In this document: piece by piece, positions 1-64,000 of the stretch
Position numbering within the stretch: the stretch's first letter is position 1
Layout: the number at the start of each line of letters is the position of its first letter
From: Longibacter salinarum
GTDB lineage: Bacteria; Bacteroidota; Rhodothermia; Rhodothermales; Salinibacteraceae
Direction: 5' to 3'
Length of the DNA: 64,000 nt
Assembly: GCF_002554795.1 (NCBI RefSeq)
Contig: NZ_PDEQ01000001.1
Coordinates: 186,001 to 250,000, forward strand
Program-made: the position numbers and the translations under genes
Notes under the pieces: generated by a model
Databases searched by the model: none
What the model saw: the letters and a program-made list of their open reading frames with translations, nothing else
What the model was told of the DNA's origin: nothing

Positions 1-2
1 GC

Positions 3-323
3 TACCTCTTCGGCTGCTCGTCTCTAACAAGCCAGGATCCGCGGGAAGGGATCGCCATGCTCAAGTATTTTCAGGAGAAGGGGATGATGCATCCCGAGCT
101 CCACGTCACGCCGCAGCCTGGCTACGAATGCAAGGTCGAAGGCGAGGTTGCAACCGCAACGGCCAGCGATGTCCCACGTCTCATGCGCGTCTACATCAGT
201 ACGGGTGCTCGCATGTGTGGGCCGCCTGCGATCGACCGTGAATTTGGTACCATCGACTTTCTGACATTCTACGATATCAAAAACCTTGAGCCGAGTGCCG
301 CCCGGTTCTTCGGATATCGCTAG
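3..323 (+). CDS. GNAT-type N-acyltransferase, OlsB-like (3' part only)
   Basis: The frame is open from the first bases of the window, so the N-terminus is missing; about 106 residues remain. The visible part carries the run GARMCGPPAIDREFGTIDFL and the ending RFFGYR, which I recognise from the hemolysin/OlsB-type acyltransferase family (Acetyltransf_5). OlsB transfers a 3-hydroxyacyl chain from acyl-ACP to ornithine, giving lyso-ornithine lipid at the inner face of the membrane. The next gene, 36 bp downstream on the same strand, is a PlsC/OlsA-like O-acyltransferase, the partner step, so an olsBA-type pair is likely. The substrate (ornithine versus another amine) cannot be read from the sequence. 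Confidence 0.8.
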   Translation, partial: YLFGCSSLTSQDPREGIAMLKYFQEKGMMHPELHVTPQPGYECKVEGEVATATASDVPRLMRVYISTGARMCGPPAIDREFGTIDFLTFYDIKNLEPSAARFFGYR

Positions 324-359
324 TCGGACCTGCGTTTTTCCTGGCCCCATCGGTTAATC

Positions 360-1277
360 ATGACTCGCCCTTCCTCGACGACCGCGGATTCTGCTGCTTC
401 AGCCTTGACGAAGCCCGCCGATCAGTTCGTTCCGCCGGCGTCCGTGATCGGAAACATCCGCGCAGCGATCCGCCTCGTGGGCATCGTGCTGTGGACGGTC
501 TCCAGCTGTATCACATACGTGGTGCCATTCGATCTGCTGTGTGATGCAGAACGGAAAGGGTGGCTTCCGTGGCCGGGCGTCCATGCGGTGCGGGCCCGTG
601 TGGTGAAGTTCTTTTTCCGCGTCGTGCAGTACATCATCGGACTGCGGATTCACGCAGAGGGGGACGAGCCGACGCCGCCATTCTTACTTGTCTCCAATCA
701 TCTGGGCTATCTGGATGTCTTCGTCTTCATGAGTCATCTCGCGTGCGCTCTCGTGGCAAAGCGAGAGGTGCGGAGTTGGCCTCTGGTAGGGTACCTCGTC
801 AAAATCGGCGGGACGATCTTCATCGACAGAAACTCGCGCCGCGATGTGCTGCGCATCAACGACCGGCTCGAGACAGCCATGCAGCGTGGTCAGGGCGTGA
901 TCGTCTTCCCAGAAGGCACCTCGACCGCCGGCGACCAGGTGCTACCGTTTCGGGCTTCACTGCTTGCGCCCATCGCAGCATCCGACCGACCGGTGTATTA
1001 CGCCAGCCTGACGTATCGCACACCGGGCGAAGAGGCGCCGGCCTATCAGACCACGGCATGGTGGGGCGATATGGAGTTCGCGCCGCACTTCTGGCGTATG
1101 CTGGCCGTCCCGCGCATCGATGCCCATGTTCACTTCGGGCGCATCGATGGGGACACGGACGATCGGAAGGAGATCGCCGAGCGGCTTACGACGGTCGTCC
1201 GTTCGCATTTCGAACCAATTCCCGGGGCAGACCAAGCGGTTGAGATCGCACAGCCTACATATCTCCGCCGCGCCTGA
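360..1277 (+). CDS. 1-acyl-sn-glycerol-3-phosphate acyltransferase family protein (PlsC/OlsA-like)
   Basis: A 305-residue membrane-associated acyltransferase. A hydrophobic segment lies around residues 38-60. The HX4D catalytic motif is H114-D119 (NHLGYLD), and the substrate-binding motif FPEGT is at 183-187. In the family these act in acyl transfer to lysophosphatidate or, for OlsA, to lyso-ornithine lipid. The OlsB-like gene directly upstream favours the second role, which is inference. The ATG at 360 is the first in frame after the upstream stop, and no convincing Shine-Dalgarno site precedes it. The gene is convergent with msrA. Confidence 0.88.
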   Translation: MTRPSSTTADSAASALTKPADQFVPPASVIGNIRAAIRLVGIVLWTVSSCITYVVPFDLLCDAERKGWLPWPGVHAVRARVVKFFFRVVQYIIGLRIHAEGDEPTPPFLLVSNHLGYLDVFVFMSHLACALVAKREVRSWPLVGYLVKIGGTIFIDRNSRRDVLRINDRLETAMQRGQGVIVFPEGTSTAGDQVLPFRASLLAPIAASDRPVYYASLTYRTPGEEAPAYQTTAWWGDMEFAPHFWRMLAVPRIDAHVHFGRIDGDTDDRKEIAERLTTVVRSHFEPIPGADQAVEIAQPTYLRRA

Positions 1278-1310
1278 GCATTTGTCTATGGCCCTGGATT
1301 TTGCCGTGAG

Positions 1311-2006
1311 TCATCTTGACTCCTTCGGAGGCGCATTTCCTTCATCGCCCCACAGCGCTTTGAGACGGGCGTCGCGGCCGCAGCCCTCACGGTAGGAATC
1401 ATAGCGCCCCGGATCCTTCTTATAGAAGTTCTGGTGGTAGTCCTCGGCCACATAGAACGCATTCAGTTCGAGCACGTCGACGACGATCGGCCGGTCGAAT
1501 CGACTCTGGGCCTCGTCTTTCGATGCCAGCGCAGCTTCCTTGTGGTCCGGGTGAGCGGGAGAAACGAAGATCTCGGGTCGGTACTGGGCGCCGCGGTCGC
1601 AGAACTGTCCGTTCTCGTCGAGCGGGTCCACGTTCCGCCAGTAGACGTACAGGAGACGGTCGATGCCCACCTTGGTCGTGTCGTATGCGATTTGAACCGT
1701 TTCCGTGTGGTCGGTCTGGCCACTGGCGACCTGCCGGTACGACGGGTTTTCGACGGTGCCGCCAGCGAAGCCTGAAATCGTGCTCAGAACGCCTTCCGTA
1801 CGGTCAAACGGCGGCTCCATGCACCAAAAGCATCCGCCGGCAAACCAGACGGTGTCCACGACTGCGGGATCCACGTCGGTTGTGTCGGTAACCGCCTCTG
1901 GTGCGCTGTCGGCGCGAGCCTCTGTGTCGGCGTCCTGACAGCCGATTGTCACGGTGAGGACGAGTAGGACGAGCAGCGAGGAGAAGAAGGACGGGAGAGA
2001 TTTCAT
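1311..2006 (-). CDS. msrA: Peptide-methionine (S)-S-oxide reductase MsrA, lipoprotein
   Basis: 231 residues from the ATG at 2006. The N-terminus is a lipoprotein signal (charged start, hydrophobic stretch, Cys23 after VTIG). The MsrA active site GGCFWC follows, with catalytic Cys59, then the family's central fold. It reduces the S-diastereomer of methionine sulfoxide in proteins; the signal places it outside the cytoplasm, anchored in a membrane. A longer frame reaches 2051, but its first 15 residues would spoil the signal peptide. It lies 47 bp behind msrB on the same strand, so the two probably form one transcript repairing oxidised envelope proteins. Confidence 0.93.
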   Translation of the reverse strand: MKSLPSFFSSLLVLLVLTVTIGCQDADTEARADSAPEAVTDTTDVDPAVVDTVWFAGGCFWCMEPPFDRTEGVLSTISGFAGGTVENPSYRQVASGQTDHTETVQIAYDTTKVGIDRLLYVYWRNVDPLDENGQFCDRGAQYRPEIFVSPAHPDHKEAALASKDEAQSRFDRPIVVDVLELNAFYVAEDYHQNFYKKDPGRYDSYREGCGRDARLKALWGDEGNAPPKESR

Positions 2007-2053
2007 CGATGGCGTATGCTGGACCGGGAGGAAAGACGAGATGACGTACATGC

Positions 2054-2644
2054 CTACGACCGAAGATCGGGCAGCGACTCTCCTTCGGGGACGAAGCTCA
2101 GGGCGAGTCCGTTGTTGCAGTAGCGAAAGCCGGTGGGATCCGGGCCGTCGGTGAAGACGTGTCCCTGGTGACCTCCGCAGCGTGCGCAGTGGTACTCCGT
2201 TCGTTGCATCGCGAGCTTGTTGTCGACTTTTGTCCCTACACGCCCCGGGAGTGGCGCCCAGAAACTCGGCCAGCCGGTTCCGCTCTCGTACTTTGTCACG
2301 GACGGGAAAAGGGGAAGGTAGCAGGCGGCGCAGATGTACGTTCCGCGCCGGTCCTCATCCAGCAGCGGACTCGAGTTGCGGGGCTCGGTCGCTTCTTCGA
2401 AGAGAACCTGGTACGCTTGCGCCGAGACCTCGTCCCTCCACGCCTCCTCCGCTTTGTTCAGCCGATCGACTGAGAACGTGTCGCGATGGATCCATAGCGA
2501 ATCTGCGCGAACGGGAGCGATGTAGGTCGAATCCGAGGCGGCGGTCTTCGGAACGCCGGCGGACTGGCTTTTCCCGCAGGCGGCGAGAAGGGTTGGTCCG
2601 GCCGCGAGAACAGCGATCCTGGAGAGAAAGGCACGGCGATCCAT
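2054..2644 (-). CDS. msrB: Peptide-methionine (R)-S-oxide reductase MsrB, lipoprotein
   Basis: 196 residues from the ATG at 2644. The N-terminus MDRRAFLSR, a hydrophobic run and Cys23 (LLAAC) look like a lipoprotein signal, with a twin-arginine-like start. The MsrB domain carries the structural zinc pairs C105/C108 and C153/C156 and the catalytic Cys176 in FRYCNN. It reduces the R-diastereomer of methionine sulfoxide, complementing MsrA just downstream. The frame extends to 2695, but the start at 2644 gives the sensible signal. Separate export signals on both enzymes, rather than a fused MsrAB, imply a reductant system in the envelope, which is not visible here. Confidence 0.93.
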   Translation of the reverse strand: MDRRAFLSRIAVLAAGPTLLAACGKSQSAGVPKTAASDSTYIAPVRADSLWIHRDTFSVDRLNKAEEAWRDEVSAQAYQVLFEEATEPRNSSPLLDEDRRGTYICAACYLPLFPSVTKYESGTGWPSFWAPLPGRVGTKVDNKLAMQRTEYHCARCGGHQGHVFTDGPDPTGFRYCNNGLALSFVPEGESLPDLRS

Positions 2645-2945
2645 GTCGGAAGAGAGTCGGTGAGAAGATCCGGGGTGATACGATGCCGAGGGCATCTGAG
2701 CGGTCTGTCGATCTATGATGTATTGAAGTTACGGTACTGTCCACAGGGAAGTTGTTGACGCGCTCGCAACGTGTTAGAGACAGAAACCGCGTGAGGAAGG
2801 ACGCACGCGGCAAAGCATTCGTGTACGGCGCAACGAGAAAACGGCCGAAGCCGCTACTTTCGTGCGTACTTCAGCCGAGTTGATGTGACCGTAATGAAAC
2901 GAGGTTCGACCAGCGACCGTCGTCGGTTGCTTTGACAGCTGATGC

Positions 2946-3557
2946 TCACGAAAAATCGTCGTCCGAGAACGCGTTATTCCTTTCGCGGTCGAATGGAGCG
3001 GGCTCATCCCGCGTAGGCGGCGTTTCGAATCGGGAAGGGGAGTCGGAGGTCTCCTCGTCCGGTCGCCCGTCCGATTCCGGAGCGGCGGGGGCTTTCCGTC
3101 CGGTGCAGGTGATCTGAAAATGAATCGTATCCACAGAACCGAAGCCGACCAGCTGGAGCTCGACGATGATGCCCAGGCGTCCGTTCACCAGCGCCGGCTG
3201 CGTCCCGGTTACGGACTGTCCGCCCCCGGTGGCCCCTCGGCTCGGGATCCGAATCATGCCCATGTCGCCTGCTACAAAGACGGCGATCTGGTCAACGTCG
3301 GCCATCGGAGGACCGATATTCTTCACTACGATCGTAAATCGCTCCGTCCCCGCGCCGTGCTCATTCTCGGGAAACGTGCCCGCGTCCGGGCCACCGGCTC
3401 GCTCACTCCCCGTGTGCGCTGTGCCCGTGAGCGTCAGCTGGACACGGTCGTTCTCGATTGGAAGCTCGACCTTCTGTACCGGCGGCACCGGTTCGTAAAC
3501 CAGTGTATCTTCCGGGTAGCTTGTCTCTAAAGCGACGGCAGGGGTGGACTCGGACAT
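2946..3557 (-). CDS. Uncharacterised protein
   Basis: 203 residues from the ATG at 3557 (the frame extends to 3599). I do not recognise the family. Residues about 25-150 are rich in beta-branched residues (for example VQLTLTGTAHTGS, FTIVVKNIGPPM, GRLGIIVELQLVGFG) and look like an Ig-like or other beta-sandwich domain. The last 50 residues are Pro/Glu/Asp/Ser-rich and likely disordered. There is no signal peptide and no membrane segment. It stands between the msrBA pair and the aldo/keto reductase gene on the same strand, 18 bp downstream of the reductase stop, so it may be the last gene of that transcript. Confidence 0.6.
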   Translation of the reverse strand: MSESTPAVALETSYPEDTLVYEPVPPVQKVELPIENDRVQLTLTGTAHTGSERAGGPDAGTFPENEHGAGTERFTIVVKNIGPPMADVDQIAVFVAGDMGMIRIPSRGATGGGQSVTGTQPALVNGRLGIIVELQLVGFGSVDTIHFQITCTGRKAPAAPESDGRPDEETSDSPSRFETPPTRDEPAPFDRERNNAFSDDDFS

Positions 3558-3617
3558 AGAGGGTGGAGCACGGAAATACGATAGATTCAACGATAACAAG
3601 GCGAGCGCGACCGTCTT

Positions 3618-4619
3618 CTAACGCGTGCCGTACGTGTGCTCAGACCGCTCCTCGATTCGGTCGGTCGCCGGCGGTGGGGTGGGGGAGAGTTCGCTGATCT
3701 CCTCGCGCAGTTCCGGCGTCATGTTAATATTGAGCGCCCCGAGCGAACCCTCGAGTTGGTCTACGTTGCGGGCTCCGATAATGGGGGCTGTCACGCCGGG
3801 GTGATGCGCCACCCACGCCACAGCGAGCGAAACCGGGTCGAATCCATTGTCACGGGCAAATGCGGCGAAGCGTTCGGCCACGCGGTAGTTCACATCTTCG
3901 CCATAGCGGGTCTGGTACATCTGGTTTTCCACGAGTCGACCATTATCGGGGCGGTCGTCGACGCCATACTTTCCGGTCAGCAGTCCGCCGCCGAGCGGAG
4001 AGTACGGCGTGACGGCGAGCGACTCGGACTGTGCCATCGGAAGGATCTCCACCTCGGCCTGTCGTTTGGCGAGATTGTACATGGGCTGGACAACATGAAA
4101 GGGGCTCCATCCCTCGCGCGCCTGGATCCCGAGCGCTTTTGCGACCTGCCACGCCGCGAAGTTGCTAGCGCCGAGGTAGAGGACCTTGCCCTGCCGGACG
4201 AGGTCATCCAGCGCACGCAGTGTCTCATAGAGGGACGTTTCGTCGTCGAAGCGGTGCACGAAGAAGACATCGATACGGTCGGTGCCCAGGCGCTTCAGGC
4301 TGTTCTCTACAGCGCGCACGAGATGGTAGCGAGAGGACCCGCGTGCATTCGGGTCATCACCTGTTGGGAAATAGGCTTTCGTCGTGATTACGACCTCGTC
4401 CCGGCAGTCCGCGATCAGGTCTCCAAGGATTTCCTCTGAGCGACCGTCGACATAGACGTTCGCGCAGTCGAACATGTTGATGCCGGCATCGCGGCAGAGG
4501 TGAAACATGGCTGCGGAGGTCTCGCGGTCGGCGATCCCGCCGAACGACATTGTGCCGAAGCAGAGAGGCGAAACTTTAACGCCTGTAGAGCCGAGATAGC
4601 GGTGGGACGGAAGTTGCAT
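3618..4619 (-). CDS. Aldo/keto reductase
   Basis: 333 residues from the ATG at 4619; the longer frame to 4823 overlaps the upstream gene and has no family similarity. The aldo/keto reductase TIM barrel is clear: N-terminal LGSTGVKVSPLCFGTMSFGG and the catalytic tetrad D51, Y56, K81 and H122. It reduces aldehydes or ketones with NADPH; the physiological substrate is not readable. The gene lies 43 bp downstream of the epimerase-hydrolase fusion on the same strand, suggesting cotranscription. Confidence 0.92.
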   Translation of the reverse strand: MQLPSHRYLGSTGVKVSPLCFGTMSFGGIADRETSAAMFHLCRDAGINMFDCANVYVDGRSEEILGDLIADCRDEVVITTKAYFPTGDDPNARGSSRYHLVRAVENSLKRLGTDRIDVFFVHRFDDETSLYETLRALDDLVRQGKVLYLGASNFAAWQVAKALGIQAREGWSPFHVVQPMYNLAKRQAEVEILPMAQSESLAVTPYSPLGGGLLTGKYGVDDRPDNGRLVENQMYQTRYGEDVNYRVAERFAAFARDNGFDPVSLAVAWVAHHPGVTAPIIGARNVDQLEGSLGALNINMTPELREEISELSPTPPPATDRIEERSEHTYGTR

Positions 4620-4662
4620 ACGGTTCGCGTTGCGATAAAGGATGGAGAGAAAGAGGGGGCGA

Positions 4663-5820
4663 TCAGTCGGTGAACCAGCTGGAAAGGGTTGTGCAGAGTC
4701 GATCCAGGGGGGCAAGCGGCAAGGCGTGATGCGATCCGCGCAGAACCTCAAGCCGCGCGTCGGGAAGCAAGTTGTGGAGCGCCAGGGTAGCCGAGAGCGG
4801 GAACAGGTCGTCCTGGTCGACACATGAAATGAGGGCGGGCCGGTCGACCGCTTCGGCCATCTGTTTCATCCGCGGAGTTTGCTCCGGAAGCGTTGCAACC
4901 CACTCCTGCATGTGATCAAAGAGAGCACGCCAGTCAAGATGGTGAGCGGACAGGTGCTCCGTGAGGCGTGCATTCTGTTTCGTCAGAAGGTCAGCATCCA
5001 GTCGGGCTTGCATCGACGCAACAATGTCCTGCGACCATGTCACGTTGGCTCCATGTGCCGCGACCCGTCCGACGCGATCGGGATGTTGCTGGGCAAACCC
5101 GAGCGCAACATTCCCGCCCATCGAGAAGCCGAACAGGTCGGCCTGTTGTAACTCGAGGGTGTCCATGACAATCTCGACATCCTCGGCGTACGCATCGAAC
5201 GAAATGGGATCGGTCGACGCGGTCGATGAACCGTGCCCGCGAAAGTCGAGCGCGATGACCTGGAACTGGGTCTCCAGCTTGCGCATCAGGGGGGCAGTCT
5301 CCAGTGATGTGCACCCTGCTGCGCCGTGCAGTAGAAGCAGCGGCGGCTGGTGGTCGCTCCCGGACGTGTAGACCGCCAGCTCGTGATCCCCTGCATCAAT
5401 CATGTGCGGCTCGGGTCGGATGGGCGCTGAGCCGCAGAATTCGACCAGCACCCCATGCGTCTGTTTGGGGTGGAGAAAGAAAATGCGTTTTCCGTCAGCA
5501 CCGGGAGTCGGTTCATCTCCGAGCGGCGTGTAACCAGCGTCTTGTAGGCGCTCGAAGGTGGCGTCTACGTCATCTACCTGGAACGCGAGGTGGTGCAGGC
5601 CTTCGCCTCGCTTCTTCAGGTACCCGGCGATCGGACCATCCTCGTTCGTAGATTCCAGCAACTCCAGCTTTGCGGTCCCGGCATTGATGAAGTGCGTCTG
5701 GACGTGCTGCGACGCGACGGACTCCACCTTATAGGGGAGCACATCGAGCAGGTCCTGGTAGAGCGAACGAACCGCATCGGCATCGTCGACGGCTATTCCG
5801 ATATGTTCGAGCTGAGGCAT
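4663..5820 (-). CDS. Methylmalonyl-CoA epimerase-like domain fused to an alpha/beta hydrolase
   Basis: A 385-residue two-domain protein. Residues 1-130 form a VOC-fold epimerase: LEHIGIAVDD with metal ligand H6, KLELLES near 51-57, LHHLAFQV with H76/H77, and VEF with E127. These match the metal and catalytic positions of methylmalonyl-CoA epimerase, which interconverts the (R) and (S) isomers in propionate metabolism. Residues about 145-385 form an alpha/beta hydrolase: oxyanion region LLLHGAAG, nucleophile S233 in GFSMGGN, acid D337 or D338, and His364 in GSHHALP. A stand-alone epimerase is usually about 135-150 residues, so the hydrolase is extra. The hydrolase substrate is unknown; a thioesterase or esterase role is speculation. 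Confidence 0.85.
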   Translation of the reverse strand: MPQLEHIGIAVDDADAVRSLYQDLLDVLPYKVESVASQHVQTHFINAGTAKLELLESTNEDGPIAGYLKKRGEGLHHLAFQVDDVDATFERLQDAGYTPLGDEPTPGADGKRIFFLHPKQTHGVLVEFCGSAPIRPEPHMIDAGDHELAVYTSGSDHQPPLLLLHGAAGCTSLETAPLMRKLETQFQVIALDFRGHGSSTASTDPISFDAYAEDVEIVMDTLELQQADLFGFSMGGNVALGFAQQHPDRVGRVAAHGANVTWSQDIVASMQARLDADLLTKQNARLTEHLSAHHLDWRALFDHMQEWVATLPEQTPRMKQMAEAVDRPALISCVDQDDLFPLSATLALHNLLPDARLEVLRGSHHALPLAPLDRLCTTLSSWFTD

Positions 5821-6103
5821 ACAGATAAAACGATTAAATACAGGGGAATCGGCCGGCTGGTCACGCGAAGGGGGCCGTGGGGCATGCCAAAGATCGGAAG
5901 GGAAGGGGAGGGTTGCAACGTGTGGGTTGAAGGGACCCGGAGATCCGTCGATTCTCCGTTCGAATCGCTACATTGCCTCGAGGCGTCTAGCCAAAACCAG
6001 AACTTTGTGGGGACACTCCGGGATGAGTCGTGTGCGGAATCAAGGCACGGGCGTGTTCGTTTGCATATCTCTCGACCGTTGTCCCGCACGAACCCCACCC
6101 GGA

Positions 6104-7132
6104 ATGACCGCGAAAGAGACGATCGGTGACCCGTCCCTGGCCGAGCGGCGCCGTAAGCATCGGAAGGCCAAGATGAGCGAACGACGTACCGCCCGTCGAC
6201 GCGCGATGGGGTTGAGCATCATCGTCTCGTTCATCATGCTGGCGGGGAAAGTCATTGCGGCGCAACTGACCGGAAGTGCCGCCATCTTCTCCGATGCCGC
6301 GGAGTCCGTCGTTCATCTTTTCGCGACCGGGTTTGCGAGCTTCAGCCTCTGGTATGCCGCCACGCCGCCCGACTCCAACCATCCGTATGGCCACGGTAAA
6401 GTTGCGTACTTCGCTTCCGCGGTTGAGGGCGTGCTGATTCTTGTCGCAGCCGTCGGAATCGTCTGGACGTCGGTCAATGACCTCCTGACGGGAGCCGAAC
6501 TGCAGCGACTGAACATCGGCCTATACCTGCTCGCGGGCCTCACAGCGATCAACCTCGGGCTCGGCTGGTACCTCGTTCGCACCGGTCGGGAGACCAATAG
6601 CATCGTTCTGGTGTCAAACGGCCAGCACGTGCTCACCGATATGTGGACGAGCCTCGGTGTGATCGTCGGCGTCGGGCTCGTCTGGCTTACGGGCGTCTCG
6701 TGGCTCGATCCGTTGGTGGCTCTCCTCGTCGCCGGCAACATACTGTGGACGGCGTACGGTCTTCTCCGGAGGAGCATATACGGTCTGATGGATAAGGCGG
6801 ACGGAGACGCGACGCAGCAAATTCTCGATGTTCTGGCGTCTGCCAAGGAGCAAGGCCTGATCGCAGACTTCCACCAGGTGCGGCATCGGCGCACGGGGGA
6901 CGAAGTGTGGATCGAGTACCACCTGATGTTTCCCGGCGACATGACGATTCACGACGCGCACGACCGCTCCCATCGCGTCGAGGACGAGGTCGACCGGCTC
7001 TTTCCGGACGACGACGTGCACGTGACGGCACATCTCGAGCCTCGGAAACACGACGCCGCCCACCCCGATCACCACTACGAACCGGCTGACCCGTTGCGTG
7101 ACGTCTTCTTCGATCTCCGCGGCGGCGACTGA
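6104..7132 (+). CDS. Cation diffusion facilitator family transporter
   Basis: 342 residues from the ATG at 6104, the first start that leaves a normal short, basic N-terminus; the open frame to 5927 reads through the divergent promoter region. Transmembrane segments lie near residues 36-56, 60-82, 102-122, 135-157, 180-197 and 199-215, then a cytoplasmic domain rich in His and Asp. Such transporters export divalent metals (Zn, Mn, Fe, Co) against protons. The TM5 half-site is the usual H175-x3-D179. The TM2 half-site is E67-x3-H71 instead of the common H/D-x3-D, so the metal preference may differ. A terminator-like hairpin follows the gene. Confidence 0.9.
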   Translation: MTAKETIGDPSLAERRRKHRKAKMSERRTARRRAMGLSIIVSFIMLAGKVIAAQLTGSAAIFSDAAESVVHLFATGFASFSLWYAATPPDSNHPYGHGKVAYFASAVEGVLILVAAVGIVWTSVNDLLTGAELQRLNIGLYLLAGLTAINLGLGWYLVRTGRETNSIVLVSNGQHVLTDMWTSLGVIVGVGLVWLTGVSWLDPLVALLVAGNILWTAYGLLRRSIYGLMDKADGDATQQILDVLASAKEQGLIADFHQVRHRRTGDEVWIEYHLMFPGDMTIHDAHDRSHRVEDEVDRLFPDDDVHVTAHLEPRKHDAAHPDHHYEPADPLRDVFFDLRGGD

Positions 7133-7163
7133 GTGATCCATCAGACAACGTCGTAGGCATAGA

Positions 7164-7208
7164 AAAACGGCCGATCTCCGACAATGGGAGACCGGCCGTT
7201 TTCGTTTT
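7164..7208. terminator. Bidirectional rho-independent terminator
   Basis: Arms of 16 bases at 7164-7179 and 7187-7202 pair with one mismatch (AAAACGGCC against GGCCGTTTT at the ends). A-rich and T-rich sequence flanks both sides. It lies between the convergent transporter and mdh genes and can serve both. Confidence 0.85.
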
Positions 7209-7246
7209 GCTACACGTTGCCAAATGATTGGCAACGGCAAGCCGCG

Positions 7247-8191
7247 TTATCCGATCGCTCCTTCGCTCTTCAGACGCTCCAGGTTGTCGAGGTTGTCCTG
7301 GACGTGATCGGCGGACGTCTGCATGAGGTCCTGCTCGTCGTCCGACAGGTCGACCTCGATGATTTCTTCGACGCCGTCCTTGCCGAGCTTGACCGGCACG
7401 CCAATGAACATGTCGTTCAGGCCATACTCGCCGTCGCAGTATGCTGCGGCCGGGAGGACGCGCTTGTTGTCCTTGATGATGGCTTCGGCCATTTCCGCTG
7501 CGGCCGCGCCCGGGGCGTACCAGGCCGAGGTGCCCATCATGTTGACGATTTCGCCGCCGCCACCTTTCGTGCGCTCCACGATGCTTTCGATCGTTTCGTC
7601 ATCAAGCATCTCCGTGACCGGGATGCCGCCGATCGTGGTGTAGCGGGGGAGCGGAACCATGGTGTCGCCGTGACCGCCCATCAGGAGGGCCTGGATGTCG
7701 CGGACGGATACGCCGAGCTCCATGGAGAGAAAGGCGCGGTAGCGAGCCGTATCCAGCACGCCGGCCATTCCCATCACGTGATTCGATTCGAACTCGCTGG
7801 CCGTGTACGCCACATAGGTCATCACGTCGAGCGGGTTCGACACGATGATCAGTTTCGCGTTCGGGCTTCCTTTTTTGAACTGGTTCGTGACCGACGAGAC
7901 GATCTCGGCGTTCTTGGCCAGCAGGTCGTCCCGGCTCATACCCGGCTTGCGCGGCAGTCCGGCCGTGATGATGCACACCTCGGAGCCCTCAGTGGCGTCG
8001 TATTCGTTTGTGCCGGTAATGGTGGTGTCGAAGCCGTGGATCGGGGCCGACTCCATCATGTCCAGGGCCTTACCCTGCGGCATGCCTTCCTGAATGTCGA
8101 CCATGACCACCTCCTTGGCCATGTCCTTGCGTGCGACGCACTCTGCTGCTGTTGCGCCGACGTTTCCTGCACCGATAACGGTAACTTTCAT
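7247..8191 (-). CDS. mdh: Malate dehydrogenase (LDH-like type)
   Basis: 314 residues from the ATG at 8191, preceded by GAGGA about 5 bases upstream, one of the few clear ribosome sites in the window. The NAD-binding glycine motif GAGNVG is at 7-12, with D32 for NAD specificity. Catalytic residues are D147 and H174 (GGHGD). Arginines R81, R87 and R150 bind the dicarboxylate; R81 in GLPRKPGMSR marks malate rather than lactate specificity. It interconverts malate and oxaloacetate in the TCA cycle. The longer frame to 8386 runs into the divergent promoter region. Confidence 0.96.
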   Translation of the reverse strand: MKVTVIGAGNVGATAAECVARKDMAKEVVMVDIQEGMPQGKALDMMESAPIHGFDTTITGTNEYDATEGSEVCIITAGLPRKPGMSRDDLLAKNAEIVSSVTNQFKKGSPNAKLIIVSNPLDVMTYVAYTASEFESNHVMGMAGVLDTARYRAFLSMELGVSVRDIQALLMGGHGDTMVPLPRYTTIGGIPVTEMLDDETIESIVERTKGGGGEIVNMMGTSAWYAPGAAAAEMAEAIIKDNKRVLPAAAYCDGEYGLNDMFIGVPVKLGKDGVEEIIEVDLSDDEQDLMQTSADHVQDNLDNLERLKSEGAIG

Positions 8192-8576
8192 AGGGTCCTC
8201 TGTTGCCGTGAATGAAGAAGTGCGAATGTGTGTCTCGGTCGTGCATCGCCCGCGAGCCGGACGCTGCGCTCGCGAACGGGTCATAAAATCGTGGTCGTGC
8301 TTGCTTAGCCTGGACTGCGCAGCCCGGCATCCACCGTGAAAAACGAATCTTATCGCCTGGTCAGGCGGCGGAAAGCCAGATCGCACAACATATCCATGGA
8401 GGCAAAAAAGGAGTCCGCATGATCACGTGCCAACACACGCAAACAAGAATCGACAAAAAGCGCTTTTCCTTGCTGTGCCACGCGTGCAGACCACTCGAAA
8501 ATGAGTTTGGTCGTGCTTCCTCTGCTTGCGTTCCGCCGGTGTGGTGTGCATTCTATAAGTGGTAGGCTCTCTGCGC
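8192..8576. other. Divergent intergenic region mdh / S9 peptidase
   Basis: About 385 bp between two divergently transcribed genes. It should hold both promoters. I see no RNA gene and no convincing small gene; the short overlapping frames here have no recognisable content. Confidence 0.5.
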
Positions 8577-10661
8577 ATGGTATCAACATTCCGCCAAACT
8601 TTCTTCGATCTCTGTATGACGTTCGTGTCGCGGTCTCTTGCAACGCTCGTCTGTTTGACCATCCTCGTCTTCAGCATTGGGCCTCCACGTGCCGTGTCTC
8701 AAGAGGCTGAGGACGCCGACCCGTCGGCGGAAGCTGGATCCGGCGCACAGGGATGGACGCCGGAGCTGGCGATGCGCTTTCGGAATGCCGGGAGCGTCGC
8801 TGTTTCGCCTGAAGGAGATCAGGTCGCGTACACGGTCAGAGACGCGATCATGGATGAGTCGACCTCGGAGTACCGCACGCAGATCTGGATCGTGGCATCC
8901 GACGGATCGGACAATCGACAGCTCACACGTGGCGAACATTCGTCGGGCAGCCCCGCGTTTTCTCCTGACGGACGGTATCTCGCTTTTACAAGAGGAGAGG
9001 ATGAGGCGCCACAGGTATTCGTGCTCCCGCTGAATGGCGGCGAGGCGATGCAGGTGACGGACGCCGAAACCGGTGTACGGAGCTTCAAGTTTTCGCCCCA
9101 CGGTTCGACCATTGCCTACACGATGACCGAGCCCAAATCGAAGGAGGAGAAGGCGCGGGAGAAGGAGAAGCGCGACGTTCAGGTCGTGGATGAGGAGTAT
9201 CGATACGCCCACCTGTTCACGACGGATATCAAAGCGCACGACGATTCGACGCGAACCGTTACGCAGCTGACGGGAGGGGAGCGTCACGTCCGATCCTTCG
9301 ACTGGATGCCGGATGGGTCGACGGTTGTTTTCGCTCATCAGCCAGCCCCCACGATCAACTCTGGCTTCACTGAGGCCGATATCTCAAGTGTACCGGCGGA
9401 TAGCGGTGCCGTGACGACTCTCGTTGAGCGTCCGGGTGTCGATGGCTCCCCGCTGGTATCCCCGGACGGATCAATGATCGCGTTTACCTCCAACGGTGGC
9501 GAAATCGCACCGGTTGGCCTCTCGGATGTGTACGTCATGTCGAGCGACGGTAGCGACGTTCGGCAACTGGGGGAAACGCTTGACCGACAGGCCTCGATCG
9601 TTGGCTGGATGCCGGATGGGGACGGCCTTCTCACGACAGAAACGCAGGGCACAACGCGACCGGTTTTTGACGTCCCACTCGATGGCTCAGCGCCGATGAT
9701 GCTGCTTGACGAAGCGGGTGTGTACGGGTCAGCCGCCGTTTCTGACGACGGAACCGTCATGGCTTTCACACACCAGACGACGACCGAGCCGGAGGAGGTG
9801 TTCGCTGCGAACATCGACGGAGAGAATCGGCGTCAGCTGTCGAAAGTCAACGTCGATATCCCGAAACCTGAGATGGGACGTACGGAGGTTGTGAGCTGGG
9901 AAAGTTCGGATGGCTTCACGATCGAAGGTCTGATCACGTACCCCGTCGGCTACGAGGACGGGGACCGCGTTCCGCTTGTGGTGGACGCGCATGGCGGACC
10001 GAACGGGGCGCACGTTCAGGACTTCACCGGAGACGGTGACATCTACATGGCGCAGGTGTTCGCAGAGAACGGCTATGCTGTGCTGCGGCCGAACGTCCGC
10101 GGAAGTGCCGGCTACGGAAAGGACTTTCGATATGCCAACGTCCGCGACTGGGGATACGGTGACTTGAACGACATCATGACCGGCGTCGACGCGATGATTG
10201 AGCGTGACGTTGCCCATCCGGATAGTCTCGTGCTCATGGGATGGAGCTACGGCGGCTACATGACGTCGTTTGCTGTGACGCAGACCGATCGCTTCCAGGC
10301 CGCGAGCATGGGCGCCGGACTGCCGAACCTGATCAGCATGGTGGGAACGACGGACATCCCCGACTACCTCGTGGCCCACATGGGGGGCGAGTACTGGACT
10401 GAAATGCAGACCTACGAGAAGCACTCGGCGGTCTACCACATCGATAACGTCACGACGCCGACGCAGGTGCTTCATGGCGCGCAGGACGATCGCGTGCCGA
10501 CGCGTCAGGGGCAGGAATTCTACCGCGCTCTCAAGCGCCGGGGCATCGACACGGAGATGGTCCTTTACCCTCGGACGCCGCACGGTCCTCGCGAGCCGAA
10601 GTTGCTTATGGACGTCACACCGCGCATTCTCGACTGGTTCAACGAACATCTCAATCGGTAA
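8577..10661 (+). CDS. S9 family peptidase (prolyl oligopeptidase/acylaminoacyl-peptidase type)
   Basis: About 694 residues. The likely starts are the ATG at 8577 or the ATG at 8616; the latter gives a compact signal peptide (MTFVSRSLATLVCLT then a hydrophobic run). Residues about 60-420 form a WD40/TolB-like propeller with repeated SPDG/SPEG turns. The C-terminal 260 residues are the alpha/beta hydrolase, with GWSYGGYM (nucleophile Ser near residue 556), HGAQDDRVP (Asp) and RTPHGP (His). It cleaves short peptides, probably in the periplasm. It stands alone, followed 65 bp later by the acid phosphatase gene on the same strand. Confidence 0.94.
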   Translation: MVSTFRQTFFDLCMTFVSRSLATLVCLTILVFSIGPPRAVSQEAEDADPSAEAGSGAQGWTPELAMRFRNAGSVAVSPEGDQVAYTVRDAIMDESTSEYRTQIWIVASDGSDNRQLTRGEHSSGSPAFSPDGRYLAFTRGEDEAPQVFVLPLNGGEAMQVTDAETGVRSFKFSPHGSTIAYTMTEPKSKEEKAREKEKRDVQVVDEEYRYAHLFTTDIKAHDDSTRTVTQLTGGERHVRSFDWMPDGSTVVFAHQPAPTINSGFTEADISSVPADSGAVTTLVERPGVDGSPLVSPDGSMIAFTSNGGEIAPVGLSDVYVMSSDGSDVRQLGETLDRQASIVGWMPDGDGLLTTETQGTTRPVFDVPLDGSAPMMLLDEAGVYGSAAVSDDGTVMAFTHQTTTEPEEVFAANIDGENRRQLSKVNVDIPKPEMGRTEVVSWESSDGFTIEGLITYPVGYEDGDRVPLVVDAHGGPNGAHVQDFTGDGDIYMAQVFAENGYAVLRPNVRGSAGYGKDFRYANVRDWGYGDLNDIMTGVDAMIERDVAHPDSLVLMGWSYGGYMTSFAVTQTDRFQAASMGAGLPNLISMVGTTDIPDYLVAHMGGEYWTEMQTYEKHSAVYHIDNVTTPTQVLHGAQDDRVPTRQGQEFYRALKRRGIDTEMVLYPRTPHGPREPKLLMDVTPRILDWFNEHLNR

Positions 10662-10726
10662 ACTATCGACCCGATGTGGACCCGCGAAACTTGACTCTCC
10701 GATCCTTTTCCAACGCACGAATTTGT

Positions 10727-11641
10727 ATGTCTCGATCTCTTGTTGCGGTCATTCTTGCTGCGTCTGTCTTTCTCTTCACGAGCTGCGGTACGTCCGGTGC
10801 AACCTATACGCATACGGAGGCAGATCAGATGAACGCCTCGATCGATAGCCTCCAGACAGCTGCCGATCTGCGCAATCCCAACCTGAACTCTACCCTGTGG
10901 CAGCAGACGGCCGTCGAGTACGAAGGCTTGACGCTTGGAATGTACCAGCTGGCACGGTTGATGCTCGATCGTGGGTTGACGGACTCGACGTGGACCGCCT
11001 CCCTCGAGCAGTCCCGGCAGGGAGCGAGCGTGTATCGCACGCTTCCCCCCGCGGTCGTTTTAGATGTGGACGAGACGGTTCTCGACAATTCTGCCTACCA
11101 GGCTCGCCTGATCCGCGACAACGATACCTATAATTCGTCGTCCTGGAAAGCATGGTGCCGTGAGGAGAAGGCCGACCCCGTCCCCGGCGCACTCGCCTTC
11201 ACGAAAGCAGCTGCCGCCCGGGGCGTGCAGGTCATTTACCTAACGAATCGCGATTCCGACGTCGAGGCGGCCACCCGTGAGAATCTGCGTGCGCTCGGCT
11301 TTCCGCTGGATCCCGACGAAGACGTTATCCTGACACAGGGAGAGATGCCCGAGTGGACGTCGTCGAACAAGACGCCCCGCCGCGAAGCCGTCGCGGAAGC
11401 CTACCGCATCGTGCTGCTCATTGGAGATAACTTCGGTGACTTTGCCGGGGACGTGGATGTGAGCCTGTCCGAGAGACAGGAGATGGCGGAGCAGTACCAG
11501 GCCTACTGGGGAACGCGATGGATTACGCTTCCGAACCCGCAGTACGGTTCGTGGGAGGGAGCTACATTCGGGTTTGACTATAGCCTCCCGCCGCTGCAGA
11601 AGCTCAGAAACAAACACGACGCTCTTCGCCCCAAGCGGTAA
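10727..11641 (+). CDS. HAD-superfamily acid phosphatase, 5'-nucleotidase lipoprotein e(P4) family
   Basis: 304 residues from the ATG at 10727. A lipoprotein signal ends at FTSC, so the protein is anchored in the envelope. HAD motifs: DVDETVLDN (the DxDxT nucleophile), a TNR motif, and GDNFGDF with the acidic pair. Subfamily IIIB enzymes of this type remove phosphate from nucleotides such as NMN or from other small phosphomonoesters outside the cytoplasm, aiding salvage. The longer frame to 10676 adds residues ahead of a good signal, so the later start is chosen. About 50 bp separate it from the next gene. Confidence 0.92.
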   Translation: MSRSLVAVILAASVFLFTSCGTSGATYTHTEADQMNASIDSLQTAADLRNPNLNSTLWQQTAVEYEGLTLGMYQLARLMLDRGLTDSTWTASLEQSRQGASVYRTLPPAVVLDVDETVLDNSAYQARLIRDNDTYNSSSWKAWCREEKADPVPGALAFTKAAAARGVQVIYLTNRDSDVEAATRENLRALGFPLDPDEDVILTQGEMPEWTSSNKTPRREAVAEAYRIVLLIGDNFGDFAGDVDVSLSERQEMAEQYQAYWGTRWITLPNPQYGSWEGATFGFDYSLPPLQKLRNKHDALRPKR

Positions 11642-11690
11642 TTCCCTGCACAGGGACGTCAGCTCTCATTTGTAGAAAGAAGCACCTCGC

Positions 11691-13382
11691 ATGACCATTG
11701 AAGACGCCACCTTCGTCGTCACGGATACGGAGACGACGGGGACGAAAGCTGCGTCCAATCGGGTGATCGAAATCGGCGCTGTGAAAGTCGAGGCCGGAGA
11801 GATCACCGATCGGTTTCAGCAATTGATCAATCCGGAGCGCACCATTCCGTCGCGCATCACGCATCTAACCGGCATCACGACCGGCATGGTGTTCGACAAG
11901 CCGACGATGGAGAACGTAATGCCGCAGTATCTCGACTTTCTCGGAGACGGTATTCTCGTCGCGCATAACCTTCCGTTCGACCTTCGCTTCCTGAACGCAG
12001 AGTGCAGTCGTCTCGGCCTTTCGGATCTCGAAAACCAGACGCTTTGCAGTCTCCGCCTCGCGCGGCGGCTCCTCCCGGGGCTTCGGTCGAAAGGGCTCAG
12101 CCGACTCGCGCAATTCTACGGGATCAACGTCAACGGGCGACATCGCGCGCTCGGAGATGCCGAGGCGACCGGGATCATCCTGAAGCGCTTTATTCGGCAA
12201 CTCGACTTTGAGCACGACATCCATGAGGTCGACGAACTGCTCGCGTTTCAGAACCGAAAGTACACGAAGGTTCGGAAGGCGCCGAAGCACCTGAAGAAGC
12301 TCAGGGAAGACGTACTGCCTGATCTGCCCGATGCACCGGGCGTGTACTTCCTGAAAACGAGCAGCGGGAAGACGCTCTACATCGGGAAGGCCAAGCAGTT
12401 GTCAGATCGTGTGCGGAGCTACTTCACGGCGATCGAGTCGAAGGACGCCCGCAAGCGAAAGATGATGAGCAAGGTCCGACGCGTCGAGTGGACAGTCACC
12501 GACACGGAGCTCGAAGCGCTGTTGCTGGAATCGCGCCTGATTAAGGAGCAGAAGCCGTCGTACAACCGTGCGCAGAAGCGATACCGACATCGTCCGTTTA
12601 TCAAGCTTCAGACGGACGAGGCCTTTCCACGCGTCGGATGGCAACGAGCCATTTCCGACGATGGTGCGGAATATTACGGCCCGCTCCGCAGTCGAAAGCA
12701 GGCGGAGCTGGTTATCGAGGTGATTAGCCGCTTCTTCGGACTGCGCGAGTGCGATGACTCCGAACTATCTCTCGGGCAGCGGTGCCTCTACGCGGATATG
12801 GAGAGGTGCACGGCACCGTGCGAGAACGAGGACGAAGAGCGGTACGCCGTGCAGGTCGACCGTGTGCGCGAGTTTCTGTGCGGGCAAGACACGTCGGTCC
12901 TCGACGAGCTCGAAGAGAGAATGCAGCAGGCATCACGACAACTCGAATTCGAGAAGGCGGCCACGTTCCGTGATTGGCTTCAGACGCTCGAACGCATGCT
13001 GGCGAAGCAGAAGGCGGTGGCTGCGCCTGTCCTCGACCACAATGCAGCACTTGTTCACCCCCATCAGGACGAGGGGACGGCAGACGTTCTCCTGGTTCGG
13101 TTTGGCAAGTTTGCCCGCTCGCTACGGGTGAACCTTCCGCTCTCGCCCGACCGGACATCGGATGTTGCGGGAGCCGTGGAATTCGTATTCGACGACGCAA
13201 CGGTTCGGCCGGACGAACTCACCCGCCGTGACCAGGATGAGATCCGATTGCTGTCGCACTGGATGTACATGCACCGATCCGACCTTCTCTCCGTCCGACG
13301 AGGGGAGGGAGGCCTGGACGATTTCGTGACTCGAATCGTTGCGACCCTTAACCAGACAACGGATATGAAAGAGGCCGCCTAG
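11691..13382 (+). CDS. DEDDh exonuclease fused to GIY-YIG/UvrC-like domains
   Basis: 563 residues. Residues 1-175 are a DnaQ-type 3'-5' exonuclease with D12-E14 in TDTETTG, then HNLPFDLRF and HRALGDAEATG giving the DEDDh set. From about 205 a GIY-YIG nuclease follows (GVYFLKTSSGKTLYIGKAK), then the UvrC-like Cys cluster CLYADMERCTAPC and a UVR-like helical motif near 405-435. UvrC makes the incisions in nucleotide excision repair; Cho and this fusion class carry only the N-terminal nuclease. The protein probably acts in DNA repair, pairing incision with trimming; this is inference. Such fusions are known in other phyla, notably actinobacteria. Confidence 0.88.
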   Translation: MTIEDATFVVTDTETTGTKAASNRVIEIGAVKVEAGEITDRFQQLINPERTIPSRITHLTGITTGMVFDKPTMENVMPQYLDFLGDGILVAHNLPFDLRFLNAECSRLGLSDLENQTLCSLRLARRLLPGLRSKGLSRLAQFYGINVNGRHRALGDAEATGIILKRFIRQLDFEHDIHEVDELLAFQNRKYTKVRKAPKHLKKLREDVLPDLPDAPGVYFLKTSSGKTLYIGKAKQLSDRVRSYFTAIESKDARKRKMMSKVRRVEWTVTDTELEALLLESRLIKEQKPSYNRAQKRYRHRPFIKLQTDEAFPRVGWQRAISDDGAEYYGPLRSRKQAELVIEVISRFFGLRECDDSELSLGQRCLYADMERCTAPCENEDEERYAVQVDRVREFLCGQDTSVLDELEERMQQASRQLEFEKAATFRDWLQTLERMLAKQKAVAAPVLDHNAALVHPHQDEGTADVLLVRFGKFARSLRVNLPLSPDRTSDVAGAVEFVFDDATVRPDELTRRDQDEIRLLSHWMYMHRSDLLSVRRGEGGLDDFVTRIVATLNQTTDMKEAA

Positions 13383-13427
13383 AGCACGTTCGTGCAGAGC
13401 CAGTTATTCGGCGAACCGCGCCATGTA

Positions 13428-13949
13428 TCATGATGACGAGCCGGAATTTTGAGTCTCGTCCCGATCGGCGAACCGTTCAATTTCATCGCGGAAACGTTCC
13501 TCCTCGGCGGTCGGGTTCTCTGCCTCATCGTTCACCTCACCCTCCTCGGTCTGTGTCGGGTGAAGCAGAGCATTGCGGTCGTCCGGATCGCTGTGCTTGA
13601 GCGTCCGCGCCCCTTTACGTCGCGAGTCGATCAGTCGCTCGCGCCAGTCCCGTATTTCCCGCGTCAGACGGTGCTTCATCTGCGTGATGGCCTGGTGTAG
13701 ATCGTCCGCTGATCCCTCCGCTCGTATCAGGCGTCCCGGGATCGACACGTTGGCTTCAGCCCGGTATCGCCGCTGATCTTCGAGCTCTTTCGGGTGCCGG
13801 CGCGTCGTCTCTTCTAGCTCGACGTCGATGTCCACGGGGTCGCGGTTGAGTGCCCCTAGCGGACGGCAGGCCTCGTCCATCGTCCGAGACACGAGGGAGC
13901 GTAGGTCATCCGTTAGGTCGATATTCGTGCCCTGAAGTCGTACATCCAT
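13428..13949 (-). CDS. Ribosome hibernation promotion factor family protein (HPF/RaiA)
   Basis: 173 residues. The N-terminal about 110 residues match the HPF/YfiA fold: MDVRLQGTNIDLTDDLRSLV, a beta-strand pair, and ADDLHQAITQMKHRLTREI near 81-99. These proteins bind the 30S decoding region and keep idle ribosomes inactive. The last 60 residues are very acidic and low in complexity, unlike the dimerising C-terminal domain of long HPF, so this is a short HPF with a tail. A 46-residue membrane peptide gene ends 19 bp upstream on the same strand. Confidence 0.8.
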   Translation of the reverse strand: MDVRLQGTNIDLTDDLRSLVSRTMDEACRPLGALNRDPVDIDVELEETTRRHPKELEDQRRYRAEANVSIPGRLIRAEGSADDLHQAITQMKHRLTREIRDWRERLIDSRRKGARTLKHSDPDDRNALLHPTQTEEGEVNDEAENPTAEEERFRDEIERFADRDETQNSGSSS

Positions 13950-13968
13950 TACAGCGTCCGAGAGGTGT

Positions 13969-14109
13969 CTAGAAGAACAGGAGGTAGGCTGCGAGAAGTC
14001 CTGTGATCACGATGATCGCGAATCCCATCGCGGTCTGTGGAAATCGGATCGGGCTATCTTTGCGCTTCCTATCTGGCCGGTCGCCGGAAGATCGGGGTTG
14101 TGGAGTCAT
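13969..14109 (-). CDS. Small single-pass membrane protein (46 residues)
   Basis: The frame from the ATG at 14109 to the TAG at 13969 encodes 46 residues: a hydrophilic, basic N-terminus (about 27 residues with RPDRKRKD) and a C-terminal hydrophobic helix FAIIVITGLLAAYLLFF. It fits a single membrane anchor with the N-terminus in the cytoplasm. It lies 19 bp ahead of the HPF-family gene on the same strand, suggesting cotranscription. I do not recognise the family. The amino-acid pattern is typical of real small membrane proteins, but the length is short and conservation is untested. Confidence 0.55.
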   Translation of the reverse strand: MTPQPRSSGDRPDRKRKDSPIRFPQTAMGFAIIVITGLLAAYLLFF

Positions 14110-14229
14110 GACATTCCCTGCTCGCTCAAGAGATGGTTTGTGACGCGTCGCCTCAACAGATGTCGGCTAACTGCCGTGTGCCTCACCCTTGCTCCGCAGC
14201 ATCGAGGCCGGACCCGTCCATCGAAAGGT

Positions 14230-14255
14230 CGTGATCCCTGCGCAGAGGGATCACG
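14230..14255. repeat. Perfect inverted repeat (10 bp arms, 6 bp loop)
   Basis: CGTGATCCCT at 14230-14239 and AGGGATCACG at 14246-14255 are exact reverse complements. No T-run follows on either strand, so it is not a standard terminator. It could be an operator or an RNA hairpin. Confidence 0.6.
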
Positions 14256-14332
14256 GGAACCGCTACGATCGACACCAATGGATCCGGCCTCGGTACGCGA
14301 AGTCAAGGCGCACTCCGATCTCGCGATACGCA

Positions 14333-14376
14333 TCGTGGGCTATAGACACGATTACTATTATTTCTTAAGCCCACGA
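14333..14376. repeat. Inverted repeat with 9 bp arms around an AT-rich loop
   Basis: TCGTGGGCT at 14333-14341 and AGCCCACGA at 14368-14376 are exact reverse complements, separated by 26 AT-rich bases. The function is unknown. Confidence 0.5.
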
Positions 14377-14823
14377 CATGCGTTCGCGGATACGCGACGA
14401 AACGCCACGTGTGATCACGGGGTGGCCTGAGCGGCGCAAAGGAAATGTACGTCTTCATTGGGTTCCGTACGTCGAAGACATGGGACGACACCCGGATGAC
14501 TTCGTCTCATCGAGAGGTCCGAGATTGGCTGAATGTGCTCTACGCTTCTCCCTACAGGCTCGAGCTTGGTGTTGAATTGCCGGACCGTATCCGACTCTTA
14601 TCAAACAAGATTTCCGCTGGCGTCGCATCCCGTGAAATAACGTCGTCGGATGTTGCCTACAGTTGGTCGAAGGGTTTGCCGACGATCGAATCGGGAATTT
14701 GTTGGTGTTGCCGGGTTGCTTCTCGGGTATGTTGACCCTGACGCACGGTCGGCGCCGGCTCGGATGAGAGACGGTGCGAGTAATGCGTCGACGGACGTTC
14801 CAATCATAAGGAAGAGAGGCGCC

Positions 14824-15411
14824 ATGTCCGCAACTGAGATTTCCGCATTCAACCGAAGTCTGGACGAGACGCACGTGTGGTTAAATGACATTTGCGACGC
14901 AATGAACGACCCCCGGCGACGCATGGCCTATCATGCGATGCGCGGCACGCTGATGGCGCTCCGAGATCGGTTGCCCGTGGATGAGGTTTTTGATTTGTCC
15001 TCCCAGCTTCCTCTCCTAATTAGAGGAATATTTTTCGAGGGGTACCGGCCGCAGGGCAAGCCGGAGAGTTATGATCGCAACGTATTCCTGGAGCGTGTTC
15101 GAAGTGAGCTTCAGACGATGGGCGGAGGCAACGCAGAGAATGCGGCGAAAGCCGTGCTGACCGTGGTCAACAAGCACGTATCTGCAGGGGAGGTATCGGA
15201 TCTGCGTGCAGCATTGCCGGAATCCATTCGAACCCTTTGGCCCTTAACCGACGATACGCCGGTGCATGAGGAGTCCAGATCGAATCCGGCGACGAAGGGA
15301 GAGCACAAGAAGCGACGGCAGCGGCGTGCACCATCCACATCTGATAAGTACGACGCCATTGATGAAGCCGGATTTGAGTCGTTCCCGGCGAGTGACCCAC
15401 CCGGCTGGTAG
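14824..15411 (+). CDS. DUF2267 domain-containing protein
   Basis: 195 residues from the ATG at 14824, preceded by a purine-rich GGAAGAGAGG that can act as a ribosome site; the frame is open to 14650 but the extra residues have no family features. Residues about 20-135 match the DUF2267 helical pattern (MRGTLMALRDRLPVDEVFDL, LPLLIRGIFFEGYRP). The function of the domain is not established. The C-terminus is basic and low-complexity, then ends with the short motif ESFPASDPPGW-like (FESFPASDPPGW), which recurs at the ends of many unrelated small bacterial proteins. The gene is convergent with dodecin. Confidence 0.8.
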   Translation: MSATEISAFNRSLDETHVWLNDICDAMNDPRRRMAYHAMRGTLMALRDRLPVDEVFDLSSQLPLLIRGIFFEGYRPQGKPESYDRNVFLERVRSELQTMGGGNAENAAKAVLTVVNKHVSAGEVSDLRAALPESIRTLWPLTDDTPVHEESRSNPATKGEHKKRRQRRAPSTSDKYDAIDEAGFESFPASDPPGW

Positions 15412-15517
15412 ATCACCGCATTAGAATCTAAGAGTTTCCCTTTCCTTGTGCTCAGACGAGTCGACCCGCAGGGGGGAGAGTCCTCTGCGGATCGAAATCG
15501 CCTGTGCAAGCCGGTGC

Positions 15518-15718
15518 TCACTCGTTGAGGACGAAAGTGACCTTACTGTGGACACGATATGTTTGGATCTTTCCGTCTTCGACGATGGCCTGGTATTTGT
15601 CGACGTAAATATTCTTGATGTTGTCTACGGTTTTGGACGCTTCCCGTAGTACTGCCTCCGTCGCTGCTTCCAGCGTATCGCCTTGAGCGTGAATTTCAAT
15701 CGACTTGGCTACAGACAT
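15518..15718 (-). CDS. Dodecin family protein
   Basis: 66 residues, the usual dodecin length. The sequence follows the family throughout: an N-terminal KSIEI strand, the helix EAATEAVLREASKTVDNI, then YVDKYQAIVEDGKIQTYRV. Dodecins form hollow dodecamers that store and buffer flavin (or CoA) in the cytoplasm; in haloarchaea they bind riboflavin. The short distance to the divergent small Cys-rich gene suggests a shared promoter region. Confidence 0.92.
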   Translation of the reverse strand: MSVAKSIEIHAQGDTLEAATEAVLREASKTVDNIKNIYVDKYQAIVEDGKIQTYRVHSKVTFVLNE

Positions 15719-15954
15719 AATAACGGTTGGTCGTTGTTCGAAACGTGGCTGTGAGTGTGCAACTGCTACGGACTAAGCAAACACGTGCAAGGGGAGACGC
15801 TCCGTACGTCCCCGGCGCAGGTCTCTGTAGTATGTTTCCTGCCAGCGACGTCAGCAGAGACACCAGTGTGCCGTCCACGTCCCGGCGCAGTGAAGCCGTT
15901 GATCAACATCTCCGCTTCTACAGCGAGCATTCTCCTCAACCTGATTCCGTTGAC

Positions 15955-16394
15955 ATGGCTACGTGTGAGGTCTGCGGCAACGAACACCACAACACCTTCG
16001 AAACCCACATCGACGGAGAGCAACACATCTTTGACAGCTTCGACAACCTGTTTGGCGGATAGGTCGCGAAACGTAAGGACACTTGTTCATGCCTATCATA
16101 GAACTGACGGTGACCCTTTCGCGGTGACGCAACAGGCACGCTGCGCAGGATCGATCAAACCTTGTATCGTGAGCGTCGTGAGGACTGAGCGTTGGGAGGT
16201 CCGTACCGTTGGATCGCCGAAGGCTGTCCGCTAAACAGGTTCTCGAATGTGCTATTCAGGCTCTGGCACCCAGGTGCCATTACTGTGGCGTCCGTATCAT
16301 AGGTTACGGGGCTGAGAGCGAGGATCATCTCTTCTGCTGCTCGCATTGCGCACAGCTCACAGGCGTGACCGGCCTGAAAGATCGATTGGCTTAG
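15955..16394 (+). pseudogene. Small Cys-rich zinc-ribbon protein gene, split by a miniature element
   Basis: The 5' part (ATG at 15955) begins MATCEVCGNEHHNTFE and stops after 35 codons at 16062 inside an inserted element. The 3' part resumes at 16243 and encodes ECAIQALAPRCHYCGVRII, a CCSHC motif and a stop at 16394. Removing 16044-16242 plus one copy of the TCGA target duplication joins the halves in frame as DSFECAIQ. This gives a protein of about 79 residues with the paired Cys motifs (CEVC, C..CHYC, CCSHC) of a small metal-binding family. No other frameshift or stop is seen, so the disruption looks recent. The intact function is unknown. Confidence 0.8.
16044..16242 (-). mobile_element. 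MITE-like element, copy 1 (199 bp)
   Basis: Terminal inverted repeats of 15 bp: AACCTGTTTGGCGGA at 16045-16059 and TCCGCTAAACAGGTT at 16227-16241, with 14 of 15 bases complementary. A 4 bp target duplication TCGA flanks it (16040-16043 and 16243-16246). It has no coding capacity and no transposase. It is related over its whole length, in opposite orientation, to the copy at 18562-18761. It is inserted in the zinc-ribbon gene. Confidence 0.85.
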
Positions 16395-18553
<2,159 letters not shown>

Positions 18554-18561
18554 CGTGATGA

Positions 18562-18761
18562 GAACCTGTTTTGCGGACAGCCTTCGGCGATCCAACGGTA
18601 CGGATCTCCCGGTGGTCGGTCCTCGTGACGCTCGCAACACAGGGCCTGGTTGATCCCGCCCACAATGTCTACTGCGTCATTGCGAACGGATCACCACCAG
18701 GCGTATGACCAGGCATAAACGGCTGCACTAATTTTTTCACGTTTCATCCGCCAAACAGGTT
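18562..18761 (+). mobile_element. MITE-like element, copy 2 (200 bp), inserted at the atpQ start codon
   Basis: Ends GAACCTGTTTTGCGGA (18562-18577) and TCCGCCAAACAGGTT (18747-18761) are inverted repeats. The flanking target duplication is ATGA (18558-18561 and 18762-18765), which contains the atpQ start codon. The first 45 bases match copy 1 (reversed) with about two differences; the middle is more diverged. No coding capacity for a transposase. Confidence 0.87.
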
Positions 18762-19061
18762 ATGAAAGAGAAACCCGACGCGGAGGAGGAGTTTGCGCGG
18801 ACGATCCACGCAAAGGAGCAACGCAAGGCCGACGCCCGCGAACGGAAGCGGCCGGGCATTGTGTTCGGGATGGGCATGTTCGGGCTCGTCGGGTGGTCCG
18901 TCGCCATCCCGACGCTTCTGTGCCTGGCTCTCGGCGTCTGGATTGATGCCCGCTACGAGACACGGTTTTCCTGGACGCTCATGATGCTTGCTTTTGGGAT
19001 CATGCTCGGCGGCATGACGGCCTGGTACTGGGTGCGTGAGGAAAGCCGACATAACCGATAA
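18762..19061 (+). CDS. atpQ: N-type ATPase subunit AtpQ (AtpI-like)
   Basis: 99 residues. A charged N-terminus of about 35 residues precedes two membrane helices (about 37-62 and 70-90), as in AtpI-like assembly proteins. AtpQ is a membrane protein specific to N-ATPase operons and may help assemble the rotor ring. The ATG is part of the ATGA target duplication made by the element just upstream, so the 5' leader is now element sequence; AGG in the terminal repeat lies a few bases before the ATG and might serve as a weak ribosome site. Position between atpC and atpR fixes the identity. Confidence 0.88.
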   Translation: MKEKPDAEEEFARTIHAKEQRKADARERKRPGIVFGMGMFGLVGWSVAIPTLLCLALGVWIDARYETRFSWTLMMLAFGIMLGGMTAWYWVREESRHNR

Positions 19062-19172
19062 TGGCGCAGAATAAAAAGTCGCAGTACGCGAGCGAATCGC
19101 AATTTTCGAAAATGAGACGGCAATCGACCACGGTTCAGGCATGCCCCCAATCATTTCACGACATGAGGCTAC

Positions 19173-19487
19173 GTGATAAACGACATGACGTACGGATTGC
19201 TGCTTCTTTCTGCCCTCATTGGCGGCGTCGCACTGGGGACCTTTTACTTTGGCGGACTCTGGTATACGGTTGAACGCATACATGACGTCTCTCATCCGGC
19301 GTACCTTCTGGCCGGAAGCTTTCTGGTGCGGGCTGTCGTCGTTCTGTCCGGCTTTGTCGGCATCACCTACGCATTCGGATCGCGGCTGGAGATCGTTGGC
19401 ACGTGCCTTCTTGGCTTCATGATGGTTCGTCTCGTGCTCGTTCGCCGATGGGGTCCCGTGCCACGCGCCGCTCGTCCGTCGGGGTGA
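19173..19487 (+). CDS. atpR: N-type ATPase subunit AtpR
   Basis: 104 residues from the GTG at 19173, or 100 from the ATG at 19185. Three membrane helices are predicted; the conserved FYFGGLWYTV and the Arg within the second helix (SFLVRAVVVLSGF) are typical of AtpR, which is unique to N-ATPases. The Arg has been proposed to interact with the rotor-ring carboxylate. A gap of 111 bp to atpQ is unusually wide for this operon, and I see no gene in it. Confidence 0.9.
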   Translation: MINDMTYGLLLLSALIGGVALGTFYFGGLWYTVERIHDVSHPAYLLAGSFLVRAVVVLSGFVGITYAFGSRLEIVGTCLLGFMMVRLVLVRRWGPVPRAARPSG

Positions 19488-19540
19488 TACGCCGGAAATT
19501 CGGTGTATGGCAGGTGTCCTTCACGTAAGTCGTTGACTCG

Positions 19541-20257
19541 ATGGAGTTCAGTCCGGATCAAATCGTTTACTGGGAATGGCGATTCGTCACCATCAACGCG
19601 ACGCTCGTCTATTCATGGATCGTCGTGTTTCTGCTCGGTGCCGGGGCGTGGCTCATCACGCGCAACCTCACGATGGGCTCCGAAATACCGCGGTGGCAGA
19701 ACGGGATGGAGGTGCTCGTCGGGCAGATTCTGGCGCAGATCGAGACGACCGGCCTTCGCCACCCGAAGCGGTATCTTCCGTTCATCGGCACGCTCTTCAT
19801 TTTCATCGTTACCTGCAACATTCTCGGCGTCGTGCCCGGATTTGTCGCGCCCACTGCGTCGGTGACGACACCGATTGCACTTGCAATGTGCGTGTTCGTA
19901 GCGGTGCCCGTCTACGGCATCATAAATCTTGGTCTCAAAGCCTATCTCAAACGCTACATTCGGCCCACGCCGCTCATGCTGCCATTTACGATCATCGGAG
20001 AGATCTCGCGGACGGTGGCTCTCGGCATTCGGCTTTTCGGCAACATGATGAGCGGAAATCTGATCGTCGCGATTCTTCTCAGTCTCGCTCCGCTTTTGTT
20101 TCCCGTCGCCATGCAGGCGTTTGGTCTATTGATCGGCGTCATCCAGGCGTACGTGTTCGCCGTACTTGCGCTCGTCTACATCGCGTCCGGTGCGCGGGCT
20201 CACCAGGATACCGTAGAAAGCGCAACTGAGGACGCAGAACCAACTTCAACCGTTTAA
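19541..20257 (+). CDS. atpB: N-type ATPase subunit a
   Basis: 238 residues with about six membrane helices. It forms the ion half-channels next to the c-ring. The essential stator Arg is R164 in LGIRLFGNMMSG. The family signature near the C-terminus (VIQAYVFAVLALVYI) is present. The short acidic tail is not conserved. It follows atpR by 53 bp and precedes atpE by 17 bp. Confidence 0.95.
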   Translation: MEFSPDQIVYWEWRFVTINATLVYSWIVVFLLGAGAWLITRNLTMGSEIPRWQNGMEVLVGQILAQIETTGLRHPKRYLPFIGTLFIFIVTCNILGVVPGFVAPTASVTTPIALAMCVFVAVPVYGIINLGLKAYLKRYIRPTPLMLPFTIIGEISRTVALGIRLFGNMMSGNLIVAILLSLAPLLFPVAMQAFGLLIGVIQAYVFAVLALVYIASGARAHQDTVESATEDAEPTSTV

Positions 20258-20274
20258 TTTTGACGCCGCAGTCC

Positions 20275-20553
20275 ATGGACAGCATTAGCCTTGTTGGAAC
20301 GGTTTCGATCATTGTCGCCGGACTCACCATTGCCATCGGCTCCATCGGGCCGGCGCTAGGTGAAGGCCGCGCCTTGTCCGAGGCGCTCAACGCCATGGCG
20401 CAGCAGCCGGATGAGGCCGACACGATCACGCGCACGTTATTCGTCGGGCTCGCGATGGTGGAGTCTACAGCGATTTACTGCTTCGTAATCTCGCTCATCA
20501 TCGTATTCGCGAATCCGTTCTGGGATTTCGTCATCCAGAACGCCGCTCCGTGA
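20275..20553 (+). CDS. atpE: N-type ATPase subunit c
   Basis: 92 residues from the ATG at 20275 (the frame also opens at a TTG at 20260). Two membrane helices form the rotor-ring hairpin. Helix 1 has GSIGPALGEG with Glu30; helix 2 has AMVESTAIYCF with Glu63-Ser64-Thr65 and Tyr68. The VES/T..Y pattern resembles Na+-binding c subunits such as that of Ilyobacter tartaricus, with Glu30 where Ilyobacter has Gln. An N-ATPase ring with paired Glu has been reported to be proton-specific in Burkholderia, so the coupling ion is uncertain. Confidence 0.95.
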   Translation: MDSISLVGTVSIIVAGLTIAIGSIGPALGEGRALSEALNAMAQQPDEADTITRTLFVGLAMVESTAIYCFVISLIIVFANPFWDFVIQNAAP

Positions 20554-20625
20554 GCATGAGGGCTGAGCCGTATTCGCGATCGCCGCTCGAACCAATGGGC
20601 TGACCAACAGACGCAAATAGATATC

Positions 20626-21447
20626 GTGCAGATCGACTGGTTCACATTTGGAGCGCAGATCGTCAATTTTCTGATTCTGATCGGACTATTGAAGCGGTTC
20701 CTTTACGGCCCGATCCTGGACGCTATGGATCGCCGGGAAGCCTCCATCCGGTCGCGCATCGCCGAGGCTGAAACGAAGAAGGAAGAAGCGCAACAGGAGG
20801 GGGAGCACTACCGATCACTTCAGTTAGCTTTCGAGGCGCACCGGGAGGAACGGATGCAAGAGGTGGAGGAGGATGCAGAGGCTCACCGCCATCAACTTCT
20901 CGCTCGTGCCCGTGAGGATATTGAGTATCTGGAAGCGCAGTGGAGGGAGGCAATCGAGCGTGATCGCGCGGCGTTTTTGCACACCGTCTCCGAGCGTGCG
21001 GTGACGGAAACGATCGAGCTTACCCGACGCGTTCTGAACGATCTGGCGGACGCGGATCTGGAGGAACAGGTGATGACGGTCTTTCTCCGTCATTTACAGA
21101 ACCCGGAGGATGCGCTGGCGAAAAAGCTAGTCGATGCTTTTGAGGAGGCCGATGCGGAGGTGACCATCCGTAGTGCCTTTGAGCTCTCCGATGCACAGCG
21201 TGCCCGTCTGTTGGCGGTGCTTCAGGAGCGAGCAGGTCACGATCTGCTGTTGTCGACGGCGACAGACAGCGGGATCGGTCTTGGCGTCGAGGTTCAGGTT
21301 GCGAATCGGACGATCGGGTGGACGATCGATCAATACGTCGAGCAGCTACTTGAGGATGTGCTCCGTCAGCTTGAGGCGGATCTCGATCAACGACTGACCG
21401 CGGGTGTTTCAGATGCCAGTTCCATGGCATGGGTCCGCCATAGATAA
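20626..21447 (+). CDS. atpF: N-type ATPase subunit b (long form)
   Basis: 273 residues from a GTG at 20626. One N-terminal membrane helix (about 8-28) is followed by a long coiled coil (about 35-135, rich in Glu, Arg and Gln). The C-terminal half (about 140-250) includes IRSAFELSDAQRARLLAVL, which resembles the delta-subunit domain that ties the stalk to the head. The operon has no separate atpH, as is normal for N-ATPases, so this subunit probably carries both jobs. Ordinary b subunits are about 160 residues. Confidence 0.9.
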   Translation: MQIDWFTFGAQIVNFLILIGLLKRFLYGPILDAMDRREASIRSRIAEAETKKEEAQQEGEHYRSLQLAFEAHREERMQEVEEDAEAHRHQLLARAREDIEYLEAQWREAIERDRAAFLHTVSERAVTETIELTRRVLNDLADADLEEQVMTVFLRHLQNPEDALAKKLVDAFEEADAEVTIRSAFELSDAQRARLLAVLQERAGHDLLLSTATDSGIGLGVEVQVANRTIGWTIDQYVEQLLEDVLRQLEADLDQRLTAGVSDASSMAWVRHR

Positions 21448-21472
21448 ATCAGACGAACGGTGCTAGATCGCG

Positions 21473-23044
21473 ATGGATGATGAACCGGTGATATACGGTG
21501 ACCTGGGATTGGTGTCGCTAGCCGAGTTGGCGTTCGACGTTGTCGCGCAAACGCGCGAGGTAGCGGAACCGACCCTTGAAATGCGCGAGATGGGACGGGT
21601 CACGTATGTCGGAGAGGGCATCGCACGGGTGTCGGGCCTTCCAACGGTGCAGGCGGAAGAACTTGTGCGTTTCGAGAACGGCAGGCTGGGGATGGCACTG
21701 AATCTCGATGCGGCCGAAGTAGGTGTTGTGTTATTGGACGAACGCGAGGACCTGGACGCGGGCTCGAAGGTCCACCGGACCGGCCGCATCCTGGACGTGC
21801 CGGTAGGGGATTCGCTCCTCGGGCGCGTCGTCGATGCAATTGGACGCCCGATCGACCGCCGCGGAGCGATTCGGGCCGATATGCACCGCCCCGTCGAACG
21901 CGAGGCTCCCGCCATCATGGATCGCGCCCCCGTCGATACCCCGATGCAGACCGGTCTGAAGGTCGTGGATGCGCTGATTCCCATCGGGCGCGGCCAGCGC
22001 GAACTTATTCTCGGCGACCGTCAGACCGGCAAGACGGCGGTCGCGCTGGACACCATTCTCAACCAGCGGGAGACCGATGTCTACTGTGTGTACTGCGCCA
22101 TCGGGCAGCGCAACGCCGCGGTGGCTTCAGTGATCTCAGACTTGCAGGAGCACGACGCGATGGCGTATACGACGGTGGTGGTCGCTGGAGGGGACGAGCC
22201 GCCGGGGTTGCAGTTCGTGGCGCCGTACGCGGCCACGACGATCGCTGAGTTTTACATGGAGGCTGGGCGCGATGTGCTAATCGTCTACGACGACCTCACG
22301 CGTCATGCTCGCGCCTACCGTGAGCTATCACTTTTGCTGCGACGCCCACCCGGGCGTGAAGCTTATCCCGGCGACATTTTTTACATCCACTCACGACTTC
22401 TTGAGCGTGCCACGCACCTCGACGATGACCACGGCGGCGGGTCGTTAACGGCGTTGCCAGTCGTTGAAACCGAGGCTCAAAATCTTTCCGCGTACATCCC
22501 GACCAATCTGATTTCCATCACCGATGGTCAGATCTATTTGTCACCTACCCTTTTTCAGAAAGGCATTCTACCGGCCGTCGATGTTGGCCGATCGGTGTCC
22601 CGCGTAGGTGGGAAAGCACAGATGCCTGCGTACCGTCAGATGGCGGGTGACTTGCGGCTCTCCTACGCGCAATTCGAGGAGTTGGAGGACTTCGCACGCT
22701 TTGGAACGCGACTCGACGAGGACACGCAACGGACGCTTCAGCATGGCCGCCGCGTGCGCGAAGTCCTGAAGCAATCGCAATATGATCCAATGCCCGTGGC
22801 CGAGCAGGTGGCTGTCCTTTTCGCAACCACAAACGGACTGCTGGATGGTCTCGACATCGCTCAGATTCCAGAAGCCGAGAGCCGTATTCGATTGGCCGTC
22901 CGTGATGACGTCCCGGAGATCTGTGCGCAGATCGAGGAAGGGCAGTCGCTGGACGACGCGGCACGCGCAGCGCTTCTGCGTGTCGCTCGAGCGGCAGTTC
23001 AGTCAATCACAATGAACCACGAGGCTGGAGATGGAGACGCTTGA
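21473..23044 (+). CDS. atpA: N-type ATPase alpha subunit
   Basis: 523 residues. Non-catalytic nucleotide-binding head subunit; the Walker A motif GDRQTGKT is at about 181-188 and the alpha signature region around [20 protein letters not shown] follows. It starts 25 bp after atpF and overlaps atpG by 14 bp. Confidence 0.95.
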
Positions 23045-23924
23045 ATCGCTACGTCGGCAGATTAACAGCACCCGGCGCCTGCGGTCGGTCGTTCGCACGA
23101 TGAAGGTGCTGTCGCTCACCAGCATCCGGCAGTGCGAGCGGGCGGTCGAGGCGCTTGAGGCGTACGACGAGACTGTGCAACTCGGCTTGCGTGCGGCCGT
23201 GCGGAGGCGTCATCGGCTCCCAGTTCTTCGTGAAAGCTCATCGTCGCGACCCCAGCCCGTGGCCATAATCGTGATCGGGTCCACATGGGGAATGTGCGGC
23301 CGGTTCAACGAACAGCTTGCTGAGCGTGTGGCCCGAGAGATGGACGATCTCCACCAACAGCAGGTGACGCTCCTCGCGCTGGGCGATTACGTTTCAGGTC
23401 CGTTGGAGCGACACGGAGTTGTGCCGGATGCGCACGGGGCGACGCCGGAATCAGTCGAGGGGATCACCCGGCGTGTTGAAGAGCTGCTGCTCCGTGTTGA
23501 AGCGTGGAGAAGGGAGGACGGAATCGACCGCTTGCTGCTGTTCTACAATGACCCTGCGTCTGGTTCGATGTACGACGCCAACGTGCGACAGCTACTTCCG
23601 ATTGATGTCGCATGGCTTCGGGGATTGCGCGAGCAGGCGTGGCCGACGAAGATGCTGCCGAACTTCCGAACCGAGTGGGAGTCGTTGTTTTCCGCACTGG
23701 TCCGCGAATATCTGTTCGTCTCACTACACCGATCGTTTGCGGAGTCGCTGGCCAGTGAGCATAGCAGCCGACTTGCGGCGATGCAACGTGCCGAAACCAA
23801 CGTGGACGAGCGCCTGCAGTCGCTGAATGCGCGCTTTCACCGTCAACGACAGACAGCCGTTACGGCGGAGGTGCTCGACATTATGGGCGGATTCGAAGCG
23901 CTGCAAACCCCTGGAGATCGTTGA
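23031..23924 (+). CDS. atpG: N-type ATPase gamma subunit
   Basis: 297 residues. The central rotor shaft: N-terminal helix [20 protein letters not shown] and C-terminal helix with [26 protein letters not shown]-like pattern (two long coiled-coil helices), with a Rossmann-like middle. The start overlaps atpA by 14 bp. It is the last gene of the N-ATPase operon and is convergent with the PfkB kinase gene. The divergent N-ATPase gamma sequences are less like housekeeping AtpG than alpha or beta are, and that holds here. Confidence 0.92.
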
Positions 23925-24027
23925 TAAATGTTGGTGTGCGACTCGCATAGGACAGAGACCACGAATGGTGAGGTGCTTCATGCAGTGCGAGCACGACACG
24001 AAAGGTGAGTGAGTCACGCCCCGACCT

Positions 24028-24972
24028 TCATCCGTTGTTGAGGCCGTCGATCGGACCGAGGCTCGTGAGCGGACCAATAGATTTAAGTTTCTGCGCTGCC
24101 ACTTCCATCCCGATGCGGGCTCCTTCCGCCGGTGTGCAATTTCGGATCTGAGCCGAGAGAAAGCCTCCCCAGAACGCGTCGCCGGCTCCCGTCGCGTCGG
24201 CGATGTCTGGTACCGGTGTAGCGGGCAACTCGGCGTGGGACGCACCGTCGTTCCAGGAGACCCGGCAGCCGTCGGGTCCCCGCGTCAGGCAGACGGACTC
24301 AGCGCCCCAATCATGAAGGCGATGTACTCCTCGAACGCCCTGATCCGTTGGCCCAAAAAGGCGACGAAGGTCATCATCGCTTACTTTGACGTACGACGCA
24401 TTGCCCACCACGTCCTTCAGAATAGAAATGGCTTCGTCACGGTCCGGCCAGATTCTGGGCGCATAGTTTACATCGATGGACCGTTTGGCTCCACCATCTT
24501 TGGCGATACGAAACAGGGACAGAATCGTGCTCCGTGCTGGCTCGCGACTAAGCGCGAACGCAGTCGTGTGAACGATCCGCGCGTCACGGAGCACCTCGGC
24601 GTCGACCTGTGAGATGTCGAGGTGCATATCGGCGTGCCGGTAGGCGATGAACTCCGAGGTTCCCGCACTGCGTGAAAGTAGCACACAGGACGTTGGTGCA
24701 TGCTTGGTCGTACGGACAAAGTCCGTATCTACGCCGGCTTCGTCCAGCTCGCGCTTCAGAAAGTCGCCGAGTCCATCGTTTCCGACGCTGGCTATAATCG
24801 CGGTACGACAACCGGCGAGCGCGGCTGTGCGCACCAGGTTGGCAGGACTGCCGCCCTGCTGACGTTCAAAGGTCGAAGTTTTCTCAAGCGTACCTTCAGG
24901 ATCTGCACCAATCAGGTCGACGAGGAGTTCGCCAATCGCGATAACGTCGAAGGTCGGAAGGTTCGGTTCCAT
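24028..24972 (-). CDS. PfkB-family carbohydrate kinase (fructokinase-like)
   Basis: 314 residues of the ribokinase/PfkB fold. The N-terminal GELLVDLIG and GGSPANLV motifs bind the sugar; the C-terminal signature DATGAGDAFWGG (259-270) holds the catalytic base D265. It phosphorylates a sugar with ATP in the cytoplasm. Fructose is the likely substrate from the overall motif pattern, but 2-keto-3-deoxygluconate is possible. It follows an SSS symporter and a TonB receptor gene on the same strand (71 bp gap), so it probably handles the imported sugar. Confidence 0.9.
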   Translation of the reverse strand: MEPNLPTFDVIAIGELLVDLIGADPEGTLEKTSTFERQQGGSPANLVRTAALAGCRTAIIASVGNDGLGDFLKRELDEAGVDTDFVRTTKHAPTSCVLLSRSAGTSEFIAYRHADMHLDISQVDAEVLRDARIVHTTAFALSREPARSTILSLFRIAKDGGAKRSIDVNYAPRIWPDRDEAISILKDVVGNASYVKVSDDDLRRLFGPTDQGVRGVHRLHDWGAESVCLTRGPDGCRVSWNDGASHAELPATPVPDIADATGAGDAFWGGFLSAQIRNCTPAEGARIGMEVAAQKLKSIGPLTSLGPIDGLNNG

Positions 24973-25043
24973 CTGAGAGCGTGGGGAAGAGAGGGCTGGA
25001 AAAGGAATGTTTGCGGAGGATCAATCACCCCAGCGAAGAGGGA

Positions 25044-26645
25044 CTACCAGAACATCGCCAAGACGATTGCGATAAGGCCCAGAAGAACGGCCGATTGGAT
25101 AAAGAAATTCTGGTACCAGGGAAGGCGATTGACGTGGGCGACCTGCTCACGGAACGTGGCGGGCGTCCAAGTATACTCTGCGACTTGATCCGGATCCGGT
25201 TCCTCCCCCATGAGGCTCACGACAATGATTGTAGTGACGCTGATGGCCAGGAGAATGGCAGGAATGTAGAGGAACTGGATGGAGAAGAGCCCGAGACCGT
25301 ACTGCATGACCGCCATGCTGATCGCGGCCGCGTGCCCGACGATGAGACCCGCAAACGCGCTGTGCCGGTTGGCACGAGACCAGAAAAGACCCATCACAAA
25401 ACAGGCGACGACCGGTGGACTCAGGTAGGCGAGTACGTTCTGGAGGTACTGCCACAGCGAAGGGAAATTCAGAATGAGTGGCGCCCAGGCAGCCGCGAGC
25501 AACATGAAGACAAACGTGGTGATCCGGCCCGTAACGACGAGCATCCGATTGCTGGCATTGGGCTTCAACTTCTTGACGAAGTCCATCGTTACGAGTGTAG
25601 ACGCCGAGTTCAGCGTCGAGTCCACGCTCGACATAATTGCAGCCACAAGCGCGGCCAGGATAAGTCCACGCACGCCTATGGGAAGAAGGTCGAACAGGAG
25701 GGTTGGGAAGACCATGTCGGGACGCGCGGCGAGCGCTTCGTACGTCTCCGGAGAGTAGATAACACGGGCAAAGGTGCCCGGGAGCACCATGATGAAGATC
25801 ACCGGTACCTTGAGCAGTCCAGCGAAGAGGGCCCCCCATCGCCCGTGATCCAGGTTTTTCGCGCCCAGGGTCCGTTGCACCATAAACTGGTTGGTGCCCC
25901 AAAAATAGAAGCCGAGAAGAAAGACGCCGGTGATCAAACCGGGCCAGGGGAGGACATCGTCCGTCGCAGGCCGAATGAGGCTTAGCATCTCCGGTGGGGT
26001 GGCTTCCTGCACGGCGCTCCATGAGCCGACTTGCTCCCAGGCGATCCACGACACCGCGACGGAGGCCATTAGAAGCAAAACGGCCTGAATCGCGTCGGTA
26101 TAGACCACGGCCTTGAGACCGCCTGCGATGGTGTAGAGGCCAGAAAGGACCGCAAGAATCACGACCGACTGCCACATCGGGAATTCTGGATAGATCAACT
26201 GGATCACCAGCGCTCCTGCGTACAGTGCCCCCGCGGTGTCGATCAGGATGTTCCCCGTAACCGTAACGACCGAAAAGTAGTAGCGCGACCTCTCGTCGAA
26301 CCGGCGTTCCAGAAACTCCGGCATCGTAAATATTTGAGACCGCAGATAGAAGGGGAGGAAGAAGAGAGCGAAGATGATGAGCACCACGACGGCCATCCAT
26401 TCGTAGTTGAAGACCGCGATCCCGGTCGAGTACGCCTCTCCCGCCATCCCGACCAGGCTGCTCGTCGACATGTTTGACGCATAGAGCGAGAATCCGATCA
26501 GGCCCCAGGTTAGTGACCGGCCGGCCAGGAAATAATCGTCCGTCGATTTTTGTTCGCGTGAGAAATAGAATCCGATGCCAACGATGACCAGGATATACAG
26601 GGCCACCATCACGAGGTCGATGAACTGAAGTTCAAATTGAGGCAT
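25044..26645 (-). CDS. Sodium/solute symporter (SSS/SGLT family), copy A
   Basis: 533 residues with about 13-14 membrane helices. The N-terminus SREQKSTDDYFLAGRSLTW followed by LYASNMSTSSLVGMAG matches the SGLT-like branch of the SSS family, in which this early helix holds Na+ and sugar sites. Family motifs recur near 300-345 (GLILAALVAAIMSSVDSTLN). It couples sodium entry to import of a sugar or similar solute. It lies between the PfkB kinase and the TonB receptor genes on the minus strand. It is clearly homologous to the divergent copy B at 30120-31721. Confidence 0.94.
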   Translation of the reverse strand: MPQFELQFIDLVMVALYILVIVGIGFYFSREQKSTDDYFLAGRSLTWGLIGFSLYASNMSTSSLVGMAGEAYSTGIAVFNYEWMAVVVLIIFALFFLPFYLRSQIFTMPEFLERRFDERSRYYFSVVTVTGNILIDTAGALYAGALVIQLIYPEFPMWQSVVILAVLSGLYTIAGGLKAVVYTDAIQAVLLLMASVAVSWIAWEQVGSWSAVQEATPPEMLSLIRPATDDVLPWPGLITGVFLLGFYFWGTNQFMVQRTLGAKNLDHGRWGALFAGLLKVPVIFIMVLPGTFARVIYSPETYEALAARPDMVFPTLLFDLLPIGVRGLILAALVAAIMSSVDSTLNSASTLVTMDFVKKLKPNASNRMLVVTGRITTFVFMLLAAAWAPLILNFPSLWQYLQNVLAYLSPPVVACFVMGLFWSRANRHSAFAGLIVGHAAAISMAVMQYGLGLFSIQFLYIPAILLAISVTTIIVVSLMGEEPDPDQVAEYTWTPATFREQVAHVNRLPWYQNFFIQSAVLLGLIAIVLAMFW

Positions 26646-26757
26646 GAGGTGAGGGCAAGTCGAGAGGGCGAAAAAGCAGGTTCAGATTACGTCCAGGCAC
26701 TCCGCTGGGCGTCCTACAGGCTCGTACAATATACGTAAATGAACCACATACGGAAAA

Positions 26758-26790
26758 CACCGGCCCGACCCACAGGTGGCCAAGCCGGTG
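26758..26790 (-). terminator. Rho-independent terminator after the TonB receptor gene
   Basis: The arms GCCGGTG/CACCGGC (26758-26764 and 26784-26790) form a hairpin, and read on the minus strand it is followed by TTTTCC. It lies 50 bp past the receptor stop. Some read-through to the symporter gene, or a separate promoter, would be needed for the latter. Confidence 0.65.
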
Positions 26791-26839
26791 CATTTCCGTT
26801 GGGCACCCGCGTGAAAACGGGCACCATCAGAGGATGATG

Positions 26840-29593
26840 TTAGAAGGTGTACGTCATCGACAGCTCCACGCGTCGTCCAAGGATCGGACGCGCCATGTAG
26901 ATATCCTGCTCGACAGCAGCGACCTGGCCGGCACGTGGGTTGCCTTCAGTGAGACCGATCGTGTTCGTCAGGTTCGTGCCGACGGCGCGGACTTTCACGT
27001 TGCCAAAGGTGGCCGAGGCGCCTGCATCAATCACGTAGTAATCTGGCAGCGTGACGTTGTTGGCGTCATCCACGAACCGTTCGCCGTAGTATTTGCCAGC
27101 GGCAAAAATCTGGTACCGGTCCGCAAAGGTGTACGACGGACGGAGGTTGACGATATACTGCGGGATGCGTCGCACCCGGTTGCCTTCGAAGTCAAAGTCT
27201 TCGGCATTCACACCCGGCTCCTGCTGAACGCGATCGAGAATGCTAGGATCGTCAAACTCAAGACCCGTGTACTCCGGGTTCTGAATGGTTGCCGTCAGAT
27301 TGGTGCGGAAACCTCCCTGCTGGTAAATGACCTCGGTCTCGATACCGATCGTCCGTGAGTCGGCGAAGCGAACCAGCGGGACGAGATCATTTCCAAGTAC
27401 GACCTCGTCAGCGAACGGGATGTTCGTGAGCGAGCTGTAAAACCCAGCGGTGAAGACGGCGAGGCGAGGCGAGTTGTATTTTACGCCGGCCTCAGCCTGG
27501 TAAACTTCTTCCGCGTCGCCTTTTTCGTCGACGGTGCCGTCGGCCCATTCGTCGAAGTCAGGCATCCGGAAGCCACGGGAGCCACGGGCGAAGACAGCGA
27601 AGCGTTCGCTAAACGTGTAGTTCGCACCCACGGATGCAGACCACTCGTCGAACTGATAGCTGTAGTTGTCTACTGCATCGGTGCCCGTCGCGAAATTGTT
27701 GTCGTAGAGCGTGGAGTTGTCGCCATCGAGATCCACGTTTGTTGCTCCCTCCACGTTACCACTGAACGTACCTCGTTCGACACGTCCGCTGATGTCGAGG
27801 CGGAAGTTCTCGGTGAGTTGCCATTCATCGCCTGCGAAGGCAGCGATGGCCGTACCCTGTCCCTGATGACGTCGGTAGAGCGTACCGTATCGACGGAAGC
27901 CGTTCTCTGTGGCCTCCGCGACGGTATTGCCACCTGCATCCTCGAGCGCGAGGTTCAGCATTCGGGGCCGGTCACGCACCTCCAGCAGCATGTCGTTCCA
28001 GTGCCAGAGTTCTTCGGCTCGATACGTGCTGAGATAGAGGCCTCCACTGAGTGCATGATCACCCGCTGCGTAGTTGATACGGAAGTCATTCGCAAAATTG
28101 GATAGAGGCTTCTCGACGTGCCACCAGCCAACCTCTGCGACGAGGCCATTGCCATTGGCGTTTGCAGGGTTGAAGGTTGCACTATCGTATGCATAAGAGT
28201 AGCTGTAATCCGTCGCACCGACGTCCGTTGCCAGGTCCTCGGCGTAGGTGACTGCATCGAATGGATTACTCAGCGAGAACGCGGCATTAAACGTCACGTC
28301 CGCCTGCATCGCCATCGATTTGTTCTCGATCGTAACTCCGTTATCCAACTCAAAGAAGAGTTCGGCCTGGAGCGATCCGAGGACCGGGTTCATGCCCTGT
28401 GTCAGATCGCGAGAAACGCGACCCTGTCCGTCTGGGCTGGGAACGCGGATCAAGCCCGCGTCGCGGGTTGTCATCGTTCCGTAATTAGGATCGAAGCCTG
28501 CGATCCCTTCCGGATCATCCGGATTCTGAAGTGGAATCGGGAGGTAGAAGATGTTCTGGTCGTTCAGGTATCGACCGTGTACGCGGAAGTATCCGTTGTC
28601 GAGGAGGCGCGTAACGTTGGCATTGATCTGGCCGCCCTTGTTTCCGGGGAAGCCGGGATCGCGCACGCCCTCGTCGTAGCGGTAGAAGCCACCGACGTTG
28701 AAGCGCCAGTCGTCCCCCATCGGCCCGCCGACGTTCAGGTCCGTGCGGATCTTACCACGCGTCGCGCCGGTGACCTTCACGAGGCCGCCCAGCTCGTTGC
28801 CGCCCGTCTTGCTGACGAAGTTGACGATGCCGCCCGGAGCGTTCGATGCAAAGACCGAGGCCGTGCCACCGCGGACGCCTTCCATGCGTTGCACAGTTTC
28901 ATCGACGCGGAAGAGGAGGTCGACATTCGTGAAGGCCAGTTCGGGCGAATCGAAGACCGGCATACCGTTATGTTGCATCGAGACGTACCGGAAAGAGCCA
29001 TCGGCCGGGATGCCTCGTGCGAACAGGTTGTTGCCACCCTCCCCGCCGGAGCTTTCTACGTAAAAGCCAGGTATGGCTTTGAGCAGATCCGCCGTACTTT
29101 GCGGAGCGTTGGCTTCGATGTCTTCGGCAGAGAGCGTGGTGACCGCGACGCTGGACTCGATCTTTTCCTTCGGGTTAAACGATGCCGTGACGACGGCCTC
29201 GCCCATCTGGAGAAGATCAGACTCGAGAACAAATTCTACCGAGGTCGTTTCTTCCGCGCGGACCTCGATCTCTTTTTCTTCCTTCGTGTAGCCTACAAAT
29301 TGAGCTCGGAGGGTGTACTCGCCAGCCGGGACCCTCGAAATGGTGAACGCCCCGGAGCCGTCCGTGACGCTTCCGCGCTGTGTACCGACGATGGAGACCT
29401 GAGCACCCGGAAGCGGAGCGCCTTCTCCGTCCATCACCGTACCCTCAATGGTCCCGGTGTCCTGGGCAAACGCTGTGGCGGGAAGGATGAAAACGACTGC
29501 AAGGAAAGCGATGAATGTGGCCATCGCGCCGTGCCAAGCCTCGGCAGTGAGCATCTGACATGCTCGACTCGTCGTGTATCGATGACATTTCAT
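26840..29593 (-). CDS. TonB-dependent receptor with CarboxypepD_reg-like domain
   Basis: 917 residues. A signal peptide ends near residue 44 (ILPATAFAQ); starts at 29524 or 29554 are possible alternatives to 29593. Residues about 48-125 are a carboxypeptidase-like regulatory beta-sandwich (GTIEGTVMDGEGAPLPGAQV). The plug follows (about 135-255, with VRGGTASVFASNAPGGIVNF), then a beta-barrel to the terminal aromatic residue (MTYTF). It imports a ligand through the outer membrane with TonB energy. Neighbouring Na+ symporters and a sugar kinase suggest a carbohydrate. There is no SusD partner, so it is not a typical SusCD pair. Confidence 0.94.
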   Translation of the reverse strand: MKCHRYTTSRACQMLTAEAWHGAMATFIAFLAVVFILPATAFAQDTGTIEGTVMDGEGAPLPGAQVSIVGTQRGSVTDGSGAFTISRVPAGEYTLRAQFVGYTKEEKEIEVRAEETTSVEFVLESDLLQMGEAVVTASFNPKEKIESSVAVTTLSAEDIEANAPQSTADLLKAIPGFYVESSGGEGGNNLFARGIPADGSFRYVSMQHNGMPVFDSPELAFTNVDLLFRVDETVQRMEGVRGGTASVFASNAPGGIVNFVSKTGGNELGGLVKVTGATRGKIRTDLNVGGPMGDDWRFNVGGFYRYDEGVRDPGFPGNKGGQINANVTRLLDNGYFRVHGRYLNDQNIFYLPIPLQNPDDPEGIAGFDPNYGTMTTRDAGLIRVPSPDGQGRVSRDLTQGMNPVLGSLQAELFFELDNGVTIENKSMAMQADVTFNAAFSLSNPFDAVTYAEDLATDVGATDYSYSYAYDSATFNPANANGNGLVAEVGWWHVEKPLSNFANDFRINYAAGDHALSGGLYLSTYRAEELWHWNDMLLEVRDRPRMLNLALEDAGGNTVAEATENGFRRYGTLYRRHQGQGTAIAAFAGDEWQLTENFRLDISGRVERGTFSGNVEGATNVDLDGDNSTLYDNNFATGTDAVDNYSYQFDEWSASVGANYTFSERFAVFARGSRGFRMPDFDEWADGTVDEKGDAEEVYQAEAGVKYNSPRLAVFTAGFYSSLTNIPFADEVVLGNDLVPLVRFADSRTIGIETEVIYQQGGFRTNLTATIQNPEYTGLEFDDPSILDRVQQEPGVNAEDFDFEGNRVRRIPQYIVNLRPSYTFADRYQIFAAGKYYGERFVDDANNVTLPDYYVIDAGASATFGNVKVRAVGTNLTNTIGLTEGNPRAGQVAAVEQDIYMARPILGRRVELSMTYTF

Positions 29594-29637
29594 AGTTGTG
29601 CGAGATGTGTGGACGAAATGGATGAAGTAAAAAAGTG

Positions 29638-29651
29638 TGGAAGCGATTCCA
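29638..29651. promoter_or_regulatory. LacI/cre-like operator 1
   Basis: TGGAAGCGATTCCA is a near-palindrome with the central CG typical of LacI/GalR-family operators, and it fits the cre pattern TGNAANCGNNNNCA. It lies 45 bp upstream of the receptor start, close enough to block transcription. Confidence 0.6.
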
Positions 29652-29702
29652 GGTTGTAGCGTATAAGAATGAAAGCACGTAGCCGATTGGCACTTTCTCT
29701 CA

Positions 29703-29716
29703 TGGAAGCGCTACCA
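29703..29716. promoter_or_regulatory. LacI/cre-like operator 2
   Basis: TGGAAGCGCTACCA, same pattern as operator 1, 65 bp away centre to centre (about six helical turns), a spacing that would permit looping by a tetrameric repressor. Confidence 0.6.
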
Positions 29717-30119
29717 CTTGGTGAAATGCTTCCGACCCAGAAGAGCTTTGTTGTAACATGCGGGTTTAGTTAGCAGCATGTGTTGATGTCAGAATTATAC
29801 CCGGTCGTCCCCACCTTTATCAATCGGTGCAGGCACATAATATGGGAAGATAACGTAAACGGTTATTCCACAGTAATATGTGCGAAGTGGCTCACCGGTC
29901 CCGGAGAGTTCCGGGCAGTAGGTTGTGCGGAACCGAAGTATAATGACGATCCGAGGTGTAATCCAGATCGTGCGATGAGGCTGCGGGTTTGTACGGATTT
30001 ATGTCTTCCTGCAATTACATCGCCTCACGTAGATTCGATCGCATCGAGTGGGTCGTCGTGTCGGGACTGTCGGTCATGCGTGACCCTCGTTCTATTCTTC
30101 TATCGGATTCAGCTTTTCC

Positions 30120-31721
30120 ATGCAAGACGGTACGTTCAGTCTTGAACTGATCGACTACGCGATCATCGTGGTCTATTTCGCCGGCGTGATTGCTCACGGC
30201 CTCTACGTGAGCCGCGGCCACGAGAGTGCAGATGACTATTTTCTCGCGGGGCGAAATCTTCCGTGGTATCTCATCGGGTTCTCGCTCTTTGCCTCTAACA
30301 TGTCGGGGTCAAGTTTTGTGGGCTTGATGGGGGCGTCCTATAGCAACGGCGTTGTCGTTTTCAACTATGAGTGGACGGCTGCTATCGTCCTCATCTTCTT
30401 CGCTCTGTTCATGCTGCCGGCGTTCTTGCGGGCTGGGATCTACACGATCCCGCAATTCCTGACCAGTCGATACGACAAACGGTCACGCGTAGCGTACTCG
30501 CTCTTTACCGTCCTCGCCATCATGTTCATCGACACGGCGGGGGCGCTGTACGCGGGCGGCCTGGTAATCGCGAACGTGATCCCGGGTTTTACTCTCTGGT
30601 CGGCCGTGGCTGTCCTGGCCGTCGTTGCTGGGGTCTACACGATTCTTGGTGGGCTGGAGGCGGTCGTCGTTACAGATACGGTGCAGGCCATTTTGCTAGT
30701 CATTGGAGCGTCGGCCATCTTCTTCTTTGGCTTGGATGCCGTTGGGGGGTGGGACGAAATGATGGCGCGCCTCTCTGCGGAGAATACGAGCCTGATCATG
30801 CCCATGGGCGATGACTTTTTACCGTGGCCTGGCATCCTCGGCGTGGTCTTGCTCGGTTTTTACTACTGGACGCTCAATCAATTCGTGGTTCAGCGGACGC
30901 TCGGTGCACGAGATCTTGACCAGGGACGGAAGGGAGCTTTGTTTGCCGGATTGCTCAAGATCCCGAACCTGTTCATCATGATCTTGCCTGGCGTCTTCGC
31001 CATCATCTTGTTTCCAGGCCTGGACAACCCCGATATGGCCTTCCCGACGCTCGCAGCTGAACTTCTGCCGGTCGGGTTCCGCGGTCTCATTCTAACGGCA
31101 CTCATCGCTGCTATTATGTCGAGCCTTGACTCGGCCCTGAACGCCGCTGCCACGCTCGTCAGCATCGACTTCGTTAAAGAGGCGCGCCCGAATATAGACG
31201 ACGACGCCCTCGTCCGCTTCGGTCGCGGTTTTACCGCGTTCGCGATGGTCGTGGGCGCCATCTACGCCCCCTCGATCGCCTCCTTCGAGAATCTCTTCGA
31301 GTACTTCCAGAGCGTGCTGGCGTACGTTACGCCTCCCATCGTCGCCGTATACCTCATTGGTCTTTTCTGGAAACGGGCGAACGGATCCGGAGCCTTCGCT
31401 GCCATCCTTGTGGGACTGGTCGTCGGCGTATCTGCGTTCGTAACGAAAGAGGTAATGGGGCTTTGGGGAGCCTGGGGATTCCCTGAACTTCACTACACCT
31501 ACATGGCGATCGTCATGTTTATTTTGGGTAGTGGAGTACTGGTGGTCGGAAGTCTGATGACACCGGCACCGGACCCAGATTCCATCGCTGAGTACACGTT
31601 CACACAGGAGATCTTCACGAAAGACTTGCTTCGTCTGGATCGTCCGTGGTACGAAGACATACGCTACCAGTCGTTTTGTCTTTCTGGTTTGATGATGCTA
31701 ACCATCTTTTACTTCTGGTAG
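30120..31721 (+). CDS. Sodium/solute symporter (SSS/SGLT family), copy B
   Basis: 533 residues, the same length as copy A and closely similar (ESADDYFLAGRNLPW, FASNMSGSSFVGLMG, GLILTALIAAIMSSLDSALN). About 13-14 membrane helices. It couples Na+ entry to solute import. It is divergent from the receptor-symporter-kinase cluster and shares the operator-bearing promoter region. Two related symporters facing the same locus suggest duplication followed by change in substrate or affinity; this is inference. Confidence 0.94.
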   Translation: MQDGTFSLELIDYAIIVVYFAGVIAHGLYVSRGHESADDYFLAGRNLPWYLIGFSLFASNMSGSSFVGLMGASYSNGVVVFNYEWTAAIVLIFFALFMLPAFLRAGIYTIPQFLTSRYDKRSRVAYSLFTVLAIMFIDTAGALYAGGLVIANVIPGFTLWSAVAVLAVVAGVYTILGGLEAVVVTDTVQAILLVIGASAIFFFGLDAVGGWDEMMARLSAENTSLIMPMGDDFLPWPGILGVVLLGFYYWTLNQFVVQRTLGARDLDQGRKGALFAGLLKIPNLFIMILPGVFAIILFPGLDNPDMAFPTLAAELLPVGFRGLILTALIAAIMSSLDSALNAAATLVSIDFVKEARPNIDDDALVRFGRGFTAFAMVVGAIYAPSIASFENLFEYFQSVLAYVTPPIVAVYLIGLFWKRANGSGAFAAILVGLVVGVSAFVTKEVMGLWGAWGFPELHYTYMAIVMFILGSGVLVVGSLMTPAPDPDSIAEYTFTQEIFTKDLLRLDRPWYEDIRYQSFCLSGLMMLTIFYFW

Positions 31722-31908
31722 GCTCCGGGGGGCGATCCAAAAAGCGTAGTCGGTCGCGTTGCCTTGTCCGGTTGCATGTCAGTGTTGCGCTTACGTAGAA
31801 TAGAGGCGCGTTGCTCGTATGCGCGTGCTCACAGCGGGTCGGTCACGTCACGAACGTTCGAATCGCTGCCCCCTACGTTTTGCAATTCCCTACCGTTTAG
31901 AACGACTC

Positions 31909-32835
31909 ATGCTTTCCCACTATCGCATTTCTCTTGCAACGTGTTTACTCCTTCTGGGCGCCGCCCTGCTGGCCGTTCCATCCGAAGCGCAGCAGCTGAA
32001 GAAGCGGGTGGCCGTCCTCTCGTTCGAGGATAAAACCGATGAAGGCTACAGCTGGGGCGGAACCAAAACAGCTGGTGATGGCATGTCGGATATGCTGATC
32101 ACCGAGCTCGTTAAATCCGGCCGCTATACAGTGCTTGAGCGCACGGAAATCAACCAGGTCCTGGACGAGCAGAATCTCGGTCAGCAGGGGATCGTCACGT
32201 CGGAGTCGGCCGCACAGGTCGGCAAGATGCTCGGCGCGGAGATTGTTATTTTCGGATCGATCACCGAGTTTGGATACAAGGAGCGCTCAACCGGCGGACG
32301 GACGCGCCGCTTCGGTGTCGGGATTAGCAGTACAACGGCCGTTGTCGCCTCGGATGTGCGAATGGTTGACGCCACGACCGGCGAGATCATTGCAGCGGAG
32401 GACGTGCGCAAAGAAGAGAGTAAGCGCGGCCTCAAGGTTGACACGAAAAAGGTCGATTTCGGCTCACAGAGCGAGTTTGACGAGTCGCTGGTTGGTGAGG
32501 CCACGCGCGAAGCGATCGACGAGATCGTCTCCTTGATCGATGGTAACTCCGGCAACGTGAAGTGGGGTGCTACGGTCGTTACGGCCCAGGGAGGAAAGGT
32601 CTTCATCAACGCCGGATCCGCGAGCGGCGTTGAGGTCGGCCAGACGTTCCTCGTCAAACGGGCCGGCCAGAAGCTTGTCGATCCGGACACGGGCATTGAA
32701 CTTGGCGCCGTCGAAGAGTCGCTGGGAACCATCCGCGTTGAGGACAACTCGGTCGGAAACGGAAAAGCCTCCCGCTGCACCATCGTCTCGGGCTCGGGAT
32801 TCGAGCGCGGAGACATCGTGCGAAAGCAGGAGTAG
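31909..32835 (+). CDS. CsgG/HfaB family protein with signal peptide
   Basis: 308 residues from the ATG at 31909, starting with a signal peptide (MLSHYRISLATCLLLLG, cleaved after PSEAQ). Residues about 28-220 match the CsgG fold (KKRVAVLSFEDKT, SGRYTVLERTEINQVLDEQ, LGAEIVIFGSITEFGY, EIIAAEDVRKEES). CsgG forms the outer-membrane pore for curli export; related proteins lack other curli genes, as here. The last 75 residues are a small beta domain (GKVFINAGSASGVEVGQTF) that looks like a FlgT/peptidoglycan-associated type extension. A terminator follows. No csgA/B/E/F-like gene is nearby, so curli export is not supported. Confidence 0.85.
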   Translation: MLSHYRISLATCLLLLGAALLAVPSEAQQLKKRVAVLSFEDKTDEGYSWGGTKTAGDGMSDMLITELVKSGRYTVLERTEINQVLDEQNLGQQGIVTSESAAQVGKMLGAEIVIFGSITEFGYKERSTGGRTRRFGVGISSTTAVVASDVRMVDATTGEIIAAEDVRKEESKRGLKVDTKKVDFGSQSEFDESLVGEATREAIDEIVSLIDGNSGNVKWGATVVTAQGGKVFINAGSASGVEVGQTFLVKRAGQKLVDPDTGIELGAVEESLGTIRVEDNSVGNGKASRCTIVSGSGFERGDIVRKQE

Positions 32836-32862
32836 CACGGACGATTGGTTCGATGCATGACG

Positions 32863-32897
32863 AAGGGCAGCCCCGCACGATCGCCGGGCTGCCCTTT
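32863..32897 (+). terminator. Rho-independent terminator after the CsgG-like gene
   Basis: AAGGGCAGCCC (32863-32873) pairs with GGGCTGCCCTT (32886-32896), followed by TTC. It can also act on the convergent RDD gene from the other side. Confidence 0.8.
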
Positions 32898-32977
32898 CTA
32901 GTTACACGATGCGGTGCGCTTGCGTCGGTACATCCGCAACACACGATCTCATTTGGTTGGGATGGTCGAGAAACCGG

Positions 32978-33697
32978 TCAGGCGCGCGCGTGGATGTGAT
33001 TGTAATCCTCAATCACGGTCCGGAGAAAGTCGATCGGAGAGCCCGAGGGAGCGACGCGCATCTTTTTCGCGAGGATCTCCTGCGTACGGGACCCGAGCGT
33101 CTGCGTGTGTGAGGTTCGGCCCTGTCTGACGAGTGTGTTGAGGACGTCACGAGCAATCTGGATATCGTGATCATCGAGAGCGTCTACCTGCTCGAAGGTC
33201 ACGTCATGGTCATCGGTGGTCTCCAGGTACGACAGGTCGCGGAGCTTGGTATGTTTCTGCTGTCGCACGACAGTCGTTCCCGCCGCGAGGTCCCCGAGCC
33301 GCTGCGCGTGTTGAGTTACAAGGATCGAGATGAGTCCGAGGAAGCCGGAGGAGAACATGATGTCTACCGGGCGCAGAAGCCACCGGATGGCGTATGCGCC
33401 GAACGAAGGCGCTGTCCCATCAAGGTTTCGGACGCGAATGTCCATGACGTGCTTCCCGATCGACTGCCCGTCGAACATTACCTCTGCCCCGAGGAAGTAC
33501 ACGAAGATCGGTAGGTAGATGAGAACGGTCATACCCATCGAAGAGGCACCGACTGCGTCCACGAGCAAGGTTGCCCCCAGAAAGTAGGCGATAAGCGTCG
33601 CGTAATCGATAATTGAGGCGAACAGTCGCGTGCCGACTCCCGCGAGTTCGACGCTCAATGAGACATTCTGAGCGGTTTGGACGTCAACGTTCTGCAT
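32978..33697 (-). CDS. RDD family membrane protein
   Basis: 239 residues. The RDD domain (about 20-155) has the Arg near GVGTRLFASIIDY, helices around 30-50, 55-75 and 115-130, and the second motif GQSIGKHVMDIRVRN. The C-terminal 85 residues are hydrophilic. RDD proteins are of uncertain function (some are implicated in ion/solute movement). It is divergent from the SpoIIM-like gene, at the edge of the MoxR-type cluster; RDD, SpoIIM and MoxR genes often stand together in bacteria. Confidence 0.88.
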   Translation of the reverse strand: MQNVDVQTAQNVSLSVELAGVGTRLFASIIDYATLIAYFLGATLLVDAVGASSMGMTVLIYLPIFVYFLGAEVMFDGQSIGKHVMDIRVRNLDGTAPSFGAYAIRWLLRPVDIMFSSGFLGLISILVTQHAQRLGDLAAGTTVVRQQKHTKLRDLSYLETTDDHDVTFEQVDALDDHDIQIARDVLNTLVRQGRTSHTQTLGSRTQEILAKKMRVAPSGSPIDFLRTVIEDYNHIHARA

Positions 33698-33892
33698 GAG
33701 TGGAAAATGTCGACAGAAATAATGGGAGAGAGGGATACGAATCGAGCAGGTAAAAGCTCCATTTCAGTGAACTTGACGATCGGGCTGGGAATCCTGATTT
33801 GTTTCGTGTACATTACACGTGCATATCCGAAGCAAGCGGCACTCATGCTCGGATCAGGATGGTTTCCCTATCGAATGTAGAGACAGCTGTAG

Positions 33893-34933
33893 ATGCGAGA
33901 AGTTGCTTTCGTACGCCGTAATGCGGATACGTGGAAGGAATTTGAGCGGGTTCTCGAGGAAGCGCATCCAGATCCAGATCAACTGGCCGATCTATACATC
34001 CGCCTGACGGACGATCTGGCGTACGCCCAGACGTACTATCCCGGCAGTAAAACGAGCGCATACCTGAACGAGCTGTCGACGGAGGTCCATCAGCGCATCT
34101 ACAAAACGAAACCAGTGGAGCGTGGACGCTATCGCCGATTCTGGTTCGAGGATGTCCCGGCTGCGGTCGCTGGAGCGAAAACGGAGCTTATCGTCGCACT
34201 TCTCGTCTTCGTCGGTGCAATGGCCATCGGCATACTGTCTTCCGCGTACGATCCAGGTTTTGTTCGTCTGATTCTCGGTGATCAGTATGTCAACATGACG
34301 CTTGCCAATATCGAGTCGGGCGACCCGATGGCCGTGTACAAGAAAATGCACCAGGTGGACATGTTTTTGGGCATTGCGCTCAACAACATCCGCGTCTCAA
34401 TTTACGCATTTGCAGCGGGACTCTTTTTTTCCGTCGGGACAGGGTTCATTTTGCTTCAGAATGGGGTAATGATCGGTGCATTCCACTACCTGTTCGTGAA
34501 GCACGACCTGCTCATCGAGAGTCTGCTCGTGATCTACATCCACGGGATGCTCGAATTGTCCGCCATCGTCGTCGCAGGCGCGGCTGGTTTCGTGCTTGGA
34601 AATGGCTTCCTGTTTCCCGGGACGAAAACGCGCCGAGAATCGTTCGTCGAGAGTGCGAGAACCGGAGCGATGATTCTCGTCGGGCTGATCCCGATCTTTG
34701 TTCTTGCTGCGTTTCTTGAAGGGTTCGTCACCCGTCTTACCGGCATGCCGACGGTCGTAAGCCTTCTTATCATCGGGATCTCGGCTGCTGTGGTTGTCGG
34801 CTACTTCGTCGTCCTACCATTTTATTATCTCAACCGGACCGAGGAGGCGCGGTTAACCCGAAGCGACAACGATCCGTCCCTGGCAGACCTGGCTCCTGTT
34901 GGCGCGTCGGTGTCTCCGGTCAATCGTCGATGA
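33893..34933 (+). CDS. SpoIIM-like membrane protein (stage II sporulation M family)
   Basis: 346 residues. A soluble N-terminus (about 1-90) precedes at least five hydrophobic segments (about 100-120, 160-185, 190-210, 220-245, 265-290, 300-320). The YIHGMLELSAIVVAGAAGF stretch is characteristic of the SpoIIM/DUF95 family. In Bacillus, SpoIIM helps septal peptidoglycan remodelling; this organism shows no sign of sporulation, so the role here is different and unknown. It starts the plus-strand block running to the DUF58 gene. Confidence 0.85.
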   Translation: MREVAFVRRNADTWKEFERVLEEAHPDPDQLADLYIRLTDDLAYAQTYYPGSKTSAYLNELSTEVHQRIYKTKPVERGRYRRFWFEDVPAAVAGAKTELIVALLVFVGAMAIGILSSAYDPGFVRLILGDQYVNMTLANIESGDPMAVYKKMHQVDMFLGIALNNIRVSIYAFAAGLFFSVGTGFILLQNGVMIGAFHYLFVKHDLLIESLLVIYIHGMLELSAIVVAGAAGFVLGNGFLFPGTKTRRESFVESARTGAMILVGLIPIFVLAAFLEGFVTRLTGMPTVVSLLIIGISAAVVVGYFVVLPFYYLNRTEEARLTRSDNDPSLADLAPVGASVSPVNRR

Positions 34934-34978
34934 TCCTCACGTCTGAAATCCGCATTCCCCGCCCCTTTCTTCCGTTTT

Positions 34979-36055
34979 ATGTCGTCATATCAAATCGAGC
35001 TTCGCAAAGAGCGAACGCTGTCCGACGTCATCAACGCGACGTTTCAGTTCATTCGCGCCAATATTCGTATTCTCGGGAAGACGATCTTGCTCATCGTCGG
35101 ACCGTTAGCTGCGGTTGTGCTGAGCGTTGGGCTGACGCTTACGTCGACTGTCGACTTCAGGGCGTTCCTGGAATCGGATAATCCCTTCGCCTCCGGTGGA
35201 TTCGGCGCGCTCATCGGCGGGTTTTCAGTCGTTATCATCGCCACCTCGATCGGAGCCTTCATGCTGATGGTTGCCACAATGAGTGTGGTAAAGCTCTATG
35301 ACGAGCGTGGGCCTGGTGCGTTTGTGCTCGATGACGTCTGGGTAGAGATGAAAAAGCACGCAGCCGGCCTCTTCTTCGTTGGGTTCCTCTTCTTTCTGGC
35401 GGTCGTTCTTCCGTACCCGCTCGCAATCATCCCCTGTCTGGGACCGATCGCGTATATGGCCTGGGCGTTCTATGCACAAACAGCCTTCACGCTTGCGTAC
35501 CCGATCCGCGTCTTTGAGCAAGAAACGGGTTGGTCGGCGTTTCAGCGCGCCCGTGAGCTAATGAAGGACCACTTCTGGGAGTCGTTCGGTGTTTTCTTCG
35601 CTGCGAATCTAATGGCGCAACTTCTGGGTTTTGCAGCGGCGATTCCCTCTGCGGTGATCTCGTTTTTGGGAACGTTCCTCGCGTGGAATAATCCCGGCGA
35701 TGGTGGGATGGTCGGAGTCGTCCTGGCTGTCTTCTACGCATCAGCCATTCTGCTGACGATTGGTCTATCGATCATCATGTACATTGCCATGACCCTCCAG
35801 TATTTCAATCTCGTCGAGCAGAAAGAGAATGTCGGTCTTCGCCGACGGGTGGAGGAGATGGCCGACCAGCTGGATGGAGCGGGCGAGGCTAGGGCTCCGC
35901 AGGAGAGCAATGGGTCGACGTTTTCGCAGGAGGACGAATCTGAATGGGCCGAGGCGGACGACGACGCGCGCTGGGGAGGATCACACCCGCCGGATCAAAA
36001 ACCGTCTGACGAGTCTGACGACGATCGTTGGAAGCCACCCGTTCGCGATGAGTAA
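34979..36055 (+). CDS. Multi-pass membrane protein of the SpoIIM/MoxR block
   Basis: 358 residues. About six hydrophobic segments lie between residues 30 and 285 (for example ILLIVGPLAAVVLSVGLTL and AGLFFVGFLFFLAVVLPY). The C-terminal 75 residues are acidic, Ser/Asp-rich and probably disordered. I do not assign a family firmly; the pattern resembles the glycerophosphodiesterase-type membrane domain found in similar clusters. It sits 45 bp after the SpoIIM-like gene and 50 bp before the DUF4129 gene. Confidence 0.75.
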   Translation: MSSYQIELRKERTLSDVINATFQFIRANIRILGKTILLIVGPLAAVVLSVGLTLTSTVDFRAFLESDNPFASGGFGALIGGFSVVIIATSIGAFMLMVATMSVVKLYDERGPGAFVLDDVWVEMKKHAAGLFFVGFLFFLAVVLPYPLAIIPCLGPIAYMAWAFYAQTAFTLAYPIRVFEQETGWSAFQRARELMKDHFWESFGVFFAANLMAQLLGFAAAIPSAVISFLGTFLAWNNPGDGGMVGVVLAVFYASAILLTIGLSIIMYIAMTLQYFNLVEQKENVGLRRRVEEMADQLDGAGEARAPQESNGSTFSQEDESEWAEADDDARWGGSHPPDQKPSDESDDDRWKPPVRDE

Positions 36056-36105
36056 TCTGTTCGATCATCGCGTCGGATTGCTCTCTTTCGATACCCATTG
36101 CCAGC

Positions 36106-36960
36106 GTGCCCCGTTTGTCTTTCTCAGATCATCCATTTTGGCGTCGCGCCGTTCGCGTTGTCATCGTTGCGGGGATGTGCCTGACGATGCATGCCGTCGT
36201 GACGCCTGCCGCGGACGCTCAAACGCAATCTCTGACGTCAGGCGTGGACACAACCCAGGTGGGCACATCCGGGCTTGAGGTTCGGATCCCACCGGACGAG
36301 CGTCTTGACGCGTATCGGTCGGATGACACGTACGACTACGTGCGGGAGTCGCCGGACGGGGAGGGGGGATTCTTGAGACGTGCTCTCAGTCGTTTTCTGG
36401 ATGCTCTGTTCGGTACCGAATGGGGCGTTCAGTTAACGGAATATGTCATTTATGCGGCCATCTTTCTTCTCGTCGCATACGGAATCCTGGCCCTGATTCG
36501 AATGGAGCCAAGTGCGTCCCGTCGGCGGAGACCGACATCAAACTACCAACGCGACGAACTCGAGGAACGCGTCCAGGAGGCCGACTTCGATACCCTCATC
36601 GAACACGCCCTCGATGATCAAGACTACCGGAGTGCACTGCGCCTTCTCTACCTGCGTGCCCTGCAGATCCTGGATCAAAACGACTGGATTCAGTGGGCTC
36701 CGGAGCGAACCAATGCACACTATGAGCGACGTCTACGTCGAACGATGATCGGCGGTGCCTTTCGGGAGGCGACGCACATCTTCGACGTCGTATGGTACGG
36801 CGACGTGCATGTCGAAGAAGCGGATTTCCGGGCGCTGCGGCGTCCGTTCGACACGGTCACGGAGCACGCACGCGAGAACGCCCCTGAATCGAACTCACAC
36901 GCAGACATGCATTCGTCTTCGGGGACAGATTCGTCGCGGACGGGAGGGGACGCGGCATGA
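36106..36960 (+). CDS. DUF4129 domain-containing protein
   Basis: 284 residues from a GTG at 36106. A signal sequence (to about residue 40, TPAADAQ) is followed by a linker, one membrane helix (about 110-128, VIYAAIFLLVAYGILAL) and a C-terminal cytoplasmic domain. That domain carries the DUF4129 pattern: ALRLLYLRALQILDQNDWI, and REATHIFDVVWYGDVHV near the end. The stop overlaps the start of the next gene (ATGA), so translation is coupled. DUF4129 proteins are usual partners of MoxR, DUF58 and DUF4350 genes. Confidence 0.85.
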   Translation: MPRLSFSDHPFWRRAVRVVIVAGMCLTMHAVVTPAADAQTQSLTSGVDTTQVGTSGLEVRIPPDERLDAYRSDDTYDYVRESPDGEGGFLRRALSRFLDALFGTEWGVQLTEYVIYAAIFLLVAYGILALIRMEPSASRRRRPTSNYQRDELEERVQEADFDTLIEHALDDQDYRSALRLLYLRALQILDQNDWIQWAPERTNAHYERRLRRTMIGGAFREATHIFDVVWYGDVHVEEADFRALRRPFDTVTEHARENAPESNSHADMHSSSGTDSSRTGGDAA

Positions 36961-38186
36961 CACGACTGGAAAAACGACTATCCTGGTTTGCCGGTCTGGC
37001 TCTTGTTCTCCTCGTCGCGGTGCGCGTCTGGGTGCCAAAGCCGGTCGACTGGACGGAAAACTTCGAGGCAGACGATGTCCGTCCGTACGGAAGCCGGATC
37101 CTGTTCGAAACGCTAGATGCGGTCGTTCCCGATTCCGAGATCGAGCAGGTGGACGTCTCACCGTATCTTAAGCTCCGTCAAGATACGACGCTACAAGAAA
37201 CCGCCTACGTGTTCATCACGCGGGACTTTTCCCCGGACGAGGCGGAGACGGACCAGCTCATCGACTACGCACGGCGAGGCAACACCGTCTGGATCGCCGC
37301 ACATACATACGCGGGGGCCTTCGCCGATACCCTCAACCTGAACACGTCGGCATCGGTCTGGCTTCAGACGAAGGGCCTTCGCGCTGACACAGCAGCCTAT
37401 GATCAGCTGACGTTCGAGGAATTGCCGGATAGCGTGCAGCCGCGTCGCGTTCGACTGCATACAACAGAGGGATACTTCACGAGTGTGGACTCCGCGCGGA
37501 CCACGGTTCTTGCATCCAAGGCGAACGACGATTCTCCGGAGACATCCCAAGAGGCCGTCATGATTCGAACACGCGTGGGAGAGGGCGCTCTCATTCTGTC
37601 CACCACGCCTCGCGTCTTTACCAACGTGGGACTGGTCGACTCCGTCAGTGCACCGGCTGCGTATACGGCGCTGTCGTACATTCCGAAGGAGGTATCGACA
37701 GTGTTCTGGGATACGCGCCACAAACCGCTGGTCTCGGATGCGAAGACACCGCTTCGATTCGTGATGAGCGACCCGAGCCTTCGAACGGCTGTCTACATCG
37801 GTCTCTTCGGGATCGTCATCCTGCTGACCGTGAGTGTCCGACGAAAGCAACGCCCAATTCCAACGATCGAGCCCCTGGAGAACGAAACGCTCGAGTTCGT
37901 CCGAACGGTTGGAGACCTGTATTATCGTGAGGGTCAGAATGCAGACCTCGCCCGGCGTAAGATCAGCTATTTTCGCTCGTATCTTCGGAATCATTTAGGC
38001 ATTTCGCCAGACGAAAACACGTCGCTCGCCGAGTCCATCTCCCGGCGGTCCGGCGTGCCGCGCGACGATGCCACATCGCTCCTCCAGAAGATTCGTGACG
38101 CCCAGCGGGCGGACACGCTGGAAGATGGTGCACTCAAGTCGCTTGTGAACGCGATCAACCGTTTTTACCGGGAATCCGACCGGTAG
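36957..38186 (+). CDS. DUF4350 domain-containing protein
   Basis: 409 residues, overlapping the DUF4129 gene by 4 bp. An N-terminal membrane helix (about 10-26) is followed by an extracytoplasmic GATase-like/DUF4350 domain (about 30-245; YVFITRDFSPDEAETDQLIDY). A second helix (about 278-296, AVYIGLFGIVILLTVSV) and a cytoplasmic C-terminal region follow. The function is unknown; context links it with MoxR and DUF58. Confidence 0.82.
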   Translation: MTRLEKRLSWFAGLALVLLVAVRVWVPKPVDWTENFEADDVRPYGSRILFETLDAVVPDSEIEQVDVSPYLKLRQDTTLQETAYVFITRDFSPDEAETDQLIDYARRGNTVWIAAHTYAGAFADTLNLNTSASVWLQTKGLRADTAAYDQLTFEELPDSVQPRRVRLHTTEGYFTSVDSARTTVLASKANDDSPETSQEAVMIRTRVGEGALILSTTPRVFTNVGLVDSVSAPAAYTALSYIPKEVSTVFWDTRHKPLVSDAKTPLRFVMSDPSLRTAVYIGLFGIVILLTVSVRRKQRPIPTIEPLENETLEFVRTVGDLYYREGQNADLARRKISYFRSYLRNHLGISPDENTSLAESISRRSGVPRDDATSLLQKIRDAQRADTLEDGALKSLVNAINRFYRESDR

Positions 38187-38239
38187 GCATACTTCCGCTT
38201 CCGTCAGCCCACCGACATCCTGCTTTCCCCAACCCTTTT

Positions 38240-39262
38240 ATGGAAACGCCCTCTGCAGAATCCCCTTCGCCGAACGACTCATCGTACGAGTCCGCGTTGC
38301 CGTCCTCCCGAATCGATGCAACCGAGCTTTCTGATGCCGTGGACCGGATCCGGGACGAGATCGGAACGATCCTGGTTGGCCAAACGGACATGGTCGATCT
38401 CTTCCTCACCGCGTTGCTCGCGGATGGGCATGTCCTGATCGAAGGTGTACCGGGCGTTGCCAAGACGCTCACGGCCCGTCTCGTTGCGCGAGCGCTGAAC
38501 GTTGACTTTACGCGAATCCAGTTTACGCCGGATTTGATGCCGAGCGATGTGCTCGGGACATCGGTCTTCAACCCCAAAACGACCGAGTTCACGTTCCGGA
38601 AAGGCCCCGTCTTTTCCAATGTCGTGTTGATCGATGAGATCAACCGGGCGCCGGCGAAGACGCAGGCCGCGCTCTTCGAGGTGATGGAGGAACGGCAGGT
38701 GAGCGCGGATGGCACGACCTGGCCGTTGGATACGCCCTTTGTCGTGTTCGCGACGCAGAATCCCCTGGAGCACGAGGGCACCTATCGACTGCCGGAGGCG
38801 CAACTCGACCGGTTCCTCTTCAAGATCCAGGTTGACTATCCCGGCCTAGATGATGAAGTGGACATTCTGCGCGGTCACCACGTCGGGCGCGGTCCGGATG
38901 CCATCGAACAGATCGAGCCCGTCATCAACGCAGAGACGCTCTCGCAATTTCGTGCCCTGGTGCAGGATGTGCACGTCGAGATAGACCTCATGCGCTACAT
39001 TGCGGAAATCGCGCACCATACGCGAGAACACCGGATGCTTTCGCTCGGTGCGTCGCCGCGTGCGTCCGTTGCCATGCTCAATGCAGCTAAGGCCTTTACC
39101 GTGCTTCGTGGCCGCGACTTCGTTTCCCCCGATGATGTGCAGGCCATCGCCCTTCCGGCGCTTCGCCACCGCCTGATGCTGACACCGGAGCAGGAGATGG
39201 AAGGCAAGACGACCGATGCGGTCATCCGACGCGTGCTCGATGAGGTCGATGTGCCCCGCTGA
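38240..39262 (+). CDS. MoxR family AAA+ ATPase
   Basis: 340 residues. Walker A GVPGVAKT (about 74-81), Walker B VLIDEINRAP (about 130-139), sensor regions FATQNPLEHEGTYRLPEAQ, and an Arg-finger segment. MoxR ATPases act as chaperones that activate or insert partner proteins, frequently vWA- or DUF58-domain proteins, as encoded here downstream. The first about 25 residues are Ser/Pro-rich. Confidence 0.94.
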   Translation: METPSAESPSPNDSSYESALPSSRIDATELSDAVDRIRDEIGTILVGQTDMVDLFLTALLADGHVLIEGVPGVAKTLTARLVARALNVDFTRIQFTPDLMPSDVLGTSVFNPKTTEFTFRKGPVFSNVVLIDEINRAPAKTQAALFEVMEERQVSADGTTWPLDTPFVVFATQNPLEHEGTYRLPEAQLDRFLFKIQVDYPGLDDEVDILRGHHVGRGPDAIEQIEPVINAETLSQFRALVQDVHVEIDLMRYIAEIAHHTREHRMLSLGASPRASVAMLNAAKAFTVLRGRDFVSPDDVQAIALPALRHRLMLTPEQEMEGKTTDAVIRRVLDEVDVPR

Positions 39263-39359
39263 TCCAAACACATACGAATCGAGTCCCTTCTCGCGTTCTT
39301 CATCTCGCCTGCGCGATGTGAATGCGCTGGATCGATTCTCTCCCCAATCCGGAAGTCCC

Positions 39360-41315
39360 ATGCTTCGATACCAATCGATCGGTTTCGTACTCCTCGTTGC
39401 TATCTCTCTTCTGCTTACTGGCTTCATGAGCGGGACGGACGCTGTTCTCGCGTATCGCGACAGCACGTGGCCAGTCGCTCAAGGCGTGATTCACGGCACC
39501 GTTGTCGATGGAGAGACAGGCGACGCCCTCGTCGGGGCGACGATCACGATTGAGGAGCGCGGGATTCAGACCACGACGGACTCGACCGGGGCATTTCGCT
39601 TCCAGGGTATTGCCGCCGGGACCGTTCGCGTCACCGCTGCGATGCAAGGGTACGTCTCCAGCACGAAGCGAGCGAGGGTGTCGGAGACATCGAACGTCGA
39701 GTTGCAATTTCGCCTGATGCCTCAGGCGAAGGACGCGGAGTTTCCGCACGATGAGACGATCCAGCTCGACGGAGAGCAGCGAGCAGCCGATCAGAGGCGG
39801 ATGCAGATGCGACGCCAAATCGAGGTCCAGGGTCAGAGAGCTTTGGTTCCATCTCCCTCTCGATACCGGCCTCCGACAGATCGCGAAGGCTATGCTCGAA
39901 TTGAAGAGACCGGTTTTCGACGCGCTGCAGAGGCACCACTTTCTACCTTCTCGATCGACGTGGACGGGGCGGCTTACAGTAACGTTCGTCGCTTCATCCG
40001 GAACGGAGAGCGCCCGCCGGTCGACGCGGTTCGGATCGAGGAGTTACTGAACTACTTCCCATACGATGATCCGGCACCGGACGCTCGTGGCGATCAGCCC
40101 TTCGCTGTATCGATGGAAACAGCGACCGCGCCCTGGGCCGACGCCCATACGCTGCTCCGGATCGGGATTCAGGGGAAGGAAATTCCCGCTGCCGAGCGTC
40201 CGCCGAGCAATCTGGTCTTCCTGCTCGATGTATCGGGGTCGATGCAGAGTCCGGACAAGCTTCCTCTGCTCAAAAAGGCTTTTCGCCTGCTCACCGAACA
40301 GATGCGTCCCGAAGATCACATCTCGATCGTGGTTTACGCGGGAGCGAGTGGAACCGTGCTTGAACCAACGAACGGCAGCAACAAGGAAGACATTCTCGCT
40401 GCACTAAACGATCTGCAGGCAGGTGGGTCGACGGCTGGCCAGGCTGGCATCCAAGCAGCATACGCGATGGCGGAGGCGCATTTCGACCCTGACGGCATCA
40501 ACCGCGTCATTCTTGCAACGGATGGGGACTTCAACGTCGGGCCGTCAAGTGACGCCGAGATGACGCGACTGGTGGAGGAGAAGCGGGAAACAGGCGTTTT
40601 CCTGACGGTGCTCGGCTTTGGGACCGGTAACCTTCAGGATAGCGAGATGGAGCAGATGGCGAACCACGGAAACGGGAGCTATCACTACATCGATTCCGCG
40701 CTAGAGGCGAGAAAGGTGCTGGTCAGCGAACTCGGTGGGACGCTGCAGACGATCGCGAAGGACGTGAAGCTGCAGGTCGAGTTTAATCCACTCCACGTGG
40801 GCGCCTACCGGCTGATCGGCTACGAGAATCGCCGATTGAACGATGAGGACTTCGCGGATGATACAAAGGACGCGGGCGAACTCGGCGCCGGTCATCACGT
40901 CACGGCGCTCTACGAACTTGTCCCGCCCGGCGCAGACAGCCTCGCCCCGAGCCGCGGCGAGCTCAAGTACCAGGACCGGGAACCGAGCAATGCCGCATCG
41001 AGCGACGAGTGGCTCACGCTCAACCTTCGCTACAAGCGACCGGACGCGGACTCGAGTCAGCTGATTTCTGAGGCCCTCGTTCCGGAGCCAAACGCAAACA
41101 TGTCGACGGAACTCAGTTTTGCCTCTGCGGTCGCCGGCTTCGGGATGCTGCTTCGCGATTCGGAATACAGCGGCGATTTGTCACTGGCAAGAGTGCGCGA
41201 ACTGGCAGAGGCGGGTCGCGGCGACGACCCCGACGGGTACCGGGCCGGGTTCATCTCGATGCTCGAAGACTATCGACGCATGACCGGAGCCAGCGACACA
41301 GAGTCCAGTCCGTAG
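39360..41315 (+). CDS. YfbK-type von Willebrand factor A protein
   Basis: 651 residues from the ATG at 39360; upstream frame overlaps moxR and lacks a signal. The N-terminal signal (MLRYQSIGFVLLVAISLLL) is followed by a carboxypeptidase-like domain (about 40-115, GVIHGTVVDGETGDALVGAT), a linker, and a vWA domain (about 290-460). The vWA MIDAS motif is DVSGSMQ, with later TDGDFN. The C-terminal region (about 480-640) is the DUF3520-like part. It is probably exported and binds a metal-dependent partner. MoxR ATPases are often paired with vWA proteins. Confidence 0.88.
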   Translation: MLRYQSIGFVLLVAISLLLTGFMSGTDAVLAYRDSTWPVAQGVIHGTVVDGETGDALVGATITIEERGIQTTTDSTGAFRFQGIAAGTVRVTAAMQGYVSSTKRARVSETSNVELQFRLMPQAKDAEFPHDETIQLDGEQRAADQRRMQMRRQIEVQGQRALVPSPSRYRPPTDREGYARIEETGFRRAAEAPLSTFSIDVDGAAYSNVRRFIRNGERPPVDAVRIEELLNYFPYDDPAPDARGDQPFAVSMETATAPWADAHTLLRIGIQGKEIPAAERPPSNLVFLLDVSGSMQSPDKLPLLKKAFRLLTEQMRPEDHISIVVYAGASGTVLEPTNGSNKEDILAALNDLQAGGSTAGQAGIQAAYAMAEAHFDPDGINRVILATDGDFNVGPSSDAEMTRLVEEKRETGVFLTVLGFGTGNLQDSEMEQMANHGNGSYHYIDSALEARKVLVSELGGTLQTIAKDVKLQVEFNPLHVGAYRLIGYENRRLNDEDFADDTKDAGELGAGHHVTALYELVPPGADSLAPSRGELKYQDREPSNAASSDEWLTLNLRYKRPDADSSQLISEALVPEPNANMSTELSFASAVAGFGMLLRDSEYSGDLSLARVRELAEAGRGDDPDGYRAGFISMLEDYRRMTGASDTESSP

Positions 41316-41375
41316 CGCCTGTGCCGTCTATTGCTGAATCAACCACTCGGTAATTCGATTCAATCGCCGTCTCAC

Positions 41376-42737
41376 GTGTCGCTCCTTCCTCGCGTCTGGT
41401 CATCCGCCCTCAATGTTCTCCGGTCGTTTTATGTGACCCGGCGGTTTTATTTGCTCCTCGTCGGCGTCGCCGGTCTGTATTTCTTGGCGTTCTTCGTTCC
41501 AGCGATTCGTTCGTTCACCGATCCGGTGCTTGTTGTTGCGGTTGCCGTGGTCGTTGGTGACGTCGCGCTGATCTACGGGACGGGAACGGTGTCGGCAGAA
41601 CGAACGGTTGCGCGTCGTTTGTCCAACGGGGATCAGAACCCGATCGCAGCGCAGGTTCGGAGTACGTATCCATTCCTGGCAAAGCTGACGGTGGTGGATG
41701 AACTGCCTGCCCAACTGCAGGTGCGAGACATGTCGATTCGCGTGAGTGTACCGCCGGGCGGGAGCCGGACTGTTCGCTACAGTGTGCGTCCGACAGAGCG
41801 AGGAGAGTACGATTTTGGCGTGGTGAACGTGCTGGCTACATCGCCTCTCGGGCTCGTGGAGCGACGTTTTCGCTGCGCGGAGGAGGCGACTGTGCCGGTG
41901 TATCCATCGTACATTCAGATGCACAAATACAGCTTACTCGCGGCGTCCAACCGCCTGACCGAGATCGGTGTGAAGAAAGTCCGCCAGCTCGGGCATACGA
42001 TGGAATTCGATCACATCCGCGAGTACGTGACGGGCGACGATTACCGCACGATCAATTGGAAGGCGTCGGCACGACGCGGCGACCTGATGGTCAACCAGTA
42101 TCGGGAGGAGCGGTCCCAGCCGGTGTACAGTCTGATCAACGCCGGTCGAGTGATGCGAATGCCGTTTGATGGGATGACGCTCCTCGACTACAGCATCAAC
42201 GCGGCACTGGTGCTGTCGAACATAGCGATTATGAAGCAGGACCGCGCCGGAATCATCGGCTTCTCTGACACCATTGGACCGGTCGTCCCTGCCTCCCGCC
42301 GGAATGCTCAGATGCAGCAGATCCAGGAGGGGCTTTACCACCTTGACACGAACTACCAGGAGCCCGACTACGAGCGACTTGCGGCATACGTGCGAGGAAA
42401 TGTTCGGGGGCGGGCGCTCCTGCTGCTCTTCACCAACTTCATGGCGAAGACGTCGCTGGAGCGGCAGCTTCCGTACCTTCAGGCGCTCGCAAAGAGCCAC
42501 ACGGTCGTGGTGATCTTCTTCGAGAATACGGAGCTCGACACATTCCTGGCCAGCAATGCCGAGACGATGGAGGAGGTCTACGTGCATACGATTGCTGAAA
42601 AGTTTGCGAATGAGCATAGCGAGATCATTCGCGAACTTGAGCAAAGAGGAATCTACGCCGTGCACACGCGACCAGAGAATCTGTCTACGGAAACGATCAA
42701 TAAGTATCTCGAACTGAAAGCCCGTGGCGTCGTGTAG
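41376..42737 (+). CDS. DUF58 domain-containing protein
   Basis: About 453 residues from the GTG at 41376; a TTG at 41331 is the only other upstream start, so the start is uncertain. Two hydrophobic helices lie near residues 18-60 (FYLLLVGVAGLYFLAF). The DUF58 core follows, with the signature REYVTGDDYRTINWKASARRG, and a vWA-like C-terminal part (LLLFTNFMAK). DUF58 proteins are the usual partner of MoxR ATPases in this cluster type. No function is established. Confidence 0.88.
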   Translation: MSLLPRVWSSALNVLRSFYVTRRFYLLLVGVAGLYFLAFFVPAIRSFTDPVLVVAVAVVVGDVALIYGTGTVSAERTVARRLSNGDQNPIAAQVRSTYPFLAKLTVVDELPAQLQVRDMSIRVSVPPGGSRTVRYSVRPTERGEYDFGVVNVLATSPLGLVERRFRCAEEATVPVYPSYIQMHKYSLLAASNRLTEIGVKKVRQLGHTMEFDHIREYVTGDDYRTINWKASARRGDLMVNQYREERSQPVYSLINAGRVMRMPFDGMTLLDYSINAALVLSNIAIMKQDRAGIIGFSDTIGPVVPASRRNAQMQQIQEGLYHLDTNYQEPDYERLAAYVRGNVRGRALLLLFTNFMAKTSLERQLPYLQALAKSHTVVVIFFENTELDTFLASNAETMEEVYVHTIAEKFANEHSEIIRELEQRGIYAVHTRPENLSTETINKYLELKARGVV

Positions 42738-42869
42738 GCGGCGGGACAGGGGAGGGGGCATGAAGAGAAAAATCATCTGACTCCTACGATGGGTTTTCGC
42801 TCATCGTATTGTACATTGCAACTGGTACGATCTTCGGAGTCGCCCTCCTCACACATCGCTTCGCCTCTT

Positions 42870-44552
42870 ATGCCAGCCCAGCAGCGTGCCGCCTGCCTTC
42901 TCGTGCCGGACACGACGTATCAGACGCGCTATCAGTCCTCTCCGGTGCGAATTTGCGTCATTGATCTCGGTACGAACTCGTTTCATGCCGTGATCGTGGA
43001 CGCCTATCCGAACGGGACATACAAGGTTGTGGATCGGATGAAGGAAATGGTGAGGCTCGGGCAGTCCGGGCTCGCGGACCACCAGCTGCCGGAGGACGCG
43101 ATGGACCGCGGACTGCAAGCGCTGAAGCGGATTTACACGCTGGCTAAAGGGTGGGACACGCGCGAATTTCTCGCCTACGCAACCAGCGCGATTCGAGAGG
43201 CGAAGAACGGGGGCGACTTCATCGAGCGAGTGAAGCGAGAGGTCGGACTCAAAATCCGTCCGATCAGCGGCGAACAGGAGGCGGAGCTCATCTTTCTCGG
43301 GATTCGACGGGCGGTCGACCTGGACGAACCCAGTTTGCTGATCGACATCGGAGGCGGGAGCGTCGAATGTATCGTCGTCGATGGAAGAGAGCCTGCGTTT
43401 GCCCGGAGCGTCAAGCTCGGGGCCGCTCGCATGACTGAGCGATTCGTCCACTCGGACCCGCTCTCCGAGGCAGACGAGACAGCAATGCGTGAACACTACC
43501 GCTCGGTAATGGAGCCGGTGTTGCAGGCTGCTCGCTCTCACGGCGTAACCGCGATTGTCGGGTCCTCTGGTACGGCCAAAAGTTTGGGACGGCTTTGTGT
43601 GGGCACGCATGGTGATGACGATCGTACGGTTTTCCAGCAGGTGCTCGACGTCGATCCGTATCGTGAGGCGCTGCACTGGGTCATCCGTTCTGATGCAGAG
43701 GGACGGGTAGAGCACCCAGATATTGATCCAAAGCGTGTCGACCAGATCGGTGCCGGCGCCGTCTTGCTCGACACGATCCTGGATGAACTGCCGTCTGTAA
43801 CGCACATCAAGACGTCGGCAAATGCTCTGCGTGAGGGGATGGTCGACCACTTCATCCGACAGAATTACACTCGGATTCGAAAGCTGGCCCCGTTTTCAGA
43901 TGTCCGCCGGCGGAGTGTCCACGAAATCGCCTTCCGCTTCGACTGGGAGGAACGACACGCGCAGCATGTTGCTGCCACGGCGACGTTTCTGTTTGATGTC
44001 CTGAAAGACCGATATAACGGCCCAAAGTCAGACGTCGAACTACTGGAGTACGCTGCGATCCTGCACGACATCGGCTACCACATTAGCCACTCCGGCCACC
44101 ACAAGCATTCCCGCTACCTCATTCAGCATTCGGATCTGCAGGGGTTTCAGCCAGACGAGAAGCGAATCCTCGCGCTTGTGGCTCGTTATCACCGGAAGTC
44201 GTTTCCGGATGAGAGCAGGCACAAGCGATTCCGTAAGCTCAGCAAACCCAATCGAGAACGCGTTCGGCAGCTTGCAGGAATCCTTCGGATCGCGGAAGGA
44301 CTAGATCGAAGCCACTTTCAGAATGTCGCAGCACTGGAAATCGACCTGACGGATGACGTGCTGACGATTGCTCTCGACTCAAAGGGCGATCCAGAGCTCG
44401 AAATCTGGGCAGCGGGGGAGGAGTCCGGGCTTTTCCGAGAGGTCTTTGGCATCGACGTATCAATCGAAGAGAAGGACATACGAATCGAGGGCGACGGGAT
44501 AAAGATGGGTCCAGCCCCGGTCACACATGCCGTTCCTGCATCCAGCGAGTGA
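42870..44552 (+). CDS. Ppx/GppA-type phosphatase with HD domain
   Basis: 560 residues from the ATG at 42870. The N-terminal ASKHA domains have CVIDLGTNSFHAVIVD and LIDIGGGSVE (catalytic Glu of exopolyphosphatase). The C-terminal half is an HD domain (AILHDIGYHISHSGHHKHS). Members hydrolyse inorganic polyphosphate or pppGpp, so the enzyme links phosphate reserve and stringent response. The choice between the two activities cannot be made from sequence. The gene starts 132 bp after DUF58, and a wide gap follows. Confidence 0.9.
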   Translation: MPAQQRAACLLVPDTTYQTRYQSSPVRICVIDLGTNSFHAVIVDAYPNGTYKVVDRMKEMVRLGQSGLADHQLPEDAMDRGLQALKRIYTLAKGWDTREFLAYATSAIREAKNGGDFIERVKREVGLKIRPISGEQEAELIFLGIRRAVDLDEPSLLIDIGGGSVECIVVDGREPAFARSVKLGAARMTERFVHSDPLSEADETAMREHYRSVMEPVLQAARSHGVTAIVGSSGTAKSLGRLCVGTHGDDDRTVFQQVLDVDPYREALHWVIRSDAEGRVEHPDIDPKRVDQIGAGAVLLDTILDELPSVTHIKTSANALREGMVDHFIRQNYTRIRKLAPFSDVRRRSVHEIAFRFDWEERHAQHVAATATFLFDVLKDRYNGPKSDVELLEYAAILHDIGYHISHSGHHKHSRYLIQHSDLQGFQPDEKRILALVARYHRKSFPDESRHKRFRKLSKPNRERVRQLAGILRIAEGLDRSHFQNVAALEIDLTDDVLTIALDSKGDPELEIWAAGEESGLFREVFGIDVSIEEKDIRIEGDGIKMGPAPVTHAVPASSE

Positions 44553-45021
44553 GCGCCTGATTCCACAGAACGCCCCGGTCTGAGATCAATGTGAGGTAAA
44601 GAGAGGAAGGAGGGAGGGCGAAAAGTGATGGCATCGAAGAGCAGATTTCCGGTCCCATCTGCACGGAGCGCTAGCGAAGGGCGGACGACCACGCGAGGGT
44701 TCGTATTCATCCGGGCTTAACCCCCCTGAATGTTGCCCCTACGATGCCCCTTCGCTACCTTGCCGTCTGTACGATCCGACGCCCGGTGCGCTACGTTTGT
44801 GCCTGCGAAACGGCCGAATTCCGCAACCGGGCGACGCTTTGGACACGTAGCGTCGATGAATGTGGGGCCGACCCGTCGGCCCGTTCTGCGCTACGGCGTG
44901 ATCTTCGCAGGATGACGCGACCGTTTGAGGCGTGAGCCACGATCCCTGTACTGCGGGACCTCGTGTTGTTGTCGGACTCCGTACCTGCACCCACGACCAC
45001 TCAGATTTGCCGATCGGGCTC
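44553..45021. other. Intergenic region upstream of nuoJ
   Basis: About 470 bp. A very stable short hairpin lies at 44865-44882 (GGGCCGAC and GTCGGCCC around two bases). It is not followed by a T-run, so termination is unlikely. No supported gene; small frames have no recognisable content. The nuo promoter should be here. Confidence 0.45.
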
Positions 45022-45528
45022 ATGGCCGCTGCACCTTTCATGTTTTTTCTGCTGGCAACGGTAGCTGTCGTTGCCGCTATCGGGATGCTCATTTCACGTA
45101 GCCCGGTTTACAGCGCCCTCTGGCTTGTACTGAATCTGTTCTGCGTGGCGGGTCTCTATCTCACGTTGAACGCGACGTTTATCGGCGTCATCCAGATTCT
45201 GGTCTACGCCGGTGCGATCATGGTCTTATTCCTGTTTGTCATTATGCTCCTCAATCTTGAGGCTTTACCTCGATTAGAGGAGATCAACTGGACCATGGTA
45301 GCGGGCTTTGCACTGGGCGTTGTGGTGCTTTCGCAGCTGCTCTACGTCATTGCCAGCGGCTTCGATCTTCCGATGGAAGCCATGGAAGCGACCGCAGAGA
45401 CTGGTAGCGCGGAGTTGCTCGGAAAACATCTCTACACGCGCTACGCGCTCCACGTCGAGGTCGCCGCAGTCCTTTTGCTCGCGGCCACGGTGGGCGCCGT
45501 CATGCTTGCACAGAAACGGTTTCAATAA
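45022..45528 (+). CDS. nuoJ: NADH-quinone oxidoreductase subunit J
   Basis: 168 residues from the ATG at 45022 (a GTG at 44932 would add 30 residues without family features). Five membrane helices, as expected for NuoJ/Nqo10; the family stretch NATFIGVIQILVYAGAIMVL is clear and contains the flexible helix important for the pumping mechanism. Start of the nuoJ-K-L-M-pcd-N set. The peripheral-arm genes and nuoH/nuoI are not in this window. Confidence 0.94.
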   Translation: MAAAPFMFFLLATVAVVAAIGMLISRSPVYSALWLVLNLFCVAGLYLTLNATFIGVIQILVYAGAIMVLFLFVIMLLNLEALPRLEEINWTMVAGFALGVVVLSQLLYVIASGFDLPMEAMEATAETGSAELLGKHLYTRYALHVEVAAVLLLAATVGAVMLAQKRFQ

Positions 45529-45636
45529 GCTGGTTTGTTGCCGGTCGGCTCCGGTTTCCAGAGAATTGTCCCTGGAATCGAGTAGCTGGCGGCGACGCAC
45601 CAAAGGCAACAAACGACTAAAACCCTTCTCTCCGCG

Positions 45637-45942
45637 ATGGAAGTCGCTCTCAATTGGTATCTCGGCCTCAGTGCGATCCTCTTCTCGATCGGTACGCTCG
45701 GCGTGCTGTTCAAGCGGAATGCGATCGTTCTGCTTATGTCGGTAGAGTTGATGCTTAATGCCGTCAACCTCACGCTCGTCGCTCTCAGTCAGTCGATGGG
45801 AGACCCCGACGGGCAGTTGCTCGTCTTCTTTACGATCGCCGTTGCGGCCGCGGAGGCCGCCGTGGGTCTCGCGATCGTGATTGCCATCTTCCGTCGGAAG
45901 CTGACGGTCGACATCACGGAGATCAATCTGTTCAAGTTCTAG
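45637..45942 (+). CDS. nuoK: NADH-quinone oxidoreductase subunit K
   Basis: 101 residues, three membrane helices. The two conserved Glu residues in the helices are present ([11 protein letters not shown] and [12 protein letters not shown]). NuoK carries part of the membrane-embedded proton path. It lies 108 bp after nuoJ and 128 bp before nuoL. Confidence 0.95.
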
Positions 45943-46070
45943 ACGATCTCTGCTGGTCTGATGGGGCGTGGGCACTAAGATTCCGCCTGCGCACCGACGA
46001 CCGACGCATGTAGCATCCTGCCCGACGGTCGGGCCTCTCCTCCACACGTACTCGTCACTCGGCTTCGTCC

Positions 46071-48071
46071 ATGAGTCACGACCTCCTCGTTCGCCTCATT
46101 CTGCTCTTGCCCCTCACGGGGGCCGTCCTCCTCGGTGTCCTGCCGCTCTTTATGCCGGCACTTCGGAAACGAGAGAGCCTCATCGGCACGATCGGCACGT
46201 CGATGGTGGTGATTCCATTCGCGATCACGGTCTACCTGTTCGCCAGCTACGGCGGCGATCCCGTGACCGTCAACTATTTCACGTGGATGCAGGCCGGCGA
46301 CCTGACGCTTGATTTCGCATACCGCATCGATGAGTTATCCCTCATCATGACGCTCATCGTTACGGGCGTTGGTGGCGTGATTCACCTCTACTCGACGGGG
46401 TACATGCACGGGGATTCCGGGTACTGGCGCTTCTTCGCCTACCTGAACCTGTTCATCTTCGCCATGCTCAATCTGGTGCTGGCGAACAACCTCGCGGTGC
46501 TGTTCCTCGGCTGGGAAGGCGTCGGGCTGTGCTCGTACCTGTTGATCGGGTACTGGTACACAGACCTTGAGAACAGCGCAGCCGCAAACAAAGCATTCAT
46601 CGTCAACCGCATCGGCGACTTCGCCTTCCTGATGGCGATGTTCCTCATCTTCAGCGAGCTCGGGAGCCTCAGCTTCGATGTGCTCCTCTCGGATGCGGCC
46701 TCGGTGCTCTCAACGGACACGATCAACTATATCGTGCTCCTGCTCTTCATTGGAGCCACCGGTAAGTCCGCCCAGATTCCGCTGTTCGTGTGGCTCCCGG
46801 ACGCCATGGCCGGCCCCACGCCCGTGTCGGCTCTGATTCACGCCGCGACGATGGTGACGAGTGGGCTCTACCTGCTCGCTCGCATGTCTCCGATCGTCCT
46901 CGAAACCGAAATTGTGATGGCCATCATCGCCATCACCGGTGCCCTCACTGCGATCATGGCGGCCACGATCGCCATCACGCAGAATGACATTAAGAAGGTG
47001 CTGGCGTACTCGACGGTGTCGCAGCTCGGCTACATGTTTATGGCCGCCGGCGTCGGCGCATTCTTCGTCGCGATCTTTCACGTCCTCACCCATGCCTTCT
47101 TCAAGGCTTGCCTCTTCCTTGGCTCTGGCTCCGTCATACACTCGATGGAGCACGTCGAACACGATCTCGAGCACGAAGGGGAAGATGTGTCCGACTTCGA
47201 CCCGCAGGACATGCGGACAATGGGTAACCTGCAGAAGTACATGCCGTCCACCGGATGGACGTACTTCATCGCCACGCTCGCCATCTCGGGCATTCCACTT
47301 CTCGCCGGGTTCTTCTCGAAGGACGAAATCCTGTTCAAGGCGTTTGAGTACGGCTACGACGGCAACACCTACGCCTGGTTCGTCTGGGTCGTGGGTATCG
47401 TGACCGCTGCGCTGACCGCGTTCTACATGACCCGGTCGTACTACCTCACGTTCATGGGCGAAGAGCGCTGGCCGATGGCCGACAAGATACACCCGCACGA
47501 ATCGTCCTGGCGAATGACGGTGCCGCTCTGGATTCTGGCAGCGGGCTCGGTCCTCACCGGATTTCTCGGATTGCCCGCCGTCATCGCACACGGCGAATGG
47601 AACTGGATTCACCACTACCTCGGCGCGGACTACGGCGGGCCGGTCGCCGAAGCCAGTGTCGCCGGCCACGTGTCGCTTCCTATCGAGTGGGCGCTGATTG
47701 GACTTAGCAGCGTGATTGCTGTTGGCGTCTTCTTCTACGCTCGCAACGTGTATCTCTCGCAAGGCATTGCCTTTGATGAGTCGCTGAAGGCGCGCTTCGG
47801 CGGACTGTACGAGCTGTGGGAGAATAAGTATCGATGGGACGACTTCTACAACAACGTCGTGGTCGAAGCGCTCATCAATCAGATTTCCCGCGACGGTCTC
47901 GCCCCGTTCGACAGCAAAATCGTCGATGGTGCCGTGAATGGTATCGCCAGCGCCACGCAGGAGTCCAGCAGCTTACTTCGCCGCATTCAAACGGGTGTTG
48001 TGCAGAACTACGCGCTCGCTCTGGTCTTCGGCGTCGTTCTCGTCATCGGACTGATGCTGTTCGGCGGTTGA
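46071..48071 (+). CDS. nuoL: NADH-quinone oxidoreductase subunit L
   Basis: 666 residues, an antiporter-like subunit with about 16 membrane helices. The key Glu is in WEGVGLCSYLLIGYWY and the Lys region in KSAQIPLFVWLPDAMAGPT, followed by HAATMVTSG. The C-terminal amphipathic lateral helix and anchor helix are present. It forms the distal end of the membrane arm and pumps protons (or moves Na+ in some organisms). Confidence 0.96.
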   Translation: MSHDLLVRLILLLPLTGAVLLGVLPLFMPALRKRESLIGTIGTSMVVIPFAITVYLFASYGGDPVTVNYFTWMQAGDLTLDFAYRIDELSLIMTLIVTGVGGVIHLYSTGYMHGDSGYWRFFAYLNLFIFAMLNLVLANNLAVLFLGWEGVGLCSYLLIGYWYTDLENSAAANKAFIVNRIGDFAFLMAMFLIFSELGSLSFDVLLSDAASVLSTDTINYIVLLLFIGATGKSAQIPLFVWLPDAMAGPTPVSALIHAATMVTSGLYLLARMSPIVLETEIVMAIIAITGALTAIMAATIAITQNDIKKVLAYSTVSQLGYMFMAAGVGAFFVAIFHVLTHAFFKACLFLGSGSVIHSMEHVEHDLEHEGEDVSDFDPQDMRTMGNLQKYMPSTGWTYFIATLAISGIPLLAGFFSKDEILFKAFEYGYDGNTYAWFVWVVGIVTAALTAFYMTRSYYLTFMGEERWPMADKIHPHESSWRMTVPLWILAAGSVLTGFLGLPAVIAHGEWNWIHHYLGADYGGPVAEASVAGHVSLPIEWALIGLSSVIAVGVFFYARNVYLSQGIAFDESLKARFGGLYELWENKYRWDDFYNNVVVEALINQISRDGLAPFDSKIVDGAVNGIASATQESSSLLRRIQTGVVQNYALALVFGVVLVIGLMLFGG

Positions 48072-48132
48072 CCGCCCATCGTTTTCGTTCCGCCCTCTGT
48101 CCCTGCGCCGCCTCAACGCACTGCTACTGAAC

Positions 48133-49785
48133 ATGGAGATTCCTCTTCTCACGTCCATCGTCATCTTTCTGCCGGCTCTCGGTGCACTCGCCGTGGCCCT
48201 GCAGAACAACGTATCCTCGATCCGGTGGACGGCGCTCGGTACGACGCTGCTCACGTTTGTGCTGTCGCTCGGCCTCTGGTGGGGCTATGACCCGGCCGCA
48301 AGCGCTGCCGCTCCTCAAATGGCAGATGTGGCCTCGGGCTGGTTTCCAGCGTCCCTCGATGTGAAATACTTCGTCGGGATCGACGGGCTGAACATCTTCC
48401 TGATCCTGCTGACGACGCTCCTGGGCCCGATCGTGGTCGCGTCCTCGTGGACGTACATCGAAAAGAAGCATCGTGGGTATTACTCGCTCTTCCTGCTTCT
48501 ACAGACGGGTATTACGGGTGTCTTTGCATCGTACGACCTGATCCTCTTCTACATTTTCTTCGAGCTCACGCTCATCCCGATGTACTTCATCATCGGAATC
48601 TGGGGTGGGGAAGATCGCATCTATGCGGCGATCAAGTTCGTTCTGTACACGCTCGTCGGTTCGCTACTGATGCTCGTTGCAATCCTGTTCCTCGGCTTTG
48701 AGGCGGGCAACGCAATCAATCAGGGCGTCTTCACGACCGACTGGTTCAAGTTGCTGGAGTTCACGATCCCGGTTCAGACGCAGGCGTGGCTCTTCGTTCT
48801 GTTCGCGCTCTCGTTCGCGATTAAGGTGCCGCTCTTCCCGCTCCACACGTGGCTACCCGATGCGCACGTTCAGGCGCCGACGGGCGGCTCGGTCATCCTG
48901 GCCGGCGTCCTCCTGAAGATGGGAACGTACGGTCTCGTCCGCTTCTGCCTGCCGCTATTCCCGAATGCCGCGCAGGACTGGGCGCTCGTCTTCGCCATCC
49001 TCGCCGTCATCGGGATTATTTACGGGGCTCTCGTCGCCCGCGTCCAGCCCGATGCGAAAAAGCTGGTCGCATACTCCTCCGTGAGTCACCTTGGCTTCGT
49101 CGTGCTTGGCATTTTCGCCTTCACCGACATCGCCATGCAGGGGGCTGTCATCCAGATGGTCAACCACGGCATCTCGACCGGTGCTCTCTTCCTCATCGTC
49201 GGTATGCTCTACGAGCGGCGCCACACGCGCCTGATGGAAGACTATGGCGGACTCGCGACATCCGTGCCCGTGCTAACCTCGTTTATGATTTTCTCCGTGC
49301 TCGCATCGGCCGGACTGCCCGGGCTGAACGGGTTCGTGGGGGAGTTCCTCATTCTGGTTGGGACCTTTAAGAGCGAAGTGATCGCGAGTCCCGTGATCGT
49401 CGGTCTCGCTACGACGGGCGTCATCCTCGCCGCCGTCTATCTCCTGTACATGGTGTACGCCACGTTCTTTGGCGAGCTCACAAACGAAGCTAACGCGACG
49501 ATGCCCGATATGAACGGACGCGAGCTGGCGCTCATGCTGCCTCTCGCCGTTCTGATGTTCGTCATGGGCTTCTTCCCGACGCCGTTCCTGAAGCAGATGG
49601 AGCCGTCGACGACGTTTATCATGGAAACCATTGAGGAGCGTCGTGCCGATGCGCTTGAACTGCAGCGCATGCAGGAGGGGATGGAGGAAGGCCGCGCTGT
49701 TCGCGTCACCCCCGCGGGCCCCGAGACGGGATCGAAGGGGACCACGAGCGTCCCCACCGCACTCCCGAACGAATCGGGCGAATAA
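48133..49785 (+). CDS. nuoM: NADH-quinone oxidoreductase subunit M
   Basis: 550 residues, about 14 membrane helices, an antiporter-like subunit. Conserved motifs: FFELTLIPMYFIIGIWGG and KVPLFPLHTWLPDAHVQAPT. The last 50 residues are hydrophilic, an extension beyond the usual about 500-residue NuoM. It starts 61 bp after nuoL. Confidence 0.95.
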   Translation: MEIPLLTSIVIFLPALGALAVALQNNVSSIRWTALGTTLLTFVLSLGLWWGYDPAASAAAPQMADVASGWFPASLDVKYFVGIDGLNIFLILLTTLLGPIVVASSWTYIEKKHRGYYSLFLLLQTGITGVFASYDLILFYIFFELTLIPMYFIIGIWGGEDRIYAAIKFVLYTLVGSLLMLVAILFLGFEAGNAINQGVFTTDWFKLLEFTIPVQTQAWLFVLFALSFAIKVPLFPLHTWLPDAHVQAPTGGSVILAGVLLKMGTYGLVRFCLPLFPNAAQDWALVFAILAVIGIIYGALVARVQPDAKKLVAYSSVSHLGFVVLGIFAFTDIAMQGAVIQMVNHGISTGALFLIVGMLYERRHTRLMEDYGGLATSVPVLTSFMIFSVLASAGLPGLNGFVGEFLILVGTFKSEVIASPVIVGLATTGVILAAVYLLYMVYATFFGELTNEANATMPDMNGRELALMLPLAVLMFVMGFFPTPFLKQMEPSTTFIMETIEERRADALELQRMQEGMEEGRAVRVTPAGPETGSKGTTSVPTALPNESGE

Positions 49786-49851
49786 ATCGCTCCGGGTTGT
49801 TCTCTGACTTGCACCGAGTCGTTTCTTTTCCATCCAACCGACGCCGACGCT

Positions 49852-50148
49852 ATGCCGGACCGTGAACCGCTTTCCGAAGCCGAGATCCAGGATGCACTCG
49901 CACGCCTCGACGGGTGGACCTTCGAGAACGATGCAATCCATAAGACCTACGAGTTCGACGACTTTCGCGAGGCGATCTCGTTTATCGTCCAGATGGCATT
50001 CTACGCCGAAGAAGCGAACCATCACCCTGAGCTGGAAAACGTCTATAACTCCGTGACGCTGTCGTTTACGACGCACGACGCGGGCTCGAAGGTGACGGAC
50101 ATGGACATCGAACTCGCCCGCACCATCGACGACGCGCTCGGCGCGTAG
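49852..50148 (+). CDS. pcd: Pterin-4a-carbinolamine dehydratase
   Basis: 98 residues. The family core is clear: GWTFENDAIHKTYEFDDF and EEANHHPELENVYNSVTLSF, the latter with the active-site His pair. The enzyme dehydrates 4a-hydroxytetrahydropterin, regenerating the cofactor of aromatic amino acid hydroxylases. No hydroxylase is nearby. It lies between nuoM and nuoN on the same strand, in the position reported for Rhodothermus marinus, where it is cotranscribed with the complex I genes. Its role there is not explained by pterin chemistry. Confidence 0.93.
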   Translation: MPDREPLSEAEIQDALARLDGWTFENDAIHKTYEFDDFREAISFIVQMAFYAEEANHHPELENVYNSVTLSFTTHDAGSKVTDMDIELARTIDDALGA

Positions 50149-50281
50149 CGATCGACATTTTAGCAGCGCTCCCACTTGGTGGCGAACCCAACCGAGGAGA
50201 GGGCTGCGCATTGCACTGGCGCTCGTAAGACCTGTACTGCAGGCATAGCGTCTCTTCACTGCCAACTTGCTTGCCGCTGTA

Positions 50282-51769
50282 ATGGACCTCTCTCAAGCCT
50301 TTTCGACGATGGCAGCCGACCTGCCGGCCATCTTTTCCATGTCGCTGGTCACGCTGGCCAGCCTGGTCATGATCCTGCAGGAGTCGCTGAGCGAAAATGA
50401 TCGGCCCATCCCATGGATCGGAGTCGGTGCGCTCGCTATCGCTGCGATCTGGGAAGTTGCTCACCTCGGCACTCCCTCGGGCACGGCGTTCTTCGAGTCC
50501 ATCCGGACTGGAGGCTTTGCGTCTTATATCAACCTCATTGTCCTGGGGAGCGGCATTATCACGATTGTCCTGTCCGTGCCGTATCTGGACAACATCAAGC
50601 ATGGCTATGGTGAAGTGTATGCCATGATCATGTTCGCCACCGTCGGAATGCTGATGCTCGGGACGGCGAACAGCCTTGTGTCGATTTTCGTCGGGCTCGA
50701 GACGATGTCCGTTTCTTTGTACGTCCTTACCGGTCTGATCCGGGAGGACGAAGGATCGGTCGAGTCCGCTCTCAAATACTTCTTGCTCGGGGCGTTCTCG
50801 ACCGGTTTCTTCCTTTACGGGATTGCGCTGATGTACGGCGCCACCGGGACGATGTACCTTCCGGAGATGCAGGGAGCTGTACCCGAAGGCTCAATCATGT
50901 TCTGGGCCGGCGTGGCGCTCTTCCTTATCGGTTTCCTCTTTAAGGTGAGTGCGGCCCCGTTTCACATGTGGACGCCGGACGTCTACCAGGGAGCCCCGAC
51001 GCCGCTTACGGGATACATGTCGACAGCGTCTAAAGCTGCGGCGTTCGCGTCTCTCATCCTGGTCCTGTTCTACGCGCTGCCGGATGAGCGGTGGAGCCTT
51101 GTCCTCTCTGCCGTCGCGGTGATCACGATGATCATCGGAAACGTTCTCGCGGTCGCTCAGGATAACGTGAAGCGTATGCTCGCGTATTCCTCGATCGCCC
51201 ACGCAGGCTACGTCCTGGTCGCACTCGCTGCTGGGACCAACGAAGCGTATGCTGGCGCCATGTTCTATCTGTTGATCTACGCGCTGATGAACCTCGGTGC
51301 CTTCGGTGTGATGGCGATGCTCGAATGGGATGGCAAGGAAGGCCGGGTCCAGTCGCTCAATTCGCTCGCGGGGATCGGATACGAGAAACCCCTCCTCGGT
51401 GTGGCGATGGGCGTCTTCATGTTCAGCCTGACGGGCTTTCCGCCGCTGGGTGGGTTCATGGGCAAATACGCCGCCTTCGCTCCGGCCGTCGATGCAGGCC
51501 TTACCTGGCTCGTTCTGATTGCGGTCCTGATGAGCGCCATCTCGGCCTACTACTATCTGCGGGTCGTGTACGTCTTCTGGATGCAGTCGGCGAGTGACAC
51601 TCCGGAAGCACAGGAGACGCCGAGTTCCTTTGCTCTGACAAGCACACCGGCAACGACGGCGATCGTCGTCTGCGCCGTCGCCCTCGTCGTCCTGGGTGTT
51701 TACTCCGGCGGGCTGCTTGACATGACCATCGGATTCTTCGACAGTGGGATGATGGCCGCAACGCCGTAA
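50282..51769 (+). CDS. nuoN: NADH-quinone oxidoreductase subunit N
   Basis: 495 residues from the ATG at 50282, with about 14 membrane helices. Motifs: VGLETMSVSLYVLTGLIRED, and KVSAAPFHMWTPDVYQGAP. The third antiporter-like subunit, next to NuoM. A 133 bp gap with pcd upstream. It ends the complex I block. Confidence 0.95.
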   Translation: MDLSQAFSTMAADLPAIFSMSLVTLASLVMILQESLSENDRPIPWIGVGALAIAAIWEVAHLGTPSGTAFFESIRTGGFASYINLIVLGSGIITIVLSVPYLDNIKHGYGEVYAMIMFATVGMLMLGTANSLVSIFVGLETMSVSLYVLTGLIREDEGSVESALKYFLLGAFSTGFFLYGIALMYGATGTMYLPEMQGAVPEGSIMFWAGVALFLIGFLFKVSAAPFHMWTPDVYQGAPTPLTGYMSTASKAAAFASLILVLFYALPDERWSLVLSAVAVITMIIGNVLAVAQDNVKRMLAYSSIAHAGYVLVALAAGTNEAYAGAMFYLLIYALMNLGAFGVMAMLEWDGKEGRVQSLNSLAGIGYEKPLLGVAMGVFMFSLTGFPPLGGFMGKYAAFAPAVDAGLTWLVLIAVLMSAISAYYYLRVVYVFWMQSASDTPEAQETPSSFALTSTPATTAIVVCAVALVVLGVYSGGLLDMTIGFFDSGMMAATP

Positions 51770-51808
51770 CTCGAGGGAGCCCTGACTGATTGGAGAACGC
51801 CTGAGGGA

Positions 51809-52393
51809 ATGGAAGACCTGATACAGAATCGAATTCCGCATGCCCCGCAAATGGGGCTGTTCGTGCGACCGGATATTCCCGACACGCACGTGCAGAACGC
51901 AATTAAGGATTACGCTCAGCACGTTCGGGCTGGCGATGTCGTCGCGCTGTACGACGCGACGCTTTCTGGCAACGCGAAGGATGGAGCCGTCTTCACGTCC
52001 GATCGGTTCGTCTTCCAGAACACGGATCTAGAGGCTCCACAGACGGTCCGATACCGGGATCTGATCGAAGTACACGCCAAACGTCGCTGGCTCGGACTCG
52101 GCGGGAAGAAGGTTGAGCTGACCGTGAACCGCGGGCGGGCCACGTTCGACCTGGTGATGGACTTCTCCGGTCAGCCCGATGCCGCCGACTACGTCGCTGA
52201 ATTTCTGGACGAGGCGATCTCCCGCAGCGTTCAAATCGGCTCGAACCCAGACCCCGAGGATCGTGCTGGTACCGATATGACCGTCGTACGCGATGAGTTG
52301 ATTCGTTTACGAGACCGCGGGGTGCTGTCGGAAGCAGACATGGACCGGATGCTTGACGCTCTCGAGAGCCCGGGTGACGACGCGAACTCGTGA
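51809..52393 (+). CDS. Uncharacterised protein with PH-like and SHOCT-like regions
   Basis: 194 residues, no signal or membrane helix. Residues about 40-135 have the strand pattern of a bacterial PH-like domain (GDVVALYDATLS, GAVFTSDRFVFQN, VRYRDLIEVHAKRRW). The last 35 residues resemble a SHOCT-type oligomerisation motif (LRDRGVLSEADMDRMLDAL). Functions of these domains in bacteria are mostly unknown. It follows nuoN by 39 bp and may be cotranscribed; a terminator follows. Confidence 0.7.
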   Translation: MEDLIQNRIPHAPQMGLFVRPDIPDTHVQNAIKDYAQHVRAGDVVALYDATLSGNAKDGAVFTSDRFVFQNTDLEAPQTVRYRDLIEVHAKRRWLGLGGKKVELTVNRGRATFDLVMDFSGQPDAADYVAEFLDEAISRSVQIGSNPDPEDRAGTDMTVVRDELIRLRDRGVLSEADMDRMLDALESPGDDANS

Positions 52394-52446
52394 TTGGCTG
52401 TCGTTACGCGTCACTGTGATCCGAAACCCACACCGAAGTACAGCAA

Positions 52447-52480
52447 AAAGCGCCTGCTTCTCGACGAGGCAGGCGCTTTC
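52447..52480 (+). terminator. Rho-independent terminator
   Basis: AAAGCGCCTGC (52447-52457) pairs exactly with GCAGGCGCTTT (52469-52479), followed by CC. A-run and T-run flank it, so it can serve both strands, ending the nuo transcript and the minus-strand gene at 52525. Confidence 0.8.
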
Positions 52481-52524
52481 CGTATGCAGGGCGTAGGTTC
52501 TTCAGCCTCGAGTGGCGTGTCGGA

Positions 52525-52986
52525 TCAATGGCCGAGCGCGAATGCGCAAATCTTCTGCTTGAGCTTTTCGGCGCTTTCGGCCCGAAGAACCCGGTTGGCC
52601 CCGAGGCGATGAGCAAGGAAAATGCGGCGACTGGACACCTCGTCGACAACGCAAACCCAGCGAGCACCAAACGGGGGGACGGGATAGTCGGCGTGGTGCA
52701 AGAGCAGCCGTTCGGCCGCGTTGACGGCCCTACGAATTCGTTCCTCTGCGTTCGGGCTCCACGCCCCGCTGAAATGCGCGGCAGCGTCGTCGACCGGGAA
52801 GGATGTCACGTATGCGCTCGGGTCTTCCGAAACGAGGGGAGGCTCCGGAACAGCGACAGGCGCGTCGATGGGATCACCGGATGGCGACTCGTGACACCGA
52901 CTTTCGGGACCCGATGCTGAACTGTGCGGTCGAAGTGGCACTGAATTGACGTGGGGGTTTGGGACGACGGCTTCTCGGCCTAACAT
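52525..52986 (-). CDS. Uncharacterised protein, Pro-rich N-terminus
   Basis: 153 residues. The first 60 are Pro/Ser-rich and likely disordered. From about 65 a compact domain follows (ERIRRAVNAAERLLLHHADYP, ARWVCVVDEVSSRRIFLAHR, LKQKICAFALGH) that looks like a real protein core. I do not recognise the family. It stands alone on the minus strand after the terminator at 52447. Confidence 0.5.
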   Translation of the reverse strand: MLGREAVVPNPHVNSVPLRPHSSASGPESRCHESPSGDPIDAPVAVPEPPLVSEDPSAYVTSFPVDDAAAHFSGAWSPNAEERIRRAVNAAERLLLHHADYPVPPFGARWVCVVDEVSSRRIFLAHRLGANRVLRAESAEKLKQKICAFALGH

Positions 52987-53613
52987 ATTGATAATAGCGT
53001 GCCAAACTCGACTGCTCCACGTGTTGAATAACAGTCTCGTTGATTGAGAATCCGCCCTGCCGGACCCATAGCCGCTTTAACCGGGCATGAAGCGGTTCTC
53101 TACACAACCATGTCGTCACATACGATCCTTCTGACGTCGAACACGAATGTGGAGAATATACGTCTGGATGATTCAAGTGTAAGACGTTGGCGCATGCCGT
53201 GTTGAGACGAGACACGGGCGGAGTCAATCTCATGCGCGGGCTCGTTTGGGCACTGATTCATCATTGGAGGCAAACGAAATAAGACAATTGATTGGAAAGT
53301 CCACGTCCTGTTTACGAGACGCGAGAAGGGGAGGCTGCGATGGATCATCTTGTGCTTACGCCGAGACGGGTTGTTTGGCTCGGGCCCTCACTGATATGAG
53401 ATCCTGACTCTGAGGGGGAAAAACGATTGAGTTATGGGGAGGAGAAGGTCCATTGATGCGTCAGAAGACGATCCCTGCTGACTGTAAGCAAATGTATCCT
53501 TCGATCGTCTCCCTTCGGAACGCTCGTCATACTAACAACAGCAAAACGTCGTAGCGCTGGGTTGGACGGTACCGGGAGGCATCGAGTCCCCTTCGACCAC
53601 ATGTCTCAGCATC
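52987..53613. other. Intergenic region, no supported gene
   Basis: About 630 bp between divergent genes. Short frames on the minus strand show no recognisable content. I see no RNA gene or strong repeat. Confidence 0.4.
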
Positions 53614-55227
53614 ATGCCCATCTCTCTACGCACTCTCCGGGCGGCACTTCTTGCTATCGTTGTCGTCCTCTGCTTCGTTCCCGCTGTGCAGGCTCAGGTG
53701 CCGGTGAAGCCGGGCATCGAGCGCGCCGGTATTGAAATCAAGCGCGGACTCGATATCGTGCAGCCGCCATCCGTCTTCTACAAACGCGTTCTACGAAATG
53801 CGGCCCGGCCGATTCGTGTCGATTCATTAGGCATACTACGCGTCCCACGGCCGCAGGACCTCGACGCGATCCAGTATCGCGACCGTTCGCTTGGGTTCGC
53901 GATCAACCTCCAACACGCTATGGTTGTGTCGGATGGGCAAATTGTCGACGTCGACGTGAGCAACCAGGCTGTCCGAGGGACAAGCGGTGGAACCGACCGA
54001 ATCGAAGAGGAAGTGATCATCCTGCGTCCGCCGCCGGAAGACGCATTTGACGTAGCGATACCCGATGGACTTGAGTGCGTCGAACTAAAGCCGGGATCGG
54101 CAGAGGACGTCGCATCACGCGGGCGTCTACATGCAGTGGATGGGCAGCGTCCCGCACCGTGCAAGCAGGTGCAAGGTGTCGAAACCGTAATCGACGTTGC
54201 AGCCTGGTACGATGCATCGATGACGAATGCCCTGACCGGCGTCCGCGCTCGGAGTCAGCGATTCCACAACGCCCGGGAGCTCCGAGGATGGCTGAAAAGT
54301 CGGGCACCGGGAGGAGAGCAAGTCCGATTTATCCTCGTCGCGACTCCTCCGGCGGAGGATCGGATTGTCTTTCGTGAGCGACCGGGTGTCGACAACCTTC
54401 CGCTACAGCCCATCAACGTGAACGTCACCTTCACCGAGGTGTCGGAATCCGGTTTCGAGTGGATCACGACCCTTGCGGGTCTCGGAGGTCCCAACCGGAG
54501 CGATCTTCCAGGTGCGCCGGGACCGCGATACAGCGCGCGCCGCTTTAAGGGGGACGCGATGACGGCGGTGCGGTGGAATGTGTCACCCAATCAGCGCTAC
54601 GAGATTCAACTCTTCGGGAGTACGCAGGCCGCAATCTCCGACGAGGCGCCCGGGAACCATCACGACGTGCCGTATGGAATGAGCCTGGCCGCGCGATTCG
54701 GCGAACGAAACGCCACAGGCTTCGAAATCCGGATCGAGGGTTCGTACGAAGACGACCCGTTCCAGCGGAATACACTCCGCCGCGGGGACCAGCGCATTCG
54801 CGTCCTCGGAGGCTTCGACCACGGACATTTGCTTACGAGTCGCACCCAGTGGCACCTCGCTGCCGGACCGACATACTTTGTGGATCGGGTCAACATCTGG
54901 GAGGTGCGGGATGACGGTCGACAACTCGGTTACACCGTCGACGCGGCGTTCCACAGAAATACAGTTCTCTTTCGTCTACCATCGATCTTTAGCGTGGCCG
55001 GCCAGCTCTACCAGTCGTTCGGATACGTGCAGGACACCGGCAACTCGAACCTGACCGTTCGAGGACGCATAGCAGCTAAGCCCCGATTTATCGTCGGCGG
55101 AACGATGCTCGCGCTGGGACCTGTGGCTCACGTAGAGTACACAGATAGTGACTACGCAGACATTCCGGGCTTCTCCGAGACGAACGTTCAGGTGGGGCTT
55201 GAGGTCACATCGTGGATCACGTTCTAA
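53614..55227 (+). CDS. Exported protein with a predicted beta-barrel C-terminus
   Basis: 537 residues. A clear signal peptide (MPISLRTLRAALLAIVVVL, ending VQAQ). The N-terminal half (about 30-300) is soluble and has two Cys near 155 and 185. From about 300 the sequence alternates hydrophobic and polar residues in about ten strands, ending in the aromatic residue of SWITF, the typical pattern of an outer membrane barrel. I do not recognise the family. It is monocistronic, ending at a hairpin. Confidence 0.7.
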   Translation: MPISLRTLRAALLAIVVVLCFVPAVQAQVPVKPGIERAGIEIKRGLDIVQPPSVFYKRVLRNAARPIRVDSLGILRVPRPQDLDAIQYRDRSLGFAINLQHAMVVSDGQIVDVDVSNQAVRGTSGGTDRIEEEVIILRPPPEDAFDVAIPDGLECVELKPGSAEDVASRGRLHAVDGQRPAPCKQVQGVETVIDVAAWYDASMTNALTGVRARSQRFHNARELRGWLKSRAPGGEQVRFILVATPPAEDRIVFRERPGVDNLPLQPINVNVTFTEVSESGFEWITTLAGLGGPNRSDLPGAPGPRYSARRFKGDAMTAVRWNVSPNQRYEIQLFGSTQAAISDEAPGNHHDVPYGMSLAARFGERNATGFEIRIEGSYEDDPFQRNTLRRGDQRIRVLGGFDHGHLLTSRTQWHLAAGPTYFVDRVNIWEVRDDGRQLGYTVDAAFHRNTVLFRLPSIFSVAGQLYQSFGYVQDTGNSNLTVRGRIAAKPRFIVGGTMLALGPVAHVEYTDSDYADIPGFSETNVQVGLEVTSWITF

Positions 55228-55334
55228 CAAGACTCCACGGTCGGTGGATGCTGCATCGGCGTACGCGGCTTGCGCATGCCGAATGCGAAAAGCGGTGGCC
55301 GCGACCAAGCGACATCGAGTAATGAGGTGTACAC

Positions 55335-55371
55335 GTGGGCTTCTTCCCGAACGGGAGGGAGCCCACACGTT
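55335..55371 (+). terminator. Possible rho-independent terminator
   Basis: GTGGGCT (55335-55341) pairs with AGCCCAC (55360-55366), with inner TCCCG/CGGGA pairing, followed by ACGTTTGTCT. The T-run is weak. Confidence 0.5.
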
Positions 55372-55494
55372 TGTCTAGGACCTGTGGCGACTGTCGGTCG
55401 CTAATACTGAATCCAAATGATCGTTAATCCGACGTTGTCATATAGATTTGGTATCACGAGTCGCGCAGTGATAGAGAGCTCGTCCGTACAGGGC

Positions 55495-56556
55495 TTACTG
55501 CGGGGAAGATGCCGATGGCGGAGGCGGAAGGCTCGGCACCAGATCGACAACGTCGAACGTTTCCACGCACATCCACACGATGAACAGCGTGTACAGCCCG
55601 ATCAGAATCCACGCCTCGGGCCGGGTGAGAACGAGGTTCGTGCGCATCATGAGAAAGACGATAACGGTAGCGACGGTCAGAACGCCCATGAGCGGGGCGG
55701 CGATGGAGTAGTTGACCGTTACGGCACCGGCGATCATGACGCCCGCGGGGATGCAGACGAGCAAGTCGAAAATATTGCTACCAAGAACGTTCGCTACGCT
55801 CGCGATCGCGTTGCCGGATCGTGCGGCTCGGATGCTCACGAAGGCGTCGGGGATCGAGGTTCCGGCGGCAACGACCGTGACGCCCCACAGAAAATTCGGC
55901 GTTCCCAGGACATCGCCGAATCCAATGGCCGCACGAATGAGCCCTTCTACGCCGAGGAGGATTGCCCCGAGCGCCACCGTGAGGCGCATCCATTCATGTC
56001 CCAGTGCGATGCCTCCGTTGTCGACCCCGGAGGAATATTCGATCGTGTCCTGATACTGAACGAACACGTATACGCCGTACATAATGAGCGGGACGACGGC
56101 CAGTGAACGCGTCACCATCCCGTCCAGAGCACCCGGTACGCCATCGACTGGGTGATAAATGACGGCGAAGGAAAACACGAGGAGCAGGACCGCGACTGCG
56201 ATCATGTAGAACTGCGCTTCCTTATAGACGATGTCGCGGTTTGCATTGAGCGCAGTGTCCGAGGTGAGGCTCGAGAGCGCTGGGATGATCATCACGTTGA
56301 AGAGCGCGGATCCCACGACTGCAGCGATCCCAAGCTCAAATTCACCATGCAGGACCGTGGAGAAAATGACAGTCGATAGCTCTGGGAAGCTCGATCCGAT
56401 GGCCACGACCACAGCACCTTGAATAACGGGGGGAAGGTCATAGTATGTGGCCAGGCGCTCACTTGCTGCCTCCAGCCACCCGCTCGCTTTCCATATCACA
56501 GCTGTAGACACAGCGGCGAGTGCTATGAACGCGAGAACGATTTGTACAGGGCCCAT
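55495..56556 (-). CDS. Ca2+/Na+ exchanger family (CaCA) antiporter, YrbG-like
   Basis: About 353 residues from the ATG at 56556; the frame extends to 56661. About ten membrane helices. The two alpha repeats are present: IGSSFPELSTVIFSTVLHG with VVGSALFNVMI, and AAGTSIPDAFVSIRAA with VLGSNIFDLLV. Members exchange Ca2+ for Na+ (or H+) across the membrane. It fits a halophilic setting with sodium-coupled transport. Confidence 0.92.
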   Translation of the reverse strand: MGPVQIVLAFIALAAVSTAVIWKASGWLEAASERLATYYDLPPVIQGAVVVAIGSSFPELSTVIFSTVLHGEFELGIAAVVGSALFNVMIIPALSSLTSDTALNANRDIVYKEAQFYMIAVAVLLLVFSFAVIYHPVDGVPGALDGMVTRSLAVVPLIMYGVYVFVQYQDTIEYSSGVDNGGIALGHEWMRLTVALGAILLGVEGLIRAAIGFGDVLGTPNFLWGVTVVAAGTSIPDAFVSIRAARSGNAIASVANVLGSNIFDLLVCIPAGVMIAGAVTVNYSIAAPLMGVLTVATVIVFLMMRTNLVLTRPEAWILIGLYTLFIVWMCVETFDVVDLVPSLPPPPSASSPQ

Positions 56557-56859
56557 GCGGGGGCGGTGTAAAGTCTTGTGTGAGCGTAACGTATTGTAGC
56601 CGGTCCCGGCGAGTGGGTTCGTCTCTATGTGCAGAAACCGGCCGACCGACGTTGAACACATTCAGCGGAGTACGAGAGTAGGATGCTTTATCCTACGATC
56701 GGTCGTACTGTGGTTCTGGAGTCAAGGGTCGAGTCGAGGTCTTGGTCCTGATCAAGGAGGGGTCGCGGGTCAAGGCCGAGGACGACACCAACATGTCCCG
56801 CCGACCGAGACGGTGAGCGGGACATGGTAGGAAGGATAAACCGGAAGCGCGGGTTTACT

Positions 56860-57159
56860 TCATTTATGGGCAAGCACCTCTACCTTCTCAATCGTCGGCG
56901 GCTCGGCCAGCAGGTCGTCTGCCTTTTCCATGAGGGCTGCGGCAATATCTCCGTCGAGATGCGCTTGTCGGCCCGCTTCGTCCTGGGCGGTGTCAAAAAT
57001 ACCAAACGTCGTATCGTCGATCTGGAGGGCATAACACGACACGGTGAAGTCCTCATCCTCGGCGAGGGGAAGCGCGGACTCGAGGAAGTCGCGAACCTCA
57101 TCCACTTTGTCAGGCTTTGCGTTCAGGCGTGCGAGAAGGGCTTTTCGTTCTGTAGCCAT
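56860..57159 (-). CDS. Antibiotic biosynthesis monooxygenase (ABM) domain protein
   Basis: 99 residues from the ATG at 57159 (a GTG lies one codon upstream). The dimeric alpha/beta ABM fold is suggested by KALLARLNAKPDKVDEVRDF, FGIFDTAQDEAGRQAH and VEVLAHK. Such small proteins often act as quinol or polyketide monooxygenases without a cofactor, or simply lack enzyme activity. No partner gene is evident nearby. Confidence 0.85.
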   Translation of the reverse strand: MATERKALLARLNAKPDKVDEVRDFLESALPLAEDEDFTVSCYALQIDDTTFGIFDTAQDEAGRQAHLDGDIAAALMEKADDLLAEPPTIEKVEVLAHK

Positions 57160-57303
57160 CACGAATCAGAGTCTATGAGAAAAGGTACTCTATCCCAACG
57201 GCTTCCCTCAGTGCGTGTACCTGCTGAACTGTGACTATCGGCATATACTCCTCCATTCGACTGATGCCGGAGGCCCGGGGACCGCTCGGTGATACGTTCC
57301 CCA

Positions 57304-57342
57304 ACAAAAAAACGCGAGACGCCCCATTCGGCGCCTCGCGTT
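57304..57342 (-). terminator. Rho-independent terminator of the PQQ-like lipoprotein gene
   Basis: AACGCGAG (57311-57318) pairs with CTCGCGTT (57335-57342), with inner GCC/GGC pairing. On the minus strand the stem is followed by a run of seven T. Confidence 0.85.
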
Positions 57343-57368
57343 CTCGGGGTGAATTCGCCTCGGTTTCG

Positions 57369-59243
57369 TTACGGAGCCGGTGTAGCGACAGCACCGTCCG
57401 GAATACGGTAGTAGACGACGCGATCATCCTTATCCAGCACGTACAGAGACGCGCCGTTGTTCGTCACGAAGAACCCAAACGGGAAGTTCGTCGAGACGGT
57501 TGAGCCGTTGGACGAGAAACTAAGATTCCGAATGATGGCCCGCTCCGTACGCTCCGCCATGTCGATGACGTGAACTTCCGTTACGGCAGAGCCAATTCTC
57601 TTCGTGCTCACGGGAACGAACAGACGGTCCCCGACGCGCTCTTCGCTCGGATAGAGGCCGCGAACAATAGTGCCGCCGAGGTTCATCGACTCGCTCACGG
57701 TCCCGTCGGCACTCATCCACGTGATCCCAGATTCTCGGAGGACCGCCAGGCCGTCCCCGGCAGGCATCGCGGCAAGAGCATTTCCGAGACTCTTCTGCCC
57801 GAGATTCGTCACATCGCCGAACTCACCCGTGTCTAGATCGATCGTGCTATGCGAGGAGTCGGTGACAGCGTGAACGGTTGCGGACGTGAGCAGGACATGG
57901 CCGGATGACAGGCCGCGAGTCCAGGCGAGTTCGCCCGTTGACGCGTCCCACGATGCAACAACCTGATCACCACCCGCGGAATCCTTCACGATGTGGGCAA
58001 CGAGCCGCCCGTCAACGAATCGCAGTCCACGGACGTCAACCGCTTCCTCAATTGGCTCCGATTCCCAGGTCATCTCGCCCGTCGCAAGGTCGTAGGCCTG
58101 GATCATCTTGTCCGGTCGGCCAACGGCTTTGAAGTTGGTCGTATGCGGCACATACGCGGTTCCGTCGTGGACAGCGGCGGACGCGGTCAAGCGGCCTCCG
58201 ATTGTCGATTCTCCGCCCAGCGCGGTGGCCATCCGGTCGGTCGATCGGGTGGTTGCAGACGACTTGAACAGCTGAGAGCCATCGGAGAGACGGTAGGCTT
58301 CGGTTCCGCCCGTGTCCATGTCGATCATGACGGCATCGTCGAAGACGCGGATGCCTCGAACCGGTGGGGCAACGCGGGCTCCGTACGGGGACGACCAGAC
58401 GACATCACCGCTCGTAGCATCGAGCCGTATCACGCGCTGCGCGTCCTCCGACCATTGTGCTAGATCCGTCTGATCTGTGGCCAGAAGCAATTCGTCTTGT
58501 TCCGGCAGGTAGTGAACGGCGGCGATGCCCGTTCCCGTCACTCCGTCGGCACGCCAGCGAATGTCGCCGGTGGACGGGTCAGTAAGGACGAGGCCGTTGT
58601 TGACCTTTATTAGCACGCCGTCGATGGCCGGGACTTCGGCCGCGAGACTCTGTGCGTACCGGTTGAAGAGCTCGCCTCCTTCGACGGTTGTGTTCTCATC
58701 GCTCAGGGCGGCGGCAAGCCGCTTCGTGGCCGCATCGCCGATCGCCTTCTGCTCGCTCAGGCTCCAGTCGAATTCGGAGGTCTCCCAGAGAACGGAGCCA
58801 TCCCTGAGGTCAACGGACCGAATCTCGTCAGAGCCTTCCCGGTTATCGAACACCATCAATACATTGGATGACGGCATCGCGACGGTTGTGAGCTGCTCGC
58901 CGTCAAAATCGGCGAGGGAGAATCCAGCAAAGGTGGTTGACTCTTTGAACGACTGTTTCAGCATTCCACCGAGGCCCTTCTTCTCGCGGGCGTCGTAAAT
59001 GAGCTGTCCGGTGTCGTCCATGACCCAGGCATCCTTCTGTTGCCGGGCGACAATTTCGCCTGTTGGCGTGGCACGGACAGCGTCAACGTCTTCGGTTGAC
59101 ATCGACCACTCCTGGGGCACCGTGCTTTGCATCGATGAGCCGCAGCCGGTTAGCAGCAACAGCATGAACAGGCCGGCAGCGCCGTGTAGTCCGCGTCTTG
59201 AGAGCCATAGATGCACGTTCGTGTGTCGCAGTCTTTCAATCAT
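57369..59243 (-). CDS. PQQ-like beta-propeller lipoprotein
   Basis: 624 residues from the ATG at 59243. A lipoprotein signal ends at LLLTGC. The rest is made of repeated strand blocks with Trp/Asp-Gly turns (GSVLWETSEF, GDIRWRADGV, GDVVWSSPYG, GEMTWESEPI, GELAWTRGL), the pattern of PQQ-repeat/quinoprotein-type propellers. There is no sign of PQQ catalytic residues, so this resembles BamB-like or scaffold propellers more than a dehydrogenase. Probably anchored in the envelope; ligand unknown. Confidence 0.85.
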   Translation of the reverse strand: MIERLRHTNVHLWLSRRGLHGAAGLFMLLLLTGCGSSMQSTVPQEWSMSTEDVDAVRATPTGEIVARQQKDAWVMDDTGQLIYDAREKKGLGGMLKQSFKESTTFAGFSLADFDGEQLTTVAMPSSNVLMVFDNREGSDEIRSVDLRDGSVLWETSEFDWSLSEQKAIGDAATKRLAAALSDENTTVEGGELFNRYAQSLAAEVPAIDGVLIKVNNGLVLTDPSTGDIRWRADGVTGTGIAAVHYLPEQDELLLATDQTDLAQWSEDAQRVIRLDATSGDVVWSSPYGARVAPPVRGIRVFDDAVMIDMDTGGTEAYRLSDGSQLFKSSATTRSTDRMATALGGESTIGGRLTASAAVHDGTAYVPHTTNFKAVGRPDKMIQAYDLATGEMTWESEPIEEAVDVRGLRFVDGRLVAHIVKDSAGGDQVVASWDASTGELAWTRGLSSGHVLLTSATVHAVTDSSHSTIDLDTGEFGDVTNLGQKSLGNALAAMPAGDGLAVLRESGITWMSADGTVSESMNLGGTIVRGLYPSEERVGDRLFVPVSTKRIGSAVTEVHVIDMAERTERAIIRNLSFSSNGSTVSTNFPFGFFVTNNGASLYVLDKDDRVVYYRIPDGAVATPAP

Positions 59244-59658
59244 CTGTACGAATGTAAACGAAGGGAGAGAGGAGGGGAGCCTCGACGGATGAGCACACCC
59301 AATTGCACGGGATCGCTGCTCATCGAGACATGTCATACGCCCACTGATCGAACGAGGCTACATATAGAGAGGCGCAATCCAGGTGCTGCGGCGGACATTC
59401 CAGGAGGTCATACACGATGTCTTCATCGACTCTAAAACGACTCTTCCTTAGAGAGGCCCGAGCGGACGAGTGGCGTTCCAAATCTCCGGTCCAGATGAAT
59501 GAAAAGGTTCGGATACCTGCGCCAGATCGTGCGTACCCACTCGAGGAAGGACGTCGAGGGTTTTATATCGTCGATCACACTCAAGGGACGATCGAATTGC
59601 ATTATCCGCGACCTGTCCGACGTCCGGCTTGCTATCCTACTTGTTTACCGCGAATGCT
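59244..59658. other. Divergent intergenic region
   Basis: About 415 bp between the PQQ-like lipoprotein and the winged-helix regulator. Both promoters should be here. Nothing else is supported. Confidence 0.4.
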
Positions 59659-60315
59659 ATGTCCGCTCTTGACCTCGTTTCGTCCGATACGCGGCGTGAG
59701 CTGCTACGACTTGTCAAGCAAAAAGGAAGTCTCTCTCTGGACGAGGGGATGGAGGCGCTCGGTATGGCGCGGACGACGGTTCGAGAGCACCTGCTACGCC
59801 TGGAGCGAAAAGGTCTCGTCGAGCGATCGACGGTGCGAAGCGGGCGCGGGCGCCCGAGTCTGCTATACACGATCACGGCGAAGGCAAACGTGCTATTCCC
59901 GACGCGTGACGACGAGTTAATGAATGACCTTCTGACATTTTTGAACGATCAGGGCGCTGGTGATCTCGTGACCGCCTTTTTCGAATCCTACTGGGGCGAG
60001 CGTACCGAGCGGGTCGAGAGACGGCTAGAGGATGTCGGCGAAGACGACGTCGATGCGCGAGTCGAACTCCTACGGGACATCCTGGAGGAAGAAGGCTTCA
60101 TGCCGAAAATCGACCGCACTGCAGATGGGATTACGATCCGTGAATGCAACTGCCCATTTCCAGAGTCTGTAAAGCAGACGCAGGTCCCGTGCAACCTGGA
60201 GGTCGCCTTCTACGAGTCGGTCCTGGGCGTCGAGGTAGAGCGGAGCGCGTATATTCCGAGTGGCGATGCTGCCTGTACGTATCACGTCGACACGAAAGGA
60301 CCGGGCGAGGCGTGA
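59659..60315 (+). CDS. Winged-helix transcriptional regulator with Cys cluster (SufR-like)
   Basis: 218 residues from the ATG at 59659. An N-terminal winged helix (about 5-75; LSLDEGMEALGMARTTVREH and GRGRPSLLYTIT for the wing). The C-terminal part has cysteines C163, C165, C178 and C206, with C165-x12-C178 spacing like that of SufR, the Fe-S-sensing repressor of suf genes in cyanobacteria; the usual middle Cys is absent. It likely binds an Fe-S cluster and controls genes for Fe-S assembly or NO/redox stress. The neighbours (DUF59 factor, truncated haemoglobin, ferredoxin) support this. Confidence 0.8.
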   Translation: MSALDLVSSDTRRELLRLVKQKGSLSLDEGMEALGMARTTVREHLLRLERKGLVERSTVRSGRGRPSLLYTITAKANVLFPTRDDELMNDLLTFLNDQGAGDLVTAFFESYWGERTERVERRLEDVGEDDVDARVELLRDILEEEGFMPKIDRTADGITIRECNCPFPESVKQTQVPCNLEVAFYESVLGVEVERSAYIPSGDAACTYHVDTKGPGEA

Positions 60316-60404
60316 TCGTCCCGGAATCGATTCACTTGGACGTATAACCTTATTCGGATCGACAACTCTTATTTAATAATAAAACGTTAATTGGCTAATC
60401 AAAC

Positions 60405-61355
60405 TTGAAAACGGAGTGGCCATTATCTAGGATGCATGACGTAAGAGTTGTCCAGCACCTTCTCCAATCCGCTCGGGACGATTCGACGCATTCCGGAATC
60501 CGTAGACGCGCATGGTCGGAATCGCCAGGAAAGACGTTTCCCGTCATGCTGTCGAGTAGGAGGTTGAGTGATTTGATGGTGGAACGTGCCGGATCGAAGG
60601 GGATGACCACGACCTTTGGCCGGCAAGAGTCAGCCCCAATATTGCCTGAGCCCATGGAGCTTCTTCTGAGTAGCACACCGTCTCCGCAACGTTCGATGGA
60701 AGACCTTGACCGCGTGGCGAAGCGGAGCCGCCCGCAGGGCATTGAACTCGTGATCCCGGATGATCCGTTGGTACGACCCACGGGGGCAGAGCCGGGAGCG
60801 ACGTTTCTTTCGGGTCTCGAGGGGATGTCTTCCAAGAAAAGCTCGGCCCGGCCCCGGTGGTTGATGCTGCCGCCAAACGCATCCGATGCCCAGTTCCTGT
60901 ACTGGCAGCAGTACGCCCACGTGCTCCGCGCTGGACTCGTCGTGCAGCGGCCGGTGGATGAGGTGTTTGCCGGTGTACGCGTCGCGATCACTCACGGCAC
61001 CAGCCTCGCAGACGTTGTGGAGGCAGTCTCCTGGGCTCGAGACTACGACGCACACACATGTTGGGAGATCGGGCCTGGAGCATGCGACAGCGAGGACTTT
61101 GACCGGGTACTGGAGGTCACGCTGCCTTATTTGGCGCATGTCCGCCTGCTCAACACCGACCCGGAGGTGCTGGTACGATCAACGCGGGCGAGCCATGTTG
61201 ATGTGGTGATGCGAATGCTTGCTCGAAGGCAAACCCGTGAAGGTGAGGGATATTCGGGGACAATCGCGCTGGTGCCCTCCGCTACGACAGACCAGGAGGA
61301 CGCACGCACGACCCCGATGCACGCGTCGAACTGGCGATGCTGCACAGCCGCGTAA
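60405..61355 (+). CDS. Uncharacterised protein
   Basis: 316 residues. The N-terminal 130 residues are low-complexity, Ser/Arg-rich and of doubtful order; the start may be an internal ATG (for example at 60591 or 60653). From about 155 the sequence looks like a structured core (FLYWQQYAHVLRAGLVVQRP, DEVFAGVRVAITHGTSLADV, RVLEVTLPYLAHVRLLN). I do not recognise the family. It lies between the SufR-like regulator and the DUF59 gene. An AT-rich stretch at 60365-60400 precedes it and may be its promoter. The last 20 residues do not look conserved; a frameshift near the end is possible. Confidence 0.5.
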   Translation: MKTEWPLSRMHDVRVVQHLLQSARDDSTHSGIRRRAWSESPGKTFPVMLSSRRLSDLMVERAGSKGMTTTFGRQESAPILPEPMELLLSSTPSPQRSMEDLDRVAKRSRPQGIELVIPDDPLVRPTGAEPGATFLSGLEGMSSKKSSARPRWLMLPPNASDAQFLYWQQYAHVLRAGLVVQRPVDEVFAGVRVAITHGTSLADVVEAVSWARDYDAHTCWEIGPGACDSEDFDRVLEVTLPYLAHVRLLNTDPEVLVRSTRASHVDVVMRMLARRQTREGEGYSGTIALVPSATTDQEDARTTPMHASNWRCCTAA

Positions 61356-61423
61356 CCGAACACCGAGGCGGTATGGCCTCTGATGAATCGGTGGGACCCG
61401 TACCGTAGAAATTCCCCGAACAC

Positions 61424-61741
61424 ATGAAGCCCGTCCGAAAGCAAATTGCCGATTGCCTCCGCCACGTCGATGACCCAGAGCTCGGAATCAACATCGTCGA
61501 CCTCGGACTGATCTACAACCTCAACTTTGACGACGGCGACCTGACGATCACGCTGACACTGACGACGCCGGCCTGCCCCTTGAGCAGCTACATCAAGAAG
61601 AACATCCGGCACGTGATGGGGCAGGTCGGCGGCATCGATCGCGTGCATATCGACACCGTCTGGCAGCCCCCGTGGACGCCCGAGATGATGGATCCGAGCG
61701 TGCGTCGGGGTAGGTTCCGTCGCCCCCGTCACTCCGTGTGA
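61424..61741 (+). CDS. Metal-sulfur cluster assembly factor (DUF59/MIP18 family, SufT-like)
   Basis: 105 residues. The family signatures are all present: DPELGINIVDLGLIYNL, TLTTPACPL with the conserved Cys, and VWQPPWTPEMM. DUF59 proteins help mature or transfer Fe-S clusters to target enzymes. The start at 61424 gives the normal length. Placed after a SufR-like regulator, it fits an Fe-S repair or assembly role. Confidence 0.93.
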   Translation: MKPVRKQIADCLRHVDDPELGINIVDLGLIYNLNFDDGDLTITLTLTTPACPLSSYIKKNIRHVMGQVGGIDRVHIDTVWQPPWTPEMMDPSVRRGRFRRPRHSV

Positions 61742-61839
61742 ATCCTGCTGGCCGCACCCCGATCCACCGAATTTCCGACGCCCGAACATCGCGCCCCTCC
61801 GGCCCACCTATTCCGCTCAACACGCAGACCTGAAACCCC

Positions 61840-62250
61840 ATGCGCGACGACGCACCCACTGACATTCAATCGCGCAACGACGTCCACTCGATCGTCGACG
61901 CCTTCTACCGGGACATCGCCGATGATCCGGTCCTCGGCTCGTATTTCGCCGATATCGACCTGGAGTCGCACGTGCCTAAGCTTGTTGATTTCTGGACGTC
62001 CGTCGTTTTCCAGTCCGCGACCTATCGCGGCCAGCCGTTTGAGGCGCACGCCGCCCTCGACGGCCTCGAGGGTCGACACTTCCGGCGCTGGCTCGATCGC
62101 TTCGAGACAACCGTCGACGCACGATTCGCGGGGACCAACGCAGATCGAATGAAGCAACGCGCCCGCCAGATTGCGACCATTTTCCAGTCGAAGCTCGGTG
62201 TCCTTGACGAGACGGATGTGGCTCGCCGATTTCAGCAGCGTACGTCCTAG
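61840..62250 (+). CDS. Group III truncated haemoglobin
   Basis: 136 residues. The haem pocket stretch LEGRHFRRWLDRFETTVDAR contains the proximal His, and the N-terminal FYRDIADDPVLGSYF matches the group III (trHbP/Ctb-like) pattern. Such globins bind O2, NO or other small ligands; roles in NO or peroxynitrite handling have been proposed. It follows the DUF59 gene by 98 bp. Confidence 0.92.
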   Translation: MRDDAPTDIQSRNDVHSIVDAFYRDIADDPVLGSYFADIDLESHVPKLVDFWTSVVFQSATYRGQPFEAHAALDGLEGRHFRRWLDRFETTVDARFAGTNADRMKQRARQIATIFQSKLGVLDETDVARRFQQRTS

Positions 62251-62373
62251 TTCGGTAAAGTAGGTTACATTGGCAATACGTGAATCTAATAATGTCAGTG
62301 ACATTTTAAGGTCTTGCAGACTTCTACCGACGAATTCTTTCAGCAGATTGCCCGGCTTCGGTTCAAGTAGTCT

Positions 62374-62403
62374 GTTGCTTTTTGGCTTGATCCAAAAAGC
62401 AAC
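62374..62403. repeat. Perfect inverted repeat (12 bp arms)
   Basis: GTTGCTTTTTGG (62374-62385) and CCAAAAAGCAAC (62392-62403) around CTTGAT. No T-run follows on the plus strand, so it is not a simple terminator for the globin gene. Confidence 0.7.
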
Positions 62404-62710
62404 CCAAAAAGATCACGCGGCGTGTCGCGCTGCGCCTGATGTTCACTCCCGACGCGCTCAAATGCTCAAACTCGACCTCTCTGAAAATTCTGGTGCTTGT
62501 AAGATCAGGTGCTCGCTTCGAGGTCTTAGACAGTGAGCATTTGCCCTTCCGAGCCACCTTGCCATGCGACATCCTATGTAGTGTTTGGGACGCGTGTCGT
62601 CCGCGTCCATCCGGGCGGCGCACCGCGAAAGGCCGCGAAAATCGACAGCAAGCCATTGTGAATATGACACCTTTACTGATTCCGAATGCGAAATCCGTGG
62701 TGCCGAGAAG

Positions 62711-62757
62711 CTACACCACGATCGACTACAATGGCAGTCGATCGTGTCGTGGTGTAG
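62711..62757. repeat. Long bulged inverted repeat upstream of the ferredoxin gene
   Basis: The left arm CTACACCACGATCGACT (62711-62727) and the right arm at 62736-62757 pair over 17 bp except for one 5-base insertion (ACACG on the complement) in the right arm. It lies about 60 bp before the ferredoxin start. Confidence 0.7.
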
Positions 62758-62818
62758 TGATAGCCATGTTCAGGAAAAGTACTCACACCCCATCCCTCAC
62801 ACCCCAAACCCCATAGCA

Positions 62819-63175
62819 ATGCCTTACGTCGTCACCGAACCCTGCATCAACTGCAAGTACACCGATTGCGTCGAGGTCTGTCCGGTCGACTGTTTCTACG
62901 AGGGGCCGAACATGCTCGCCATCCAGCCGGACGAGTGCATCGACTGCAATGCCTGCGTGCCGGTCTGCCCGACGGAGGCCATCTACCCGGACGATGAGGT
63001 GCCCGAGGAATGGAGCCACTACACGGAGTGGAACGAGTACCTGGCCAACCAGTGGCGCGATATGGGCTGCAACCTGACGGAGAAGAAGGAGCCCCTGCCC
63101 GACGCACTTGAGTGGGAGGACCGCGAGAAATCCGAAGATGACATTCTCACATGGGATGTCGAGGCATCTGGTTGA
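62819..63175 (+). CDS. fdxA: 7Fe ferredoxin (FdxA type)
   Basis: 118 residues from the ATG at 62819. Cysteines C9, C12, C17, C21, C25, C40, C43, C46 and C50 follow the Azotobacter FdI-type order: a [3Fe-4S] centre (C9, C17, C50) and a [4Fe-4S] centre (C21, C40, C43, C46), with C12 and C25 as the extra cysteines. The acidic C-terminus (about 60-118) is typical of the family. It carries electrons at low potential. Position in an Fe-S/redox neighbourhood is consistent. Confidence 0.94.
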
Positions 63176-63216
63176 CCGTCACGTCCGGCACATAGGATAA
63201 TCGAGGAACGTCAGGG

Positions 63217-64000
63217 ATGGATCGAGAGAGCACGCAGACGGGCATCCGCTTCGCCCTGATGGCGATGGGGATGGTGGCCCTTCTCAGCGGACTCTGGGCG
63301 GGGCTTCTCCGACTTGGGTGGGCTGGGCCGATCCTGCAAACGAACCTGCCCATGGCGCATGGACCGCTGATGGTCTGTGGCTTCCTCGGCACGCTCATCA
63401 GTCTCGAACGTACGGTTGCTCTGGATCGAGCATGGGCGTACGTCGTGCCTGCTCTCGTCGGAGTGGGAGGCATGGTCCTCCTATCCGGTCAACTCGGAAT
63501 GATCGGACCGCTACTCATCCTGCTGGGGAGCGCAGGTCTGGTCGTACTGTTTGGCGTGGTGCTCTCGATTCAGGCTTCTGGATTCGCGTTCGTGATGGCT
63601 GGCGGCGCGGTCGCCTGGGCGGTTGGGAATGGCCTCTGGCTCGCCGGATGGCCGATATCTGATCTCGTGCCGTGGTGGATGGGCTTTCTCGTGCTCACCA
63701 TCGCGGGCGAACGTCTGGAGTTGAGCCGAATGCTATTCTACGCCGAGTACGTCGAAAAGGTGTTCTTCGGCATCGTGGGAGGCCTCGGGATCGGAATGGT
63801 CGCGACACTGTCCTGGCCCGATATCGGACTCCGCACGGTCGGCTTGATGCTGATCGCACTCGCGGCCTGGCTCGCGATCTACGACATCGCGCGGCGCACG
63901 GTGCGGGGCAGGGGGCTGACTCGCTTCATTGCAGTGTGCCTGCTGACCGGATATGCCTGGCTCGCCGTCGGTGGTGCACTCATGATGGTCTACGGTAATC
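63217..64000 (+). CDS. Multi-pass membrane protein, NnrS-like (5' part only)
   Basis: The frame from the ATG at 63217 is open to the window end; 261 residues are visible. About eight hydrophobic helices run through it. Motifs: LPMAHGPLMVCGFLGTLISL and FLVLTIAGERLELSRML, with a His-Gly-Pro-Leu-Met segment. NnrS is a haem-containing membrane protein linked to NO metabolism, and this protein has the same general look, but the assignment is tentative. It begins 41 bp after the ferredoxin stop. Context (truncated haemoglobin, ferredoxin, Fe-S regulator) makes an NO or redox role plausible. Confidence 0.6.
   Translation, partial: MDRESTQTGIRFALMAMGMVALLSGLWAGLLRLGWAGPILQTNLPMAHGPLMVCGFLGTLISLERTVALDRAWAYVVPALVGVGGMVLLSGQLGMIGPLLILLGSAGLVVLFGVVLSIQASGFAFVMAGGAVAWAVGNGLWLAGWPISDLVPWWMGFLVLTIAGERLELSRMLFYAEYVEKVFFGIVGGLGIGMVATLSWPDIGLRTVGLMLIALAAWLAIYDIARRTVRGRGLTRFIAVCLLTGYAWLAVGGALMMVYGN

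Follow-up and report, generated by a model that had tools for sequence, protein, structure and literature searches.

A single gene of Longibacter salinarum joins a methylmalonyl-CoA epimerase to an alpha/beta hydrolase, and we regard it as practically certain that this fusion is real and common to many relatives of its host. The gene lies at positions 4663–5820, on the minus strand, of the window, by which we mean the whole stretch of 64,000 nucleotides that was analysed; it encodes 385 amino acids and a stop, and its identification draws on the open reading frame, the domain profiles and colinear relatives. The reading frame begins with ATG inside an open frame of 434 codons and has zero internal stops, and several stops are found on the plus strand of the same interval. 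Its epimerase domain (residues 1–131; 5428–5820, minus strand) matches TIGR03081 (metmalonyl_epim) over residues 4–129 of the fused protein with 138.7 bits against a cutoff of 114.95. The alpha/beta hydrolase domain (residues 139–385; 4666–5406, minus strand), delimited by Pfam and AlphaFold2, matches Pfam Abhydrolase_1 over residues 159–313 at 1.7e-30 and has a helical cap at about residues 264–323. The AlphaFold2 model of the fused protein, made from a 34-row alignment, has a mean pLDDT of 92.8 and a pTM of 0.79. An earlier note had proposed a fusion of these two domains at this place, and it is borne out: the coordinates are right, the minus strand holds one ORF and both profiles are matched.

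Could the two halves have been brought together by error? The 33 other complete fusions are colinear with the window protein and 38–56% identical to it, and chance is therefore excluded. An assembly or frameshift artefact joining two genes, the sequencing error that the earlier note had named as fatal to its reading, has a negligible probability given that the frame is uninterrupted, and that many independent genomes carry the identical, colinear architecture, some of them, G147, G195 and G260, being assembled in two or three contigs (genomes, loci and families bear our own labels, G, L and f). Two adjacent genes with a stop between them, the other arrangement feared there, were not encountered either: at 22 loci of stand-alone epimerases, 932 translated segments from the stretch of up to 2.5 kb that follows the epimerase stop (some contigs being shorter, and the search having no positive control) contained no hydrolase segment at E ≤ 1.

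How widely is the fusion distributed? A search for the same domain order in relatives, recommended in the earlier note, was made as a survey of the host order covering 114 genomes and 95 loci besides the window's own, with one protein extracted per locus. It yielded 36 intact fusions, 34 of them complete and two cut at contig ends, in families f1 (23), f45 (6), f44 (3), f43 (2), f42 (1) and f6 (1). Among the matches listed, 96 of the 114 genomes have an epimerase gene. Besides the intact fusions there are 20 genes with truncated tails (282–330 aa; f46 5, f41 4, f3 3, f7 3, f5 2, and f4, f40 and f43 1 each), 16 with remnants (210–260 aa; f7 11, f5 4 and f45 1, the f45 row reflecting an assembly gap filled with N), 23 stand-alone epimerases (f5 20, and f7, f8 and f45 1 each) and one 63-aa epimerase fragment (G255 of f1, L187). 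The residues S233, D337 and H365, the predicted triad of the hydrolase, are complete in all 34 complete intact rows and in none of the 20 truncated and 16 remnant ones. With the 63-aa fragment left out, and the tail of G235, an assembly gap, not counted as a loss, 95 epimerase genes were judged: 58 lack the triad (20 truncated, 15 remnants, 23 stand-alone), and all 95 have the epimerase residues H6, E53, H77 and E127. Full fusions occur in six families and triad-less shortened tails in eight, f43 belonging to both sets.

Some members of the order are peculiar in other respects. The fused gene of G235 (L171) is broken by a run of N, and a second match downstream (37% identity, residues 199–372) suggests that the hydrolase half lies past it. 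Two contig-end copies in G242, L093 2762–3437 and L090 1–676, overlap by 676 bp with 97.0% identity and represent two gene copies or two strains within the assembly. G236 of f45 (L185) has a divergent stand-alone homologue, placed by the epimerase tree on a very long branch amid the outgroups; the other f45 members fetched carry the fusion. The 18 genomes without an epimerase among the matches listed have best matches of 1e-16 or weaker; seven constitute the whole of f2 and the other 11 are scattered, nine of these being below 90% complete. G198 and G213 (94–96% complete) have a full-length mutase match and no epimerase among the matches listed, so that the pairing of epimerase and mutase is imperfect. 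The same lack in the seven f2 genomes (genus g3; G003, G008, G050, G058, G155, G229 and G230) is accompanied by a weaker mutase match (1e-97 to 1e-100, frames of 1159–1171 aa) and by a PrpD/MmgE match in 7 of 7, and this family may have exchanged the methylmalonyl-CoA route for the methylcitrate one.

Outside the order, no uninterrupted match through both domains appeared among the matches listed for a phylum sample of 198 genomes; stops lie inside the match in G101 (residues 4–185) and G082 (residues 3–159). A contig scan of genomes gave 23 loci, none with a best segment running from the epimerase beyond residue 160. No fusion was found in 296 genomes of a phylum centred on Mycobacterium (E ≤ 1e-30) or in 299 of one centred on a gammaproteobacterium (E ≤ 1e-27); at these thresholds, and with no positive control, only close copies are excluded.

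Methylmalonyl-CoA epimerases perform a metal-assisted equilibration of epimers for the mutase, and the epimerase half, to judge from its sequence, very probably works as such an enzyme. Its presumed metal ligands are H6 (codon at 5803–5805), E53 (5662–5664), H77 (5590–5592) and E127 (5440–5442, all on the minus strand), a role that we assume for these positions from their alignment to solved epimerases. TIGR03081 is matched by all 34 complete fusions at E ≤ 0.001, the comparison with the cutoff being given for the window protein; one f7 epimerase scanned, L180, misses the cutoff (100.2 against 114.95). Thr42 aligns with Glu43, the second acid/base of the S. coelicolor enzyme. The equivalent residue is Ile in 3oa4, Thr in a stand-alone homologue of the host phylum and presumably also something other than Glu in the human epimerase, and we do not treat this position as defining for methylmalonyl-CoA epimerase.

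Within the host assembly (4.4 Mb, 22 contigs, 99.76% complete), the fused gene is the only place above the TIGR03081 cutoff; the further stand-alone epimerase for which the earlier note advised looking is not there at that cutoff. Other places, considered as a second epimerase and rejected, score 31.8, 31.0 and 23.9 bits, and the first two share one frame, identified as 4-hydroxyphenylpyruvate dioxygenase with 455.2 bits (cutoff 277). A mutase pair, one member with and one without a B12-binding domain, is clustered with a 448-aa ORF and MeaB about 342 kb from the fused gene, and a second, longer mutase frame, which we take to resemble IcmF, sits on another contig. As no other place exceeds the cutoff, and the mutase pair and MeaB are present, the fused gene is the only clear epimerase candidate of this genome. 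The 448-aa ORF (L188 11349–12695), situated between the mutase large subunit and MeaB, has no Pfam match at E ≤ 0.01.

The hydrolase half of the window protein is likely to be a working serine hydrolase, as far as its residues can tell. Its nucleophile, acid and histidine follow in the order that is found in serine alpha/beta hydrolases: S233, the predicted nucleophile in the motif GFSMG (codon at 5122–5124), D337, the predicted acid (4810–4812), and H365, the predicted catalytic histidine (4726–4728, all on the minus strand), each invariant in 34 of 34 complete fusions, as is D335. The earlier note had considered the catalytic residues of both domains kept. In the alignment of the 34 complete fusions this stands for H6, H77, E127, S233 and D337, which are invariant, and calls for correction at three points: the metal ligand is E53 and not residue 52, the histidine is H365 and not H364, and D338, named there beside D337, is variable.

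Family and fold searches place this domain only in the broad group of esterases, lactonases and C-C hydrolases. Its scores against named hydrolase families are far below every cutoff among the 25 listed; TIGR02427, the 3-oxoadipate enol-lactonase PcaD, is missed with 80.6 against 255.85 bits. The 26.2 bits obtained with Pfam Thioesterase (PF00975), just below the cutoff of 26.4, reflect general alpha/beta-hydrolase similarity. The best fold match by VIA-align is the human valacyclovir hydrolase 2ocg (Z 32.2, rmsd 2.1, 245 aligned), with 2ocl and 2ock tied, followed by many esterases and C-C hydrolases; no thioesterase stands in the best 50 listed. Such matches to a predicted structure indicate the fold, not the substrate.

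Are the shortened tails relics of the hydrolase? Eight tail groups were compared with the intact hydrolase tails by profile comparison in local mode, with 20 column shuffles and one reversal for each. The E-values were 8.9e-26 for f4/f40/f43, 7.1e-8 for f3, 2.5e-7 for f7-mid, 6.9e-7 for f5-mid, 1.5e-5 for f7-short, 1.9e-4 for f41 and 1.4e-3 for f46, and these seven groups lie below their own best shuffle (0.001–0.098) and reversal (at least 0.066). The four rows of f5 remnants, taken as a group, reached 0.018 against a best shuffle of 0.085, and their relatedness is unsupported. Earlier values, in global mode, had been 4.6e-7 for f41, 6.4e-4 for f46, 1.4e-4 for f7 short and 0.53 for the f5 remnants. 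Single rows are far weaker (0.18–3.6 in f46, 0.0011–1.2 in f7-short, 3.8 and 7.9 for two f41 rows), so that homology holds for the groups, best for f4, f40, f43 and f3. The f7 tails align to the C-terminal part of the hydrolase profile, those of f41, f46 and f5-mid to its N-terminal part.

Pairwise Nei-Gojobori dN/dS is 0.08–0.35 in nine pairs of intact tails and 0.12–0.52 in nine of ten triad-less pairs, the tenth being saturated; these are rough values, as certain sequences recur in more than one pair and a number of synonymous distances approach saturation. Where a value exists for each half, the tail evolves faster than the epimerase in 7 of 8 intact pairs and in 8 of 9 triad-less ones. 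Ratios below 1 imply that a tail without the triad is not simply drifting, and what remains of it probably has a structural role. One could go further and regard the tail as mainly a structural or assembly module, concerned with stability, oligomer state or mutase docking, in which catalysis is vestigial or secondary. The constraint on the triad-less tails speaks in favour of such a module, as does the 248-aa form of f7, which is predicted to be folded in the best AlphaFold2 model (mean pLDDT 90.5; the other four 90.0, 79.1, 74.5 and 73.0); the fold search with this short form matched the epimerase half and barely tested the tail. A pure scaffold, however, would not need S233, D335, D337 and H365, which are present in 34 of 34 complete fusions, and 23 genomes have epimerases without any tail. 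We consider a mainly structural tail unlikely.

Where did the hydrolase come from? The nearest free hydrolases among the matches listed, L194, L195 and L196 in G092, G159 and G126, belong to the host phylum, outside the order, and are frames of 229–249 aa situated away from the epimerase gene of their own genome. A model of the 34 fused tails gives them 158–180 bits, the fused tails 265 or more, and six free hydrolases tested from the window's family 120 or less. The G092 hydrolase and the window protein are 31% identical across 219 columns; a Trp of the former aligns with W262, which is invariant among the fused proteins, and a His lies near H294, where gap placement is ambiguous. Neighbours scanned of the three free genes differ and suggest no common pathway. 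Used as a query against the 114 genomes at E ≤ 1e-18, the G092 hydrolase finds 31 places, distributed over 30 genomes, and each is an intact fused gene. No free hydrolase of the subtype was found elsewhere in the order at E ≤ 1e-18, a level below which six intact fusions score and a diverged copy could too. Since the query finds the fused gene only, the subtype probably entered the epimerase gene from such a free gene, with no separate copy kept.

The trees bear on this history weakly and reject neither a single fusion nor a single loss. Deep branches of the epimerase tree (112 rows, 131 columns) have support of 74/64 and 85/63, and the intact f44 and f45 genes adjoin the stand-alone outgroups with weak support. 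Its starred branches comprise at least three changes of the truncated label and four of the stand-alone label, the latter including the odd row L185. Family f43 has two intact members and one triad-less member (G224), and the epimerase of G224 is placed apart from both (88/82); a transfer of this gene is possible. Several independent losses, a reading based on the starred branches and f43, were not retained, as one clade of all non-intact genes is unrejected (p 0.162) and G224 may represent a transfer. We also set aside the statement that fused tails form a group of their own (support 89, with distant free hydrolases), L090 in that tree being the other end of a fused gene. With the three nearer free hydrolases included, only 6% of bootstrap trees have a branch that separates the fused tails from the rest, and one fused-tail clade is unrejected (p 0.413).

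The genomic surroundings are of help here. Upstream of the fused gene, and divergent from it, lies a cation efflux (CDF) transporter (6107–7132, plus strand; PF01545), which serves as a synteny anchor for the locus and homologues of which stand beside the epimerase genes of f1, f40, f42, f45, f5 and f8: they flank intact genes in f1 (21 of 23), f42 (1/1) and f45 (6/6), truncated ones in f40 (1/1) and f5 (2/2), a remnant in f5 (1/4) and stand-alone ones in f5 (18/20) and f8 (1/1). A UvrC gene, identified by Pfam, flanks intact genes in f43 (2/2), f44 (3/3) and f45 (6/6), truncated ones in f40 (1/1), f41 (4/4), f43 (1/1), f46 (5/5) and f7 (3/3), the remnants of f7 (11/11) and two stand-alone genes. 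Both are found in f45 and f40, which therefore link the two sets of loci; neither CDF nor UvrC flanks the f3, f4 and f6 loci. The neighbours favour one locus and one early fusion followed by decay, and we hold it fairly probable that the fusion arose once, early in the order, and that its hydrolase half decayed later.

On the other side, about 60 bp downstream of the fused gene and on the same strand, lies an aldo/keto reductase (3618–4601, minus strand; PF00248, 4.5e-72). Of the 23 intact loci of the host family, the window's included, 11 have a homologue of this reductase close to the fusion. We treat it as a neighbour and infer no partnership. Its appearance as a neighbour common to the fused gene and the free G092 hydrolase was dismissed as coincidence (27% identical, one of three free loci). 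A 217-aa ORF between this reductase and a SelR-domain protein (window 2949–3599, minus strand) has no Pfam match at E ≤ 0.001.

What could be the purpose of such a composite enzyme? In the account that explains the observations best, and that we hold tentatively when it is taken as a whole, a free hydrolase, of a subtype persisting outside the order, would have become attached to the C-terminus of the epimerase at an early stage of the order, and decay of the hydrolase half would have followed in several lineages. The epimerase half would equilibrate methylmalonyl-CoA epimers for the mutase some 342 kb away, as part of the B12-dependent route from propionyl-CoA to succinyl-CoA; the fused gene does not stand beside the mutase genes. 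The hydrolase half would be an auxiliary serine hydrolase acting through an acyl-enzyme, a mechanism suggested by the triad, and the tether suggests that its substrate may be something made or bound close to the epimerase. The distribution within the order marks the epimerase as the core and makes the hydrolase an accessory: since 58 of 95 genes lack the triad and all 95 have their epimerase ligands complete, an epimerase gene can be kept without the hydrolase, and the suggestion of the earlier note that the epimerase might be the accessory partner becomes unlikely.

The nature of the substrate is a matter for more caution. A first guess, possible and somewhat doubtful, would be one of the CoA thioesters of the route, methylmalonyl-, propionyl- or succinyl-CoA, or else a by-product, from which the hydrolase half would free CoA when the mutase is limiting. 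If such activity were conditional, the active site would decay where it is not needed while the leftover tail stays constrained. Hydrolysis of stalled or damaged acyl-CoA, as first suggested in the earlier note, is possible. A further reading, a safety valve in which a tethered methylmalonyl-CoA (or propionyl-CoA) thioesterase frees CoA at a stalled B12-dependent mutase and has been switched off repeatedly and stepwise, seems to us distinctly improbable. PrpD is present in 11 of 36 intact genomes, in 4 of 60 other epimerase-bearing genomes and in 7 of 7 f2 genomes, a distribution confounded by kinship, and it gives no support to the idea that a valve is kept where the methylcitrate route is absent.

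The hydrolase may, on the other hand, be active with an ester or a lactone that has no part in the methylmalonyl-CoA route, with the fusion being a frozen accident or a device for co-expression. Such a reading accords with the nearest families and folds, which are esterases, enol-lactonases, C-C bond hydrolases and valacyclovir hydrolase, with the position of the three nearest free relatives, which stand alone and away from epimerase genes, and with the absence of the hydrolase from many relatives. It sits less well with the retention of both tether and intact triad in six families and with a subtype that is found only in fused form in the order (E ≤ 1e-18), and we think it doubtful.

The earlier note had not known of this fusion, and no description of an epimerase-hydrolase fusion was found in the open-access literature; in their available portions, PMC3102087 and PMC7409140 do not have it as their subject. 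Both halves belong to known families, and it is the combination, its distribution and its graded decay that seem to be new. Automatic annotation would probably name only one half, and the fusion is therefore easily overlooked. It would be a two-domain form, kept in six families of the order, of an enzyme whose solved structures are otherwise single-domain, and its living intermediates range from the complete fusion through the triad-less tail and the short remnant to no tail at all. With these one could test whether the propionate route is protected by an accessory (thio)esterase, and in what manner a fused domain is eroded stepwise while its partner is under stronger selection.

How does the fused protein compare with known systems? 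It has the same whole domain and metal-ligand pattern as the solved epimerases (TIGR03081; 3oa4, 6wf6 and the human 3rmu), and its host genome has the mutase and MeaB; Glu53 takes the place of Q60 in the S. coelicolor epimerase, as it does in 3oa4. The solved epimerase chains listed are 134–161 aa long, whereas the fused protein adds a 250-aa hydrolase behind. With Abhydrolase_1 enzymes such as PcaD, PHB depolymerase, meta-cleavage hydrolases and valacyclovir hydrolase it shares the fold, the nucleophile elbow, the cap and the triad, but the fused hydrolase scores far under the curated cutoffs and stands behind an epimerase. The closest free relatives of the hydrolase half seen, L194–L196, are stand-alone, and the two of the three that were scanned reach no named family's cutoff among the rows listed. 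Bifunctional fusions of the PcaCD/PcaDC type likewise join an alpha/beta hydrolase to another small enzyme, yet with a different partner and in a different pathway, and the likeness is confined to the hydrolase half.

Follow-up and report, generated by a model that had tools for sequence, protein, structure and literature searches.

How does an operon gene stay readable after a transposon has landed in its start codon? The atpC-atpQ junction of Longibacter salinarum raises this question, and we analysed it within a stretch of 64,000 nucleotides of the genome (the window). We consider it highly probable that a MITE with IS5/IS1031-type ends inserted at the atpQ start and that the start codon was rebuilt, that the insertion took place before the split from a same-genus relative, and that the copy in the window was later refreshed. 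The event is of an ordinary kind; its neat detail is the rebuilt start codon, and the difference in decay between the sister genomes was unexpected.

The interrupted atpC-atpQ junction

The insert lies among genes for AtpD, AtpC, AtpQ and AtpR, which form an N-ATPase operon, encoding an ion pump driven by ATP. On the plus strand, atpC, encoding the epsilon subunit (18155-18553; PF02823, E=4.6e-15), is followed by atpQ (99 codons, 18762-19061 from the rebuilt ATG; PF09527 ATPase_gene1, E=1.3e-13) and by atpR (19173-19487; PF12966 AtpR, E=1.9e-17), which confirms the operon type. AtpQ and AtpR are encoded between atpC and atpB, as in other N-ATPase (N-type F0F1) operons, whose order is atpD-C-Q-R-B-E-F and which include the PF09527 and PF12966 subunits. 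In those operons atpC and atpQ usually overlap or lie tightly together, whereas the junction in the window is broken by 208 nt. The atpC stop codon TGA (18551-18553) is followed by CGTG, an ATGA (18558-18561), the insert, a second ATGA (18762-18765) and AAGAG. Deleting the insert together with one repeat in silico restores stop-CGTG-ATGAAAGAG, a gap of 4 bases. The ends of the insert are inverted repeats of 15 nt, 93% complementary in a repeat search (18563-18577 on the plus strand and 18747-18761 on the minus strand), and the right one gives the sequence immediately 5' of the atpQ start. The longest frame noted inside the insert has 31 codons, and there is no transposase gene, as is expected of a MITE. 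This predicted frame (18558-18653, plus strand) opens at the orphaned original ATG (18558-18560) and ends at a TGA at 18651-18653. For atpQ, the frame listing holds no in-frame start further upstream, leaving the rebuilt ATG as the sole start of the full-length frame, and the ortholog in the same-genus genome G001 (the MAG GSL.Bin3) aligns from residue 1. The original prediction had described the ATGA on either side, the 4-base gap left on removal and the course of the 31-codon frame, and all three are as it gave them; it was also right, in our judgement, that the ancestral junction was tight and that element sequence now stands where atpC and atpQ were coupled.

The MITE family, its ends and its target

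The insert belongs to a dispersed, high-copy family. The end motif has 188 matches in the 4.41-Mb genome and none for a reversed control, and a family profile built from 55 copies finds 140 matches in the same genome, 5 in G001 and 8 in G006; other members of the taxonomic family hold short elements with related ends. Full copies measure 170-217 bp and have a mean pairwise identity of 70%; in the 55-copy alignment, conservation is highest at the two ends and over the left third. The family has both terminal inverted repeats and a target-site duplication and is apparently undescribed in the literature searched. These repeats, duplications and dispersed copies bear out the original reading that a MITE-like element has inserted into the start codon of atpQ. 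A second copy in the window, on the minus strand upstream of atpD (16044-16242), is flanked by TCGA on both sides and splits a small CxxC reading frame; without the copy and one TCGA (window 16040-16246), the two parts, MATCEVCGNE...DSF and ECAIQALAPRC..., join without a gap into a peptide that has no Pfam match. Elsewhere in the genome, seven copies stand head to tail with a 197-base period (L095:405-1785; G000 C5:265016-266396), an array that has grown by recombination rather than insertion, since neighbouring copies share one end. One copy in the window's genome (L012:1500-1700) and one in G001 (L111; C201:9011-9210) are 87% identical, with no similarity found beyond the element, while operon third codon positions of the two species are about 61% identical, a likeness that could mean that the element moved from one lineage to the other once they had separated.

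We compared the flanks of 65 copies as repeats at the TNA offset, one base beyond GGTT. The flanking repeat is best described as three bases, T-N-A, which are exactly repeated in 39 of the 65 copies and have the form TNA on both sides in 46. An exact 3-bp repeat occurs in 59% of the non-array copies, compared with 24% when the right flanks are shuffled, and a 4-bp rule modelled on the ATGA at atpQ was rejected, since at its own offset the flanks agree over 4 bp in just 18% of copies, whereas 59% agree over 3 bp at the TNA offset. Of the 65 copies, 57 end in a purine, and the consensus takes the form GAACCTG...CAGGTTR, where R is G or A. At atpQ the duplication is thus the 3-bp TGA at 18559-18561, within the original ATG, and at 18763-18765, whose TG finishes the rebuilt start codon. 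The element is therefore the 201-nt non-coding stretch from 18562 to 18762 on the plus strand, GAACCTG...CAGGTTA, as placed by the 55-copy alignment and the 65-copy borders. Given this frequent terminal purine, the rebuilt ATG most plausibly takes its A from the end of the element itself. The site in G001, with GTGA at the left border and ATGA at the right, fits TGA as the repeat. The original prediction of an ATGA duplication around an element at 18562-18761 that regenerated the ATG thus holds for the flanking ATGA, the left end and the regeneration itself, and needs correction on the length of the duplication, on the right end and on the view that duplication alone supplied the codon.

A TGA target entered in this orientation leaves RTGA, a ready-made start, at the right border, and other copies lie at gene starts as well. 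At L067, a small gene conserved in 8 of 9 relatives searched begins with an ATG at the element's last base; at L023 the ATG precedes an internal Met of an ABC transporter gene by 10 codons, and at L091 it precedes one of a YhbY-domain gene by 14. At six further copies (L015, L018, L024, L059, L061 and L088), the duplicated TNA, as TGA or TAA, is exactly the stop codon of a long frame (about 180-490 codons within the stretch examined), so stop codons too are targets of the family.

The ends and the target point to a parental transposase of the IS5/IS1031 type. Members of the IS1031 group of the IS5 family such as ISLrh, which has the ends GAACCTGTCTAGTATCT and 3-bp TNA repeats and was found inserted at TGA (PMC12016507), share with this MITE ends that begin with GAACCTGT and a 3-bp TNA duplication, TGA included. 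The MITE differs from that group in its 201 bp without a transposase and in ends that diverge after GAACCTGT. A cognate full-length IS or matching transposase was not found in the searched genomes of the taxonomic family. DUF4096 insertion sequences do occur there, one (L154) with GAGGCTGTTTGGTA-type ends and another (L168) flanked by a TCA duplication; none has GAACCTGTTTGGCGGA ends, nor do the sole DUF4096 match and the DDE_Tnp_1 loci of the window's genome. As none of these insertion sequences carries the MITE's ends, the family may have lost its mobility in this genome. MITEAba12 of Acinetobacter is likewise short, non-autonomous and present in many copies, and it differs in its 113 bp, its 9-bp duplication and its parental IS (PMC6382973). 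Some adjoining genes take their first codons (MQQS) from a MITEAba12 copy, with the start located within the element (PMC6382973), whereas in our MITE it spans the border between element and duplication.

The sister copy and its unequal decay

Whether relatives lack the insert, a check proposed with the original prediction, has a divided answer: it is absent outside the genus (G017, G016 and G022), whereas the same-genus G001 site is occupied. There, on contig JAAAOT010000107, a profile built without the atpQ copy detects a decayed family member in the identical position and orientation (43 bits, E=6e-13). Outside the genus the atpC-atpQ gap is 6 nt in the more distant G017 and 57 nt in G016, and the stop of atpC overlaps the start of atpQ at seven distant N-ATPase loci; these sequences were read by eye, as were the junctions of L035, L039-L041, L043 and L044. 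G022 has a 192-nt, unrelated, repeat-rich spacer at the junction (L034, about 1297-1488), so that this junction was broken at least twice within the taxonomic family.

The insertion is most likely older than the split from G001, because the atpQ copy is, among the 65, the nearest to the G001 copy, shares 14 of 27 derived states with it (mean over copies, 18.5%) and falls with it on one side of a branch in the tree (support 89/59). On this sequence comparison the insertion is most likely shared by both genomes of the genus rather than specific to one strain. The two copies have since fared very differently. With six outgroup copies for reference, 6-13 changes fall on the window's copy and 48-54 on the G001 copy, while operon third codon positions have changed equally in the two lineages (175 and 174). 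Unequal decay of the copies beside equal change in the operon calls for conversion, re-insertion or selection rather than plain inheritance. We rate conversion by other copies as the most likely of the three: in a genome that holds about 140 matches, recombination with other copies has probably renewed the one in the window, and the seven-copy tandem array shows that copies of the family recombine.

Re-insertion would mean two independent events, an old one in the lineage of G001 and a recent one in that of the window, with both elements entering one and the same TGA in a single orientation. The window's copy does look as young as others (85% identical to the consensus; terminal branch 0.057, median 0.12), the G001 loci orthologous to those of the start-proximal copies L023 and L067 give no match to the family, and the atpQ and G001 copies have few private states in common (1 of 5 at a frequency of up to 5%), which leaves room for a second arrival. 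Such a history is nevertheless unlikely: a hit on the identical base in the identical orientation has a chance of about 1-2% by our rough estimate (140 and 5 copies, some 20,000 non-coding TNA sites), and the closeness of the atpQ copy to the G001 copy also tells against it. That the junction simply holds an ancestral intergenic leader, with no mobile element involved, is scarcely credible. The original prediction had set the same conserved 200 bp in all relatives against an insertion. G001 has about 200 bases at the junction too, so within the genus the place is shared; its copy is only 64% identical to the window's, hence not conserved, the insert is absent outside the genus, and about 140 dispersed relatives with inverted repeats and target-site duplications refute this reading.

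Selection enters if the insert works as an atpQ leader, for instance through coupling by the 31-codon frame, and purifying selection in the window's lineage has kept its divergence low. The strongly unequal divergence of the copies, set against that of operon third positions, would suit this, as would the fact that in each species an open frame runs from the orphaned start (31 codons in the window; 30 codons from a GTG at the matching position in G001). An open frame so short is common by chance, however, and conservation between the window and G001 is not significantly higher over the final 20 bases than over the rest (p=0.33). The insert holds no promoter- or terminator-like site that we could find and no Rfam match, and a search for conserved RNA structure gave nothing beyond chance pairs (consensus fold -4 kcal/mol, one pair changed on both sides). 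The sister copy in G001, moreover, decays freely. We regard a working leader as improbable. A hairpin of the two ends that would hide the atpQ start was also considered and rejected; it forms in a fold of the 208-nt insert by itself, and no pairing of the ends is predicted in the mRNA context. Still less probable is the fuller proposal in which the right end of the MITE is a portable start (CAGGTT-RTG-A), target preference and terminal purine allow harmless entry into start codons, and the insert at atpQ has become an adopted leader, its 31-codon frame coupling atpC and atpQ translation under selection in the window's lineage.

Consequences for the operon

Our preferred explanation, a single insertion before the split followed by refreshing of the window's copy, would run as follows. 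A non-autonomous DNA transposon would have entered the TGA of the ATGA at the atpQ start; transposition would have duplicated the TGA, and the element's last A with the duplicated TG would have formed an in-frame ATG, so that the start was, on the best reading, rebuilt jointly by element and duplication, and the original ATG was left to open the 31-codon frame. As the ATG was rebuilt in frame, atpQ stayed readable, and its upstream context is now element sequence. The operon message most likely runs through the insert, with atpQ translated from the rebuilt ATG; that atpQ is still expressed by such readthrough we infer from the intact genes. The 31-codon frame could conceivably play a part, an idea that our results leave unsupported.

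The locus illustrates how the harm done by an insertion into an operon depends on the transposon's target rule: here a TNA target of the TGA type and a terminal purine restore the start codon. The two genomes together offer a natural test of how far a 200-base interruption is tolerated in an essential-looking operon, and of how the copies in a large MITE family keep one another young.
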